From positions 1 to 50,196 of IMG/VR virus record IMGVR_UViG_3300021375_001184: a stretch of 50,196 nucleotides of DNA, one strand, 5' to 3'. Position 1 is the first letter of the stretch; each line of letters opens with the position of its first letter. Both the position numbers and the translations under genes were made by a program. Of this stretch, positions 1 to 50,196 are shown piece after piece. The notes under the pieces were generated by a model. It was not told the origin of the DNA. It did no database searches and saw nothing but the letters and a program-made list of their open reading frames with translations. This DNA is from a virus.

Positions 1-545
1 GACGGACTACAGTTGAAAAGCGTGTGTGCTTTTGTTGTGTTGATTACATAACAATGTCCGTGGTCAAAATTCAAAGTTGTATCTTCTAACATAAATCTGA
101 AAGATGGAGGATTACAATTCTGTAATGGCCAAATAATTCTAAAACTTTGCTGGTCGTAATAAACATGGTCACGATGTGGAGAAAAATATCCTCCTGGTGG
201 TAACCGCAAGAAGTGTGACCTAACACTCCAATCTAACATTGGTTCCATCACTCGTTGTAATTCACTACTACTCTTATACAACTCAGTTGGTATATTAAAA
301 TCTTTTTCTTTTAAGAATGTTCCGTATTCAGTATTCCACTGAAGTAAACTATCTAAAGCAGGCCCTGGTCCGCATTTACCCTTGTCATTTATAACGCACA
401 AGCCATCACGCAAGATTTGAGGTTTACGAGGATTATACTTTGCCCATTTGTCTTTAAATGGTTCTAACTCTTTTAGTAGTTTGTTAACTTTGAAATGAGC
501 ATTTAGTTGATAGAAATCTCCGTACTGTGTAATTTTATCAATCAT
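1..545 (-). CDS. 2OG-Fe(II) oxygenase-like protein (C-terminus cut by window edge)
   Basis: The frame is open from an ATG at 545 through the left edge, giving about 181 residues with no stop, so the C-terminus is missing. The sequence shows an HxD pair (H124, D126, in SPHRDH) and a later His (H174, in KAHTLFN). This is the iron-binding facial triad spacing of aspartyl/asparaginyl beta-hydroxylase-type 2-oxoglutarate oxygenases. Such oxygenases are common in marine T4-like phages, where their substrates are mostly unknown. No strong ribosome site precedes the ATG. The gene lies 23 bases downstream of the acidic protein at 569-994 and is probably co-transcribed with it. The family call is fairly secure; the substrate cannot be told. 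Confidence 0.7.
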   Translation of the reverse strand, partial: MIDKITQYGDFYQLNAHFKVNKLLKELEPFKDKWAKYNPRKPQILRDGLCVINDKGKCGPGPALDSLLQWNTEYGTFLKEKDFNIPTELYKSSSELQRVMEPMLDWSVRSHFLRLPPGGYFSPHRDHVYYDQQSFRIIWPLQNCNPPSFRFMLEDTTLNFDHGHCYVINTTKAHTLFNCSP

Positions 546-568
546 TGTCAATTAATGTATCCTTGTTC

Positions 569-994
569 TTAATCGTTATCCGTTGAGGTATCATTATTTC
601 CATCTTCAAATTCTTCTGGTGGTTCCATATAACCTGTCAATTTATCGGGTAGAGAATTACTATGAATAATATCACCTTCAATAATATCATTATCAATATC
701 ATCTTCTATGTCAAAGTGAGCATCTAGGATAGTTTTTACATTTGTAGCAACATCTTCTTTAATCTTTGCTACATCGATTTTTACTTGGACATCAGCAATC
801 TTATCAAACCGGTGTACAAGTTTTTCCCAGTTAAGGTCATCGGCAAGTGGTAGAGGATGTAAGAGTTCATCACCTTTCATCTCAATCTCTTGTCCACTTG
901 CTAATGTTACGAGTATACTTTCTACATATTCTGTAGGAATACTCATTGGAAATATTTCATCCATTAACTTATCAAAGTCTGGGTCGTGTTCCAT
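569..994 (-). CDS. acidic conserved hypothetical protein
   Basis: This 141-residue protein is strongly acidic, especially in its last 45 residues, which are rich in Asp and Glu and probably disordered. I see no catalytic motif, signal peptide or membrane segment. It starts at an ATG preceded by AAGAGG. From memory it resembles a conserved protein of unknown function in cyanophages and other marine T4-like phages (N-terminal DKLMDEIFP, then LLHPLPL). It is the third gene of a run with 1679-1948 and 1029-1679. That run probably starts at the sigma70 promoter at 2024-2052. I assign no function. Confidence 0.75.
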   Translation of the reverse strand: MEHDPDFDKLMDEIFPMSIPTEYVESILVTLASGQEIEMKGDELLHPLPLADDLNWEKLVHRFDKIADVQVKIDVAKIKEDVATNVKTILDAHFDIEDDIDNDIIEGDIIHSNSLPDKLTGYMEPPEEFEDGNNDTSTDND

Positions 995-1028
995 TTCAAA
1001 AACCTCTTAAAAGTTAATGTTAAAAATT

Positions 1029-1679
1029 TTACTCCGAAGGCGCGGCTGCTTCTGCTCTTGCCTTCATGGCTTTTGCAGTAGTTCCTGCTGGTCTGCCTCT
1101 GCCCTTTTTAGCAGGTTTCTCTGCCTTAGGACCAAGACTAGGGTCAAATTTGACTGCTTCGGCACGTTTTCTTTCTGCTTCTTCTTCCAACATCACTGCT
1201 TGAACTAGCAAGTTTTGTGCAATTTTCTTGTTGTCTCCGTCGAGACCTGCATCAACTTGTTCAGCAACATTCTCTTGGAAAGTTTGCTGTGGCGCTTCCG
1301 GTGTATTACCTGCTTTGCCTCCTGCAATTTCATCCATTTGTGCTAACAAATCAGATAATGGAAGAGAGGTTGTAGAGTTAGGATTCATCATAATTTGTTC
1401 AACTGGAATCTTCTTCATTAAACCTTCTTTATGTAATGTTTCCAACATACTGTTGCCATTCCAAAAGACTTTACGAGAAAGAACTTCGTATAACTCTTTA
1501 GCGGCTTGACCTTCTTTAGACTCTAAAGCAGACATAAAATCCTCATGATATTTGTCTGGTAGAGAATCACTATACACAACTAAAGCATTCTCTGGTTCAT
1601 CTGGTAGGCGTAAGAAAACAACACTCAAACGAGTATTAGTTCCTACATGTGTTCCTACATGCTTAATAAATGCGGCCAT
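1029..1679 (-). CDS. conserved phage protein with AT-hook-like tail
   Basis: This 216-residue protein has a mixed N-terminal half (residues 1-110), a low-complexity Ala/Glu/Gln middle, and a basic C-terminus. The C-terminus carries KKGRGRPAG, which matches the AT-hook core (GRP between basic residues) that binds the minor groove of AT-rich DNA. A coiled coil is likely around residues 150-175. Its ATG shares one base with the stop of the upstream gene (TAATG), which suggests translational coupling. The N-terminal phrase LPDEPENALVVYSD is one I associate with marine T4-like phages. DNA binding is an inference from the short tail only. Confidence 0.75.
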   Translation of the reverse strand: MAAFIKHVGTHVGTNTRLSVVFLRLPDEPENALVVYSDSLPDKYHEDFMSALESKEGQAAKELYEVLSRKVFWNGNSMLETLHKEGLMKKIPVEQIMMNPNSTTSLPLSDLLAQMDEIAGGKAGNTPEAPQQTFQENVAEQVDAGLDGDNKKIAQNLLVQAVMLEEEAERKRAEAVKFDPSLGPKAEKPAKKGRGRPAGTTAKAMKARAEAAAPSE

Positions 1680-1948
1680 TAGGCACCTTCCTCAGACTTT
1701 ACGTCTGCGTTTTGGCCTGACTCGACATCACCTGCCGCTTCGGCTGCCGCTGTTTGGGCTGCTTGTACGTGGTCTACAAACTCTTTAACTTTGTTTGCTA
1801 CTGCACCGACTGATGATAATTCATTAGCCTGAAATGCACCTCGCTTAGATGCTAGGTCAATGATGTTGTAAATATTTACCAAATCATTTACTGTAACACT
1901 AGGCGCCACTGGTGCTTCTGGTGCCGCTGTTGTTTCTTGTTCTGACAT
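1679..1948 (-). CDS. small conserved T4-like marine phage protein
   Basis: This 89-residue protein has Ala/Pro/Glu-rich ends around a conserved-looking helical core (about residues 20-68), including SKRGAFQANELSSVG and VANKVKEFVDHV. Cores of this type occur in small proteins of marine T4-like phages whose role is unknown; I make that link from memory. It has an AAAGGAG ribosome site and is the first gene of a three- or four-gene run. A sigma70-type promoter lies at 2024-2052, and an AT-rich palindrome (ATATTA...TAATAT) sits near 1979-1996 in the leader. No membrane segment is present. Confidence 0.75.
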   Translation of the reverse strand: MSEQETTAAPEAPVAPSVTVNDLVNIYNIIDLASKRGAFQANELSSVGAVANKVKEFVDHVQAAQTAAAEAAGDVESGQNADVKSEEGA

Positions 1949-1978
1949 AAAATTACTCCTTTGTCATTTGTTAAATTA

Positions 1979-1996
1979 ATATTATATATATAATAT
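1979..1996. repeat. AT-only palindrome in leader
   Basis: The bases around 1979-1996 read as a near-perfect inverted repeat made only of A and T. It lies between the -10 of the promoter at 2024-2052 and the start of the 89-residue gene. It could be an operator or simply a weakly paired leader; nothing further can be said from sequence. Confidence 0.4.
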
Positions 1997-2023
1997 GAAC
2001 TAATTTACTCAATTCACTATTCC

Positions 2024-2052
2024 ATTCTACATTATTCAGCCACTAAAGTCAA
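2024..2052 (-). promoter_or_regulatory. sigma70-type promoter
   Basis: On the minus strand TTGACT (2052-2047) and TAGAAT (2029-2024) are separated by 17 bases. It serves the run 1948 to 1, and lies just after the stop of the HNH gene. Unlike most promoters in this window it lacks a clear TGn extension in front of the -10. Confidence 0.6.
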
Positions 2053-2068
2053 GTAGTTTGTTTAAATA

Positions 2069-2596
2069 TTATGCTATTTTCTCTGTTTTTTTGTTAATAT
2101 ACTTGAACCAAATCTCATGGTCGATGTGAGTTGTATTGACTCCGTTGACTAATTGCAAGAAATCTGGCTGTTTAGGCACTCTATATGGTTTTATATGTGT
2201 ATGATTGCCTTTTTGATTATTACATTTTCTACAAGCAGTTACAGTATTTTCCCAAGTTAATTTGCCACCTTTAGATTTAGGAACAACATGGTCAAGGGTT
2301 AAATCTTTATAACTAAACATCTGTTTACAATATTGGCAAATATAATTGTCTCGTAGATAAACATTACTTCTATTGAACGAGGTGTTAGTTCGCTGTTTAA
2401 CAAAGTCTCGGGTCATTATAACACTGGGAACTGTCATAGTAAGTGTAGGACTATGTACCTGCCAATCCTGGTGCCATTCTAGGACATTAATACGGTCTAG
2501 CCAAACGAGTTTAATACTCTCTTGCCAAGTGAGTGTTGAAAGTGGTGCAACACTTAAAGGATTGCCGTCTGCATTAAGAAGTAAGGTATCTCTCAT
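2069..2596 (-). CDS. HNH endonuclease (McrA-like fold)
   Basis: This 175-residue protein has a C-terminal HNH nuclease domain: two CxxC zinc pairs (CQYC and CRKC) bracketing DHVVPKSKGG, then an Asn in the TWEN segment and a final NNQKGN. Residues 1-70 (starting MRDTLLLNADGNPLS) form the conserved N-terminal part of this subfamily, which is found both in bacteria and as free-standing phage nucleases. There is no ribosome binding site. Instead a T4 late-type element (GATAAATA, 2610-2603) ends 6 bases before the ATG, so a late transcript would be leaderless. It may be a homing-type nuclease or a DNA-processing enzyme; the sequence does not decide. Confidence 0.88.
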   Translation of the reverse strand: MRDTLLLNADGNPLSVAPLSTLTWQESIKLVWLDRINVLEWHQDWQVHSPTLTMTVPSVIMTRDFVKQRTNTSFNRSNVYLRDNYICQYCKQMFSYKDLTLDHVVPKSKGGKLTWENTVTACRKCNNQKGNHTHIKPYRVPKQPDFLQLVNGVNTTHIDHEIWFKYINKKTEKIA

Positions 2597-2602
2597 GGTG
2601 AA

Positions 2603-2610
2603 TATTTATC
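2603..2610 (-). promoter_or_regulatory. T4 late-type promoter (GATAAATA)
   Basis: GATAAATA lies on the minus strand with its last base 7 positions upstream of the HNH gene ATG at 2596. T4 late transcription starts about 6-7 bases after this octamer, which puts the start at or next to the ATG. Confidence 0.6.
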
Positions 2611-2635
2611 AAAAAACCCACCGTGATGGTGGGCT
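2611..2635 (-). terminator. Rho-independent terminator
   Basis: Read on the minus strand, a GC-rich stem (GCCCACC with GGTGGG) is followed by six T residues. It closes the unit ending with the gene at 2660-2875, directly before the late promoter of the HNH gene. Confidence 0.85.
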
Positions 2636-2659
2636 TGAGAATTATGAATTGTTATACTT

Positions 2660-2875
2660 TTATTTTGTGTAAACTGAAAAACATCTAGCAGTTTCTTTCT
2701 TAGCATCATAATGATTGCCAAACCTAGGACCTCGATAACGAATTCTAAACTTTCCAGGCCAAAACTTCTTAACATCATCGATGTATTTCATAGGTAAGCC
2801 CTTTGCAAGACTTCTTTCATTGTCTGGACTAGCATACTTTATCCATAATGCATAACTTAAGTTCGCTTCATTCAT
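2660..2875 (-). CDS. hypothetical 71-residue basic protein
   Basis: The protein is basic, without membrane segment or known motif; the centre reads KYIDDVKKFWPGKFRIRYRG. I favour this frame over the overlapping one at 2593-2778 because it ends just before the terminator at 2611-2635, begins 9 bases after the vWA gene, and has a balanced composition. Similar small proteins exist in marine T4-like phages, as far as I recall. Function unknown. Confidence 0.7.
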   Translation of the reverse strand: MNEANLSYALWIKYASPDNERSLAKGLPMKYIDDVKKFWPGKFRIRYRGPRFGNHYDAKKETARCFSVYTK

Positions 2876-2883
2876 ATTCTTCC

Positions 2884-4197
2884 TTATGATTGGCTATAAT
2901 AGGCGTGTTCACCAAATGGCGGGACAATAGTTTCAGAACCGTGAATGATAAACAAACTATCACAATAACTTTCGTCACCCCAACTATCCCAAGGTAAGCC
3001 GTCAGTAAACATAATAAACTTATCAGGTTCAATATCATTATCTTTCATAAACTGGTAGTTGATATCAAAGTCAGTACCACCACCACCGATAATCTCATAC
3101 TCTTTAAGTTCATCAGCATTGTATGGGTCAAACTCTTTATAACCCTCGCCGTTTACTTCGGTATCAAAAGTCCAAACACGAATTTTGAAGTCTTGGAACT
3201 GTTGCATAATGCCAGACATTTCACCAAGGAACTCTTCAATCATAGAAGATGAAATAGAACCAGAAACATCAAGTGCTATTGCAACATCAATCTTTTCTTC
3301 ATTCTTTTGACCAGGCAGATAAACTCCCATTGATTGTGATTTACGAGATTGTCTCATAAATGTGAAGTCACTTTTCAAAAGACTTTGTATTGAAATGTTA
3401 AGAAGTTCACGCCAATCCATCTTAGGATTAGTCATACCATTTATAATTCTTTTAACATCACCAGGAAGAGTACCAGCATCAGTTGATTGTGCCGCTTGAA
3501 TAACAGCCTGTTTCATCTGGTCTTTAATTGCTTGGGCTTCTTGCTTAGAAACTTTGATAGGTGCATTACGACCAGTAGGGTCATCTTTGCCTTCACCATC
3601 TTTTTGAGGTTGACCAAACATATGCTGGTCTAATGTTTCTTTATCATCGCCCTCGCCAGTTTCTTTAAGGTGTTCATAAATTTCTTCGGTGTAACTTCTG
3701 TAATATTTGCGGTCGTGTAATGCCATTTTTGGCATAACACCAACACGAGACTCAACTAATGCTTGGTTAACTTTATAGTCAGCCGCAATATTCCAAAGTT
3801 TCATATCACGTGAATCTTCTTCCATATCCATCAATCGGCCATATTCACCACAATGCTCATATACACAGTGAAGAACTTCGTGACCAACAACAAAATCAAT
3901 TTCTTCTGGTGTCATAGTTCGGAAGAAATCACAGTTGTAATAAAAATGTCTGCCGTCAGTCGCGGCTGTAGGACACCATTCTGCCTCGACTAATTTCAAT
4001 CGAGTAGCAAGTGTACCAAAAAATGGATGACGGATAAGAAGTCTAACACGACTACTCACAATCATTTCTTTAACTTCTAAATCAGTATAATCAAATACTA
4101 CCGGCTCTGGCAGAGTATCATCTACTTCAATACCATTAGCGGCTAATACATCATCTAATGCAGTATCTAATTCTTGTTCATTTGTAACTGTAGGCAT
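2884..4197 (-). CDS. putative metallopeptidase with C-terminal vWA domain
   Basis: This 437-residue protein matches the DUF2201-type architecture. The N-terminal half has a zinc-protease HExxH motif (HEVLH, 106-110). A charged, disordered linker covers about 180-215. The C-terminal von Willebrand A domain has a MIDAS motif (DVSGS, 310-314) and a TDG segment near residue 397. Such proteins work with a MoxR AAA+ ATPase, here encoded at 7993-9120, as chaperone or maturation machines for unknown targets. In bacteria the two genes are usually adjacent. Here six genes lie between them, which suggests an insertion. It has no strong promoter of its own and probably reads from the 4448-4475 promoter through the small gene at 4214-4414. 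Confidence 0.88.
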   Translation of the reverse strand: MPTVTNEQELDTALDDVLAANGIEVDDTLPEPVVFDYTDLEVKEMIVSSRVRLLIRHPFFGTLATRLKLVEAEWCPTAATDGRHFYYNCDFFRTMTPEEIDFVVGHEVLHCVYEHCGEYGRLMDMEEDSRDMKLWNIAADYKVNQALVESRVGVMPKMALHDRKYYRSYTEEIYEHLKETGEGDDKETLDQHMFGQPQKDGEGKDDPTGRNAPIKVSKQEAQAIKDQMKQAVIQAAQSTDAGTLPGDVKRIINGMTNPKMDWRELLNISIQSLLKSDFTFMRQSRKSQSMGVYLPGQKNEEKIDVAIALDVSGSISSSMIEEFLGEMSGIMQQFQDFKIRVWTFDTEVNGEGYKEFDPYNADELKEYEIIGGGGTDFDINYQFMKDNDIEPDKFIMFTDGLPWDSWGDESYCDSLFIIHGSETIVPPFGEHAYYSQS

Positions 4198-4213
4198 ATT
4201 TTATCCTTATCTA

Positions 4214-4414
4214 TTAAAATAAACTTTCGTATGCATTATCACATATATAAGATGCGGTTTCATCTAGTTCACTAAATGCTTCTAGTTCAACTTCTGTTAA
4301 TGGAGTGCCGTCTAACTTTTCTGCACTCTCAACATATGCATCACAAAAATCTGGATAGTCGTTCATATCAACGCCACCTAGTTCAATGTTTGTTACTTCG
4401 TTAAATTTTATCAT
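4214..4414 (-). CDS. small acidic conserved protein
   Basis: The 66-residue acidic protein contains DYPDFCDAYVESAE followed by a LTEVELEAFSEL helix. This pattern recurs, from memory, in short phage proteins of unknown role. It begins at an ATG with a GAGAGG ribosome site, 33 bases downstream of a near-consensus sigma70 promoter (4448-4475), so it is the first gene of a unit that continues into the vWA protein. It has no membrane segment. It could be a small host-directed early protein, but nothing in the sequence proves that. Confidence 0.75.
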   Translation of the reverse strand: MIKFNEVTNIELGGVDMNDYPDFCDAYVESAEKLDGTPLTEVELEAFSELDETASYICDNAYESLF

Positions 4415-4447
4415 ATTTTTACCTCTCTAATTATTTAATATACTTAT

Positions 4448-4475
4448 ATTATAGCACGAATCGTGGTTTTGTCAA
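4448..4475 (-). promoter_or_regulatory. strong sigma70 promoter with spacer dyad
   Basis: TTGACA and TATAAT are perfect, 16 bases apart, with a TGC extension in front of the -10. The spacer holds an 11-base dyad (CACGA-T-TCGTG). The promoters at 9460-9487, 9150-9177 and 5311-5338 share the AAAACTTGACA context and a GAATC-like spacer core. Confidence 0.9.
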
Positions 4476-4479
4476 GTTT

Positions 4480-5280
4480 TTAGGCAAATCTGACATAATT
4501 TACTTTAGTTTCATTGATGTCATTATTTTTCCAAGCAGTTCCTAATGCTTTTACCTTGCACGAAACTTTAATATTCTTCTTACTATTTGCGATATCCTCG
4601 TTTGAAGTAAAGAAAGATAGTCTATGGTTGTCGGTTGTAATAGCATTAATCATATAACCAGACCCACCATATTGAGTTGTTGCTATATATTTTGATGATA
4701 GTATCTCAATCTCAGTGTTGATTTTATCACCAATTTGGCCTAGGTGACCAGATTGATTACTTCTTTCTCTCAGTTCATCATCTTTTGTATCTGTATTGTA
4801 ATAAGTAGGAACATATGCGGCAATTCCAAATACGTGACTGCTCAATGAATTATCATCATTAAGGAATTTAGCAATTCCACTTTCGAATTCAGTCAAATTA
4901 TCAGAAAGAATTTTATAAGCAAACTTGTTTTCAAGGTGTGCCATTATATTCTTTGCTTCTTGGAATATCTTATTTGTAATCAACTCGCGGTAGTTAGTTA
5001 GAATGCCTATAAGTATTTCTTTATTACTAAATGCAATCTTTTTAAATTCACCGTCAACGATATCAAATGAACCGGAAGTCTTAACATATGTGTCGTTAAA
5101 TTCATTCGCAACGATTGATGCACTTAATATCTCAGTTTTAGTAAAAGAATATATGGAATCTAGGTCCTGCATATCTTGTAGTGTTTTCGCAGAATCAGTA
5201 AAATTATACTTACCAAAGTACATTATTACTTTTGAGTCATTAAAATCTATATATTTGTGTGGTTTTGAAGTGTCTATCAT
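4480..5280 (-). CDS. hypothetical protein with OB-fold-like C-terminal domain
   Basis: The protein has 266 residues. Residues 1-165 are helical and unrecognised. The C-terminal 100 residues (from about SGHLGQIGDK) follow the pattern SxHxGxxGDK...beta strands...VKALGTAW. Several phage proteins share this pattern, and I take it to be an OB-like nucleic-acid-binding fold; this is an inference. It is a single-gene unit with its own consensus promoter at 5311-5338, and ends just upstream of the next promoter (4448-4475). That arrangement fits an independently expressed early protein. Confidence 0.75.
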   Translation of the reverse strand: MIDTSKPHKYIDFNDSKVIMYFGKYNFTDSAKTLQDMQDLDSIYSFTKTEILSASIVANEFNDTYVKTSGSFDIVDGEFKKIAFSNKEILIGILTNYRELITNKIFQEAKNIMAHLENKFAYKILSDNLTEFESGIAKFLNDDNSLSSHVFGIAAYVPTYYNTDTKDDELRERSNQSGHLGQIGDKINTEIEILSSKYIATTQYGGSGYMINAITTDNHRLSFFTSNEDIANSKKNIKVSCKVKALGTAWKNNDINETKVNYVRFA

Positions 5281-5310
5281 ATTCGCTACTCTTTAATTGA
5301 TTATGATATA

Positions 5311-5338
5311 ATTATAACACAAAATCGATTCCTGTCAA
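5311..5338 (-). promoter_or_regulatory. strong sigma70 promoter
   Basis: TTGACA and TATAAT, both perfect, are 16 bases apart with a TGT extension before the -10. The spacer contains the palindrome AATCGATT. It drives the 266-residue gene and lies just beyond the stop of the small ANL ligase gene. Confidence 0.9.
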
Positions 5339-6018
5339 GTTTTTCGCCCTAGATAGTAGAGAATACCGTTCTTTCGTTTGACTAGGTCACCAGTCGCAAA
5401 CCAACCGTCGTACACGCATATATCCCCACGGACGTGTAGTTCGCTGTCTATTATCTTGGTTTCGCACCATTCAAGTGTTCCTAGGATTGTTTGTTCGTCT
5501 TTTACTGATTGTATATCTTCAGTCGTCCTGAACACACGATTGATGGCACAAGGACCTATCTCACTCATACCCCAATTTGCCATAAATGTAGCACCACGAT
5601 TCACAAAGGCTTCAATGATATTCCATTCAACTGGGTCAGAACCACAAGTAATCCAAATCCCAGTCAAATCTAAATCTTTAAATCCTTTAGTTCTCATAAT
5701 AAGTTGAGCGTGTCCAGGAGTAATATGAGTATGTGTGTATTTTTTAATCTCTCTGCAAAAAGAAAAAGCATTAAAGGTTTCGATTGACACTTCTGCACCA
5801 ATACGAAATGCTGGCAATGTTTGAGCGAGTAATCCACCTGCGTGAGTTGTTTTACAGATAGTATATACTTTACTTTTAGATGTTAGTCGTTGGGAAGCGA
5901 TAGCAATTTCATCTGCCGCTTTTAACTTCTCAGGAGTTTGTATTATATCTTTTGGTGTTCCAGTTGTCCCGCTGGTTTTTATTACACAACCCTCGTTAAT
6001 TATTTTTCTTAAGTTCAT
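5335..6018 (-). CDS. short adenylate-forming (ANL) ligase, lacks N- and C-terminal parts
   Basis: This 227-residue protein holds the core of the ANL superfamily (acyl-CoA synthetases, NRPS adenylation domains). It has an intact ATP-binding loop TSGTTGTPK (15-23), the A5 motif NWGMSE (148-153), A7 ATGD (208-211) and ends at the hinge motif GRK (224-226). Normal enzymes have about 150 residues before the TSGTTG loop and a 100-residue C-terminal lid with a catalytic Lys; both are absent here. It is the last gene of a four-gene overlapping run with a second, longer ANL protein (6824-7849). The two may work as a pair, or it may only adenylate a substrate. Substrate unknown. Confidence 0.85.
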   Translation of the reverse strand: MNLRKIINEGCVIKTSGTTGTPKDIIQTPEKLKAADEIAIASQRLTSKSKVYTICKTTHAGGLLAQTLPAFRIGAEVSIETFNAFSFCREIKKYTHTHITPGHAQLIMRTKGFKDLDLTGIWITCGSDPVEWNIIEAFVNRGATFMANWGMSEIGPCAINRVFRTTEDIQSVKDEQTILGTLEWCETKIIDSELHVRGDICVYDGWFATGDLVKRKNGILYYLGRKT

Positions 6019-6277
6019 CTTTTAGTCTTTTCCAAGATGGATGGTCTGGTAAATATTTGTGTAGTGAAATAGTTTGGTCAATCACAACATCAAGTAATTT
6101 GAAGTCGAATAAAGGTGGAAATATTGCGTGTATGATACTAGCAATTGCCATAAACAATTGTTTTCCTGCTTCTCTAAATCCAACATACATATGTTTGAAG
6201 TATAATTTTATACCATTTTGGCGTTTTCTTTTAGCAAGTTCTTCTGTATTTCTAAGATGATTCCAATTAAACCACAT
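5996..6277 (-). CDS. DUF6356-like small membrane-associated protein
   Basis: This 93-residue protein has a central hydrophobic stretch (about residues 38-58) with SIIHAIFPPLFDF. It resembles the DUF6356 pattern (a YxxHM segment followed by IHAxxPxLF) of small bacterial proteins of unknown function; that match is by eye. The AGGAGA ribosome site is good. It overlaps the ends of both neighbours (11 and 23 bases), tying it firmly to the ANL ligase/GNAT unit. It may hold the pathway product or enzymes at the membrane. Confidence 0.7.
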   Translation of the reverse strand: MWFNWNHLRNTEELAKRKRQNGIKLYFKHMYVGFREAGKQLFMAIASIIHAIFPPLFDFKLLDVVIDQTISLHKYLPDHPSWKRLKDELKKNN

Positions 6278-6827
6278 TTTGTTTATCTCCTGTTAACATC
6301 GCTCTACGATGGGTGTACTCGTCTATATTTAGTTTCCATACAGATTGCTCTGTATACCATAATTCTATATCTTTATAATGTTCTACCATACCCACTTTAG
6401 CCAGATACTTAAAAAGTCTGTGAGTCCTATTCATTTTTCCAGATGCATCGTGTTCAATATTAGTTGTAATATATAATTCATCAGTATCACAGAACTCTAT
6501 TTGAAATGGCAATATTTCTCGCCAAGTTATAGCACTCATATGATATTTGCTTAGTCCAAATTCTTTATTATACCCTGGCAATTGTGCGCCTCTAAACATT
6601 ACTCGCCACGCTTTATCACTAACTTCTGGCAATCGGTGACATCCTGCAACTGATATTATCTTATCGTCTGCAATCACACAAAAGTATTCGCCTTGTGCTT
6701 TGCACCATTCATACCTCATTCCCCAATCACATAAAGTAGCATTGTTGGTATATCCTAGTTTTTCTGCCTCTTTACAAAAGACTTCTAACTTAGGTAATAA
6801 CTCGTCTGTAATCGGAACTACTTTCAT
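6267..6827 (-). CDS. GNAT-like acyltransferase
   Basis: The 186-residue protein has the general layout of GNAT N-acyltransferases: an N-terminal strand-helix, FCVIADDKIISVAGCHRLPE as consecutive strands, and a late ITTN-IEHDASGKMNRTHRLFKYLAKVGM segment resembling the fold's second half. The classic acetyl-CoA loop (Q/RxxGxG/A) is not clear, so the donor might not be acetyl-CoA. Its start overlaps the stop of the long ANL gene as ATGA, with no separate ribosome site, which implies translational coupling. In this operon it could transfer an activated acyl group made by the ligases. Confidence 0.6.
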   Translation of the reverse strand: MKVVPITDELLPKLEVFCKEAEKLGYTNNATLCDWGMRYEWCKAQGEYFCVIADDKIISVAGCHRLPEVSDKAWRVMFRGAQLPGYNKEFGLSKYHMSAITWREILPFQIEFCDTDELYITTNIEHDASGKMNRTHRLFKYLAKVGMVEHYKDIELWYTEQSVWKLNIDEYTHRRAMLTGDKQNVV

Positions 6828-7849
6828 TTCGGTGACTTATAAAATAACTTATTATGCTTTCGTTCAAATACATCACCCGTACACCAATAACCTTCCTTGT
6901 CAAACTTTGGTTTCATACTAGCGTATTTGACCATTAGAACTGGACTTTTTATCCACAATTTGTCGTATCTATCTATTCTATATTCGTATTGTTCATTGCA
7001 CTCAAGTTGCAGTTTGTGTTTTGTATCAGGAAAAATTGAGAATGTAAATGACGGTATATGTGTTTCTACGTGGCCATATAAATTTCTAACAACAGGCACA
7101 CCTTTAGAGAATAAAGTGTCTACTATCTCTTCCGATATAATGTTATTATCTATACTTAGTTCTTTCCAGTATGGCATATCTTTTAAATTTGATAGTTCAG
7201 GTAACATTTCGGATGTAACATTTCCTAGAGTTGGTTTATGTTTTTCACATAAATCAGGAGTAAACTGTTCCATAACAATAGTACATCCTTTCATTAATGC
7301 AGGTAATGTATACAGGTATAAATCATTAATTGGCGATTGTGATAGAACCACATCTTCTTCAATCATATTGTGTAATATTATACTATTTAAGCATACAAGT
7401 AAGCATCCAACACTCGTATGAGCAACAGGCTTCGATTCCAGAGTACTTCCGTTTGTAAACATTATAGTGTAGATTGCATCAGGTTTATTCGTGTATATAA
7501 GGCCTTCATTGTGTGGTGTTAGTGCTAAAGCATCTGCTTCACTCATTATGATATGGTCTGGATTACTTCCAGTTACAACCCAATCAAATTCTTCTATTGA
7601 TAGATTTGGCTTTGTTGGTATAAATGTTATGCCTAAAATATCACAAGCCAAGAGCATTCGAATATAATGATAATCTTTTTCACTTGCAAATAGTATAGAC
7701 TCACCTGGTCGAACGGCAGTAGACAATACGGCAGCCAATTGTTCTACACTTTCTATAAGTTTGGTGTAGGTATATTGCTTATCTTTACAAATGATTGCGG
7801 GTTTTGAACCAGAAGTATTTGCCTGGTCTTTGATTGTTTCAAATATCAT
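6824..7849 (-). CDS. adenylate-forming (ANL) ligase with degenerate P-loop
   Basis: This 341-residue protein has the complete N-terminal subdomain of acyl-CoA synthetases and NRPS adenylation domains but no C-terminal lid. The ATP loop, normally TSGTTGxPK, reads FTNGSTLESKPV (131-142), clearly altered. Motif A5 survives as NLYGHVET and A7 as YWCTGDVF near the end. It opens a four-gene operon. A sigma70 promoter (7856-7884) has its -10 only 6 bases before the ATG and there is no ribosome site, so the mRNA is probably leaderless. It may bind substrate while the shorter ligase (5335-6018) supplies an intact ATP loop. That division of labour is my inference. Confidence 0.85.
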   Translation of the reverse strand: MIFETIKDQANTSGSKPAIICKDKQYTYTKLIESVEQLAAVLSTAVRPGESILFASEKDYHYIRMLLACDILGITFIPTKPNLSIEEFDWVVTGSNPDHIIMSEADALALTPHNEGLIYTNKPDAIYTIMFTNGSTLESKPVAHTSVGCLLVCLNSIILHNMIEEDVVLSQSPINDLYLYTLPALMKGCTIVMEQFTPDLCEKHKPTLGNVTSEMLPELSNLKDMPYWKELSIDNNIISEEIVDTLFSKGVPVVRNLYGHVETHIPSFTFSIFPDTKHKLQLECNEQYEYRIDRYDKLWIKSPVLMVKYASMKPKFDKEGYWCTGDVFERKHNKLFYKSPK

Positions 7850-7855
7850 AGTAAT

Positions 7856-7884
7856 ATTGTACTACAAAAACATAGGAAAGTCAA
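7856..7884 (-). promoter_or_regulatory. sigma70 promoter giving a leaderless mRNA
   Basis: TTGACT and TACAAT are 17 bases apart. Only 6 bases separate the -10 from the ATG at 7849, so transcription would start at or beside the start codon of the long ANL ligase gene. Confidence 0.8.
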
Positions 7885-7896
7885 TAGTAGATATAG

Positions 7897-7926
7897 AAAA
7901 GGAGACAAACATTTCTGTTTGCCTCC
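7897..7926 (-). terminator. Rho-independent terminator with GAAA loop
   Basis: On the minus strand GGAGGCAAACA pairs with TGTTTGTCTCC (11 pairs, one G-T) around a GAAA tetraloop, followed by TTTT. It ends the moxR transcript just before the ANL operon promoter. Confidence 0.8.
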
Positions 7927-7939
7927 CGTCTCTTGTAGT

Positions 7940-7981
7940 CTAGGATAGCCTGATACCCTACGTATCCCGGCAGCCTCCTAG
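7940..7981 (-). other. GC-rich extended dyad in moxR 3' UTR
   Basis: A 42-base element is bounded by CTAGGA and TCCTAG, with inner GCC/GGC and GATAC/GTATC arms around a GTAGG loop. It is much richer in G and C than its surroundings. It lies between the moxR stop and the terminator at 7897-7926, so it may be a 3' UTR-derived structured RNA. It has no tRNA features. Confidence 0.55.
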
Positions 7982-7992
7982 AGGGCTATTCT

Positions 7993-9120
7993 TTAAGCGT
8001 TGTGGGCCTCGATGATTAGTTTACCGTGCTTTTTGAAAAACTTTTCAATACAAGGAACTTTACGAGGCTCTAATGGAAGTTTGTAAACTTTAAGAGCAGT
8101 TCGACCACCCAATACTGTCATTTCAGTATCAAAGTTATCCATCATAAACTGGAAGAAGTTGTTCGCCATAGCATATAACTCATCCATTTTGTCTTTGCCA
8201 TTACGGTCAACAAAGTCTTTTAACTCATAACATAGTGAAGTAGTCAATGAGAACATCGCTGAAATCTCTCTGGCTTCTGTTGAAAGTGTAGTCACTGTGC
8301 CGTCTAAGATATCAGAAGGAACAGGTAACTTACTTGACAAGGCTCTGTGAGCCATAAACTTAGTAGCAACACCATCGCCAACTGTACCAGCAATCAAATC
8401 GTGTAAACGACTTTGTGAAATTTCTTCACCCTCTTGTGGTAACATTTCAGAAACGAAAGTCCAAGAACGAGGAGTAGCAAATGCCCTTGAAGCATTTCTA
8501 GGGTCAAAGTTAAACAAGTCCATCTTGTTTGAAGTTAAGAAACCAACAACATCAGCATTGATTTTGTTCTCTAATGCCCAAGTCTGCCAATCTTCGAAGT
8601 CAACACCCATTTCAAGGTGAACAAAACGGTTAGCAAGTGGTGAAGGCATACGATATGCAACACCTCTATCACTCTCTCTGTTACCAGCCGCAACGATTAA
8701 CACATTGTCAGGTAGTACATAAGAACCTAAACGACGGTTTAGAATTAACTGATAAGCCGCGGCTTGAACTGATTGTGGTGCTTGGTTCATTTCATCTAAG
8801 AAAAGAACAACACTTTCATACTGGTCAGCAAGTTCTTGGCTAGGCAAATCTGAAGGTGTGGCCCATTCCATAGTACCATTCTTCTCATTGAAGTATGGAA
8901 TACCTCGTAAATCTGTAGGCTCCATAAGAGCAAGACGAAGGTCAATCATAAAACCAGAGCGTTCTTGTGTAATACTGTCTACTATCTCTGATTTACCAAC
9001 ACCAGGAGGTCCCCAAATAAACACAGGACGCTTTCGGTTCATAGCATAGTTGATTTCAGCACGAACATCACTAGGACGAACTACTCTCACATCTAAATCG
9101 TTTGTTGATACTTTATTCAT
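7993..9120 (-). CDS. MoxR-type AAA+ ATPase
   Basis: The 375-residue protein has a Walker A motif GPPGVGKS (37-44), Walker B LFLDE (106-110) and the sensor region VAAGNRESDRGV. This is typical of MoxR ATPases, which act as chaperones or activators with vWA-domain partners. The partner is encoded at 2884-4197 (HExxH plus vWA). It starts with a GAGAGG ribosome site under a sigma70 promoter (9150-9177) and ends in a structured 3' UTR with a terminator, so it is a single-gene unit, separated from its partner by the ANL module. Phage MoxR/vWA pairs are known but their targets are not. Confidence 0.93.
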   Translation of the reverse strand: MNKVSTNDLDVRVVRPSDVRAEINYAMNRKRPVFIWGPPGVGKSEIVDSITQERSGFMIDLRLALMEPTDLRGIPYFNEKNGTMEWATPSDLPSQELADQYESVVLFLDEMNQAPQSVQAAAYQLILNRRLGSYVLPDNVLIVAAGNRESDRGVAYRMPSPLANRFVHLEMGVDFEDWQTWALENKINADVVGFLTSNKMDLFNFDPRNASRAFATPRSWTFVSEMLPQEGEEISQSRLHDLIAGTVGDGVATKFMAHRALSSKLPVPSDILDGTVTTLSTEAREISAMFSLTTSLCYELKDFVDRNGKDKMDELYAMANNFFQFMMDNFDTEMTVLGGRTALKVYKLPLEPRKVPCIEKFFKKHGKLIIEAHNA

Positions 9121-9149
9121 AAATTAACCTCTCTATTTAATATACTATT

Positions 9150-9177
9150 ATTGTAACACTGATTCTGGATTTGTCAA
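9150..9177 (-). promoter_or_regulatory. sigma70 promoter
   Basis: TTGACA and TACAAT are 16 bases apart with a TGT extension before the -10, in the shared AAAACTTGACA context. It drives moxR. Confidence 0.88.
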
Positions 9178-9186
9178 GTTTTTGAC

Positions 9187-9429
9187 TTATTGACCCAGAT
9201 ATTCCCTTTTCAATACTTCTAATTTTTCACCTGCATCATCTAGGATAAAATCTTCTACCATCTTATCAAAGATATCTAAGTATTCATCGCCAATCTTAGT
9301 GTTCCACCCAGAAAGACAGCAGTCCGCATCAACAAAACTCCAGTTGATAGTGCCATCTGAAAGTTTGTTTTCTTCTAGGTTTGCTGATTGGTTGAAAAAG
9401 CGTGAAAATTCTTTGAAATTTACTGACAT
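9187..9429 (-). CDS. hypothetical 80-residue protein
   Basis: A small acidic protein with MSVNFKEFSRFFNQ at the start and a charged helical C-terminus. The middle has two adjacent cysteines (ADCCLSGW). There is no recognised domain or membrane segment. It forms its own unit between a near-consensus promoter (9460-9487, 30 bases upstream) and the moxR promoter, with an AAGGG ribosome site. Its early, independent expression fits a small host-takeover protein, but that is inference only. Confidence 0.75.
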   Translation of the reverse strand: MSVNFKEFSRFFNQSANLEENKLSDGTINWSFVDADCCLSGWNTKIGDEYLDIFDKMVEDFILDDAGEKLEVLKREYLGQ

Positions 9430-9459
9430 TTGTTACCCTTTTTGATTATCTATACAAGT

Positions 9460-9487
9460 ATTATAGCACGATTCGGGGTTTTGTCAA
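9460..9487 (-). promoter_or_regulatory. strong sigma70 promoter
   Basis: TTGACA and TATAAT are perfect and 16 bases apart, with TGC before the -10. The spacer contains CGAATCGTG, nearly the same as in the promoter at 4448-4475. Confidence 0.9.
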
Positions 9488-9492
9488 GTTTT

Positions 9493-9882
9493 TTAGGTAT
9501 TATAAAATGTTTTATTTTGTACCCAGAGGTTTATGTCTCCATCAAGCATTAATAACTCTGCGGCAGGTACTTCTTCAAATAAAACTAATGTTGACTTTCT
9601 TAGATAATATGGCGTATTAAGATACTTATCGAGTGTGAGTATTTGATGACCAGTTCCTATTGCATTTTTTCTATGTTGATGCATAGTGTCTAAACCTAAC
9701 TTCAGTTCTATCTTATATGTTTTGAAATGTTTTTTGAGAATATCTCTGCCAAGAGGTGATACTCTAAATCCTGTGTCAGGCTGGGCACTGATAAAGATAT
9801 CAGTAATAGTGATTTCTTTTCTGCCTGCTGTTTTTCCAGTTGTGTGTTTGTTAATATAACTTATTAACTCTTTCTTGTCCAC
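9493..9882 (-). CDS. hypothetical phage protein (129 residues)
   Basis: Basic N-terminal helix (MDKKELISYINKH) followed by a segment ITDIFISAQPDTGFRVSPLGRDILKKHF, a pattern I have seen in uncharacterised phage proteins. The start is GTG, two bases after the stop of the upstream gene; I find no upstream ATG in frame. It is probably co-transcribed with 9885-10172 and so under that gene's late promoter. Function unknown. Confidence 0.75.
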   Translation of the reverse strand: MDKKELISYINKHTTGKTAGRKEITITDIFISAQPDTGFRVSPLGRDILKKHFKTYKIELKLGLDTMHQHRKNAIGTGHQILTLDKYLNTPYYLRKSTLVLFEEVPAAELLMLDGDINLWVQNKTFYNT

Positions 9883-9884
9883 AG

Positions 9885-10172
9885 TTACAACTCTAATTTA
9901 TCACCCTTTGTGAGTATATATACTTCGAAATCATCGCATCTGAATAACTTATTCAATCGCTGTGCTAGATTGATTGCGTGTCCTGGGTTACTGAATGACA
10001 CCTTCTTATATTTTGGTCCAGGAAAGTTTACGAGTGAGTTAAGACTACGAAGATTGATTGCTTCCCCTTTATGAAACACGGAATACACGGCTGTTGCCTT
10101 GAGAACTTGTTCACTCCGATAAGTTTGATTATCGGTATGTTCTAAGATTATTATAGGTTTAGGTCTAGCCAT
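9885..10172 (-). CDS. hypothetical protein with timed-translation leader
   Basis: The 95-residue protein starts MARPKPIIILEH. I chose the ATG at 10172, preceded by AAGGAT, over an in-frame ATG at 10211. The late promoter (10202-10209) lies between the two and would cut off the upstream one. The protein has no known domain; it is mixed alpha/beta with a conserved-looking FPGPKYKKVSFSNPGHAINLAQ segment. A 7-bp hairpin (10174-10201) encloses the ribosome site, and its 5' arm lies right at the late start. Readthrough RNA would be folded while late RNA would be free. Confidence 0.72.
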   Translation of the reverse strand: MARPKPIIILEHTDNQTYRSEQVLKATAVYSVFHKGEAINLRSLNSLVNFPGPKYKKVSFSNPGHAINLAQRLNKLFRCDDFEVYILTKGDKLEL

Positions 10173-10173
10173 A

Positions 10174-10201
10174 AGAGTATCCTTATTATTGGTTATACTC
10201 T
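10174..10201 (-). promoter_or_regulatory. RBS-sequestering hairpin next to late promoter
   Basis: AGAGTAT (10201-10195) pairs perfectly with ATACTCT (10180-10174). The loop holds AATAAGG of the ribosome site, and the ATG starts one base after the stem. The late octamer ends at 10202, so a start 6-7 bases on falls near the end of the 5' arm and removes most of it. T4 genes e, soc and I-TevI use this arrangement to block translation of early readthrough RNA. Confidence 0.65.
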
Positions 10202-10209
10202 TATTTATC
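10202..10209 (-). promoter_or_regulatory. T4 late-type promoter (GATAAATA)
   Basis: GATAAATA on the minus strand, directly before the hairpin 10174-10201, about 30 bases upstream of the chosen ATG at 10172. It supports the shorter reading of that gene. Confidence 0.65.
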
Positions 10210-10245
10210 AAATTTTATGTATTATATGCTGATATAATTGATATA

Positions 10246-10434
10246 TCAGTCGAATTTACCGCCGTCGATTGTCTTTTCTTCTGTTGAATCTTTAGTTTTA
10301 AGTTCTAATAACAGCAAGGCAATATCATTCTGAATTTCATTTGCTTCTTTTATAGGCAGAGTTATTTTGTTGTCGCCTCTTATATTCGCTTGTTTGATAG
10401 TTGCTAATAGATTTTTTAAATGTTTATAATTCAT
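10246..10434 (-). CDS. small helical hypothetical protein
   Basis: The 62-residue protein is largely alpha-helical (MNYKHLKNLLATIKQAN, then TLPIKEANEIQNDIALLLLEL). Proteins with this layout, including the LPI-EA segment, occur in T4-like marine phages from memory. ATG at 10434 is preferred to the adjacent GTG at 10437. It overlaps the end of the upstream gene by 11 bases and lacks a clear ribosome site, which suggests translational coupling. Confidence 0.7.
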   Translation of the reverse strand: MNYKHLKNLLATIKQANIRGDNKITLPIKEANEIQNDIALLLLELKTKDSTEEKTIDGGKFD

Positions 10435-10945
10435 CACGTTTAGTCGCTAACTTTGTTTCGATATCCATTGCTGATTTAGATTTGAATGGGCCAATGAACT
10501 CGTAGGTATCTAAAGTTTCAAGTTTCCCGCCATAGAACCATCTCCAACCAGCAGGGTATTTTACTCCGTAATATCCTGCGGCATATCTTACACTACTAGT
10601 CTTGCTCTTGGTATATGTGTAAAATTGTTTTCCGTTCTTCTCTATTATTTCTACATTGTAAACTAGATGCTTAGATGGATATCCTTCTATATCTGCTAAA
10701 GAAGTGTGCCATCCGCCCCTAGTGTCAGTTCTATCAATTATGTTTACTGTAGTTTCTTTAGGTATTAGTATCTTTTCACCATAACGATTAATAAGTTCTG
10801 ATAACGATAGATGTTCATTAACACTGTCTTCTTTTATAGTCAATTCAAAATCATCAGACGAACAGAAACGTATTGTTCCTATTTTAACTCCTGAATTCTC
10901 TACAATCCAAAACTTATCTTTAACTATTTCTGTAGTGTATATCAT
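10424..10945 (-). CDS. hypothetical protein (173 residues)
   Basis: No domain is recognised. The sequence is beta-rich with aromatic clusters near the C-terminus (YGVKYPAGWRWFYGG), then FIGPFKSKSAMDIETKL. It has no signal peptide or membrane helix. It overlaps its upstream neighbour by ATGA and its downstream neighbour by 11 bases, so it belongs to the unit that runs from the exonuclease gene through the HAD phosphatase. Function unknown. Confidence 0.75.
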   Translation of the reverse strand: MIYTTEIVKDKFWIVENSGVKIGTIRFCSSDDFELTIKEDSVNEHLSLSELINRYGEKILIPKETTVNIIDRTDTRGGWHTSLADIEGYPSKHLVYNVEIIEKNGKQFYTYTKSKTSSVRYAAGYYGVKYPAGWRWFYGGKLETLDTYEFIGPFKSKSAMDIETKLATKRDEL

Positions 10946-11658
10946 ATTTTCTTAAGTATCTTCCAAGTTTCTTTCCAATTCTTTACATTATGACACTCTG
11001 AATATTTATACGGTGCATATTTAATTGCTTGTGCAATTCCATAATCATTGCCACCTGGTTGAATGTTATCACCAAAGAACATTAGTTCGTCTTGGAATGT
11101 AAAATCTTTTAATATTTGTGCTTTATCTTTTCCCATCTCAATAATGTCTAGTCCTGTTTCGCCTGCAACTTGTGAAACTAGACCTAATTTCTTAGTAAAC
11201 TTTTTATTAAATTCATCAGAAATAAGTCGTCTTTCATTAGTTGAATTATCAAACTTAACATATTTCTTTCGTTGTACTCTATTAGCATTTCTACCAACAA
11301 TACTAAAGTTTAATAATCCTGGTCTGGATTCAAAATGATTTCCAGTAGCAATATCAAAGTCAGTACTAATCGATTTCTTTAGTAAGAATGCATATGCATC
11401 TCTTGGCAATTCTAAATCTTTAGTATTGAATACACATACACCATTCTTATGTTTAGTATTGCCCGATGAATTATATACACATTCTACTTTAGCAAATAGT
11501 TCTTCCCCTATTTGTTCTACTGTTTTGCTTTGGTCACTTCCTGTAACTAAGTAAACATTATGATATTCAACAAAGTCTAAAAACCATAGTCTAAAGTCTT
11601 CGTCTATTCTATCTCTACTCGGTGTAAGAGTGCCATCTACATCAAATATATAATGCAT
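10942..11658 (-). CDS. HAD phosphatase of eukaryotic-type phosphomannomutase family
   Basis: The 238-residue protein has HAD motif I DVDGT (nucleophile D6, acid D8), a motif II-like VTGSD (38-42), a cap region with RPGLLNFSIVGRNA, Lys in GKDKAQ, and the metal-binding FFGDNIQPGGNDYG (195-208). The last is very close to the FFGDxxxxGGNDxE signature of alpha-phosphomannomutases of the PMM1/PMM2 type. Those enzymes interconvert mannose 6- and 1-phosphate and feed GDP-mannose synthesis. Activity is not proven: in phage it could act on sugar phosphates or a nucleic-acid end. It lies in one operon with the exonuclease, sharing TAATG with it. Confidence 0.82.
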   Translation of the reverse strand: MHYIFDVDGTLTPSRDRIDEDFRLWFLDFVEYHNVYLVTGSDQSKTVEQIGEELFAKVECVYNSSGNTKHKNGVCVFNTKDLELPRDAYAFLLKKSISTDFDIATGNHFESRPGLLNFSIVGRNANRVQRKKYVKFDNSTNERRLISDEFNKKFTKKLGLVSQVAGETGLDIIEMGKDKAQILKDFTFQDELMFFGDNIQPGGNDYGIAQAIKYAPYKYSECHNVKNWKETWKILKKI

Positions 11659-12656
11659 TATACAGGATACGGATTGTTGAGTATTTTCGCAAGTTCGTCA
11701 GGCGACTTAGCAAGATTTTGTAAATCGTGTATGCCACAGAACTTTAAGAAGTTCATACCAACACCAGCATTAGTCTTAGGAATACTATTCTCTGCAATAG
11801 TTTCAATAAACTTTACTTTAAGGTCGTGTGGTTGAGCAGTTAAGTCTACCAATTTAACATTGCGTTCATAATCATCACGCACAGTATGTTCTACGCCATT
11901 ATGGTCAGTCCAGCGTTGTAACATAAAGTTATTCCAATTGAACCCACCAGTATCTCTGTCTGCGTATGCTTCTAACATACCAATTTTGTTCTTAGTACCT
12001 TTCTTACGACAACCAGGATATGCACTAAAGATGTTATCTGATGTATCACCACGCACACACTTCTCAAACAATGCCCACTCTGGGTCTACTTTCTCTTTGA
12101 TTTCACCAGTCTTCTTCTCTTTGATAGGAGTCATATTCTTATCATCTTTAAAGAAACCATCTTTAGTAATGATACGATTTTGTACACCATCATACATAGT
12201 TACATTGTCTGTGATAAGTTGAAAGTAATCACTATCGCTTGATACGATAATATGATTATCATTTGGATGTGCCGCAATAAACAAAGCAATCATATCGTCT
12301 GCTTCTGCTTCTGGATTTCGTAACATCGTTACATTAGTTTTTGTATCTAAGAACTCTACCATATCTGCGTAAGAATCAAACATAATTTGGTCTTCTTCTT
12401 GTTCTCTGACACTCTTAGCCATACGGGCGACTTGTCTATTCTTCTTATATGGTTCATAGAAGTCTTTACGCCAACTGCGACCCTCTAGGCAGAACACGGC
12501 ATGGTCTGCATTGAATTTGTTATAACATAGTTTTACACTACTAAGCATAATATGATATGCCATACCAATTTTCATATCAATACTAGCACCACGCATTGCT
12601 ACGTGCTTTGCTCTATGATACATATTAAACGAATCGACTAGAATGAATGTTGCCAT
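11658..12656 (-). CDS. FEN-type 5'-3' exonuclease (T4 RNase H-like)
   Basis: This 332-residue protein shows the two-metal centre of phage 5' nucleases: LVDSFN (D8), EAEADD (E116, E118, D120, D121), SSDSDYFQL (D141, D143) and RGDTSDNI (D204, D207) at the start of the helix-hairpin-helix region. T4 RNase H and T5 D15 belong here; they remove RNA primers and flaps during lagging-strand synthesis. This one is longer than bacterial FEN domains and similar to the marine T4-like form. It is the first gene after the promoter at 12688-12716, and close to the replication genes clamp and polymerase. Confidence 0.88.
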   Translation of the reverse strand: MATFILVDSFNMYHRAKHVAMRGASIDMKIGMAYHIMLSSVKLCYNKFNADHAVFCLEGRSWRKDFYEPYKKNRQVARMAKSVREQEEDQIMFDSYADMVEFLDTKTNVTMLRNPEAEADDMIALFIAAHPNDNHIIVSSDSDYFQLITDNVTMYDGVQNRIITKDGFFKDDKNMTPIKEKKTGEIKEKVDPEWALFEKCVRGDTSDNIFSAYPGCRKKGTKNKIGMLEAYADRDTGGFNWNNFMLQRWTDHNGVEHTVRDDYERNVKLVDLTAQPHDLKVKFIETIAENSIPKTNAGVGMNFLKFCGIHDLQNLAKSPDELAKILNNPYPV

Positions 12657-12687
12657 ATGTTTCTCTCTCTATATTTAAGTTACTACC

Positions 12688-12716
12688 ATTATATCATAAC
12701 TTGAGAAATTGGTCAA
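12688..12716 (-). promoter_or_regulatory. sigma70 promoter inside an inverted repeat
   Basis: TTGACC and TATAAT are 17 bases apart, with TGA before the -10. The -35 region is part of a hyphenated dyad (AACTTGA...TCAAGTT), a possible operator. It drives the exonuclease operon. Confidence 0.8.
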
Positions 12717-12719
12717 GTT

Positions 12720-13187
12720 TTAATAATATTCGGAAGTATCTTTGTCAGTTTTAATCTTACTGATGATTAGGCCTTCTTTACTATCAGACTGTACACTTCT
12801 TCTAATACCTTCTTCGTCTTCTAAATCATTCAGTACAATGTTCTTACACAAGTCACTGAACCAATTATCTACGATTTGGTCTTGTTCTAGCCCGTCATAA
12901 CCAGCCTTTGCTAGATACTCTACAAAATTATCATTGAAATCTAACTCAAAGAAACCTTGTCCTGGTTTGTCTTTGTCTAATTCCATACCAATCACTCGAA
13001 TATATTCTTCACCGTTGTGTGTTGCCATATTCTTATCATAAGTATGTTGGTCAGTATGTCCGTACTTAAAGTTTATTTCTTCAAGTGCAATTGCTTGTTC
13101 TTTTTCATCCGTAATTCGCCTAGCAACTGCTCGTTCTTTTTCTTCTGGCGTACCAAACCAGGATGTTGGATTAAGTGTCTTACTCAT
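12720..13187 (-). CDS. hypothetical protein (155 residues)
   Basis: I place the start at the ATG at 13187 (MSKTLNPTSWFG), which follows AAAGGAG at good spacing, and not at the upstream in-frame ATGs. The N-terminal part is helical and charged (KERAVARRITDEKEQAIALEEINFKYG split over two helices), and the rest is acidic. Similar proteins occur in marine T4-like phages as far as I recall; none has a known role. It is coupled to the preceding gene by an 8-base overlap. Confidence 0.75.
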   Translation of the reverse strand: MSKTLNPTSWFGTPEEKERAVARRITDEKEQAIALEEINFKYGHTDQHTYDKNMATHNGEEYIRVIGMELDKDKPGQGFFELDFNDNFVEYLAKAGYDGLEQDQIVDNWFSDLCKNIVLNDLEDEEGIRRSVQSDSKEGLIISKIKTDKDTSEYY

Positions 13188-13467
13188 TATCATCTCCTTT
13201 CGGATTATCAATTTTGATATCCTGTTTCTTATCTATGCCACTAAAGATGCCTACTTTTGCATTTCTTTCCCAACATTCGATAATATCATCACAAATATAA
13301 TCTAATGGAGTCCCTTCAGGATATTCGTGTTTCCAGTTATGAGCCATCTTCATAGCATTCGCCCGTATAGTTTGAATTCTACGCTTCTCATAATATTCTT
13401 TTCTTCTAAATTCGATTCTGTCCATGAACTTCTTCGAATAACCTTTTCCAAATAACGTCTTAATCAT
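13180..13467 (-). CDS. hypothetical basic protein (95 residues)
   Basis: The protein is basic in its first 50 residues (several Lys/Arg runs such as RRKEYYEKRR) and acidic at its end. There is no known motif. An AAGGAG ribosome site precedes the ATG. It follows metK by 16 bases and overlaps the next gene by 8, so it probably belongs to the metK transcription unit. Confidence 0.72.
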   Translation of the reverse strand: MIKTLFGKGYSKKFMDRIEFRRKEYYEKRRIQTIRANAMKMAHNWKHEYPEGTPLDYICDDIIECWERNAKVGIFSGIDKKQDIKIDNPKGDDNE

Positions 13468-13483
13468 TACAAATTCTCCTTGT

Positions 13484-14572
13484 TTACCACCCTATCTTCT
13501 CCCACGGAACATCTTTGTCACCAAAGTGTCCGTATGTACAGTTTTCACTATAACCATAAAACTTGAATAAATCAAATCTATCAATGATACCTTTTGGTGT
13601 TAGGTCAATGTTTTCTTCAATATACTTTTGAATAGTTCTGTTGTGTCCATTACTATCTAAGTAGATACTTGTTGGTTCTTTTACGCCGATAGCATATGAC
13701 AATTGAATTTGGCACCAATCTGCCATATTATCTGCTACAACATTCTTTGCTAACCACCTTGCCATGTAGGCGGCACTTCGGTCGACTTTTGTGGGGTCTT
13801 TTCCAGAAAAGGCACCACCACCATGGGGAGCATAGCCACCATAAGTATCAACGATAATCTTACGCCCGGTGAGTCCTGTATCGCCATCAGGACCACCAAT
13901 GACAAAATTGCCTGTAGGATTGATATGCCAAGTAGTTTCATTGTCTATTAAATCTCCCATTACACTGTTGACTGCATCTTTGACAGGTGACTTGAGACTA
14001 TGCTCAAAGCCTTGTTTATGTTGTGTACTTACAACAATTTGGTCTGCTCGTTGAACACGACCACCAACATACTGAATACTTACTTGAGATTTTGCATCTG
14101 GTAGTAAGAAATCATATCCATCTAATCGAAGTTCTTTTAGTTTCTTTAGAATTTCATGTGAGTAATGAATTGGTGCTGGTAGCATTGCATCGTTTTCATT
14201 AGTTGCATAGCCAAACATAATACCTTGGTCACCTGCACCAAAACTATCAGTACCTAATCCAATGTCACTTGATTGTGAATGAATTTCATTGTAAATTCTT
14301 AGTTTTTCCCAATGAAACCCATCTTGTTCATAGCCAATCTCTTTGACTTTTCTACGAATGATGTCGTCTACTTCTTCTTTAGGAACATTGAAGTTCTTCA
14401 CTTCACCTGCTACTGTTACCATGTTAGTAGTTACAAGTGTTTCGATAGCAACACGAGTAGTTTCATCGCCATTCTTTAGTCCTGCATCAACTAATGCATC
14501 ACTAATCTGGTCAGAAACTTTATCTGGGTGTCCGTCGCTTACACTTTCGCTTGTAAAAATATAGTTGTTCAT
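13484..14572 (-). CDS. metK: S-adenosylmethionine synthetase
   Basis: The 362-residue protein makes S-adenosylmethionine from ATP and methionine. It has the standard MetK landmarks: SESVSDGHPDKVSDQISDA near the N-terminus, GAGDQGIMFGYA, GGPDGDTGLTGRK and the phosphate-loop GGGAFSGKDPTKVDRS. It is slightly shorter than the about 384-residue bacterial enzyme but lacks no visible core motif; the usual GGPMGD reads GGPDGD. A complete metK is uncommon in phages. Its neighbours include apt, the NPPY methylase at 16202-16741 and further on a radical SAM enzyme, all linked to SAM use or turnover. It starts 18 bases after apt in the same unit. Confidence 0.97.
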   Translation of the reverse strand: MNNYIFTSESVSDGHPDKVSDQISDALVDAGLKNGDETTRVAIETLVTTNMVTVAGEVKNFNVPKEEVDDIIRRKVKEIGYEQDGFHWEKLRIYNEIHSQSSDIGLGTDSFGAGDQGIMFGYATNENDAMLPAPIHYSHEILKKLKELRLDGYDFLLPDAKSQVSIQYVGGRVQRADQIVVSTQHKQGFEHSLKSPVKDAVNSVMGDLIDNETTWHINPTGNFVIGGPDGDTGLTGRKIIVDTYGGYAPHGGGAFSGKDPTKVDRSAAYMARWLAKNVVADNMADWCQIQLSYAIGVKEPTSIYLDSNGHNRTIQKYIEENIDLTPKGIIDRFDLFKFYGYSENCTYGHFGDKDVPWEKIGW

Positions 14573-14590
14573 TTAAATCCTTTGATTTTC

Positions 14591-15142
14591 TTATTGTTCT
14601 TGCAGTATAGAGTATACATCATAGCCTTCGTCTCTCAACTTAGCACCACCACCTAAAAACTCTAGTTCCATTATACTTAGTATACTACTAATATCAGCAC
14701 CAAATCTATCAGTTAATGTAATTACAGCACCTAATGTTCCACCAGTTGCGATAACATCATCTATCACTAGAACTTTGTCACCTCTTTGTATTGCACCTTT
14801 CTGTAAATGCAATTCATCAGTTCCATACTCTAGTTCATATTCTGTAAAGATAGTTTCTCCTGGTAGTTTACCTTTCTTTCTAGCCATAGAAAAGGGTATA
14901 CCAGTTGCTGAACTTAATGCACCTGCCATAGGAAATCCACGAGCATCTAGTCCAATGATTTTGTTAAACTCAATATTGTTTGTTTCAATATAGTCGGAAA
15001 ACAAAGTCATCACGTGTTGAAGTCCTTGTGGTGCATTAAATATACTAGCCATATCCTGATAGAGAACACCAGGCCTAGGATGGTCTGGTATTACTCTAAT
15101 CAGATTTTGAATAGTCTTCGGAGTTGGTTTTATGATAGTCAC
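14591..15142 (-). CDS. apt: adenine phosphoribosyltransferase
   Basis: The 183-residue protein converts adenine plus PRPP to AMP. It shows the PRPP-binding loop VLVIDDVIATGGT (124-136), the LDARGF segment (65-70) and the APT-specific N-terminal PDHPRPGVLYQDMA (19-32). The length is normal for the family. The start is GTG, sharing one base with the stop of the YdcH-like gene (TAGTG). Adenine is released when SAM-derived S-adenosylhomocysteine is cleaved, so apt beside metK and a methylase fits purine salvage coupled to methylation. That link is inference. Confidence 0.95.
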   Translation of the reverse strand: MTIIKPTPKTIQNLIRVIPDHPRPGVLYQDMASIFNAPQGLQHVMTLFSDYIETNNIEFNKIIGLDARGFPMAGALSSATGIPFSMARKKGKLPGETIFTEYELEYGTDELHLQKGAIQRGDKVLVIDDVIATGGTLGAVITLTDRFGADISSILSIMELEFLGGGAKLRDEGYDVYSILQEQ

Positions 15143-15345
15143 TAGTCTTGTAGTTCTCTTTCTAGTTTGACAATCTTTTCCTTCAGGTGCAACTTTTTAA
15201 GTTTTAGTTTAGCAACAATTTGGTCTTCTGTGTGCATTTTAAATGCAGTTATAATACCATCATCTAAATCTCTATGTTGTTTTTTTAAGTATATGAGGCG
15301 AGTGCGTTTCTTCTCGTCTACATCTGGTCTTACGGGTGTAGTCAT
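15142..15345 (-). CDS. YdcH/DUF465-like small coiled-coil protein
   Basis: The 67-residue protein matches the DUF465 (YdcH) pattern: LKKQHRDLDDGI, a short spacer, then LKLKKLHLKEKIVKLE, forming a helical hairpin. The family is widespread in proteobacteria and present in some phages; its role is unknown. A clean late promoter, TATAAATAC (15377-15384), lies 32 bases upstream and a GGAG ribosome site precedes the ATG. It is the lead gene of the late-readable unit with apt and metK. Confidence 0.75.
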   Translation of the reverse strand: MTTPVRPDVDEKKRTRLIYLKKQHRDLDDGIITAFKMHTEDQIVAKLKLKKLHLKEKIVKLERELQD

Positions 15346-15376
15346 ATGCTTCTCCTATATTAGACCTCTCTAAATG

Positions 15377-15384
15377 TATTTATA
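15377..15384 (-). promoter_or_regulatory. T4 late-type promoter (TATAAATA)
   Basis: An exact T4 late octamer, followed by C, 32 bases before the ATG at 15345. It would carry the YdcH-like gene, apt and metK into late transcription. Confidence 0.75.
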
Positions 15385-15387
15385 TTA

Positions 15388-16143
15388 TTAATTACCGGCT
15401 TTTGCAGGTAAAATGTATTCATATAAACCTAGACCGCTATCAACTGCAATCATCATTGCACCTTGGTCTGAGATTTTCATATTCATTGTACTTGTATCGC
15501 TAAGTCTAAGAATAGTTAGAACTGTTGATAATGGGAATGACCAACCAGTCTTTAGTTCACCTTCTACATTACTTGCAAAAGGAAGTTCTACTCTATCTGT
15601 TGAACTATCACCAATATAGAAAACTAAATCACCTTTAACTGTTCTTGCAGTAAGCAGTGGGTCAAATGCACCTAGAATACCCGCAAAGTATTGTAAGTCT
15701 TTGATTGCTTTTTGTGATGGCATAATTTCTACATTCCATGCGGCACCACGAAAACTTGCAGTTTTAATTTGAGCATCTACTAATTCACTTACGATTACTC
15801 GATACGAACTATCAAAACCACCAGGCATTGAGAAGTTAAGTTCAGTAGTAACATCTTCACCGTTTCGTGTTTCTGTGCCTACTTTAACATCAGACTCCAT
15901 CTTATTGCCTTCTTTGTCTTCACTAGTATAACTAAGTAATCCATTTAAGACTCCTAGTCTACCAAGACCAAACTTGCCTTCGAATTCAGCAACTGGTTGA
16001 TGTAATTTACCACGCAATACAACAGTACGGTCTTCGTCCATCGCATCAATAGTTGTGCCTTCGGCATCTGTTGTCACTTTCGCCGCTTGAATGATTCCTA
16101 GCGAATGTGTATGTTTTACGATATCTTTTAAAATGTCACGCAT
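15388..16143 (-). CDS. 45: DNA polymerase sliding clamp (gp45-like)
   Basis: The 251-residue protein corresponds to the T4 gp45 clamp (228 residues), in the longer form of marine T4-like phages. gp45 is a trimeric ring that tethers the polymerase and, uniquely in T4, also activates late promoters. Sequence support is the family-typical two-domain beta pattern, an internal FPLSTVLTILRLSD segment and the C-terminal GLGLYEYILPAKAGN, plus position beside the polymerase gene. It has its own sigma70 promoter (16171-16200) and a GGAG ribosome site. The presence of T4-type late octamers in the window fits a clamp-activated late system. Confidence 0.85.
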   Translation of the reverse strand: MRDILKDIVKHTHSLGIIQAAKVTTDAEGTTIDAMDEDRTVVLRGKLHQPVAEFEGKFGLGRLGVLNGLLSYTSEDKEGNKMESDVKVGTETRNGEDVTTELNFSMPGGFDSSYRVIVSELVDAQIKTASFRGAAWNVEIMPSQKAIKDLQYFAGILGAFDPLLTARTVKGDLVFYIGDSSTDRVELPFASNVEGELKTGWSFPLSTVLTILRLSDTSTMNMKISDQGAMMIAVDSGLGLYEYILPAKAGN

Positions 16144-16170
16144 TTTTACTTCTCCTGATTAATTTAATTA

Positions 16171-16200
16171 ATTATAACATATTCCTATGTCGGTTGTCAA
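16171..16200 (-). promoter_or_regulatory. sigma70 promoter
   Basis: TTGACA and TATAAT, both perfect, are 18 bases apart with TGT before the -10. It drives the sliding clamp gene and lies directly after the methylase stop. Confidence 0.88.
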
Positions 16201-16201
16201 C

Positions 16202-16741
16202 CTATATTTGACCAATTCTTTTCTTATTTTGTTTCGGATTATCTACCCAATATATCGTATTAGGAGGCAAAAACCCGTGAATAAACCAAGCATTACCGAA
16301 TGTTGGATTACCCTTTCCTGTAAAATCTACACGATTATTATACACGAGTGTAGACATTCCGTGTTCTATAAACATTCTGCCTCGTTTACCACCTTGAAAA
16401 CTTGTGACTGGCAGTAGTAATGCAAATGGTTTGCCAAGAGCATAACAATGTTCAATAAACTTATCTTTGATGCTATATGGAGGATTAGTTATAACTCCGT
16501 CATACACATCATCTGGCTCACAGTCAAAAAAGTCTTTACCATTACTTGGTACTATCTTATATCCATTGTTGTTAAAGCCATCTACGATTAGATTAGATGT
16601 TCCACTAGTCGCTTCGTAATAGGTTTTATCTTTATCGATGTATTCCAGAAGAGGTTGAACTTGGTCAGATGGAGTATAACATTCATCTGATTCCTTGTTT
16701 CTCGCTCGTCTCTGAATTAAGTCTGTGTAAGTATTGCTCAT
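16202..16741 (-). CDS. DNA N6-adenine methyltransferase-like protein
   Basis: The 179-residue protein has the catalytic motif IV TNPPYS (85-90) of N6-adenine or N4-cytosine methylases. The SAM-binding motif I is degenerate (YYEATSGTSNLI, 41-52), with an Asp/Glu pair further on (DFFDCEPDD). It lacks a separate target-recognition domain and is short, like several phage solitary methylases. It starts on the last base of the polymerase stop (TAATG), so it is translated with gp43. With metK nearby it may modify the phage genome against restriction. A protein or rRNA target cannot be excluded. Confidence 0.75.
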   Translation of the reverse strand: MSNTYTDLIQRRARNKESDECYTPSDQVQPLLEYIDKDKTYYEATSGTSNLIVDGFNNNGYKIVPSNGKDFFDCEPDDVYDGVITNPPYSIKDKFIEHCYALGKPFALLLPVTSFQGGKRGRMFIEHGMSTLVYNNRVDFTGKGNPTFGNAWFIHGFLPPNTIYWVDNPKQNKKRIGQI

Positions 16742-19548
16742 TATAATTCAAACAAATTATCAAAGGTCTCGGATGCATTTGCGTCACTCATGTCCCACTT
16801 GAGAACACCAATTAAATTATCTAGTTTCTTATCAACAATAGTCTGCTCCATCAACTCGTGGTCAAATGGCAAATCTTGGAACCACTGAGGTATCTTAGTA
16901 GCATCAGTTGGGTATGCAACACTCTTTAACTTAAATGTGTTTGGTTTTAGTTTACAGATAATACACTTCATACCATCTACAATCTCTACTGCATATCTAT
17001 CTTGGTTGAGTTCACGCAACATATTCCAGTTTAGAGCGGCTGATACGTGTCCAGGAAGATGTACTTTATCTCTCTTAGATTTGTCACCACCCATATTCAT
17101 ATCTCTTGCCATTGCCTTCTTAGCGGCATTCACTCTGTTCTTATATGAAGTCAAGTTATTCACACGAGATTGAGAACCTTTTTCCCAACCTGGTTTTGCT
17201 CTAAACTCTTTCTTAAACTCTTTGACCATATCGATGACAACTTCACGTGTTCCGTCAGTCAATATCTTCAACAATACTTCACTAAGAAAGTTTTGCATAT
17301 ACTTCGGTGTATCACTTCGTTTCAAGTCAAGACCCATTGCTTTAATCTTTCCTGGTTTGCCATCAACATCTCTGCGTTCACCATCATCGTCATAGATAAG
17401 CATCGCATATCTTTTCTTCTTAATAAAGATACCCATTGTTGCACAGTTCTCACGACCAGCAACAATAATCTCACCTTCTTTTCTAGGAACATTAAAGAAT
17501 GTTTTCATAAAGTCTGGAAAACTTTCGTTCACTTGATTCGCAACTTCATCATACAACTGTAAGACCTTGTCTTTGTTCCATTCAATAGTTCCATCGTCAA
17601 TCTCTTGTTTGTAAACAGGATACATTGAATAATAAATGGAGTCTGTATCACCATAGATAACTGCTGGACCTTGATAATCATAAGTTCCTGCTATAACTTC
17701 ATTCGTCTTTGCACCCATATGTCGAGTGATACAACGACCTGTGAGTGTTGTACTTTGACCAATACGCTTATCATAGAAACGACAACCTTGATTCAGTAAC
17801 GCACCGTAAAGCGAGTTCAAGTTAATCTTTTTAACTAACTGTCTTTTATCCCAGTGAGCAATTGCAACTGCATCGTTGTCTTTGATTGCTTCTTTTTTCT
17901 GCTGTTGCATCACTTGTCGTTCTGCATACCAACGTTCTAAGAGACTTGGAATAATACCTTGAACATCTTGTTTAAATATAGTGCCATTAGCAGTAAGACT
18001 CCAGTTTAGTCCACTATTAAATACTAAATCATAGGCTTCTGCACCAGTAAGGTCTTGTGTAGTTTTATTCTCTTCAACGGTTGAGTCTTCAAGGACTAAA
18101 GTAATGTTACTGGCTTTATCTTTCTCATTAACTAAACGAAATTCTTCTGAACTAAATGTTTCATCCCACGCTTGAGATGAACCATATCCCTTTGCACCAG
18201 TTTTTCTGCCCTCTTTAATTCTACTACCAATCATTTGTTCAGTTAAATCAGGTCTAAGTTGACCAGCAATAGTTTCAGGAGACATATTCATCGCACGAAT
18301 AACTGATGGATAAAGAGAGTTGATATCAATGCCTGCTACCCATCTTTGCAACCCTGCTTTTGGAACTGCCACAAAAGCACCAGCGGCTTTCTGTAATTCT
18401 AATGCTTGTAGTTCTTCGTCTGAATATTCTATATCATCGTCTGACCATTCACGTCTCTTTCTGTCAGGAACGACCATGCCTCTTCTGTGTGCTTCATTGA
18501 TAATTGCTTGTTCAGTAACAGCAACCGCACCCATTGTTGTTTTGATGTTCACAGTATTGTCGTGTGCAATCTCGTTTGCTAGTTCGATAAATCTTAGTTT
18601 CTTATCAATCTTATCAAGTAATGCAACGTCTTGTCTGTTGTATGCCACGAACTTGTAGAAGTCGTTGTTATATAACTGGTCTAATGTGCCGTCATATGCA
18701 ACTTTCTTTTCACCTACTTCGTGTTCGCCAATTGTATCAAGTGCATATGAATGCATTTCGTGGTAAGTATACTTACGATATAGTTCTAAGTAGTCTAAGT
18801 GAATTCTGCCAAACAAATCAAACGTTTCTTGTTCTTTGCCGTACTTTACTATCTTACGTTTCTGAGGATATAAATCCCAAAGACACATTTTTCGTGTGTG
18901 CGACTTACTTAATACTCTAGTAATTCGATTAACAGTATATGGAATATCATAACCTTCAGAGTTCCAACCAGTTAGCACATCAGCATCTTCAATGACATCC
19001 ATGAAATCATTCAGCATATCTGCTTCACTTAGATAGAGTTCTGTGTTTTCGAATTGTTCACAGATGCGTTGTGCTTCTTTAAGACCCTCGCCCTCACGCA
19101 TACCCTTTGGCGGAATAACAAGAGTTACCAACAATTCTAACCATTGAAGATGAACTGTAATGGCTGTAATTGGCATAAATGGGTCACTCGGGTCTGCGAA
19201 GCCACGACTAGCATCAAAGTCAGTCTCAATATCGAAGAAAGCAGTATTAAGTGTTGGCGAGTCTATACCGTTATAGTTCTCACTCAAACACTTAACTTCG
19301 GGCTTCATATCACTTTCGTAAAATGCTTTACCTGAATTTATCTTTCGTTCTTTATGAAGGTCTTTGAGGCGTTTACATTTGATTTGACGAACTTTGTCGC
19401 CGTGAATACTTAAGTGGTCACCGCGTGGGTCTTTCACATAGAAAGTACGCCACGCTGGATAATCATTGTAGACTCGTTTGCCTTTACTTCTTTCTACAAC
19501 TTGAACTATATCTTTGTCTTTGTTGTAGAATGCATCTACGTAACTCAA
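16741..19548 (-). CDS. 43: family B DNA polymerase (gp43-like)
   Basis: The 935-residue replicative polymerase has a full 3'-5' exonuclease domain: ExoI FFDIETD (D106, E108), ExoII TGWNSEGYDIPY and ExoIII YNRQDVALLD. The polymerase motifs are A (DINSLYPSVIR, about 407-417), B (KKINLNSLYGA, about 572) and C (VIYGDTDS, about 633). Length is close to T4 gp43 (898). The start codon appears to be TTG, overlapping the DsbA-like stop as TTGA, with weak ribosome-site character. Its expression may thus depend on translation of the preceding small gene. It works with the clamp at 15388-16143; no clamp loader or helicase genes are in this window. Confidence 0.97.
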   Translation of the reverse strand: MSYVDAFYNKDKDIVQVVERSKGKRVYNDYPAWRTFYVKDPRGDHLSIHGDKVRQIKCKRLKDLHKERKINSGKAFYESDMKPEVKCLSENYNGIDSPTLNTAFFDIETDFDASRGFADPSDPFMPITAITVHLQWLELLVTLVIPPKGMREGEGLKEAQRICEQFENTELYLSEADMLNDFMDVIEDADVLTGWNSEGYDIPYTVNRITRVLSKSHTRKMCLWDLYPQKRKIVKYGKEQETFDLFGRIHLDYLELYRKYTYHEMHSYALDTIGEHEVGEKKVAYDGTLDQLYNNDFYKFVAYNRQDVALLDKIDKKLRFIELANEIAHDNTVNIKTTMGAVAVTEQAIINEAHRRGMVVPDRKRREWSDDDIEYSDEELQALELQKAAGAFVAVPKAGLQRWVAGIDINSLYPSVIRAMNMSPETIAGQLRPDLTEQMIGSRIKEGRKTGAKGYGSSQAWDETFSSEEFRLVNEKDKASNITLVLEDSTVEENKTTQDLTGAEAYDLVFNSGLNWSLTANGTIFKQDVQGIIPSLLERWYAERQVMQQQKKEAIKDNDAVAIAHWDKRQLVKKINLNSLYGALLNQGCRFYDKRIGQSTTLTGRCITRHMGAKTNEVIAGTYDYQGPAVIYGDTDSIYYSMYPVYKQEIDDGTIEWNKDKVLQLYDEVANQVNESFPDFMKTFFNVPRKEGEIIVAGRENCATMGIFIKKKRYAMLIYDDDGERRDVDGKPGKIKAMGLDLKRSDTPKYMQNFLSEVLLKILTDGTREVVIDMVKEFKKEFRAKPGWEKGSQSRVNNLTSYKNRVNAAKKAMARDMNMGGDKSKRDKVHLPGHVSAALNWNMLRELNQDRYAVEIVDGMKCIICKLKPNTFKLKSVAYPTDATKIPQWFQDLPFDHELMEQTIVDKKLDNLIGVLKWDMSDANASETFDNLFEL

Positions 19549-19805
19549 AGAGTGCGACCTACTGTCTCTAAGATAGTTTCCATATCTTCAAAATCAGCAC
19601 GAGTTTCAGCAAGTTTTGCCTTGTGTGCGACCGTGATTGCTTTGTTTAGTACCGATGGTTTAACATCCATTTCTTCAGCAATTGCTCTTACAGTGTCACG
19701 TAAACCACCTTTGAGGTCTTCACATTCTTGTAGAACTAGGCAACCTTCATTCACTAGTTGAATGAGTCTGGCTTTTTCTTCTTCGTTGATAGCGTCAATT
19801 GACAT
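19545..19805 (-). CDS. dsbA: DsbA-like double-stranded DNA-binding protein
   Basis: The 86-residue helical protein resembles DsbA, the small T4 protein that binds double-stranded DNA near late promoters. The relevant region is LKGGLRDTVRAIAEEMDVKPSVLNKAI, matching the KxxxxxRxxAKxELgxxxxxxNKxL layout. The identification is from the pattern and from position upstream of gp43 in marine T4-like genomes, and is moderately secure. It has an AGGAG ribosome site. Its leader contains a promoter (19858-19886) immediately followed by a hairpin (19829-19855). Confidence 0.65.
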   Translation of the reverse strand: MSIDAINEEEKARLIQLVNEGCLVLQECEDLKGGLRDTVRAIAEEMDVKPSVLNKAITVAHKAKLAETRADFEDMETILETVGRTL

Positions 19806-19828
19806 ATAAATCTCCTATAAGTTGTGCA

Positions 19829-19855
19829 ATAAAAAAGAGTGATTTCTCACTCTTT
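19829..19855 (-). terminator. terminator hairpin overlapping a promoter start
   Basis: AAAGAGTGA pairs with TCACTCTTT around a GAAA loop, followed by TTTTTT. It ends the head-protein unit from 19899 on, but also lies directly downstream of the -10 at 19858, so RNA from that promoter would begin inside it. Confidence 0.8.
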
Positions 19856-19857
19856 AT

Positions 19858-19886
19858 ATATTAACATAACTGACTTAAAAAGTCAA
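19858..19886 (-). promoter_or_regulatory. sigma70 promoter upstream of dsbA-like gene
   Basis: TTGACT and TAATAT are 17 bases apart with TGT before the -10. The predicted start is near 19851, within the 5' arm of the terminator hairpin, so the full hairpin forms only in readthrough RNA. Confidence 0.65.
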
Positions 19887-19898
19887 TAGGTTATTTGT

Positions 19899-21968
19899 TT
19901 AAAATAAGACTTTTGCACTGAGTTTTAAATCTGGATGATGGTCACCTGGCATTTTCTTATCTTTTGATGTCGAAGTCTTTCCGTGTGATGTGACTTTCAT
20001 ATTAGTTGGTGTTTTAATTTTAGTTGGGTCAATTTTAGGCATCTTTTCTGTCTTTTCTACCGCATCTTCAATCATCTTAGTCGCTTTGGCTTCTAATGAT
20101 TCAAATGGATTAGCAAATCCCGTATCAGTAACACTGCTGGCTGCCGCTTTACCTAACTTCTTCACACCAGTTTTAGCCATTCCGACACCCTTTTTAAGTA
20201 ATGCCGCGTTTCTGCGTTTCTTGTCTTTATCTATTCCAGTGCCACATCCTTCTTTATCTTTAACATTAGGATTGTTACATTTCATATTTACAATTGTTTT
20301 GCCTTTTGAACTATTTGGGTCGTGTGGCTTGCCATTTTTATCATAAACAACATCTTTACCTGCATATTCTGAAATGTTTTCACCATCTTCTTTAGATTCC
20401 CAAGCCTTTACAGTATCTCTTGCATAATTAGACATTTTGGAATTTGATGTTTTATTAGAAGAATTGGAACTACCGCCACTTCTTACAAAATCATAAGCAT
20501 TATCGATAGCAGTTGAACCCGTACCATCGCCGCCTTGCAGTATATCTGAACCAGAAACTGTTGCTGATGTCTTTAGACCAGGTGATTTCTTTATTATTTG
20601 CTTTATAACACCGTCACCAGCACCCTTTTTGATTTGAGTTTTTACAGAATTAGGATTCATTCCTGGCTTGAATTTTCCTGCGGCATTTTTAACTGCCTTC
20701 TTACCGAACTTTTTGGCTAATGCTTTCGCTGCCATTGGTCCTAGAACCCTTGCGGCTCCAATAGCCAATGGTACAAGAGGTAGTACTTCATCTAATCTAC
20801 CTTCTTTTTTAGCATTTTCCATTACTTGTACTTGTTCACTAAGTTTGGTAAATGCGAATTGAATTAATCTCATCATACCCACTTTAGTTTTTATCATATT
20901 GTCAATTTTTTCTTTGTTTTCATCGCTTACAGCATCGTATACTTGTGACACTGCTGATGCTGTATATAAATCAACTTTCATCTTACCATCGTCAAATTTG
21001 ACTTGCATGTTTTGTTTGTCTGCTACAATCTTTTTAATCGTATCAATTGCTTTGTTGCCACTCTTTGGTTTCATATCCATAACTTTTAAGAATTCGTCTC
21101 TAGCCGCGATTGCTTCTTCGTCTTCTTCGTTTACTGCTTTATTTACTGCTTGATTAATATCGTATTTCATTTTTAAGTTTTTTGGACGCAACTTTGGCTT
21201 AGTTTTAATTCCTGGACCTGTGCCCATTTGATTTTCTGGGTGTGCCATTTGGTCTCTGTGACCTGCTCTAGGATTTACTTCAAAATCTTTAGTATCGTAT
21301 GTATTTTCATAAAATTCTTCTTCAGTTTCACCGGCTGCCATTTCTTTACAATCGCCACATCTACCGTGTCCATCATTGTAGTCCATCATAGGAGCACCAC
21401 AGCAATTACTTACCATACCTTCTGAATCAGCATACTCATCACCTGGTGAATATGATTCAACAAATACTTCTACCATGTCATCGCCATTACGCAATGCACC
21501 TTTTTTAACTTTTACGTTTTCTTTGCCGTATTTCTCAATTGCTTCTTCTGGAGACATACTAGTTTGTTTCCAACGCTTTTCTGCTTCATTAGTTTTTTCA
21601 CGTTTTTCTGCCGCACACTCATCACAAGTATCAATGTCGCCGTCTGTTTCTTTGCTAATCCAGTCGCAATCATCACACCCGTCTGTGCCTTCATTTACAG
21701 ATTCTTTAATACGAGCATCTAACTGAACATCATCATAGCCTTGTGCTTTGTACTTGTCATATAGTCTGACTGCTTCATCGTATGATACCCATTGGTCGTT
21801 GACTTCAGTGCCACCAACCCAAACAGCATATTCCATTTGAGAATTTTTTACTGTTTTGTCATGTTCTTCTTTATCTAAATCGCCTTCATAATCGTCTTCC
21901 CAATTACTATCCATATCATAATCGTCACTATATGATTCTTTTAATTTTGTTAATTCTGTTATTCTCAT
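19899..21968 (-). CDS. putative head-packaged protein with two zinc ribbons
   Basis: The 689-residue protein starts MRITELTKLKES, the N-terminal signature shared by five neighbouring proteins and like the T4 capsid-targeting tag. Domains in order: a YAVWVGGTEVND segment (47-58) with GYDDV typical of marine phage core proteins; zinc ribbon 1 (C98, C101, C115, C118); zinc ribbon 2 (CCGAP at 189-193 with C204, C207); a helical region; an Ala/Leu-rich amphipathic stretch (about 395-432) that starts LDEVLP; and a basic low-complexity C-terminus. It is the last gene of the cluster and is followed by a terminator. It contains one ESVNE site (89-93) resembling a head-protease cut site. Confidence 0.75.
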   Translation of the reverse strand: MRITELTKLKESYSDDYDMDSNWEDDYEGDLDKEEHDKTVKNSQMEYAVWVGGTEVNDQWVSYDEAVRLYDKYKAQGYDDVQLDARIKESVNEGTDGCDDCDWISKETDGDIDTCDECAAEKREKTNEAEKRWKQTSMSPEEAIEKYGKENVKVKKGALRNGDDMVEVFVESYSPGDEYADSEGMVSNCCGAPMMDYNDGHGRCGDCKEMAAGETEEEFYENTYDTKDFEVNPRAGHRDQMAHPENQMGTGPGIKTKPKLRPKNLKMKYDINQAVNKAVNEEDEEAIAARDEFLKVMDMKPKSGNKAIDTIKKIVADKQNMQVKFDDGKMKVDLYTASAVSQVYDAVSDENKEKIDNMIKTKVGMMRLIQFAFTKLSEQVQVMENAKKEGRLDEVLPLVPLAIGAARVLGPMAAKALAKKFGKKAVKNAAGKFKPGMNPNSVKTQIKKGAGDGVIKQIIKKSPGLKTSATVSGSDILQGGDGTGSTAIDNAYDFVRSGGSSNSSNKTSNSKMSNYARDTVKAWESKEDGENISEYAGKDVVYDKNGKPHDPNSSKGKTIVNMKCNNPNVKDKEGCGTGIDKDKKRRNAALLKKGVGMAKTGVKKLGKAAASSVTDTGFANPFESLEAKATKMIEDAVEKTEKMPKIDPTKIKTPTNMKVTSHGKTSTSKDKKMPGDHHPDLKLSAKVLF

Positions 21969-21975
21969 AATCCTT

Positions 21976-22182
21976 CTACCTTCTAATCAATGGAGTTTTA
22001 ACGGGAGTATTGTATGATAAGTTGCCTACATCGGCACTATATCCCATCTGTAATTTTTTCTTTTTCTTTGATTTTTTAGATGCATATATACTTGCCTTTG
22101 GGTCACCACTACCTAATGGTCCTGCCACGGTTGCGATACCACCTGCACTTGTCATTTCACCTAATATCTCATGTATTTTCAT
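21976..22182 (-). CDS. small tagged protein, probably head-associated
   Basis: The 68-residue protein starts MKIHEILGEMTSAGG, combining the cluster's N-terminal signature with an LGE sequence of the (I/L)xE type cut by T4 prohead protease. A run of lysines (SKKKKK) in the middle suggests binding to DNA. It ends TPLIRR. The late octamer GATAAATA (22188-22195) ends 5 bases before the ATG and no ribosome site is present, so late mRNA may be leaderless. Similar short SAGGIATVAGPLG-type proteins occur in marine T4-like genomes from memory. Confidence 0.7.
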   Translation of the reverse strand: MKIHEILGEMTSAGGIATVAGPLGSGDPKASIYASKKSKKKKKLQMGYSADVGNLSYNTPVKTPLIRR

Positions 22183-22187
22183 AATAG

Positions 22188-22195
22188 TATTTATC
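22188..22195 (-). promoter_or_regulatory. T4 late-type promoter (GATAAATA)
   Basis: GATAAATAC overlaps the stop codon of the 523-residue gene. It ends 5 bases before the ATG at 22182, implying a leaderless late transcript. Confidence 0.6.
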
Positions 22196-23762
22196 TAAAT
22201 GTATTCTTTGGTAATCCGTCTTTACTAACTTTATTACCGAATTTTGCTGCCTGTTTCTTAATTTCGTCTGGTCCAACATCAATAGTTGTGTTCACTCCTG
22301 GTACGACTTTACCCACTCCGCCTGTTTCGTTGATTTCTTCGAACACTGAATCAAAGTTTTTTAAGTAATAATCTTCTAATGCTCGACTATTTACACCGTT
22401 GAAACCATCTGCGATTTTCGATACATACCAGCCTAATGCATGTCTCCACTTGCCATTATTCTCTTTCTCTTTTCTTTGAAGAACAGAATGTAATCTCTCT
22501 GCGGCTTTCTGGTATCTATTGTTGTGTATCGTTGGGTCTACTTTTCTCTTAAATAATTCCCAAGGTGATTCTTCATCAAGTTCTTCTATTTCACTTCTGC
22601 CAATCACATCAAGTATGGATTCTTTATTGATACCACGAGATTTTGGTCCACCTCTTTTACGAGTTGTTTGTAGTTCTGCTTTCGTATCAACAATTGCTTT
22701 CATCATTGTTTGCATAACATCTCTATCTAATAGACTTTGTATTTGTTCAAAGTCACCTCGTTCTGCCATCTTAGTAAGTTCTGCTAGTTTACGAACTACA
22801 CTGGCTTCTATTTGATTAAGCATAAGTCTGCCATATCCTTGAATTAATACTTCAGGATTATTGGGGTCTTCTTTGTTCCACTCCCAAATTTGAGAATCTT
22901 CATTTACTTCTTCGTTCCTTTTTGATTTCTTAGATGCGTTTAACTTTCCAGGCGCTAGACCAATTGGTAATTCAATTGTTTTTACATCTTCTCTTCCGTA
23001 AGAATCTTTAGCAGGCAATGGTTTACCAACTACATCTGGCCGTGGAAAACTAAATGGTTGTCTCCAATTCCATTCTGATAATTCTTCGTTAAACTGTTTA
23101 CCGTATTTGATATCTTGTTCACGTTCTTGTTTCCAAAGTATTTCTACTTTTTCATATGGAACATATTTTACTGATACAGTATCTTTGCCAGCCTGCATAG
23201 CATCTACCAATCTATGATACCCATTTACAAGATATACATGGCCTGATGGAAGTTTTGTAACTGCCAACGGAGCATCTGTTCTACTTCCGCCACCTACTGA
23301 TTGTGCGATTGCCATACCAGCATCACTGATAGTCAAATCGCTAATTTTCATTTCTATTGCTTCATTGAATGCTATTGATTCTACTGGGAATTCTTTGTTA
23401 GATGTTTTAAAGTCTTTCTTACGCATAACAGTTTTAACAATCAAGTCTAATTCATTGTTATCTCTATCCCATCTTAATGCAAATGGCATATTAATATCTG
23501 TTTGTAAATCTTTCATTACTGCTTCAGCATCTGGACCCATCTGTGCGATTGGCTTACCCCATTTTTTATACTCTTGTTTAAATAGACGTGTTAGTTCACT
23601 GCCAGTAATTTGCTCACCATTACGGTCATCGTTTACTCTGTCTAAGAAGTGACGTGTGAATTCAACATCAATACCAACTTTACCAAATATTCTATCAGCA
23701 AATATTTCTAATGCATCTAAGTCAGATTGTGTAATTTTCTTATCTAATTCATCTAGTCTCAT
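22191..23762 (-). CDS. RelE/barnase-like and ParB-like domain protein, probably head-packaged
   Basis: The 523-residue protein starts MRLDELDKKITQ, with the cluster signature. Residues about 32-118 (VEFTRHFLDRVNDDRN through DLIVKTVMRKKDF) form a domain found in many marine T4-like phages; it resembles the barnase/EndoU/colicin/RelE-like nuclease group. Residues about 137-205 have a ParB-like fold with PLAVTKLPSGHVYLVNGYHRL (NGYHRL at 180-185). The C-terminus, VVPGVNTTIDVGPDEIKKQAAKFGNK, is also typical of marine phage core proteins. It could be an injected nuclease acting on host RNA or DNA; activity is inferred. TAATG coupling links it to the gene upstream. Confidence 0.78.
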   Translation of the reverse strand: MRLDELDKKITQSDLDALEIFADRIFGKVGIDVEFTRHFLDRVNDDRNGEQITGSELTRLFKQEYKKWGKPIAQMGPDAEAVMKDLQTDINMPFALRWDRDNNELDLIVKTVMRKKDFKTSNKEFPVESIAFNEAIEMKISDLTISDAGMAIAQSVGGGSRTDAPLAVTKLPSGHVYLVNGYHRLVDAMQAGKDTVSVKYVPYEKVEILWKQEREQDIKYGKQFNEELSEWNWRQPFSFPRPDVVGKPLPAKDSYGREDVKTIELPIGLAPGKLNASKKSKRNEEVNEDSQIWEWNKEDPNNPEVLIQGYGRLMLNQIEASVVRKLAELTKMAERGDFEQIQSLLDRDVMQTMMKAIVDTKAELQTTRKRGGPKSRGINKESILDVIGRSEIEELDEESPWELFKRKVDPTIHNNRYQKAAERLHSVLQRKEKENNGKWRHALGWYVSKIADGFNGVNSRALEDYYLKNFDSVFEEINETGGVGKVVPGVNTTIDVGPDEIKKQAAKFGNKVSKDGLPKNTFR

Positions 23763-24628
23763 TATAATTCACCTTTTGAATACTCTTGTATGTCTGGTGG
23801 AATACCCATACTTTTGATTGTATGATTATCTGTAAATGCAGTGAAAATATTCTTCTGGTCTTCAGGAGATAAATTCTTTCTAATTGCTTTAACTAATGTT
23901 TCGTAACTATCTAAATCATCACTGTTATCTAATCCTAACGTCTTCGCTATCGAATCTGCTGTCTTCCAGGGTCCATCGATAATCTTATTATTGTTCTTTT
24001 TTGTGTATCCGTCACCAGTTTTCTTCGGAACTGGTCTGCGTAAAACTCTTATTAGTCCATCTCTTGGACTAAACATAAATCTTTTTGATTGTAATGGTCT
24101 ACCGTCTTCAATTGTTTCTTTACTATTTTCTATCTTCACGCTACCTGCAATAGAGGCAATCATTATATTACGATATACACCCTTATACTGACTATCTTTT
24201 TCATTTGGTGAATGGTAATATGTTTTCATCCAATCTGGGTCACCTGGCATAAAATCTATTTGAACATAGCCGGTTCTTGGTCTGCCATCTGATTTTTCTC
24301 CGTCAAAGTCCATGATTTTAACCTTAGTCATAATCACACTTGACTTAGCAATTTCCATTATTTGGCTACTTTTTTTAAGTCTTTCTACAAATTCTGGTAT
24401 TTTATCAGTTTCGATATCTAATGCAACATCAATGTCTCCACTGAATTGTCTTTTACCAACACTGCCTAATGCATTATTTCTTAAATCTATGCCAAGTTCT
24501 TTCTCTAATGGAACAAGTGTTGGATTGATTTCATCAATATGAATAGCACCTACACCTGGCAATGAACCACCTTCAGATAATATTTCTGATTGTACTGCTT
24601 TGTGTTGGGTTAGTTCAAATAAGTTCAT
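23762..24628 (-). CDS. Pol-beta-type nucleotidyltransferase, probably head-packaged
   Basis: The 288-residue protein starts MNLFELTQHKAVQSEILSEGGS: the shared tag followed by LSE-GG, which fits the (I/L)xE cut rule of T4-type prohead protease. The nucleotidyltransferase core has GS (55-56), the metal Asp pair DID (D65, D67 in SGDIDVALD) and a third Asp in VQIDFM (D125). This fold covers nucleotide-adding enzymes, tRNA CCA adders and toxin-like NTases. If delivered with the DNA it could modify a host RNA or protein at once. The target is unknown. Confidence 0.82.
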   Translation of the reverse strand: MNLFELTQHKAVQSEILSEGGSLPGVGAIHIDEINPTLVPLEKELGIDLRNNALGSVGKRQFSGDIDVALDIETDKIPEFVERLKKSSQIMEIAKSSVIMTKVKIMDFDGEKSDGRPRTGYVQIDFMPGDPDWMKTYYHSPNEKDSQYKGVYRNIMIASIAGSVKIENSKETIEDGRPLQSKRFMFSPRDGLIRVLRRPVPKKTGDGYTKKNNNKIIDGPWKTADSIAKTLGLDNSDDLDSYETLVKAIRKNLSPEDQKNIFTAFTDNHTIKSMGIPPDIQEYSKGEL

Positions 24629-24630
24629 TA

Positions 24631-27600
24631 TTATTTTTTACCTTCAAATTGTCCTTTAGCACCGAAATTAGGCTCACCTTTTTTTCTTTTATTAGCGTGT
24701 CTCCATTCGTTATGGCCTTTTGACCATCTTAGTTTCTCTGCGCCACTGTATGGATTACTATCATATGGCTCACCATTCTTGGCAGCCTTTTGACCTTCTT
24801 TGTATTCAGTTGTTCCCTTTGCATCAGAATAATGCATAATTCCTGCTTCGTTTGTTTTTTGACTATCTAGCAGTTTGCTTAGTGCTTCTTTAACTTTGTA
24901 AGTTTTGCCATCTACATCAAATGATTTCTTACCATCAATCTTTGCTTTTTCTAACTCGCCTGAGAATTTATTGCCTTCTGTCTCTGTTTCTGGAAACAAT
25001 TTCTTGTAGTATTTCTTGTGAATTGCTTTATACATCATATCTGATTGTTCAGGTGTCGTGTAACCTTGGCGTTTGATTATCTTTAAAAGACCTTCAACTG
25101 CTTTAATCTCACCTCTGTCACCAAATGCTTGTGCTAACATAAGAATGTTTTCTGAATGATTGTTTCTGTCTTCATTATACTTATATGAATCTTGCATCAT
25201 TTCCAAGTCACCGTTGTGGGCTTCAGGTGGAACATCTTTCTCATCATAATCATCTGGTCCGTAACCCGCTGGTGTAACATCTATTGTGTCTTCAGTTACT
25301 TCACTATTTTTGTCCCAGTTGAATTTGCCATTCTTAAATACACCGTATTCATCAGGTTCATCACCGCCCGTTGATATAAGATTAAGTCCTTCTGGTTCTA
25401 AACCGGCTTTCTTAACAAGTTCTAAGAACTTATCTTTAATTGGATTTCCTTCTTCCATTGCGCCGATGTAATCATCATATTCTTCTACCTTTTTGCCATC
25501 TTTATATACATCAATCATATAAAAACCTTCACTGTAATCGTAATATACATTAGCATAATCGCCAGACATTGGTGCTTCATCAAGTTTTGCTTCGTCAATA
25601 GTAGCGGCTTCCATATAATGTTTTACACTTGAGATATAATCAACTGCTTTAGTAATCTTTGCTTGAACCCAACCCTGTAATCCTTCTTCTTCAGAAACAT
25701 TACTAAGCATTTGTTCTAACTCTGAAGAATACTTTGCTAGTCTGCTAACATCTTTTCTAGCCATACTTACTTCGTGGTCAGGCGCTTCGTTCACTGATTC
25801 TTCAGGCCATTCATTAGAACTTCTATGGTCAGAAAGGAATGCTTCCATTTCGTCTTCTGTAACGTTGTGTAGTAATTCTTCAATTGCTGTATAGTCACCT
25901 GAGTGTGCATCTGCTTCCATTTGTCTTGCAACTTTTCCAAGTAAACTCATTTCGTGTTCATTTACACTTTCTGATTCATTGGCATAACTTGCTCTAACAT
26001 TACTAGGCTTTAATCCAAGTTCTCTAGTTCTAATATCGTCTACAGCGTTTTGAATTCTGTATGCTACCTCGTTTTTATGAGCAAGAGGTAACTCTTTATT
26101 TTTAAATAACATAAGAACATACTCATCAATTGTATCTAAGTAGCCTGCGATGTTACCTTCATTATCTACTGTAACTTCTTCTTCGTTCACTGACTCTGAT
26201 TTTGTAGAACCGTCAGTATTAAAATGTTGCTCTCTAATCTCTTCGACATATTCAAGTGCTTGTTCGACCATTGTAATGTCCATATTGCCATCGCCACATT
26301 CTTGTAATACATGGTGAATGTATTCTAACATTTCGTGTTGTTCATTATGATAGGCATTTTCTGCAACGTGTTCTACATCTGCTAACTTTGGTGTAATACC
26401 AGCAGTTGATTTCAATTTCCAATACTTTGCCGCATTCTTTGCCGCATCATAAGATGAAGTTGCGTGAGTTTGGTAACTGCCCTTAGTAGCATGAAATACA
26501 ATGTATGGTCGTTCTTTTGATTCACTTTCATTTTTCAATGTACCTAAATTTTTATTCATTTGAGTTTTGCGATTTGATAGTGCTGTTTCCGCGTCTTTTG
26601 CCATTCCACTTCCTGGCATTTTAGAATTTTTATTTGACATCCACTTATGTAATGCTTTGCCGCCTTTATAAGCGGCTGTACCAACAGCGCCTGCGGCTGC
26701 GGCTACTCCTAATGCTGGAAGAATTTCATCTAACTGTTCTTCGTTAGTTTTCATTGGTTCACCAATTTTACCAATCTTCTTAATAATGTTTTGTATAATT
26801 TGATTACCGTCTGATTGACCTCGTCCTGATTCACCTTTGTCATTACCGTCTGAGTATACTTTAAACTCGCTTCCCATTCTATCATATAAGTCGTCTAAGT
26901 TTCTCTTAGCCCAAAGCATTACGGTAGTTAGTTTTCCTTTGTCGCTTAGAACATTGCCTTCGTCCCAAGTCTTTGACTTGCCTTGCCATTGTAAACCATT
27001 TGGAGTTTTACTAATACCATCCATTCTAAGGCATAGTTCTTGTATAAAGTTTCTCTCTTGTCCACTAAAGCCTTGTGCTGGACTATCTTGTACCCATTCA
27101 TTTGTTTTCTTTAGTTCCATAACTTCTTCAACTTTTTTGTCGAATTCTTCGTCAATCGATTCGGCGTGCATTGCTGCCATATGAGCATTATACTTCTTAG
27201 TTCCCTTTTTATGTGGGCTTTTGCCTTCTGATATTGCCTGTAGTATATTTCTTTTCATAGTATTTTCCTCGATAACGTTTTCTGTTAAAAATTTAGAAAA
27301 CGAGTCTTCATCCCAGTTTTCATTCATAGCGTCTTTGTTGCCTATTTTTGTTTTGAATAGTTCTATTACATCTTGTGGTACATCGGTGATGTTGTATAAG
27401 TCTTGTAACATTTGTGTTAGTTTAGTATCATCACTGTTCACAATCATATTTCGAATCTGTGATGCACTGTTTATTTTTTGTCCTAATACTTCAAATGGAA
27501 ATGTAGGAGTTGTTGCTATATAGCCACGAGTTCCGAATGTTTCAGCATCTTCTAACCCATTCCACTTCTGTAAGTATGCTGGTTCACCATTCTTCTTCAA

Positions 27601-27972
27601 CTTGATGCCACCAGAAAAATCAAACCTAGGGTCTTCTGCCATGTCTTTTTCTGATACAGCAAACACCATAACTGTGGTGTTTTGGTCAAATCTTTCCATG
27701 ATTTCTACAGATTGGTATGGTGACTTTGTTTGAACAATCGCACTTCCGTCAACTCCTGCTAACATCATCATCTTTTTCTTTTCATCGAAAGTGAAAGGTG
27801 ACCTGTCGCCATCAACTTTGCCAGATGTAGAAATGAATACTTTCGCATTACTATACTTCTGTTTTAAGTATTTGTATACTTTACCGTGTCCAATGTGAAA
27901 CGGATGAAAGCGACCTGGATATATAATAACCAGTTGCTTGCCGCTATTTTCTGTTAATTCTGATAAGTTCAT
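24631..27972 (-). CDS. large tagged protein: HxGH nucleotidyltransferase plus repeats and RMF-like tail
   Basis: The 1113-residue protein starts MNLSELTENSGK (shared tag). Residues about 14-200 are a cytidylyltransferase/NMNAT-type domain with the HxGH motif (HPFHIGH, 23-29) and a STSG segment. Residues 254-275 have the HKKGTKKYNAHMAAMHAE phrase common in marine phage core proteins. An Ala-rich stretch begins LDEILP (414-419), as in the 689-residue protein. ESVNE recurs at 593-597, 668-672 and 725-729. The C-terminal 60 residues (YKEGQKAAKNG, NPYSG, RWSKGHNEWRH) resemble the ribosome modulation factor/CrpP pattern. First gene of the unit, 34 bases after a late promoter. Confidence 0.82.
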   Translation of the reverse strand: MNLSELTENSGKQLVIIYPGRFHPFHIGHGKVYKYLKQKYSNAKVFISTSGKVDGDRSPFTFDEKKKMMMLAGVDGSAIVQTKSPYQSVEIMERFDQNTTVMVFAVSEKDMAEDPRFDFSGGIKLKKNGEPAYLQKWNGLEDAETFGTRGYIATTPTFPFEVLGQKINSASQIRNMIVNSDDTKLTQMLQDLYNITDVPQDVIELFKTKIGNKDAMNENWDEDSFSKFLTENVIEENTMKRNILQAISEGKSPHKKGTKKYNAHMAAMHAESIDEEFDKKVEEVMELKKTNEWVQDSPAQGFSGQERNFIQELCLRMDGISKTPNGLQWQGKSKTWDEGNVLSDKGKLTTVMLWAKRNLDDLYDRMGSEFKVYSDGNDKGESGRGQSDGNQIIQNIIKKIGKIGEPMKTNEEQLDEILPALGVAAAAGAVGTAAYKGGKALHKWMSNKNSKMPGSGMAKDAETALSNRKTQMNKNLGTLKNESESKERPYIVFHATKGSYQTHATSSYDAAKNAAKYWKLKSTAGITPKLADVEHVAENAYHNEQHEMLEYIHHVLQECGDGNMDITMVEQALEYVEEIREQHFNTDGSTKSESVNEEEVTVDNEGNIAGYLDTIDEYVLMLFKNKELPLAHKNEVAYRIQNAVDDIRTRELGLKPSNVRASYANESESVNEHEMSLLGKVARQMEADAHSGDYTAIEELLHNVTEDEMEAFLSDHRSSNEWPEESVNEAPDHEVSMARKDVSRLAKYSSELEQMLSNVSEEEGLQGWVQAKITKAVDYISSVKHYMEAATIDEAKLDEAPMSGDYANVYYDYSEGFYMIDVYKDGKKVEEYDDYIGAMEEGNPIKDKFLELVKKAGLEPEGLNLISTGGDEPDEYGVFKNGKFNWDKNSEVTEDTIDVTPAGYGPDDYDEKDVPPEAHNGDLEMMQDSYKYNEDRNNHSENILMLAQAFGDRGEIKAVEGLLKIIKRQGYTTPEQSDMMYKAIHKKYYKKLFPETETEGNKFSGELEKAKIDGKKSFDVDGKTYKVKEALSKLLDSQKTNEAGIMHYSDAKGTTEYKEGQKAAKNGEPYDSNPYSGAEKLRWSKGHNEWRHANKRKKGEPNFGAKGQFEGKK

Positions 27973-28005
27973 ACAATTGTCTCTATATTAATTTATTCTT
28001 AATTG

Positions 28006-28013
28006 TATTTATC
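28006..28013 (-). promoter_or_regulatory. T4 late-type promoter (GATAAATA)
   Basis: GATAAATAC, 34 bases before the ATG at 27972. It launches the five-gene head-protein cluster 27972 to 19899 in the late phase. Confidence 0.75.
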
Positions 28014-28030
28014 ATTTTAAAAGTATAGAC

Positions 28031-28058
28031 AAAAAAAATCCCAGCAAATGGCTGGGAT
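28031..28058 (-). terminator. Rho-independent terminator
   Basis: ATCCCAGC pairs with GCTGGGAT around a CATTT loop, followed by a long T run. It ends the envelope module's downstream gene 28082-28306 and isolates it from the late promoter at 28006-28013. Confidence 0.92.
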
Positions 28059-28081
28059 AATTATATAGTTTATATTTTATT

Positions 28082-28306
28082 TTACCAAAATATTCTCATC
28101 CACCAAGGACGATTTGCTTTTTGATACTTGCCTACTGCGTGAAGTGCCTCTAACAACTCCGGCAATATATTTGAATTCAGTACATATCGTTCTTTCTGTA
28201 CTAATATCTGCAAGTTTCTTATATTGAGTTTTATAACTTCTTCGTTGGTATTTCTAAATAATGCAACGACTGTCCTATGTTCAACATCTACGTATAAGAA
28301 TTTCAT
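28082..28306 (-). CDS. hypothetical 74-residue protein
   Basis: I start it at the ATG at 28306 (MKFLYVDVEHR), 9 bases after GGAGGA, rather than the in-frame upstream codon at 28327. The protein has a beta-strand-rich first half and a helical second half ending with an aromatic tail (RPWWMRIFW), which may sit at a membrane surface. There is no known motif. It is the last gene before the terminator at 28031-28058 and may belong to the envelope unit, although a weak terminator (28350-28374) lies upstream. Confidence 0.7.
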   Translation of the reverse strand: MKFLYVDVEHRTVVALFRNTNEEVIKLNIRNLQILVQKERYVLNSNILPELLEALHAVGKYQKANRPWWMRIFW

Positions 28307-28349
28307 ACTACTTCCTCCTAAAAACACTACTCTCTAGTATTATTTAAGA

Positions 28350-28374
28350 GAAAACCGCACTATATATAGTGTGT
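28350..28374 (-). terminator. possible weak terminator with perfect palindrome
   Basis: CACTATATATAGTG (28358-28371) is a perfect 14-base palindrome, followed on the minus strand by CGGTTTTC. Stem strength is low, so termination is only possible, not likely. Confidence 0.35.
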
Positions 28375-28394
28375 AGTTAAGTTTTAGCAGTAGT

Positions 28395-28847
28395 TTACTT
28401 CTTTTCTTCTTCTTCTGTAGGTTTTTTATTAACTTGTGAACACATCTTCTTTACTTCACCAAATTCAGGTCCTAATTCAAGTCCTTTATATCTAGCACAT
28501 AGTTTCAACATTTCTAACTGTTGTTTTAATAGTTCATTTCTCATCATTGTTTCTTTGAATTTTTTAGTACAAGTTGAACCAAGTGCAATTCTTAATCTGA
28601 TACCAACTCTCCAGTTGTCGCCTTTATTCGTGTTTCTATAGTTATTATTATCACTGTTAGGATAAGTGCCGTCACTACTACCGTCTTGTTCACCTATCTC
28701 TGCGTATGGTTCTAGTGTAGCAGTTTCACAATGACTACCGCCACTGTTTAAATATTCATTGGCTGCCGTTGCAGGTTTAGTCCATAATGCCAGTACGGCT
28801 ATTATGATTACTAACACCCAAAGTTGGAACTGATGTTGTTTTTCCAT
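28395..28847 (-). CDS. exported hypothetical protein
   Basis: The 150-residue protein begins MEKQHQFQLWVLVIIIAVLALW, a signal peptide or anchor that could be cut after PATAA. The mature part has an Asn/Gly/Ser-rich stretch (40-75), a beta-like segment WRVGIRLRIALGSTC, two further Cys (in CARY and MCSQ), and a Glu/Lys tail. The start at 28847, one base after the upstream stop, follows GGAGG. It belongs to the envelope module with the ExbBD-like pair and SbmA-like transporter. It might be a small periplasmic or outer-membrane factor. No family recognised. Confidence 0.7.
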   Translation of the reverse strand: MEKQHQFQLWVLVIIIAVLALWTKPATAANEYLNSGGSHCETATLEPYAEIGEQDGSSDGTYPNSDNNNYRNTNKGDNWRVGIRLRIALGSTCTKKFKETMMRNELLKQQLEMLKLCARYKGLELGPEFGEVKKMCSQVNKKPTEEEEKK

Positions 28848-28848
28848 C

Positions 28849-29301
28849 TTAGTATCCTCCATTGAGTTGTCTTTGCATCTCTTTCAAGTCATATTTCATT
28901 TGATTAATTGAATCACTTAACTTATAATAACTTTGTTCCATTGCTTGTAGTTCAGCATCACTTGCCAGTTTATACTGTGCATCTCTTAGTGCTTCTGCTA
29001 ATACTTGTATTCTTGCAATCTGTGTAGCAAAGTTAGTCATCTCAATAAGCATTTCTTCACGTCCTTGCTTATAAAGTTCATTAACAGCCTTCAAACGAAT
29101 GTCTAGTTTTTCTATTTCACTATTCATCATTGTGTCTAATGATTTGAAATCATTTTCAGTTGACATTTGCATAGATGCAATCTGCTTTTCATTTGTCTCT
29201 ATTGTATTCTGTAATCCAGTTACGTAACTTAAACTTCCGTATAGTCCTGCTATTAGAGGAATTGCTAAACCTATTCCACCGAGTGTTGCTGATAATTTCA
29301 T
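28849..29301 (-). CDS. membrane-anchored coiled-coil protein
   Basis: The 150-residue protein has one N-terminal membrane segment (about residues 5-27) followed by an almost continuous heptad-like coiled coil (30-148) rich in Glu, Lys, Gln and Leu. The topology suggests a periplasmic rod, as in membrane-fusion or spanin-like proteins. I start at ATG 29301, with AGAGAGG in front; a longer in-frame start at 29337 lies inside the terminator hairpin 29322-29360 and is unlikely. Its position between the SbmA-like gene and an exported protein fits a role in the envelope. It could alternatively be an inner-membrane spanin subunit. Confidence 0.75.
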   Translation of the reverse strand: MKLSATLGGIGLAIPLIAGLYGSLSYVTGLQNTIETNEKQIASMQMSTENDFKSLDTMMNSEIEKLDIRLKAVNELYKQGREEMLIEMTNFATQIARIQVLAEALRDAQYKLASDAELQAMEQSYYKLSDSINQMKYDLKEMQRQLNGGY

Positions 29302-29321
29302 AATATTCCTCTCTTCTAAAT

Positions 29322-29360
29322 AAAAAAAGTCGTACAAAGAGACATTCTCTGTACGACTAG
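29322..29360 (-). terminator. Rho-independent terminator
   Basis: A long stem (AGTCGTACA-GAGA with TCTC-TTGTACGACT) is followed by seven T residues on the minus strand. It ends the SbmA-like gene transcript. The degenerate GTAAATAC at its upstream edge is not a convincing late promoter. Confidence 0.9.
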
Positions 29361-29404
29361 TATTTACTTGTTCGTAGTTTATAATTAACTACTTACTTTT
29401 TTAA

Positions 29405-30451
29405 TTAGACTTGTTTTCCTTCGTCATCGAAAGTAACATCTTCAGCATCATCAAGTGCTACATTGAATTCTCTCAAACGTCTAATGACTGATAAGAAATC
29501 AACAATTGTTGTCCATCTATCGATGAAATAGCCCATTGAACTTTCAACTCGACCAAATGCGTTTAGAACTTGGAATAATACACCAAGTGTAATTAACTGG
29601 TCAAAATATGCTGGTGCTAATACAACTAGTGCTAAGTTACCTACGCATAATCCGAATGCTGTTTGCCATACACCAAATCCCATATACCAGTTGAATAGTC
29701 TATAGTAGTTTCTACGAACTGAATAGAACATTGGAAATAATGTTGAAGTTGCTCTTGCACTAAAGTCATCTTCTGAGTGTACTAATTGTTTTCTCATCTT
29801 TGCTTCTACAACCTGATTTCTATATTCAAGTTTAGGCAGAGGCCAACCAAGTAGAAGTGATATTAGAGTACCACCAATTGATACTGATAATGCTATCCAT
29901 ACTAAGAAACCAGGAATAATTTGACCATTCCAAACTGGTAAACTTTCTGATAAGTTCCATAGAATAGGAAGAAACGCAAATAATATAAGTATAGCACTAA
30001 AGAATCCAGTGAACAATCCTTGAAGTGTCTTACCAAAAATCATTAAGTCTTCTTGTATACGCTGTGAGCCACCTTCTATCTTTGCAGTTGAGTTTTCCCA
30101 ACGTGTCATATAGTGTTTGGTGTTTGCTTCACGCCATCTAAAACAGTATCGTTGTGTTTGCCATGTGGCGTATACTGCGATTGGAGTATATAGGACTATG
30201 ATTTCGACAAAGGATGGTTGTACGCCCTCAGTCAATGTGATGAAATTTAAAAATCTACCAGCGTCCCATCCCAGAAATAGTTCCCAGAATCTTTCTTCTT
30301 GTAGTGATTGAATTACATCATAGATTTCTTTGTTCCAACTATTGTAGAAAACTAATATTTCTACGTTGTACCAAATCATACTTAAAAGAAACGCTAACAT
30401 TAGCCATGCATATGTCCCGTATTCTCGTGTGAAAAAAAATGATTTTAACAT
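29405..30451 (-). CDS. sbmA: SbmA/BacA-like inner-membrane transporter
   Basis: The 348-residue polytopic protein aligns by eye with E. coli SbmA (406 residues). Shared landmarks are YCFRWREANTKHYMTRW (SbmA YVFRWRTAMNEYYMANW), KIEGGSQRIQEDLMIF (HIEGAAQRVQEDTMRF), the FLPIL membrane segment, NQVVEAKMRKQLVHSEDD, and the C-terminal FGRVESSMGYFIDRWTTIVDFLSVIRRLREF. SbmA/BacA are proton-driven importers of peptide antibiotics, bleomycin-like compounds and, for BacA-like proteins, B12. They lack an ATPase domain, as does this one. The first roughly 60 SbmA residues are missing. It has a late promoter (30501-30508), a good ribosome site and its own terminator. Confidence 0.9.
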   Translation of the reverse strand: MLKSFFFTREYGTYAWLMLAFLLSMIWYNVEILVFYNSWNKEIYDVIQSLQEERFWELFLGWDAGRFLNFITLTEGVQPSFVEIIVLYTPIAVYATWQTQRYCFRWREANTKHYMTRWENSTAKIEGGSQRIQEDLMIFGKTLQGLFTGFFSAILILFAFLPILWNLSESLPVWNGQIIPGFLVWIALSVSIGGTLISLLLGWPLPKLEYRNQVVEAKMRKQLVHSEDDFSARATSTLFPMFYSVRRNYYRLFNWYMGFGVWQTAFGLCVGNLALVVLAPAYFDQLITLGVLFQVLNAFGRVESSMGYFIDRWTTIVDFLSVIRRLREFNVALDDAEDVTFDDEGKQV

Positions 30452-30500
30452 ATGTCACCTCTAATTGATTAAATTTATATACGAATTTAATCGTATACTG

Positions 30501-30508
30501 TATTTATA
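30501..30508 (-). promoter_or_regulatory. T4 late-type promoter (TATAAATA)
   Basis: An exact octamer followed by C, 50 bases upstream of the SbmA-like gene. With the terminator at 29322-29360 it makes that gene a complete late transcription unit. Confidence 0.75.
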
Positions 30509-30525
30509 CAAGTTAGAAGTTATAT

Positions 30526-30600
30526 TTAATTGAGAACGACTATATATCCTGCGATGACTACAGCAACAAGTGTCATTAGTAATTTGTCTTTTACAGTCAT
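30526..30600 (-). CDS. 24-residue single-pass membrane peptide
   Basis: The frame begins with an ATG overlapping the stop of the ClpP-like gene as ATGA and encodes MTVKDKLLMTLVAVVIAGYI followed by VVLN. The first eight residues are polar and basic, the rest one hydrophobic membrane helix. The ATGA overlap, GGTGG just upstream and the clean membrane-peptide composition make it a likely gene although very short. Small membrane peptides often tune transporters; the SbmA-like gene follows. Codon-level conservation in relatives would settle it. Confidence 0.55.
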   Translation of the reverse strand: MTVKDKLLMTLVAVVIAGYIVVLN

Positions 30601-31442
30601 CTCATGCCACCTTCTGGGTCACTGCCTGTAGTACCGAAGAAATTTCTATAGTCTGTTGCTATTTTAACTAGTCCGGGTTTGACTTCAAAGTCTCTTGGAT
30701 GTAACCAATACATTGTTGCGTTTGGAATTTGAATGAATAACATTCTTAAATCTTCGTCTTCAACGCCTAAAGACTTAAGTAGTTTCAGCAATGATGATGC
30801 AGTCCTAAATGCAGAAGACTCGATAGCACTTGCACTTGCACCGTTCATACTACCTGGAGGCGTACCTGGTCCATGAATACCAAAGTAAACGTTACCGATT
30901 AGATATCGTTTATCGCCTGCTAAGAATAGTAAACCACACGCTGATGCACAAACTGATTTGCCTCTCATATAATCTGGAGTATTTTCGTCAACGTTTGTTC
31001 CTGGAGTATAAATTGTTTCACCTAATTGATTTAAAACTGGCGTACTTCTAACAACAGTAACAACGTTACGAAGTTTCATATGTGCCGCAAGACAAGAACC
31101 GTCTGCTAGGTTACCACCTGGACTTTCTAATATTACAGTAAAGTATCCGTCTGGCATCTGAGGTGTAATCTTTTCACAATCACCTTCTTTTACTGTACCC
31201 ATTAATGTATATAATTGGTCATCAATCTTTTTCCATTCTAATCCGCCCGTGTTCTCTTCTTCTTCAATTTTGTTATTTGCTTCTTCGTATAGTACCATGT
31301 ATTCATCGTACCATTCAACTCCTTTGTCTTTACCTGTTATTACAAGTAAGATTATTACAACAATTAAAAAAGGATTTCTTATTAGATAAGATACTGTTCT
31401 TCCAAGGAATGATTGTTTTATATAATTTAATATTTTCTTCAT
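30597..31442 (-). CDS. membrane-anchored ClpP-fold periplasmic protease
   Basis: The 281-residue protein has one N-terminal membrane helix (about 22-37), so the rest should be periplasmic. It carries ClpP/crotonase-fold landmarks: ILESPGGNLADG (104-115, oxyanion SPGG), the nucleophile in CASAC (S167) flanked by two Cys, FLAGDKRYL, and the His in FGIHGPG (H190). The pattern matches a bacterial group of predicted periplasmic proteases (COG3904-like). A phage copy next to an ExbBD-like pair and a transporter suggests processing or quality control of envelope proteins. Substrates unknown. Confidence 0.85.
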   Translation of the reverse strand: MKKILNYIKQSFLGRTVSYLIRNPFLIVVIILLVITGKDKGVEWYDEYMVLYEEANNKIEEEENTGGLEWKKIDDQLYTLMGTVKEGDCEKITPQMPDGYFTVILESPGGNLADGSCLAAHMKLRNVVTVVRSTPVLNQLGETIYTPGTNVDENTPDYMRGKSVCASACGLLFLAGDKRYLIGNVYFGIHGPGTPPGSMNGASASAIESSAFRTASSLLKLLKSLGVEDEDLRMLFIQIPNATMYWLHPRDFEVKPGLVKIATDYRNFFGTTGSDPEGGMR

Positions 31443-31453
31443 AATTTGCCCTC

Positions 31454-31720
31454 TTATGGTTCAGGTGTTCCTGTTGGCTTTTGAAGACCTTGTCTCTCCA
31501 TCATCTTTTTAAATTCATATGATGTGAAGCATTGTGTTTTAGTTATATGTTGCCACTCTATATCTAACTGAATGGGTTGTTGAGGCATATAATTTTTATA
31601 TTTTTCGCATTGTTCCATTGTTGTAAATGGCAATGAGTATATTACTGGATTACCAAGTTGCACCTGGAATAGTGACACAACAAAGTGTCCTATCATTAAA
31701 ACTGCTCCTACTGTTTCCAT
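31454..31720 (-). CDS. small exported or anchored protein
   Basis: The 88-residue protein begins METVGAVLMIGHFVVSLF, a hydrophobic segment usable as signal peptide or anchor. It then has a short globular part with two Cys (EQCEKY and TQCFTS) that could pair in the periplasm, and a Pro-rich end. An AGAGGAG ribosome site precedes the ATG. It lies between the ClpP-like protease and a two-helix membrane protein in the same unit. No family recognised. Confidence 0.72.
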   Translation of the reverse strand: METVGAVLMIGHFVVSLFQVQLGNPVIYSLPFTTMEQCEKYKNYMPQQPIQLDIEWQHITKTQCFTSYEFKKMMERQGLQKPTGTPEP

Positions 31721-31738
31721 ATTCGTCTCCTCTAATTT

Positions 31739-32422
31739 CTATGGACCTGGGTTTTCTTCTGGTCCATAAACTACCTCTGGTGTTTCAACTTCTACACCTT
31801 CAAATTCTGTTATCAAACTTGGTCTTAATATATTGTTGCTAGTTCTTTCTTCAGCGCCTGTTCTTCCTTCATCAGGATTTACTGGTAGAATTACTGGGTC
31901 TGGATTTGTATTACCTGAAGTTGTATAAGTCACACTATCATCCTCGTTTCCACTACGCTTTTCTTGTGGTTCAGACAAGTTCATCATCGGAATAAAGAAA
32001 AGTGATTCTGATTCACCGGCATTTGATTTTGTAGTTTCAAATTGTCCTTGTGCTAAAGATGAACCTATTTTCTTTTCTAGTTCTTTCATTTTCTTTTTAT
32101 TTTCTTCGGACCAGTCAATCTTATAAAGAACTGGTGCGCCATCTTTTTTCAATACTACATATATCCATGGCTTGTTGTCATTCACCCACATCACTTCTAC
32201 TTCTTCTTTCTCTGGTAATCCATAAACTGGCATACCTTGTAGAAGTTTGATACCTTGCCAAGTCATACTTGCCATAATTAATGCTAATGGAATTATAATG
32301 AATGTGTAAAGTTTGTTTGCTTTACTTTGTATTAATGCGTATAGACATACGAGAATCAATATGAATAGGCCTAGAATATAGACCATTATCAATGTATTCA
32401 CAGTCATTTCATTCCAAAACAT
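31739..32422 (-). CDS. two-helix membrane protein with disordered tail
   Basis: The 227-residue protein has two N-terminal membrane helices (about 8-30 and 39-60), a small mixed domain including KPWIYVVLKKDGAPVLYKIDW, then an acidic Pro/Ser/Thr-rich disordered tail from about residue 140. The AAGGAG ribosome site is strong. It immediately follows the ExbD-like gene and is likely a third component of that system. No established family is recognised; this is the most anonymous of the envelope genes. Confidence 0.72.
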   Translation of the reverse strand: MFWNEMTVNTLIMVYILGLFILILVCLYALIQSKANKLYTFIIIPLALIMASMTWQGIKLLQGMPVYGLPEKEEVEVMWVNDNKPWIYVVLKKDGAPVLYKIDWSEENKKKMKELEKKIGSSLAQGQFETTKSNAGESESLFFIPMMNLSEPQEKRSGNEDDSVTYTTSGNTNPDPVILPVNPDEGRTGAEERTSNNILRPSLITEFEGVEVETPEVVYGPEENPGP

Positions 32423-32433
32423 TTATAATCTCC

Positions 32434-33144
32434 TTAGATATCATCTTCTTGTGCTATTGCCTGTCTTAAATCTGCATCTCTGCCTGTAGCCGCCTCGTCT
32501 GCTTCTGTATCATCCATATATGACGGCGGTGAATTAGTAATCACATTTGTAGTTCGTCTTGACCCTACAATTATCTTGTCACTTGTCCATACATCTGTTA
32601 CTTGACCTTCTTGGTCTAATGTGAAACCTGGAAGTCTAATTATATCGCCTCTTTCATTTAGTTCGCCTTGCATAACATAAACTTCTCTATATGGATTTAC
32701 ATCTAGTAGTGTTAGTGTATATTTAGTTGGAGTTTTTTCTCCTTTATTATAAACATGAATGTTGATGTAGTAGTCACCTGCCATTATTCCACGCATACTC
32801 ACAACTTCACGGTTTATTTTAATAACTATTCGGTCACCATCTATCCACATATAATCTGATTGTTTGCCCAAATCATCTCGGTCCAGATGCATATATCCAC
32901 TGTGTTTGTTTTGAAAACTTAGCGGTGCTCCCATTCCTGGACCTAATACCCATATATCAATATCGTCTGCTGATTCGTCTTCCCATTCTAATGTAATAAG
33001 AATCTCTGCTTTTGCTGGAATATCTGATTTTTTTGTAATTGGGTTGATTAGTAGAAGTGCTAATACGAATAAAACTACAAAACCTAATAGTGCGTTGAAT
33101 AAAACATCGTTAAACGATAGGTTAGAACCGTATCGATTAGACAT
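32434..33144 (-). CDS. ExbD/TolR-like protein with DUF2135-like periplasmic domain
   Basis: The 236-residue protein begins like ExbD/TolR: a short cytoplasmic start, then SFNDVLFNALLGFVVLFVLA, with Asp13 at the position of the essential proton-binding Asp (ExbD FIDVMLVLL). The periplasmic part differs. LEWEDESADDIDIWVLGPG, a Gly/Asp-rich segment and AGDYYINIHVYN resemble the DUF2135 beta domain, rather than the ExbD/TolR or OmpA-like domain. The last 40 residues are acidic and disordered. It directly follows the ExbB-like gene with no gap, as such pairs normally do. It probably converts proton flow into movement of an envelope partner. Confidence 0.8.
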   Translation of the reverse strand: MSNRYGSNLSFNDVLFNALLGFVVLFVLALLLINPITKKSDIPAKAEILITLEWEDESADDIDIWVLGPGMGAPLSFQNKHSGYMHLDRDDLGKQSDYMWIDGDRIVIKINREVVSMRGIMAGDYYINIHVYNKGEKTPTKYTLTLLDVNPYREVYVMQGELNERGDIIRLPGFTLDQEGQVTDVWTSDKIIVGSRRTTNVITNSPPSYMDDTEADEAATGRDADLRQAIAQEDDI

Positions 33145-33585
33145 TTACTCACCCTCTCCAATCATCAATTGAGTTCTTAGAGATACTGAAACAATTAATC
33201 CTGTTAGAGTTGTTAATAGTGCAGTTGCCATACCACTGGCCAACTGACCAATCACGCCTTTCATACCTTCTACATCAGACGGGTCTATAGATGCTAAGTT
33301 TGAACCACCTAACATAAGAATAAAACCTAAAACTGTACCCATCATACCGATAGCCATACAAGTTTCAGCAATGAACCAAAACTTTTCATTCGATGTTGTA
33401 ATATTTTTCAATAACTTATAGCCAATCATAGAACTGGTTAATAGCCAGATTCCTATTAGAACAAAAGAAATGTATGTTTGGTCGTTATTGAGAATATAGA
33501 GGTGCAATTCATACACATATGCGGAGGCTAGAATGATTATTTGTAATACGAAAAATAACCACCATTGTAGAAATGCTTTTGTCAT
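33145..33585 (-). CDS. ExbB/TolQ/MotA-family proton channel protein
   Basis: The 146-residue membrane protein has about four hydrophobic segments. The last two match the conserved TolQ/ExbB core: CMAIGMMGTVLGFILML, then SGMATALLTTLTGLIVSV, with the usual small-residue helix packing and Thr residues lining the pore. It is much shorter than ExbB (244) or TolQ (230), lacking most cytoplasmic regions. Start ATG 33585 follows GGGAGAG; the in-frame GTG at 33600 is less likely. A late promoter (33627-33634) begins the unit. The ExbD-like gene follows at once. Confidence 0.85.
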   Translation of the reverse strand: MTKAFLQWWLFFVLQIIILASAYVYELHLYILNNDQTYISFVLIGIWLLTSSMIGYKLLKNITTSNEKFWFIAETCMAIGMMGTVLGFILMLGGSNLASIDPSDVEGMKGVIGQLASGMATALLTTLTGLIVSVSLRTQLMIGEGE

Positions 33586-33626
33586 CGTGTTCTCTCCCAC
33601 TTTTATAGTTTTGATTTATCTAACTA

Positions 33627-33634
33627 TATTTATC
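33627..33634 (-). promoter_or_regulatory. T4 late-type promoter (GATAAATA)
   Basis: GATAAATAT, about 42 bases before the ExbB-like ATG at 33585. It lies between the porin terminator and this gene, and drives the ExbB/ExbD-like/protease run. Confidence 0.72.
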
Positions 33635-33648
33635 AAAGTAAGAGATAA

Positions 33649-33679
33649 TAAAAAAGCCCGTCATAATAACGGGCTTTTA
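33649..33679 (-). terminator. Rho-independent terminator of the barrel protein gene
   Basis: AAAAGCCCG pairs with CGGGCTTTT around a 9-base loop, followed by further T residues on the minus strand. It gives the outer-membrane protein its own transcript. Confidence 0.92.
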
Positions 33680-33710
33680 AGTAGTATAATACTATTTAAT
33701 GTTTAAAACA

Positions 33711-34541
33711 TTAGAAAGTAAGTTTGATACCTGCTGAAACAGTAGAATCACCATCTTCGACTTTATCATATGAATAAGTCATAATACCACGCTTAAGAGC
33801 AACAGTATAAGTGTTTTTACTATTTAGTTCTACAACTTTAGCAGAGATGTCGCCCATAGCAACTTTTAAGCCTCTAACATCTGTGCCATTTGTAGCACTA
33901 GTCATAGTTCCTAGCAAAGAGTGTTTGCTATCACCAGTTTTAGTAACACTTGCATCACCAATTGATGCATTTGCTACATCTACTTGGAATCCTGCTACTT
34001 CTACGCCAGCATCCAAGATTGTGTTAGTTCCAGTTGTTGTTTTCTGATATGAACCACCAATGTCCGTCAAATCACCCAACAAAACATTAGCACTTAGAAG
34101 TCTATCAGAATCTAAGATGTCTTCACCTGCAACATTAATCGGTCCTAAGTCTGTACTAGCGCCAATCTCTGTTGATTGATTTGCACCGGATGGTTGGTAT
34201 GCTGAAACAGTAACACCTGCGACTGTAGTTGACGCTTTCATTCCCATTTCACCATCTACTTTACCAAGTCTAAGGTCAATTGAAGAAATTGATGTGTCAA
34301 TGTATAAGTCACCTACAGTTCCAGTCTCATCGACTTTCGCTGTAACTGAGCCAGCCTCAGTTGCCATGCCAACAACAACTTCAAGTTCTTGTGTATATGT
34401 GCCTGAGTCTGTAGCAGTGCCTTCGTATGTACCAGAAACTGAAACACCTGATTGTGTGGCTGCTTCTGGTTCGGCAAATGCGGCGAATGGCGTTGTTAAC
34501 AAAGCCGTACCCACAATTGCGGTTCTCAATAAAGTATTCAT
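33711..34541 (-). CDS. outer-membrane beta-barrel (porin-like) protein
   Basis: The 276-residue protein has a clear signal peptide (MNTLLRTAIVGTALLTTPFA, cut after AFA at 23). Then come many alternating strands rich in Gly, Thr, Ser and Val, for example SGTYEGTATDSG and SISSIDLRLGKVDG. The chain ends in Phe (SAGIKLTF), the classic C-terminal signal for BAM-dependent barrel insertion. Diffusible-porin and phage-encoded porin-like proteins share this look, but no exact family is recognised. It has its own sigma70 promoter with an embedded late octamer, a structured leader and a terminator, so it can be made both early and late. A role in uptake, superinfection exclusion or envelope stress is open. 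Confidence 0.82.
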   Translation of the reverse strand: MNTLLRTAIVGTALLTTPFAAFAEPEAATQSGVSVSGTYEGTATDSGTYTQELEVVVGMATEAGSVTAKVDETGTVGDLYIDTSISSIDLRLGKVDGEMGMKASTTVAGVTVSAYQPSGANQSTEIGASTDLGPINVAGEDILDSDRLLSANVLLGDLTDIGGSYQKTTTGTNTILDAGVEVAGFQVDVANASIGDASVTKTGDSKHSLLGTMTSATNGTDVRGLKVAMGDISAKVVELNSKNTYTVALKRGIMTYSYDKVEDGDSTVSAGIKLTF

Positions 34542-34575
34542 AATTCTCCTATAGTTATTTGAAATACGTTAAGTT

Positions 34576-34610
34576 GGCTCCTTTTTTGTATGAGAGGAAC
34601 CTTTCTCATA
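34576..34610 (-). promoter_or_regulatory. predicted H-type RNA pseudoknot in porin leader
   Basis: On the minus strand TATGAGA (34610-34604) pairs with TCTCATA (34595-34589), 7 perfect pairs. The loop bases GGTTCC (34601-34596) pair with GGAGCC (34581-34576), 6 pairs with one G-U. Loop 1 is AA, loop 3 is CAAAAAA. This geometry is ideal for an H-type pseudoknot. It lies about 35 bases upstream of the porin ATG, separate from its own ribosome site (AGGAG), so any effect would be on RNA stability or through a ligand. Confidence 0.65.
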
Positions 34611-34629
34611 AACAATAAACCGAGTATAC

Positions 34630-34645
34630 CATACACGAATGTACG
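34630..34645 (-). promoter_or_regulatory. UUCG-loop hairpin in porin leader
   Basis: CGTACA pairs with TGTATG (one G-U) around TTCG, close to the predicted 5' end of the porin transcript (near 34659). It lies just upstream of the pseudoknot at 34576-34610. Confidence 0.55.
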
Positions 34646-34665
34646 ATAACCTCAATATATTACTA

Positions 34666-34695
34666 ATTATAACATCTTATTTATACTAAAGTCAA
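34666..34695 (-). promoter_or_regulatory. sigma70 promoter of the barrel protein gene
   Basis: TTGACT and TATAAT are 18 bases apart with TGT before the -10. The spacer contains an exact late octamer (34678-34685). The leader from here to the ATG is about 118 bases. Confidence 0.85.
34678..34685 (-). promoter_or_regulatory. T4 late octamer nested in an early promoter
   Basis: TATAAATA lies inside the spacer of the sigma70 promoter 34666-34695. Late RNA polymerase could start about 12 bases upstream of the early start, keeping the same leader structures. Confidence 0.55.
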
Positions 34696-34736
34696 CCTAT
34701 TTTTTGTATATTTTATGATTATTTTGATAAAAATGA

Positions 34737-34755
34737 ACAATTTGTCATAAATTGT
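34737..34755 (-). terminator. weak AT-rich terminator candidate
   Basis: ACAATTT pairs with AAATTGT around ATGAC, followed by TCATTTTTAT. It lies just after the Fe-S carrier gene stop. The stem has little G+C, so activity is uncertain. Confidence 0.3.
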
Positions 34756-34761
34756 CACATT

Positions 34762-35082
34762 TTACATTGAAAAACTAGAGCCACATCCACAAGATGTGCG
34801 AGAACTAGGATTGTCGATGGTGAAACGTTCGCCTTCAAGGTTGCTAACGAAATCAATTGTTGCTTCTGAAAGATACATTATACTCATACTGTCTATTACT
34901 AATTGAACGTTGCTTGTCTCTACGATTGTGTCATCATCTGCGATTTCGTTTTCGAAACCAAATCCGTAACTAAATCCGTGACACCCGCCGCCTTGAACAA
35001 ACACTCTAAGTGCTTTTACATCTTCTTTATCTTCTTCAATAATTTCTTTAACACGTTCTGCCGCATTTTCTGTAAAAATCAT
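34762..35082 (-). CDS. A-type iron-sulfur carrier (IscA/ErpA/HesB family)
   Basis: The 106-residue protein has the three conserved Cys of A-type carriers: C34 in GGGCHGFSYGF and C98, C100 in the C-terminal SCGCGSSF. These carriers pass Fe-S clusters to target enzymes. The length matches IscA (107). Such genes recur in marine phages. Here it is followed upstream by a nitroreductase-like and an HscB-like gene, so it belongs to an Fe-S/redox set; a radical SAM enzyme with an Fe-S cluster lies at 47129-48283. The ribosome site AAGGTGG is strong. Confidence 0.93.
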   Translation of the reverse strand: MIFTENAAERVKEIIEEDKEDVKALRVFVQGGGCHGFSYGFGFENEIADDDTIVETSNVQLVIDSMSIMYLSEATIDFVSNLEGERFTIDNPSSRTSCGCGSSFSM

Positions 35083-35858
35083 ACTCTTACCACCTTTATA
35101 TCTCTTGTTGTTGTGCTAAACTGACTGTATAGCACGTCATTGTTTGTGTTCACAGATGGGTCTGCACTATCAATTTTTTTAATTGAATAGTCAATAGGTC
35201 CACCTGTCAAATATTCGTTATTGTCTTTACTTTCATACCACTTAAGACTATCATTTGGATGACCAATGCCTAAACTATAAGTCAAGTTGTTATCTTCTTG
35301 TTTGATACCCAATACTTCGCCCCATGCATCTTGGCTGTAATTGGCTTGGTCTAAGTCGCCACTTCTGGGTTCTTCTATGTAACCAAAATTCTTACCGTAA
35401 CCAGTAACATAACCCATCATATTTGCACTGAAGGCTACTGTTCCACTTGCTATACCAATCGATGTGTATGCATTATCCCATCTACTTGCTTCATTTGGGT
35501 CTCTTATAGTACCGTCTTTTCTGACATTACGAACTTCAGTTTCATCTACTTTCCTATTAAAAACGAATAAACAGTTTGCACCCATCTGTGGATTTCTTGC
35601 TACCCAATCTTTTTCACCAGGATACATAGTAAATCCCCAAGAATGGTCTTTACATAAAAAATCTATCTTTTCTCTATCTGTGACGATATACAAGTCAAAA
35701 AAACTTTCATCTTGTTTTGAAGGAGCGTGGCTGGCAAGATAAGCCCAGTGATTTATATGGTCTTCATCTATTGTTTTAGAATAGTCCCAGTTTCTTTGAC
35801 ATCTACGTGCCTGATTGATTGCATTTCTTTCGATATTCATGTTTTCAGCGTTACTCAA
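35079..35858 (-). CDS. nitroreductase-like flavoprotein
   Basis: The 259-residue protein resembles FMN-dependent nitroreductases. RRCQRNWDYSKTIDEDHIN matches the RRSxRxFxxxxV start of the family; a SHAPSKQDESFFDLYIVTD segment corresponds to the APSxxNxQPxxFxVV loop; a helix TSIGIASGTVAFSANMMGY corresponds to the G(I)AxxNLxLAAxxxGY helix. The C-terminal part is less typical. It appears to start at TTG 35858, 6 bases after AGGAG; the ATG 18 bases further in is an alternative. It overlaps the Fe-S carrier gene by 4 bases. The electron acceptor is unknown. Confidence 0.72.
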   Translation of the reverse strand: MSNAENMNIERNAINQARRCQRNWDYSKTIDEDHINHWAYLASHAPSKQDESFFDLYIVTDREKIDFLCKDHSWGFTMYPGEKDWVARNPQMGANCLFVFNRKVDETEVRNVRKDGTIRDPNEASRWDNAYTSIGIASGTVAFSANMMGYVTGYGKNFGYIEEPRSGDLDQANYSQDAWGEVLGIKQEDNNLTYSLGIGHPNDSLKWYESKDNNEYLTGGPIDYSIKKIDSADPSVNTNNDVLYSQFSTTTRDIKVVRV

Positions 35859-35869
35859 GTTATTCTCCT

Positions 35870-36412
35870 CTATGGTTGGTCAAACACGCCGTGATGAATT
35901 CCTTGTTCAACTTCGTGTTTTTTACTCGATGCCTCTTCATGTAGATGAGATATCTCATAAAACCGATTAATAAGCCCGATGGCTGTTTTATAGTTAGTGT
36001 ATGTATCAATACTTTCTTCAATTTGTTCTATAATAAAGTTAGTATGTCCTTTCAATTCAAAAATGAAATTCTCAAGTTCGTATTGTAAGTTTGCTCTAGC
36101 AAGTTGAATTCTTAAATCAGAAATAAAACTTAAATCTTCTGCTGTAGTGCCATCACGGAAATCCCATTCGTGACCATTTGTTTCTAATATATATCTTGCT
36201 CTTAGAATTGGGTCTACTAATGTATTGAATGCCCTATGAGCAAATTCTTTGTGGTCTCTACCGATAAATGAGTTATCATCTTTTAAGATATTTAGAATCT
36301 TTTTGTAGTGCGTAGAAAGACTTCGGACACTAGTTCCTTGTTTTTCTTCGACACCGAAGAATTTGAAATAATTCTTCTCATCTAAATTGTATAATCGTTT
36401 TGTTCCTGACAT
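35870..36412 (-). CDS. HscB-like co-chaperone lacking the HPD motif
   Basis: The 180-residue protein follows HscB, the J-protein that brings the Fe-S scaffold IscU to the Hsp70 HscA. It shares NYFKFFGVE (HscB DYFTLFGLP), AFNTLVDPILRARYILETNG ([20 protein letters not shown]) and a C-terminal helical domain of the right length. But the HPD tripeptide needed to trigger Hsp70 is absent; the region reads ILNILKDDNSF (40-49). It may therefore bind IscU without recruiting HscA, as a regulator or decoy. It has its own sigma70 promoter (36437-36465). Confidence 0.78.
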   Translation of the reverse strand: MSGTKRLYNLDEKNYFKFFGVEEKQGTSVRSLSTHYKKILNILKDDNSFIGRDHKEFAHRAFNTLVDPILRARYILETNGHEWDFRDGTTAEDLSFISDLRIQLARANLQYELENFIFELKGHTNFIIEQIEESIDTYTNYKTAIGLINRFYEISHLHEEASSKKHEVEQGIHHGVFDQP

Positions 36413-36436
36413 AAATTTCTACCTATTTGTACTTAT

Positions 36437-36465
36437 ATGATACAGTGTTTCAATCAATAAGTCAA
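36437..36465 (-). promoter_or_regulatory. sigma70 promoter of Fe-S set
   Basis: TTGACT and TATCAT are 17 bases apart. It drives the HscB-like gene and probably the nitroreductase-like and Fe-S carrier genes downstream. Confidence 0.7.
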
Positions 36466-36944
36466 CCATTTTCTGAAGTATTTTTCAGTTTATCTGTGAG
36501 TTGTTGGTAAGGGCGTAGTCTTGGGTCTGTTTTATCTTCTTCATTGAACTGTAGACCGTATCTCCAACCATTATCTACTTTTTCTGACATCCATCTGTTA
36601 TGTTTCATAGCAGTTAAATCAACCTCTGTCTCACCTTCTGGTAAAAGATAATCTTCGGTAGTTGTTATTTCCATAATAAAGTCTTCGTCTGTCCAGTCTG
36701 TGATTAAACCAAGAATAACTTCTGCTTCTGTTTCTGACACGCCTCGATTTAATCTAAAATCATAGATGTGTTCATACAATGCTTCATCTCCTAAGTGATA
36801 AATTACTGCTGTCCCATCTTCTAAAGGCTGAAATATGTTTACAATTGCTTTTTTAAGAACAATAATTATACCACGGATGTCAGTTTTATCTAACTCCTTG
36901 GTCATCTTTAGTCTGATGTGATATTTGAAGTTACTTTTGTTCAT
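36462..36944 (-). CDS. RyR-domain protein
   Basis: The 160-residue protein ends in a RyR domain (about 113-155): HNRWMSEKV, NGWRYG, a charged turn, then DPRLRPYQQLTDKLKN. This matches the HxxWxxEKxxxGWxYG...HPxLxPYxxL signature of ryanodine-receptor repeats, also common in bacterial and phage proteins near DNA-modification or nucleotide signalling genes. The N-terminal 110 residues are unrecognised and acidic. It overlaps the holin-like gene by 14 bases. Its role is unknown; RyR domains are thought to bind ligands or proteins. Confidence 0.78.
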   Translation of the reverse strand: MNKSNFKYHIRLKMTKELDKTDIRGIIIVLKKAIVNIFQPLEDGTAVIYHLGDEALYEHIYDFRLNRGVSETEAEVILGLITDWTDEDFIMEITTTEDYLLPEGETEVDLTAMKHNRWMSEKVDNGWRYGLQFNEEDKTDPRLRPYQQLTDKLKNTSENG

Positions 36945-37188
36945 TTTTTGTATCTTCCTTAAACTTAGTTGAACTAGAATTCACATACAAACCAAACCAT
37001 GCCGCACCAGAACCTACTAGGACTGATACTAAACCTGCTTGTTGGGAGTTTGGCTCTGGCAATAGCATAAACCATTGAACTACATCGTATAAAAGATAGA
37101 TGTACATAGAAATGAATGCTCTAGGAAAGAGTCTCCATCTGCTGAAATATTCTGGTGCTATGTGAAGCCAATTAGTTGTTTTTGTCAT
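36931..37188 (-). CDS. small two-helix membrane protein (holin-like)
   Basis: The 85-residue protein has a basic start, a first membrane helix (about 22-43, AFISMYIYLLYDVVQWFMLL), a short PEPNSQQA turn, a second helix (about 50-70, SVLVGSGAAWFGLYV), and a charged tail. Small proteins with this layout are widespread in marine T4-like phages and are sometimes annotated as holins, which is possible but unproven. A late promoter (37217-37224) lies 29 bases upstream, which fits lysis timing. Confidence 0.7.
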   Translation of the reverse strand: MTKTTNWLHIAPEYFSRWRLFPRAFISMYIYLLYDVVQWFMLLPEPNSQQAGLVSVLVGSGAAWFGLYVNSSSTKFKEDTKNEQK

Positions 37189-37216
37189 GTCTAATACTCG
37201 ATTACTTTTCTATATG

Positions 37217-37224
37217 TATTTATC
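37217..37224 (-). promoter_or_regulatory. T4 late-type promoter (GATAAATA)
   Basis: GATAAATAC, 29 bases before the holin-like ATG at 37188 and just after the terminator of the structural gene 37277-39310. Confidence 0.75.
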
Positions 37225-37228
37225 TTTT

Positions 37229-37255
37229 AAAAATGTGAATATTCCACTTCACATT
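37229..37255 (-). terminator. Rho-independent terminator
   Basis: AATGTGAA pairs with TTCACATT around GTGGAATA, followed by TTT. It ends the fibre-gene transcript 43809-37277. Confidence 0.65.
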
Positions 37256-37276
37256 GTGACAAATTAATAAAGAGAA

Positions 37277-39310
37277 TTAGACGTAAGTTACTGTGACCTT
37301 TAAATCGCCAGAAGTGGCACCGTAGTGAGCAAATGCACATTTGATTTCTAGTTCAGCCGCACCAGCATAATGATAATCTGGATTAGTTACATATGAACCA
37401 GTGGTTTCAAGGTCATTTTCATAATCAGACATAAATCTGTCTTGGTCTGATTGTACCCCAACGATTAATGATGGTGTTCCGCCTGTGTAACCTGCTACAG
37501 CAGTAGTACATTCTACAAGAACACTTAGAACCCTTGAGTTACTACTAATTCTACCGAGTGTGATTGTTGATGTGTTACCAAATCCACCGACTGGAGTAGT
37601 AAATGTGTGTGATAATGAGTTGGCATCTGTTGCCGCACTATCTTCATTAGCAAGTAATACCCAAGCACCACCAGAACGAAGATATAATGCCCATTCACTT
37701 TCGCCTGTGTCTAGTACGTGAACTTGGTCACCTGTAAGAGCCGAGGCGTTAAGAGCATCTCTTGCCGCAATACTGGCTACAACTGTTATACCACCAGCAG
37801 AACGAATACCTTTTTCAACATTTAGACCTAGAGCATATGAGCCAGAGTGACCTGACATAATACCGTAGTCTAGTGTTGGAGTTCCAACCTTATCAACTAG
37901 GAATATTTCACCACCATCAGCACGTGTCAATTTAAGAGTTGCACCAGATGCCGCGGCATATGTTGTTCCTAATGATGCTACTCCGCCAGAACCAGCAAAG
38001 TCATTGCCGTTACTATCTGCTGTCCCGTTTACAATAGTGAATGCAGTGCCCAATGCGTGTGTAATTACTAAATTACCACTTGAATGTGATGCTGTAATAT
38101 TCGGAATACTTGTCGCATTAATATCGTCTGCCATATCTTCTGCAATACCAACTGCGATGCCGTAAGCGGCTTGTCCAGCAGTACTGGTTGTAAAGTTTAC
38201 TGACTGGCCGTTGATACTTGCACTAAATGGCACATAACCACCAACAAGACCATATGCAGAACCGTAAGTTGACGGGTCACTTGTAATCACATTTGGTGCT
38301 GGAGTCGAAGATGCTACTACGCCATGCGTAGATGTTAATGCATTGATATCTGTTGATGCATCAGTGATTGAAACAACACCGCCAGTATTTGTTGTAAACA
38401 ATACATCTGTTTCATTGATTTCTAATTTGTCAGCCGCACTAGCAGTACCATTTGTAACTGTGCCTCTGGATATACTAGGTATAGCATTGGTTAATTTTAA
38501 GAATATAGCAACACCAGTATCTGTTAAAGTCAAGTCACCAGAGTTGTCTGTCTTTGGATAAACAAAATCACCTGGATTTCCCGGCAAACCTGGAACAAAA
38601 TCAACGATGCCATTTGCTGGTCTTACTAAGAATTTATTTGGACCTGGTCCAGCATGTGTCACTGTACCCACTAATCTTTCAATGTTAGCCGCATCAGCCA
38701 ATTCAAATACATTAGTATTATGGTCAATTGCTACTACATCACCAGCCTCAAAGCCGTGTGCAGTTTGGTCTAGCATATAGTTCATTTGTGGATTTAGATA
38801 CTGAAAACGAGAGTTAACGTTTGCATAAAAGTCACTTGATACAATACCAGTAGGTAATGGGTCAATCATAGGATGACCATTTTCGTTAATTTGGAACACT
38901 ACTGCACCACCCGGAACTGTAAAGATACCAGCACCAGTTGAACTTCTAAATGTATTATATCTTAATCTATCTTCTGCTTTACATACAACACTTGTTGCTG
39001 TTTTTGATATGATGCTAACAATTTGTAATGCACGACCATCTGTTGCACCAGCGATATAATCACCAACTACAATGTCAAACCCATTAAATACTTTGGGTGT
39101 TCTTGTTAAGTGAGAACCATGAGCGACTGGAGTTATAGTCATAGTAAGTTCCCAACGATATGCTTTTGGCTGTGAACCACCAGACCACCAAAGGTCTCCT
39201 AATCCGTCATCGTGGCTCCATAGAGCATCAGTAGTTTGAGCAGTTACATTTACAGAGATAACTTTTGCTGGAACATTTAAATCTATTGCACTTGTCTTAT
39301 TGATTGCCAT
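37277..39310 (-). CDS. virion structural / fibre-associated protein
   Basis: The 677-residue protein is beta-rich with many Gly, Ser, Thr and Ala. Its N-terminal domain (YRWELTMTITPVAHGSHLTRTP, in two strands) and a middle with GLPGNPGDFVYPKTDNSG resemble large structural proteins of marine T4-like phages. There is no signal peptide or enzyme motif. It follows the long fibre protein by 14 bases and ends before a terminator. It is likely a tail fibre or baseplate-linked adhesin component; the exact structural role is not decided by sequence. Confidence 0.8.
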   Translation of the reverse strand: MAINKTSAIDLNVPAKVISVNVTAQTTDALWSHDDGLGDLWWSGGSQPKAYRWELTMTITPVAHGSHLTRTPKVFNGFDIVVGDYIAGATDGRALQIVSIISKTATSVVCKAEDRLRYNTFRSSTGAGIFTVPGGAVVFQINENGHPMIDPLPTGIVSSDFYANVNSRFQYLNPQMNYMLDQTAHGFEAGDVVAIDHNTNVFELADAANIERLVGTVTHAGPGPNKFLVRPANGIVDFVPGLPGNPGDFVYPKTDNSGDLTLTDTGVAIFLKLTNAIPSISRGTVTNGTASAADKLEINETDVLFTTNTGGVVSITDASTDINALTSTHGVVASSTPAPNVITSDPSTYGSAYGLVGGYVPFSASINGQSVNFTTSTAGQAAYGIAVGIAEDMADDINATSIPNITASHSSGNLVITHALGTAFTIVNGTADSNGNDFAGSGGVASLGTTYAAASGATLKLTRADGGEIFLVDKVGTPTLDYGIMSGHSGSYALGLNVEKGIRSAGGITVVASIAARDALNASALTGDQVHVLDTGESEWALYLRSGGAWVLLANEDSAATDANSLSHTFTTPVGGFGNTSTITLGRISSNSRVLSVLVECTTAVAGYTGGTPSLIVGVQSDQDRFMSDYENDLETTGSYVTNPDYHYAGAAELEIKCAFAHYGATSGDLKVTVTYV

Positions 39311-39324
39311 CTTTAACTATCCCT

Positions 39325-42300
39325 TTACACTGTTGTAAACATTAACCATGCATGTGTTGTTGTGCCGAAACTTCTGGATGCTCCTGTGTCTGCCTCTCTA
39401 AGTTTCAGTGTTAGTTTAACTGAACCCATACTACCAAATGCGATTGGACTGCCTGATGAGCCGCCACCTGTTACTTCTTTAGTGGACATATCACCACTTA
39501 CTGGTTTGACAACATATTTGTTAGATGAATACGCATAACCATACATTAACATATTAGCAGGTGGATAATTAGTGCTACTAAATGTTATATCAACTGTTCC
39601 ACCCGTTGCTGATGTGATTGTTGCACTAACTCCTGAAGTTGTATTCGTAACCGATGTCAAGTTTCCGTTAGTTGCGTAATTTAATTTGAAATATTCTATT
39701 GTTGCGCCTGAACCACCACCACCACCTGAAGGTGCGGCTGGAGCCCATTCACTATCTGCTTGTACCCAAGTTAGAACATCACCGTTTGAAGGCGCACTTG
39801 TTGATGTATCTACATCTGATAAATCGTTTATTGCTGAAGCACCACCGCCACTTGCTGGAGTTGTTGCTACGAATGATGAACCATTCCATGATAAGACTTG
39901 TCCATTTGAGATACCCGCAGTACTCACATCTGTCAAGTCATTCATTGCGGCAGTACCTGATGCTAAATCAGTTCCTGGTGCCCATTCTGAACCACTCCAC
40001 TTTAGAACTTGTCCTGTACTTGGTGCTGATGACGAAACATTTGATAATCCGCCTAATGTTGAACTTAATGAGATTACACCTGAATTTATTTGAATTCCTG
40101 TACCGGCTGTTTGTGCTGTTGGTTTATTCTTAAGATTGTCATAATCTTGGACATCATCACCATTGAATAATAGATTACTACTATTTGTTCTAAGTGTATC
40201 AGTTCCTAGATATAATGAACTGTTACTTAGGAATAAGTGTCTTACTTTATTTGATGCACTACCAATGTCGTATGTCGCATCTGCTTCTGGTAAAATATGT
40301 CCAGTGTTAGAAACTTGCCATCTATCTGACCCGTTAGTTTCAAATACAACACGACCGTCTGCACCGCCATCTATTACTTCTACACTAGAGTTTCCTTCTT
40401 CGATTTTGTCAGTATTACCACCACTTGATTGTGCCACCCAGGCATAATCACTACCGTTCCAAGAAAGAATATCACTTGTACTTGCAGTGCCTGAATTTAA
40501 GTGTGCATCAACATCTGAGTTTTCATATAGTTGTGAAGTTCCAAGTGCATCTGTGATTCCATAGCCGGCTAATGTTGTTGGTGTTCCTACTAATGAACTG
40601 AATAATTGTGCAGGAACAGAAGATAGGTAGTTTGCGTCATTAGTCCATTGACTAACATTACCAGACTTGTTTGTAAATGCTGTTGAACTACTAGGAGTAA
40701 CTGCATCTGTAATTCCATAACCAGCAATTGTTGTAGGTTTGCCACTTAATGAACCGAACGCACCATCAAATGCATCTGTAATTCCATAACCAGCAATTGA
40801 TGTTGGCTTGCCTGTTAATGAAGCAAATGTCTGTGCTGGAACTGAAGTAAGAAATCCTGTATCATTAGTCCATTGACTGATATTACCTTGTTTGTTTGTA
40901 AATACATTTGTACTTGTCGGAGTGACTGCATCAGTAATTCCGTAACCTGCAATCGTTGTTGGTGTGCCACCTAATGAACTGTATAGTCCGTCAAATGCAT
41001 CTGTAATACCGAACCCTGCGATTGTTGTAGGCTTGCTTGTAATTTGTGACCATGCTGGTGTGTGATTGTCGTTATTAATCCAGTCATAATCTGACCCATC
41101 CCAACTTAAAATTTGTCCAGATGCGGCTGAACTACTATTCAGGTGTGTATCTACATCACCATTATCGTAGTTTGTTGTCTCTGTGAATGATATAACACCC
41201 GTTGTAGAATTATATGTTAAGTCACCTGAAACACTAATTGCACTTCTGGCTCTTGCATCTGTAAAATATTTGTTACTTGCATCTTCGCTTAAATTAGCAG
41301 TTGATTTTGTAGCAAGTCTTGTATCAAAGTCTGAAGTAAAAGTTGTGTAAACTGTGTCAGTATCTACATCAGCCGCTGGAGCCCAAGCACTGCCATTCCA
41401 TTTAAGAACTTGTCCTGTACTTGCCGCACTTGAAGAAACATTTGATAAACCACCTAATTCTGAATTAAGTGAGAATACACCTGTTCCGCTGTTATATGAT
41501 AATCCTGTTGTTGCTGATACGGCTGCCCTTGCATCAGTATCATTGTAATGTGCGCCCGTGGCACCATTTGATACCCAAGCATAATCTGAGCCATTCCAAC
41601 TCAATACATAACCACTTGTTGGGTTTGTTTGATTTAGATGTGTGTCAACATCACTGTTATCATATGTACCTGCTGAAGTTATGAAACCAGCATCGTTTGT
41701 TAATTGACTTGTAAGTGTAGGAATTGAAACTGTTGAGTTTTCCCAGTCACCTGAACCATTGTTATATGTTAAGAACTGTCCGTTTGCTACGCCTGATATT
41801 TGAACATCTGCAAAATCGTCAAGTGTCAATGCACCCAAGTCAACATTATTACCAGTTGAGATTGCTAATACTGAACCGGAAAGTGATAATGTTTGTGAGT
41901 CTGTTTCTGAAGTTAAATATCCCGCATCGTTAGTCCATTGACTAATGTTACCAGTCTTATTTGTGAAATTCGTTGTACTTGCACCTGTTACATCACCACC
42001 ACCGTCTGTAATTCCGTAACCGGCTAATGTTGTTGGTTTGCCAGTTAGTGAACTAAATGCACCGTCAAAATGCCCGGATGTTAATGAGAACACTGTGCCG
42101 GTTAATGTTAGTCCTGAACCAGCAGTATAGGTTGTGTCACTGTCTGTAGATGTAACCCAATCGTAATCAGTACCTGTCCATTTTAGCATCTGATTGGCAG
42201 TTGCACCACTTACATTTAAGTGTGTATCAACCGCACTGTCATTATAATGACCACCAGTTAATGAGAATTCTGTGCCTGATAATGTTAATCCTGAACCAGC

Positions 42301-43809
42301 AGTGTAAGTTGTGTTCGTATCAGTATAATTACTAGCGTGAATAGTTCCCGCTGATGCTGATGTCCAGTCAATAATTTGATTGCCTGAAGGTATCGTAGGA
42401 GCACCCGTAAGTGAACCATAAGCACCGTCAAAATGTCCTGATGTTAATGAGAATACTGTTCCCGTTAATGTTAATCCACTACCCGCTGTGTATGTTGTGT
42501 CACTATCAGTAGATGTGACCCAATCGTAATCAGTACCTGTCCATTTTAACACTTGGTTTGCTGTTGCAGTGCCCGTGTTTAAATGTGTATCAACATTACT
42601 ATTTGCATAAGAACCACCGCCATCAGTAATTCCGTATCCTGCTAATGTTGTAGGTGTGCCTGTTAGTGAAGCGAAAGTTTGTGCTGGCACACTTGTTAAG
42701 TAGTTACTATCATTAGTCCACTGACTAATAGCACCAGATTTATTTGTAAATGTATCTGTGCTTGTTGGTGTTACGCTACCACCACCATCAGTAATTCCGT
42801 ATCCAGCAAGTGTTGTTGGTGTGCCTGTAATATTTGACCATGCATCATTTTGTGAGAATGTAATTACACCTGTTGATGAGTTATAAGATAAATCTCCTGC
42901 AACTGAAATCGCCGCTCTTGCTGAAGAGTCTGAGTATCCGCCACCACCTTCGCCTGCTGATGAAGGTGTCCATAAACTTGTACCTGAATTCCAAACTAAA
43001 TGTTGACCATTGGCTGGTGCAACGTTTGACATATCTGATGCTGATGATAGTACTGAACTACCTGCACCTGCAACCCAATTAGTTCCGTTATGAGTTAATA
43101 CTTGTCCACTTGTGCCTGAAATCGTTAATTGGTCTGCTAATACGGCAGTACCTTGGAATGTTTCGGCATAGATATCATTGAACTTAAGTGTTGGTGAACC
43201 TATGTCATAAATGTTATTTTGTGAAGGTAAGAAGTTTGAAAACTTATCGTGGTATCTCGCATCGCCTTCTGTCTTAGAATATACATCTAAATTTGTTCTT
43301 GCTGTTGCAACATTTGATAAATTACTTAGTGTTAAATCTGCGTCTGTTGAACCTGCACCAACTGTGTTAACAAGAGTAATTGTTCCTGCACCATCATCTG
43401 TTAATGTAAGACCCGCACCGACTGCCAAACTCTTAAATTGTAGAGCGTGTGATGAAGAATCTTTAGATGAGAATAGTCCAGTACCAGAACCTAAGTTAGT
43501 ACCATCTTGTATTGTGTCTGTGTTAGTAGCCGCTAATATTAATCCGCCAGTACCGTTATCAGTAATAGTAAGATTATCACCACCAATTAATTTTTTAAGT
43601 TGAAGTGTTGTTCCTGCTTCGCCATAATGGATTGCAGTACCAGTTGCTCCCATATTTTGAATTGCCGTGAAGCCAGAAGCACCACCACCACCTGAATTTG
43701 CAGAGTTAACAAATGCGTTCTCACTGACATCAAATACTAGAATTTGGTCTTCGGCTAAGTTTCCAATAAGTTTAAAACTTGGATTAAATGGTTGTGCGTT
43801 TATACTCAT
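39325..43809 (-). CDS. long tail fibre-type protein with GITD repeats
   Basis: The 1494-residue protein is dominated by modules of the phage-fibre type. Eight copies of an S-LTGKPTTLAGYGITD-like repeat, many TNxxNYLTS and SQWTNDAGYLT segments and repeated VLKWTGTDYDWV segments are seen. A pair of about 55-residue copies (42065-42230 and 42429-42593 in DNA) are nearly identical. This is typical of trimeric beta-helical fibres that bind host receptors. The C-terminus lacks an intramolecular chaperone signature; the final 100 residues are a probable receptor-binding or cap domain. It is made in one unit with 43822-44193 and 37277-39310. Confidence 0.93.
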   Translation of the reverse strand: MSINAQPFNPSFKLIGNLAEDQILVFDVSENAFVNSANSGGGGASGFTAIQNMGATGTAIHYGEAGTTLQLKKLIGGDNLTITDNGTGGLILAATNTDTIQDGTNLGSGTGLFSSKDSSSHALQFKSLAVGAGLTLTDDGAGTITLVNTVGAGSTDADLTLSNLSNVATARTNLDVYSKTEGDARYHDKFSNFLPSQNNIYDIGSPTLKFNDIYAETFQGTAVLADQLTISGTSGQVLTHNGTNWVAGAGSSVLSSASDMSNVAPANGQHLVWNSGTSLWTPSSAGEGGGGYSDSSARAAISVAGDLSYNSSTGVITFSQNDAWSNITGTPTTLAGYGITDGGGSVTPTSTDTFTNKSGAISQWTNDSNYLTSVPAQTFASLTGTPTTLAGYGITDGGGSYANSNVDTHLNTGTATANQVLKWTGTDYDWVTSTDSDTTYTAGSGLTLTGTVFSLTSGHFDGAYGSLTGAPTIPSGNQIIDWTSASAGTIHASNYTDTNTTYTAGSGLTLSGTEFSLTGGHYNDSAVDTHLNVSGATANQMLKWTGTDYDWVTSTDSDTTYTAGSGLTLTGTVFSLTSGHFDGAFSSLTGKPTTLAGYGITDGGGDVTGASTTNFTNKTGNISQWTNDAGYLTSETDSQTLSLSGSVLAISTGNNVDLGALTLDDFADVQISGVANGQFLTYNNGSGDWENSTVSIPTLTSQLTNDAGFITSAGTYDNSDVDTHLNQTNPTSGYVLSWNGSDYAWVSNGATGAHYNDTDARAAVSATTGLSYNSGTGVFSLNSELGGLSNVSSSAASTGQVLKWNGSAWAPAADVDTDTVYTTFTSDFDTRLATKSTANLSEDASNKYFTDARARSAISVSGDLTYNSTTGVISFTETTNYDNGDVDTHLNSSSAASGQILSWDGSDYDWINNDNHTPAWSQITSKPTTIAGFGITDAFDGLYSSLGGTPTTIAGYGITDAVTPTSTNVFTNKQGNISQWTNDTGFLTSVPAQTFASLTGKPTSIAGYGITDAFDGAFGSLSGKPTTIAGYGITDAVTPSSSTAFTNKSGNVSQWTNDANYLSSVPAQLFSSLVGTPTTLAGYGITDALGTSQLYENSDVDAHLNSGTASTSDILSWNGSDYAWVAQSSGGNTDKIEEGNSSVEVIDGGADGRVVFETNGSDRWQVSNTGHILPEADATYDIGSASNKVRHLFLSNSSLYLGTDTLRTNSSNLLFNGDDVQDYDNLKNKPTAQTAGTGIQINSGVISLSSTLGGLSNVSSSAPSTGQVLKWSGSEWAPGTDLASGTAAMNDLTDVSTAGISNGQVLSWNGSSFVATTPASGGGASAINDLSDVDTSTSAPSNGDVLTWVQADSEWAPAAPSGGGGGSGATIEYFKLNYATNGNLTSVTNTTSGVSATITSATGGTVDITFSSTNYPPANMLMYGYAYSSNKYVVKPVSGDMSTKEVTGGGSSGSPIAFGSMGSVKLTLKLREADTGASRSFGTTTHAWLMFTTV
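40545..42826 (-). repeat. degenerate tandem repeats coding for fibre modules
   Basis: Eight DNA copies code for PTTLAGYGITD-type segments, at intervals from about 130 bases upward. They diverge at the nucleotide level but keep protein sequence, as expected for fibre modules that can be gained or lost by recombination. Confidence 0.85.
42065..42593 (-). repeat. pair of near-identical ~165-base direct repeats
   Basis: Positions about 42065-42230 and 42429-42593 match closely at DNA level, encoding ATANQ-LKWTGTDYDWV through SLTSGHFDGA. The closeness of the match suggests recent duplication or ongoing exchange within the fibre gene. Confidence 0.8.
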
Positions 43810-43821
43810 GTCTTTTTCCTA

Positions 43822-44193
43822 TTAGTAATTCAGATAAATCTTTCCTACATGTCCTGCAGTTGCGAAGTTTGATATGCCAAGGGCAGTTCTATCTAATTTT
43901 GCTCTTAAAAATACTAGGTTAGCAATAAATGTAAAGCCTTCAACACCGGTAAACGATGTGTAGTCTTTGTATGGTAGTCCTCCGATAAGAATATTGAACC
44001 AATCGTCTTCTGTTGGAGTAGTTGCTAGAGTTCCTTGAATTATAATTCTGCCTGATAAGTTATCGCCGTAGACTGCTACTGTGTGTATACCATCTGTATA
44101 TCCGTAGTAAGAATCTCCAGGGACGGCTGTACCTGTCACATCTAAAGCACTTGCTCCAGATAAGGGTAGAAGAGTAGTTGTTTTTCTTGCCAT
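43822..44193 (-). CDS. conserved virion protein of marine T4-like phages
   Basis: The 123-residue beta-rich protein has the phrases GIHTVAVYGDNLSGRIIIQG and TPTEDDWFNILIGG, then GFTFIANLVFLRAKLDR. This pattern is very widespread in marine T4-like phages near tail fibre genes, from memory, and suggests a small carbohydrate-binding or capping virion subunit. It is the first gene of the fibre unit, 47 bases downstream of a late promoter, with a GAGGG ribosome site. Confidence 0.82.
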   Translation of the reverse strand: MARKTTTLLPLSGASALDVTGTAVPGDSYYGYTDGIHTVAVYGDNLSGRIIIQGTLATTPTEDDWFNILIGGLPYKDYTSFTGVEGFTFIANLVFLRAKLDRTALGISNFATAGHVGKIYLNY

Positions 44194-44238
44194 CGGTGTC
44201 CCTCAATGTATTAGTAGTTAAAGATTACTTCTTTGTAT

Positions 44239-44892
44239 CTATTTATCTAATTCGCTGATAAGAACTGCCTTTGTAATTGATTTGATATTCTCGCCAAACA
44301 TAAAGGTAAAGTACTCAACATCTATCTTGTCTTTACAATACAGACTATATGTTGCCCACGAGCCATAATATCCAAAACGCCTAGTTACTGACTTTATATT
44401 ACCTGAAACAGCATAATTCGGGTTATCTTCGAATGTACTAGATAGGTCATCACATAGTGATGTAAAGTTTTGAAAATTATAGGCTATTTCGACTTTATAA
44501 TTAAATTTTTTAAGAAATAGAGATTTACGTAACTGAATGTTTGAGTCAAACTTATCTAATATCTCTTTTAAATCTGGAAATAATGGTATTGTGTATTTCA
44601 ACTGTAAATCAAAGAATTCTTCTTTTGCTTTTTCAAAGTCTTCTTCTTTTAAAAAATAGGCATGAGTGTGATATCCGTGATTGAACTTAATGTTTCCTTT
44701 GAATTCTTTCTTTAGATAAGTTAAACATTTCTGCCTCATTTCCATCGAATGATTACTAGGTTCATTGCCTTGGAAATAAAAACGATGGAGTCTGCCAAGT
44801 CTTGGGTATGTTATCCGATACGGATAAACTTTATAAAATAATTTAGTTGATGTTTCTGTATTAGGTATATACAAACTCAATTCTGTTTTCAT
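44239..44892 (-). CDS. hypothetical protein (217 residues)
   Basis: I start it at ATG 44892 (MKTELSLYIPNTETS); the in-frame TTG two codons earlier is less likely. The protein is mixed alpha/beta and rich in Phe, Tyr and Lys, for example FNHGYHTHAYFLKEEDFEKA. No known family. It overlaps the 3' end of the clpA-like gene by 32 bases and has no clear ribosome site, so it is translated with that gene. Its stop overlaps the late promoter of the fibre unit. Confidence 0.72.
   Translation of the reverse strand: MKTELSLYIPNTETSTKLFYKVYPYRITYPRLGRLHRFYFQGNEPSNHSMEMRQKCLTYLKKEFKGNIKFNHGYHTHAYFLKEEDFEKAKEEFFDLQLKYTIPLFPDLKEILDKFDSNIQLRKSLFLKKFNYKVEIAYNFQNFTSLCDDLSSTFEDNPNYAVSGNIKSVTRRFGYYGSWATYSLYCKDKIDVEYFTFMFGENIKSITKAVLISELDK
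44240..44247 (-). promoter_or_regulatory. T4 late-type promoter (GATAAATA)
   Basis: GATAAATAG, overlapping the stop of the 217-residue gene, 47 bases before the ATG at 44193. It launches the virion/fibre unit. Confidence 0.7.
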
Positions 44893-47098
44893 TGTCAATA
44901 TTTACTGTAACTGTTCCGCCATCTTTTAGTTTACCGAAAAGTATTTCCTTTGATATTGGTTTCTTAATATTATCATTTACTACTCGTTGTAATGGTCTTG
45001 CACCCATTTCTGGAACATATCCTCTATCTCGTAACCATGTTCTAGCATCATCAGATATTTGAATTGTTACATTCTTATCTTTCAACATCTCATTAATCTC
45101 ATTGATAGTTTTATCAACAATCATGTCAATGTGTTCTCTTTCAAGTGATACAAATTCAACAGTAGAGTCTAATCTGTTTCTAAACTCTGGTGAGAAAAAC
45201 TTGTTTACTGCTTGTAGTGATGCATCATTGTGGTCATTACTAAATCCAATTGCTTTTTTACTTTTCTGTGCTGACCCTAAGTTACTAGTCATAATCAAAA
45301 TAACATTAGAAAAATCTGCTGTTTTACCAGTTGAACTAGTCAAGCGACCATCGTCCATAACTTGAAGTAATAAATTCATTACACTTGGATGTGCTTTCTC
45401 TACTTCATCTAATAGAACAATACAGTTTGGAGTTTCGTCAACATCATTGATAAGTTGTCCTGCACCAGCACCACCTTCTGCGTGTCCTACATAGCCTGGA
45501 GGAGCACCGATAAGTTTTGATACTGAATGTTGTTCCATATATTCTGACATATCATACTTGCGAAGTTTTATTGATAGATTATCTGCAAGTTGTCTACATA
45601 GTTCTGTTTTACCAGTTCCAGTCGGTCCAACGAACAAGAATGAACCAACAGGTTTATTGCGTTCTCTCATTCCTGACTTACTTACTAGAATACTCTCAAC
45701 TAAGGCACTAACTGCCCCATCTTGTCCAAATAGTTTCTTTTTAATATTATCTTCTAAACTACCAAAATTATTATTTTCTTTCGCATCAATCATATCCATA
45801 GGAATACGAGTTATTTTAGAAATCGCTTCTTCAATTTGTTTATTTGTAATTGGTCCTTTATGTCCGTGAAGTTTGCCTCTAGCACCTGCAATATCCATAA
45901 CATCAATAACTCTATCTGGATTATATTTGCCGTGCATATAACGTTCTGCTAATTCTACTGCGTAATCAAGGGATTCGTCAGTATAGTCAAGTTCGTGGAA
46001 CGCTTCGTAGTATTGTTTGAGACCTTTAATAATTAATTTTGTAGTTTCTTTGCTTGGTTGGTCTACTACTACTTTCTGAAAACGTCTTTGTAACGCTCTG
46101 TCTTTTTCGAAATTTTCTCTGTATTCCTCACTTGTCGTTGCACCGACACAGAATAGTTTACCACTTGCTAGTAATGGTTTTAATAAGTTTGCGATATCAA
46201 TGTTTGAACCACCTGCTGAACCGGCACCCATAATCATATGAATTTCGTCAATGAATAAGATTACTTCTTCTTTTTTAGCAAGTTGGTCGAACACGAGTTT
46301 AGCACGTTCTTCGAATTCACCACGATACTTTGTACCAGCAACTAGACTAGTAACATCGAGGGAGTATACTGTTTTCTCTTTTAAGATAGTAGGGACTTCA
46401 CCTTCGGTAATCATCAATGCGAGTCCTTCAGCAATTGCTGTCTTACCAACACCTGGCTCACCTACGATAATCACATTATTCTTTTTACGTCTGGCAAGAA
46501 CTTCAGTAATCTCAATTAATTCATCTTCTCTGCCAATGACTGGGTCAATAAGACCACTAACAGCACTAGTATTAAGATTAGTACAGAAGTCTTCGAATTT
46601 GACTGCTGGAGCATTCTCTCCTGTGCCGACTCTAGGCTTATCATTATAGAATTCTTTTTGAATTATTTGAATAGTTCCCTCTCGGGTTACGCCGTGTTTT
46701 GCTAAGAAGAAATATGCATATGAATCTGTTTCACTTAATAATGAAATTACTACATCTCTAGGAAATAATTTAGTTCTGCCACTAAAGATAACTTGAGTGA
46801 TAGCACGATTGAATACTCTGCTTAATGCGGCAGTTTTTCGTGGTCCATGGCGTGACGGAGCATTTGTATCTATAATATCGTCTCTGTTCTTTAGATATTG
46901 TTCTACGTCTTTTGCAATATTACCAGCATCAACTTCTAAGTCAGTAAACAGTTTACTTACATCTTCTTCTTCAATTATAGAAAACAATAGATGCTCTAAC
47001 GTCACGTATTCGTGCGTTAAAGAGTTAGCAAATTGTACTGCTCTTTCTAGCGTAATGCTAATTCTGTCTACACTTCCGTCTCGTTCTTGTTCTGCCAT
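44861..47098 (-). CDS. clpA: ClpA-like AAA+ unfoldase
   Basis: The 745-residue protein has the ClpA layout: an N-terminal Clp-N double repeat (1-145), D1 AAA+ with Walker A GEPGVGKT (213-220) and Walker B LFIDEIH, D2 AAA+ with Walker A GPTGTGKT (491-498), the pore motif GAPPGYVGH, and Walker B VLLDEVEKAH. It lacks the ClpB middle coiled coil and keeps the ClpP-docking tripeptide IGF (617-619). So it should bind host ClpP; no clpP is in the window. A phage could thus redirect host proteolysis. A late-type promoter (CATAAATA, 47126-47133) lies just upstream. The ribosome site is GAGGAC. Confidence 0.95.
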   Translation of the reverse strand: MAEQERDGSVDRISITLERAVQFANSLTHEYVTLEHLLFSIIEEEDVSKLFTDLEVDAGNIAKDVEQYLKNRDDIIDTNAPSRHGPRKTAALSRVFNRAITQVIFSGRTKLFPRDVVISLLSETDSYAYFFLAKHGVTREGTIQIIQKEFYNDKPRVGTGENAPAVKFEDFCTNLNTSAVSGLIDPVIGREDELIEITEVLARRKKNNVIIVGEPGVGKTAIAEGLALMITEGEVPTILKEKTVYSLDVTSLVAGTKYRGEFEERAKLVFDQLAKKEEVILFIDEIHMIMGAGSAGGSNIDIANLLKPLLASGKLFCVGATTSEEYRENFEKDRALQRRFQKVVVDQPSKETTKLIIKGLKQYYEAFHELDYTDESLDYAVELAERYMHGKYNPDRVIDVMDIAGARGKLHGHKGPITNKQIEEAISKITRIPMDMIDAKENNNFGSLEDNIKKKLFGQDGAVSALVESILVSKSGMRERNKPVGSFLFVGPTGTGKTELCRQLADNLSIKLRKYDMSEYMEQHSVSKLIGAPPGYVGHAEGGAGAGQLINDVDETPNCIVLLDEVEKAHPSVMNLLLQVMDDGRLTSSTGKTADFSNVILIMTSNLGSAQKSKKAIGFSNDHNDASLQAVNKFFSPEFRNRLDSTVEFVSLEREHIDMIVDKTINEINEMLKDKNVTIQISDDARTWLRDRGYVPEMGARPLQRVVNDNIKKPISKEILFGKLKDGGTVTVNIDNENRIEFVYT

Positions 47099-47125
47099 TT
47101 TTGTCCTCTATTGACTGGTTCTTAT

Positions 47126-47133
47126 TATTTATG
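47126..47133 (-). promoter_or_regulatory. possible late-type promoter (CATAAATA)
   Basis: CATAAATAA is one base off the T4 late octamer, 28 bases before the clpA-like ATG at 47098, overlapping the end of the radical SAM gene. Confidence 0.5.
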
Positions 47134-48283
47134 ATGTTTCAGCGTTGATTCTAGTACTAATTTTACTATAAACATTGTCTTTACAATGTGATACACACGT
47201 TCCAGGCTGTTGTGATTGAATATAATCATGGACATCAGTAAACCACGAAGATTTCAATATTTCACCAAAACTATTTTTTCCGTCTAGTTTGTGACTTTCT
47301 GTATCTGTACTATAAGTTTTATATACATTATCAAGTTCTAATTGTGTTCCCCACCAACAACAAGGAATAACCCATCCGTGATATGTTACATATAACCTTG
47401 AAAATTGTTCTTTTGTCTCATATCCTAGCATTGCTTTACAACTTATTTCGTGTTCTATTTTGGTTGCATTAACAACTTCTCTGACATCCCATTTGTCGTT
47501 ACCACTTGCTTCAAGTTTTTCAATTATTGCGTCTTTATCGAATTTCTTTTCTTTTTTAATTTTATTAATCTTAACTAAGTCAACTTTTTCTTTGCCCTTA
47601 AACTTTCCTATTTCAGTAGGTTTAATCTCAGTCTTACTATATTCGTGTGCTTGACCACCACGCCATTTCATACCAGCAAAACCTTCATCTATGCTTCGTT
47701 GGTTGACTTCTTTTTCTTGGTGTTTATTATGGTTGAAATATATAAACTGCCAATATCCATATCCACCTGATGATAAAAATGCTCTAAAGTTTTCTTGTAG
47801 TTTATCCCATTTTACATTAATTCTGTAGATATGATTTGTATCTTCTAGTCCGTCAATTCCCCAAACAACTCGTAACCTGGAATGTCTTTCACCTGTTCTG
47901 TATTTTTTACACAAGTTGCCCATCTCTTTCCAGAATGTAGTACTTCGTGTGCCACCATTAGTAGCAATATTAACAACTAAATCTTTTGAAAATAATTCAT
48001 CACTTAATATCCAGTCTATTATTTTTAATAAATCTGGATTTGTGGTCGGCTCATCATAGTTGCCACAAAAGTCTATGAGTTCTAACATTTTCCAATCATC
48101 TTTATTGAACCAACTCTTAAACTCGTCAAAAGTTATATACTTGTTATTCAATTCATAAAAATAAGGGGAGATGGGTTTCTTAAGTTTGACTTGAGATTTT
48201 TCTCTTGCACACTCGGGACATCTTGCTTGGCAATAATTAGTTATTTCCATCTGTAATTCTTTGATTACACTAGAAGAAGTCAT
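47129..48283 (-). CDS. radical SAM enzyme with extra C-terminal cysteines
   Basis: The 384-residue enzyme has the radical SAM CxxxCxxC motif (C18, C22, C25 in YCQARCPECA) and a GNYDEPTTNPDL glycine/strand region like other SPASM-type proteins. Later Cys residues (ISCKAM, PCCWWG, CVSHCKD) suggest an auxiliary Fe-S cluster. The reaction cannot be assigned. It is not QueE-like in length. It overlaps the stop of the PP-loop ATPase gene (TAATG), so the two products are made together and may act in sequence. Similar SPASM-like proteins occur in marine phages. Confidence 0.85.
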   Translation of the reverse strand: MTSSSVIKELQMEITNYCQARCPECAREKSQVKLKKPISPYFYELNNKYITFDEFKSWFNKDDWKMLELIDFCGNYDEPTTNPDLLKIIDWILSDELFSKDLVVNIATNGGTRSTTFWKEMGNLCKKYRTGERHSRLRVVWGIDGLEDTNHIYRINVKWDKLQENFRAFLSSGGYGYWQFIYFNHNKHQEKEVNQRSIDEGFAGMKWRGGQAHEYSKTEIKPTEIGKFKGKEKVDLVKINKIKKEKKFDKDAIIEKLEASGNDKWDVREVVNATKIEHEISCKAMLGYETKEQFSRLYVTYHGWVIPCCWWGTQLELDNVYKTYSTDTESHKLDGKNSFGEILKSSWFTDVHDYIQSQQPGTCVSHCKDNVYSKISTRINAETS

Positions 48284-49074
48284 TATTCTCTCTCTTTAAA
48301 TGCTACCCAGTTATCAAGCATTACTTTCGGTTCGTAATTGAATATGTCTGCTGTTGCCCATTCTTTCTCAATACACCACCAGCATTCTTTACAAGTCTCA
48401 GTAAAATAATTGGTCATTTCAATAAATCCTTCACAAGAACGAGTTAGTGAACCTAATGAAACATATAATCCATACTTTTTATAAAAAGCCAATACAATTC
48501 TTTTATCTGAATGTATAAATGGGCGATATTCTATATGAGGAGGGTCAGTAAGTACTGATGGATTTCTATCTATCCACCCTTGACGTTTTTCCCAATTCCT
48601 TGACAATGCTCTAGTTTCCCATTTGTGTTTGAAGACTGCTTCGCCAATCTCATCGGGTGGATTAAGAGTGACCCCATTGTACAATGCTGTAATTCCGTGC
48701 TTACGAACTAATTCGTATGCTAGTATTGTTCCATTAGAAATATAATCTTTTGCTGTAGTAACTCTAGTCATATGTTCTCCAAAGTTGACATTTGGAAATT
48801 CTTTTTTAACAAACTCAACTACGTTTTTAGAGTGTACTGCCTGTCCTGGTTTTTCTTCGTGTATACAAGTCCAAATATGTATGGTGGTGTCTAATTCATT
48901 TTCTGATATATGATGGGCTAATAGCCATAATAATAGAGATGAATCCATACCTCCTGACATTCCGATACCAATATCTTTGTGGTTCAAATCGATTTCTATC
49001 TCGTATTTGTCATCGCGGATTTCTTCGCATAATTCTGCTCGTTTGTGTATAATTGCTTTGTCTTTTATTATCAT
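48283..49074 (-). CDS. PP-loop ATP pyrophosphatase (QueC/asparagine synthase-like fold)
   Basis: The 263-residue protein has the PP-loop SGGMDSS (40-46) used to adenylate substrates, an LYNGVTLNPPDEIGE segment, and C-terminal cysteines (RSCEGF, CKECWWC) that resemble the zinc site of QueC. QueC makes preQ0, a 7-deazaguanine base found in tRNA and in some phage DNA. The middle is not a close QueC match, so other sulfur- or nitrogen-inserting enzymes are possible. It has a promoter at 49100-49128 and an AGAGGA ribosome site, and is coupled to the radical SAM gene. Confidence 0.85.
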   Translation of the reverse strand: MIIKDKAIIHKRAELCEEIRDDKYEIEIDLNHKDIGIGMSGGMDSSLLLWLLAHHISENELDTTIHIWTCIHEEKPGQAVHSKNVVEFVKKEFPNVNFGEHMTRVTTAKDYISNGTILAYELVRKHGITALYNGVTLNPPDEIGEAVFKHKWETRALSRNWEKRQGWIDRNPSVLTDPPHIEYRPFIHSDKRIVLAFYKKYGLYVSLGSLTRSCEGFIEMTNYFTETCKECWWCIEKEWATADIFNYEPKVMLDNWVAFKERE

Positions 49075-49099
49075 TTATATTCCTCTGAACTTAATACTC

Positions 49100-49128
49100 A
49101 TTATAACATGAAATTTGTGTGAGTGCAA
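49100..49128 (-). promoter_or_regulatory. sigma70 promoter of the PP-loop/radical SAM pair
   Basis: TTGCAC (4 of 6 match) and a perfect TATAAT are 17 bases apart, with TGT before the -10. The start of the PP-loop gene lies 26 bases downstream of the -10. Confidence 0.75.
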
Positions 49129-49133
49129 CCATA

Positions 49134-49526
49134 TTAACTATGATTACTCTGTAAAAAGTTTATTTTTAGATTTGTATTATTTATAATGTTTTTTACTAAG
49201 ATGGTATCTCCAAGTCTAGTATTTTTTGGAACTGAAACGATATAATGAATATCTGGTGAGATATCATCTCTGAACCCACATTTTGTTCCAAGCATTTCAT
49301 TTAGTTCTTTTTGAGTGATTTTTACATCTAGTGAAACTGTGATAATACTGCCACTGTCGGACTGTATTTTTTTGATATCAGCAAATGCTTGACGAATATC
49401 ATCAAGTCGTTGTCTGTCACCATCACCCGTGTCTGGATGATGTTTCTTTAATAGTTTTTTATATGCGATTCTTATTTCGTCTTCTGACGAATACTTGGTT
49501 ATTCCAAGAACCTTGAAAGGTGACAT
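49134..49526 (-). CDS. short J-domain protein (DnaJ-like)
   Basis: The 130-residue protein starts with a J-domain: FKVLGITKYSSEDEIRIAYKK and an intact HPD (H30, P31, D32 in KHHPDTGDGD). After it comes a short C-terminal beta region (SLDVKITQKELNEML... IVSVPKNTRLGD) that resembles one DnaJ substrate-binding subdomain. The zinc-finger and Gly/Phe regions of full DnaJ are absent. It should recruit host DnaK, for example for folding of virion proteins or for targeting the ClpA-like unfoldase. It starts 3 bases after the lipoprotein stop. Confidence 0.88.
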   Translation of the reverse strand: MSPFKVLGITKYSSEDEIRIAYKKLLKKHHPDTGDGDRQRLDDIRQAFADIKKIQSDSGSIITVSLDVKITQKELNEMLGTKCGFRDDISPDIHYIVSVPKNTRLGDTILVKNIINNTNLKINFLQSNHS

Positions 49527-49529
49527 CTA

Positions 49530-49982
49530 TTAATCTGAATTTAAGAACGATTTAATCTTTGAAAGTGAACTTGGCTTTGAATCAAGTGCCTCGCCCGCTT
49601 CATTGACTGTATTCGCATCTTCGATTGCCTTGTCGGCTTTTTCGTAATATTCTTTATATGCAATAAGAATTGCTTTTTGTTCAGAAAGATATCTAATCAC
49701 TTCAGCATTGTTTAATGCTAATGCTTCGTAACCTTCGTGTGTAAGTGCAAATAATACAATAGGCTTGCCAGCCGCTTCTAATTCTCTCCAAACTTCATTT
49801 ATGTTTTCTTCGGTGACAACTAGATAATCTACTTCTTTCATATTTGTTATCTCAGATTCTGGTAGAATAAGTAAAGGTCTTTCTACAGGTTCTGCTGAGT
49901 AGTCAACTTTTTTTGGTAGTGTAGCAGAACATCCACTTAGTGCTACTGCAAATACTCCTGCTAATAATGTTTCTTTAATCAT
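49530..49982 (-). CDS. phage lipoprotein
   Basis: The 150-residue protein has a lipoprotein signal: MIKETLLAGVFAVAL followed by lipobox LSGC (C18). The mature part (residues 45-115) includes YLVVTEENINEVWREL, VLFALTHEGYEALALN and AEVIRYLSEQKAILIAYKEYYE. These are hallmarks of a small conserved phage lipoprotein whose function is uncertain; it may act in lysis as an outer-membrane spanin-like factor. The tail is acidic and disordered. It overlaps the upstream gene's stop by ATGA. Confidence 0.82.
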   Translation of the reverse strand: MIKETLLAGVFAVALSGCSATLPKKVDYSAEPVERPLLILPESEITNMKEVDYLVVTEENINEVWRELEAAGKPIVLFALTHEGYEALALNNAEVIRYLSEQKAILIAYKEYYEKADKAIEDANTVNEAGEALDSKPSSLSKIKSFLNSD

Positions 49983-50196
49983 GGTCTTGGCCCCGTATAA
50001 TTAGGATTTGCCACATCTGAACAAGTTGTGTTCGCTTGTGACTTTTTGGTCACCGCAATCTCTTTTTCAGTTAGCGGAGAACCAGTTAGTATCTCATAAC
50101 ATCTTAACACATCTTTGGTACCTTTGTCAACTATTCTTTCGATTAATTTAGGTTTTGCTTGTGCCAAGTCTCCAAGTTCGTGTTCACTTAGTTTAG
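49979..50196 (-). CDS. hypothetical protein (N-terminus cut by window edge)
   Basis: The frame stays open to the right edge, reading KLSEHELGDLAQAKPKLIER and on to DKGTKDVLRCYEILTGSPLTEKE. A TTG at 50167 is the only internal start candidate and has no proper ribosome-site spacing, so the gene most likely begins beyond the window. The visible 72 residues are mostly helical and end TTCSDVANPNYTGPRP. It precedes the lipoprotein with an ATGA overlap. A role in lysis is possible by context only. Confidence 0.65.
   Translation of the reverse strand, partial: KLSEHELGDLAQAKPKLIERIVDKGTKDVLRCYEILTGSPLTEKEIAVTKKSQANTTCSDVANPNYTGPRP

Follow-up and report, generated by a model that had tools for sequence, protein, structure and literature searches.

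ANL ligases are two-domain enzymes in which the C-terminal lid drives adenylation, and most of them use a lid lysine (motif A10) for this step. A literature search for lid-less ANL enzymes returned nothing relevant. With regard to halogenating enzymes from viruses, the halogenase of Gkotsi et al. 2019, as cited in PMC10452541, is of the Tryptophan-halogenase type. A literature search for phage halogenase-ketosynthase clusters likewise returned nothing relevant. The locus described here lies in a 50-kb fragment (50,196 nucleotides, referred to as the window) of an uncultured marine phage and combines two truncated ANL ligases, ligL and ligS, with genes for a GNAT-like and a DUF6356 protein.

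Source phage and organization of the four-gene unit

The DNA polymerase and the MoxR protein encoded in the window are nearest to those of jumbo phages such as Atu_ph07, Phosso, GAP32 and PA5oct, and contigs related to the window reach 246 and 343 kb. Judged from its sequence, the source is a marine jumbo phage; none of the isolated phages gave a DNA match to the window. The four genes are minus-strand open reading frames that overlap by 4, 11 and 23 bases (Table 1), in agreement with the preliminary description. A terminator-like hairpin and a promoter-like site precede ligL, and a second promoter-like site, that of orf4480, is found at the ligS stop codon, whose TGA falls inside the TTGACA hexamer. 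Hence, the genes are laid out as one transcription unit according to these signals, all of which are consensus matches only. Several genes of the window are preceded by nearly perfect TTGACA-16-TATAAT sites that have a TG in front of the second hexamer (4448-4475, 5311-5338, 9150-9177 and 9460-9487).

Table 1. Features of the four-gene unit and its flanks, in window coordinates
Feature	Position	Strand	Basis or remark
Upstream flank, moxR-like AAA+ ATPase	7993..9120	-	phrog_1297 1.5e-96
Terminator-like hairpin, 3' of moxR	7900..7927	-	12-pair stem followed by TTTTCT
Promoter-like site of the operon, TTGACT-17-TACAAT, immediately 5' of the ligL start	7856..7884	-	10/12 consensus positions; consensus match only
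ligL, truncated ANL ligase, 341 aa	6824..7849	-	Pfam AMP-binding 2.7e-24, profile 2-335/384
GNAT-fold acyltransferase, 186 aa	6267..6827	-	AlphaFold pLDDT 87.6; best Foldseek matches GNAT; A2 alignment
DUF6356 protein, 93 aa	5996..6277	-	Pfam PF19883 2.7e-6, above cut-off
ligS, minimal lid-less ANL ligase, 227 aa	5335..6018	-	Pfam AMP-binding 1.3e-15, profile 168-375/384
Promoter-like site of orf4480, TTGACA-16-TATAAT	5311..5338	-	12/12 consensus positions; consensus match only
Downstream flank orf4480, no function assigned	4480..5280	-	phrog_2319 7.6e-10; syntenic in relatives
orf4214	4214-4414		between the four-gene block and vWA
Downstream flank, vWA/metallopeptidase-like DUF2201 protein	2884..4197	-	Pfam DUF2201_N 2.1e-35, DUF2201 1e-13

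A search for the four genes elsewhere found all of them together in two further contigs (L001 and L002). As, in addition, each of the four genes is under purifying selection, the set is more than a chance assembly. Elsewhere in the window, positions 29405-30451 encode an SbmA/BacA-like peptide transporter (Pfam 7.2e-75), with a similar-looking protein at L082:187-1161. Furthermore, a MotA/TolQ/ExbB-like proton channel protein is encoded at 33145-33600, and the adjoining gene (33711-34541) may, judged by eye, encode a secreted barrel-like protein.

The moxR-vWA site and its cassettes

The four-gene block had been placed between moxR and its vWA partner. It does lie between the two, but the vWA gene does not adjoin it, as orf4480 and orf4214 intervene. 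A scan based on orf4480 gave only two loci, and the site was surveyed through moxR instead, covering 80 moxR-type loci; the contigs are fragments, and the counts refer to loci, some of which are nearly identical. The vWA gene comes immediately after moxR in 15 related viral loci, i. e. the site is empty and the two genes are indeed neighbors. Another 30 or so viral loci harbor at this position a cassette that encodes a full-length ligL (454-480 aa) with intact lid and ATP loop, a Trp-halogenase, optional desaturases (one or two desaturase-like proteins), GNAT2 and a FabF-like ketosynthase (e. g. L088:5959-10883, L082:5965-12312, L142, L167 and L185). Both the empty sites and these alternative occupants show the site to be a recombination hotspot at which cassettes are exchanged, and they bear out the earlier suggestion that a module was inserted between moxR and vWA.

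The halogenase-ketosynthase cassette looks like a phage-borne pathway for halogenated or unsaturated acyl compounds; as a unit of ligase, halogenase, GNAT and ketosynthase, it was not found in isolated phages. Within the 50-kb window, a search for halogenase, ketosynthase and desaturase remnants as well as for an aminotransferase gave none; only GNAT2 gave a match, to the GNAT gene. Both cassette types can occur in one phage: a 343-kb phage contig (L221:8810-10043, G012) carries the full-length ligL cassette and a GNAT-ligS pair about 38 kb apart. In L152, a close relative of L072, two genes (one of them HNH-like by eye) are located between moxR and a truncated ligL (L152:9109-10337). The moxR-vWA hotspot shows that uncultured jumbo phages swap small biosynthesis-like cassettes.

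A family of minimal ANL proteins

Although only about 230 residues long, ligS is readily recognized as an ANL protein (Pfam AMP-binding, 57.5 bits vs a cut-off of 29.9). Its ATP loop is intact (TSGTTGTPK), while roughly the first 150 residues of the ANL fold and the entire lid are missing, as had been noted before. Motif A3 (TSGTTGxPK), the A5 glutamate, the A7 aspartate and the A8 hinge arginine are invariant or nearly so among 26 aligned homologues, in which S16, G17, G20, K23, W149, G150, E153, T209, D211 and R225 are invariant. Roughly 100 viral relatives are present in IMG/VR, with 47-97% identity among the 80 that were kept; in 50,697 records of isolated phages, none was found. All 52 distinct viral ligS sequences start at about the ATP loop, have their last residue at the hinge arginine or within 15 residues after it, and lack the lid with its catalytic lysine. 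The absence of this lid is shared with ligL, both proteins stopping at the hinge, just as the preliminary description had it.

The AlphaFold model of ligS (pLDDT 95.6, pTM 0.91) predicts that the protein folds by itself. Foldseek matched this model to MenE and other ANL ligases with TM scores of about 0.8 (0.81 to MenE 3ipl), and the matches by sequence and fold include oxalyl-CoA and feruloyl-CoA synthetases and the amide synthetase McbA in addition to MenE. The uniform truncated form together with the confident model argues that ligS is a complete small protein and not a fragment. It belongs to a minimal ANL family without N-terminal subdomain and lid that is widespread and apparently undescribed, and which offers an opportunity to test how small a sufficient ANL fold can be.

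In phages, ligS is often the last gene of a cluster with the order GNAT, DUF6356, aminotransferase class IV, methyltransferase/oxygenase, radical SAM/halogenase, GMP reductase-like and ligS. Among 68 phage loci with at least 1.2 kb of upstream sequence, the genes found upstream of ligS encode GNAT (40/68), DUF6356 (35/68), aminotransferase IV and GMP reductase-like proteins (23/68 each) and ligL (3/68). Many ligS loci lack GNAT and DUF6356, some of them on contigs that are cut short; the coupling of these two genes to ligS is common, not obligatory. For the GNAT gene no Pfam match was obtained. The best PDB matches of its AlphaFold model in Foldseek are GNAT acetyltransferases (best E 1.4e-5), so that the GNAT fold that had been surmised is confirmed at the level of the predicted structure. 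Alignment A2 shows no clear Q/RxxGxG/A acyl-CoA loop, but this region (residues 81-100) is modeled with low confidence. Relatives were not found in isolated phages. The DUF6356 assignment holds as well (PF19883, 27.9 bits vs a gathering cut-off of 24.4); this protein has a hydrophobic stretch at residues 41-66 according to hydropathy, and its family receives one passing mention in the literature. In eight loci (L010, L033, L042, L047, L051, L056, L057 and L060; e. g. L042:8100-11811), a third ANL ligase of 380-393 aa with a lid is encoded downstream of ligS, adjoining TctA/TctC-like transporter genes.

Members of the family are found in marine bacteria as well as in at least 80 viral loci of marine origin. 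Genome assemblies of bacteria contain ligS in 40 loci, from SAR11, Methylophilaceae (OM43), Gammaproteobacteria and others. About 22 of these belong to SAR11 and share the gene order photolyase-related gene, SDR, ligS, sugar dehydrogenase-like gene. As only 2 of 147 sampled genomes of the SAR11 family (Pelagibacteraceae) contain ligS, it is an accessory and not a core gene in this group. On the ligS tree, the label phage or bacterium switches at least five times, the true number being lower, since two of the loci counted as "bacterial", L128 and L136, resemble phage contigs in genome bins by their gene content. The tree suggests repeated movement of ligS between phages and bacteria. A DUF6356-ligS pair is also found in the bacterial loci L130 and L134. 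The contexts of ligS in bacteria are unrelated and give no substrate. In L129, L130, L132 and L133, ligS follows a guaB-like and a probable guaA gene, and in many phages it follows a GMP reductase-like gene. Such neighbors may point toward a possible link of ligS to guanine nucleotides.

Proposed function of the cassette

Taken together, the reading that we prefer, with a probability of about 0.5, is that of a metabolic cassette residing at the hotspot. In this proposal, which draws on what is known of the respective families for chemistry, substrates, membrane role and pseudoenzyme role, the lid-less ligS would activate a small carboxylate as acyl-adenylate, and the GNAT protein would then pass the acyl group to an amine. 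The hydrophobic DUF6356 protein may assist beside ligS, perhaps at the membrane. Finally, ligL would be an accessory relic, probably a selected pseudoenzyme that binds a substrate or partner or serves as a scaffold. Several points weigh against this proposal. The lid lysine is missing in the whole ligS family, which makes its activity putative; the GNAT shows no clear acyl-CoA loop; the coupling of GNAT and DUF6356 to ligS is not obligatory; and the bacterial contexts give no substrate. In addition, the window is a fragment, so that partners may be encoded outside it, for example an aminotransferase like that of L072.

Alternatively, the operon could be a counter-defence or host-takeover unit. 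The role of ligS and GNAT would then be to alter or inactivate a small molecule, tRNA or protein of the host and not to make a product. The phage setting, the GNAT acyltransferase and a promoter-like site of host sigma-70 type would be in line with such a function, which is nevertheless unlikely, even if it fares best among the alternatives. In other phages, these genes share clusters with genes for an aminotransferase, a halogenase, radical SAM proteins and oxygenases, which look product-building, and ligS is also chromosomal in bacteria. Moreover, PADLOC gave no convincing match (best E 0.028), by which a defence system was rejected as well.

Origin and selection of ligL

Consistent with the preliminary description, ligL possesses the N-terminal subdomain (its profile match begins at position 2) and a damaged ATP loop, which reads TNGSTLESKP where relatives have TSGTTGxPK. 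The open reading frame ends at FYKSPK, before the hinge and lid, whereas full-length relatives run about 120 residues further; its own A5-A7 core is retained. The ATP loop is hit disproportionately: 5 of its 6 invariant columns are lost in the truncated set, compared to 13 of 127 elsewhere (P = 1.5e-4). The truncated ligL sequences of the window, L001, L002, L072, L152 and L093 form a single clade nested within full-length ligL (support 100/99), and a further truncated ligL, that of L160, may or may not join this clade (p-AU 0.114). On this phylogeny, ligL descends from a full-length ligase that heads another cassette. No relatives were found in isolated phages.

Between the window and L002, the dN/dS of ligL is 0.107, and other pairs of the truncated clade gave 0.11-0.19; as dS values above 1 are saturated, the argument for selection relies on the window-L002 pair. 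Its 131 substitutions cause 41 amino-acid changes and no stop, compared to 90 changes and 5.8 stops expected from randomization. The dN/dS values and the randomization test rule out that both ligases are pseudogenes, a possibility that the preliminary description had left room for; both genes are under purifying selection. Accordingly worded, truncated ligL is best described as a selected pseudoenzyme and not a pseudogene, and it may serve as a natural case of an enzyme on its way to this state.

These data also bear on the idea that ligL is a leftover of a former cassette without a role in the present operon. It would readily account for the loss of ATP loop and lid and for the fact that, at this very site, a full-length ligL heads the halogenase-ketosynthase cassette. 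Selection has continued after truncation, however, and the truncated form persists across a whole diversified clade, which renders this idea improbable, slightly more so than a role in counter-defence.

One split ligase or two proteins?

In the preliminary description, ligL and ligS were seen as complementary halves of one enzyme. A heteromeric ligase, with ligL providing the N-terminal subdomain and its acyl pocket and ligS the ATP loop, would agree with their complementary defects, with the selection acting on both and with the position of truncated ligL, which overlaps the next gene and precedes GNAT/ligS-type genes in three lineages. Behind truncated ligL, three different cassettes of this type are found (window type, L072/L152 and L160), always tightly coupled. 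On the ligS tree as well as on the GNAT tree, the window and L072 belong to separate clades, some long branches making these placements uncertain. In L160, truncated ligL is followed by a halogenase of the L060 type (80% identity) and a GNAT read by eye from the DNA, before the contig ends ahead of ligS.

Several observations stand against a split enzyme. First, ligS is a constantly truncated family that is predicted to fold by itself and that occurs without ligL in 65 of the 68 phage loci as well as in bacterial contigs, while ligL stems from another cassette. Conversely, the 17.8-kb contig of L093/L156 has an oxygenase-like gene behind truncated ligL and carries no ligS. L001 couples a ligS of 97% and a DUF6356 of 99% identity to those of the window with a ligL of only 61% identity and tenfold higher dS, which indicates that ligL was exchanged separately. 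In addition, ligL's own A5-A7 core would compete for the same surface. An obligate ligL-ligS heteromer in this phage clade, in which a pseudoenzyme and a mini-enzyme from different cassettes would make up a new adenylating enzyme, is thus doubtful, and somewhat less probable again than a functionless ligL. A weaker link between the two is possible in view of the repeated placement of ligL before GNAT/ligS-type cassettes and the continued selection. The data agree better with an accessory role of ligL, as in the preferred metabolic cassette, than with a split enzyme that requires both parts.

Least likely of all, ligS might not ligate but act as a sensor or hydrolase of acyl-adenylates or nucleotides. 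The family-wide loss of the lid needed for adenylation, the GMP reductase-like neighbors in many phages and the guaB-guaA-like genes of the bacterial loci L129-L133 could suggest this, but every ATP residue of the N-domain is invariant in ligS.

Comparison with known systems

Tryptophan-halogenase-type genes of marine cyanophages (e. g. S-RIM44) resemble the sister cassette at the moxR-vWA site in being phage-borne, secondary-metabolism-like genes; the identity is 27-31%, and the window itself has no halogenase. Closer to ligS is PRK07824 (NCBIfam), a short actinobacterial MenE-type model of 362 aa that likewise begins shortly before the ATP loop and to which ligS aligns at positions 46-261. 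In contrast to ligS, which ends at the hinge, this model runs about 100 positions past the match, and ligS scores 27.5 bits vs a cut-off of 345. A small phage ANL protein is also known from an uncultured Caudovirales phage (A0A6J5L770, AMP-dependent synthetase/ligase, 214 aa), whose predicted structure resembles ligS with TM scores of 0.75/0.79 at 22% identity. Compared to the ANL ligases MenE, feruloyl- and oxalyl-CoA synthetases and McbA, ligL is distinguished by the missing ATP loop and lid, and ligS by about 20% identity and the absence of the first ~150 residues and the lid. Yet, ligS shares with these enzymes the same predicted fold, motifs A3, A5 and A7, and the hinge arginine.
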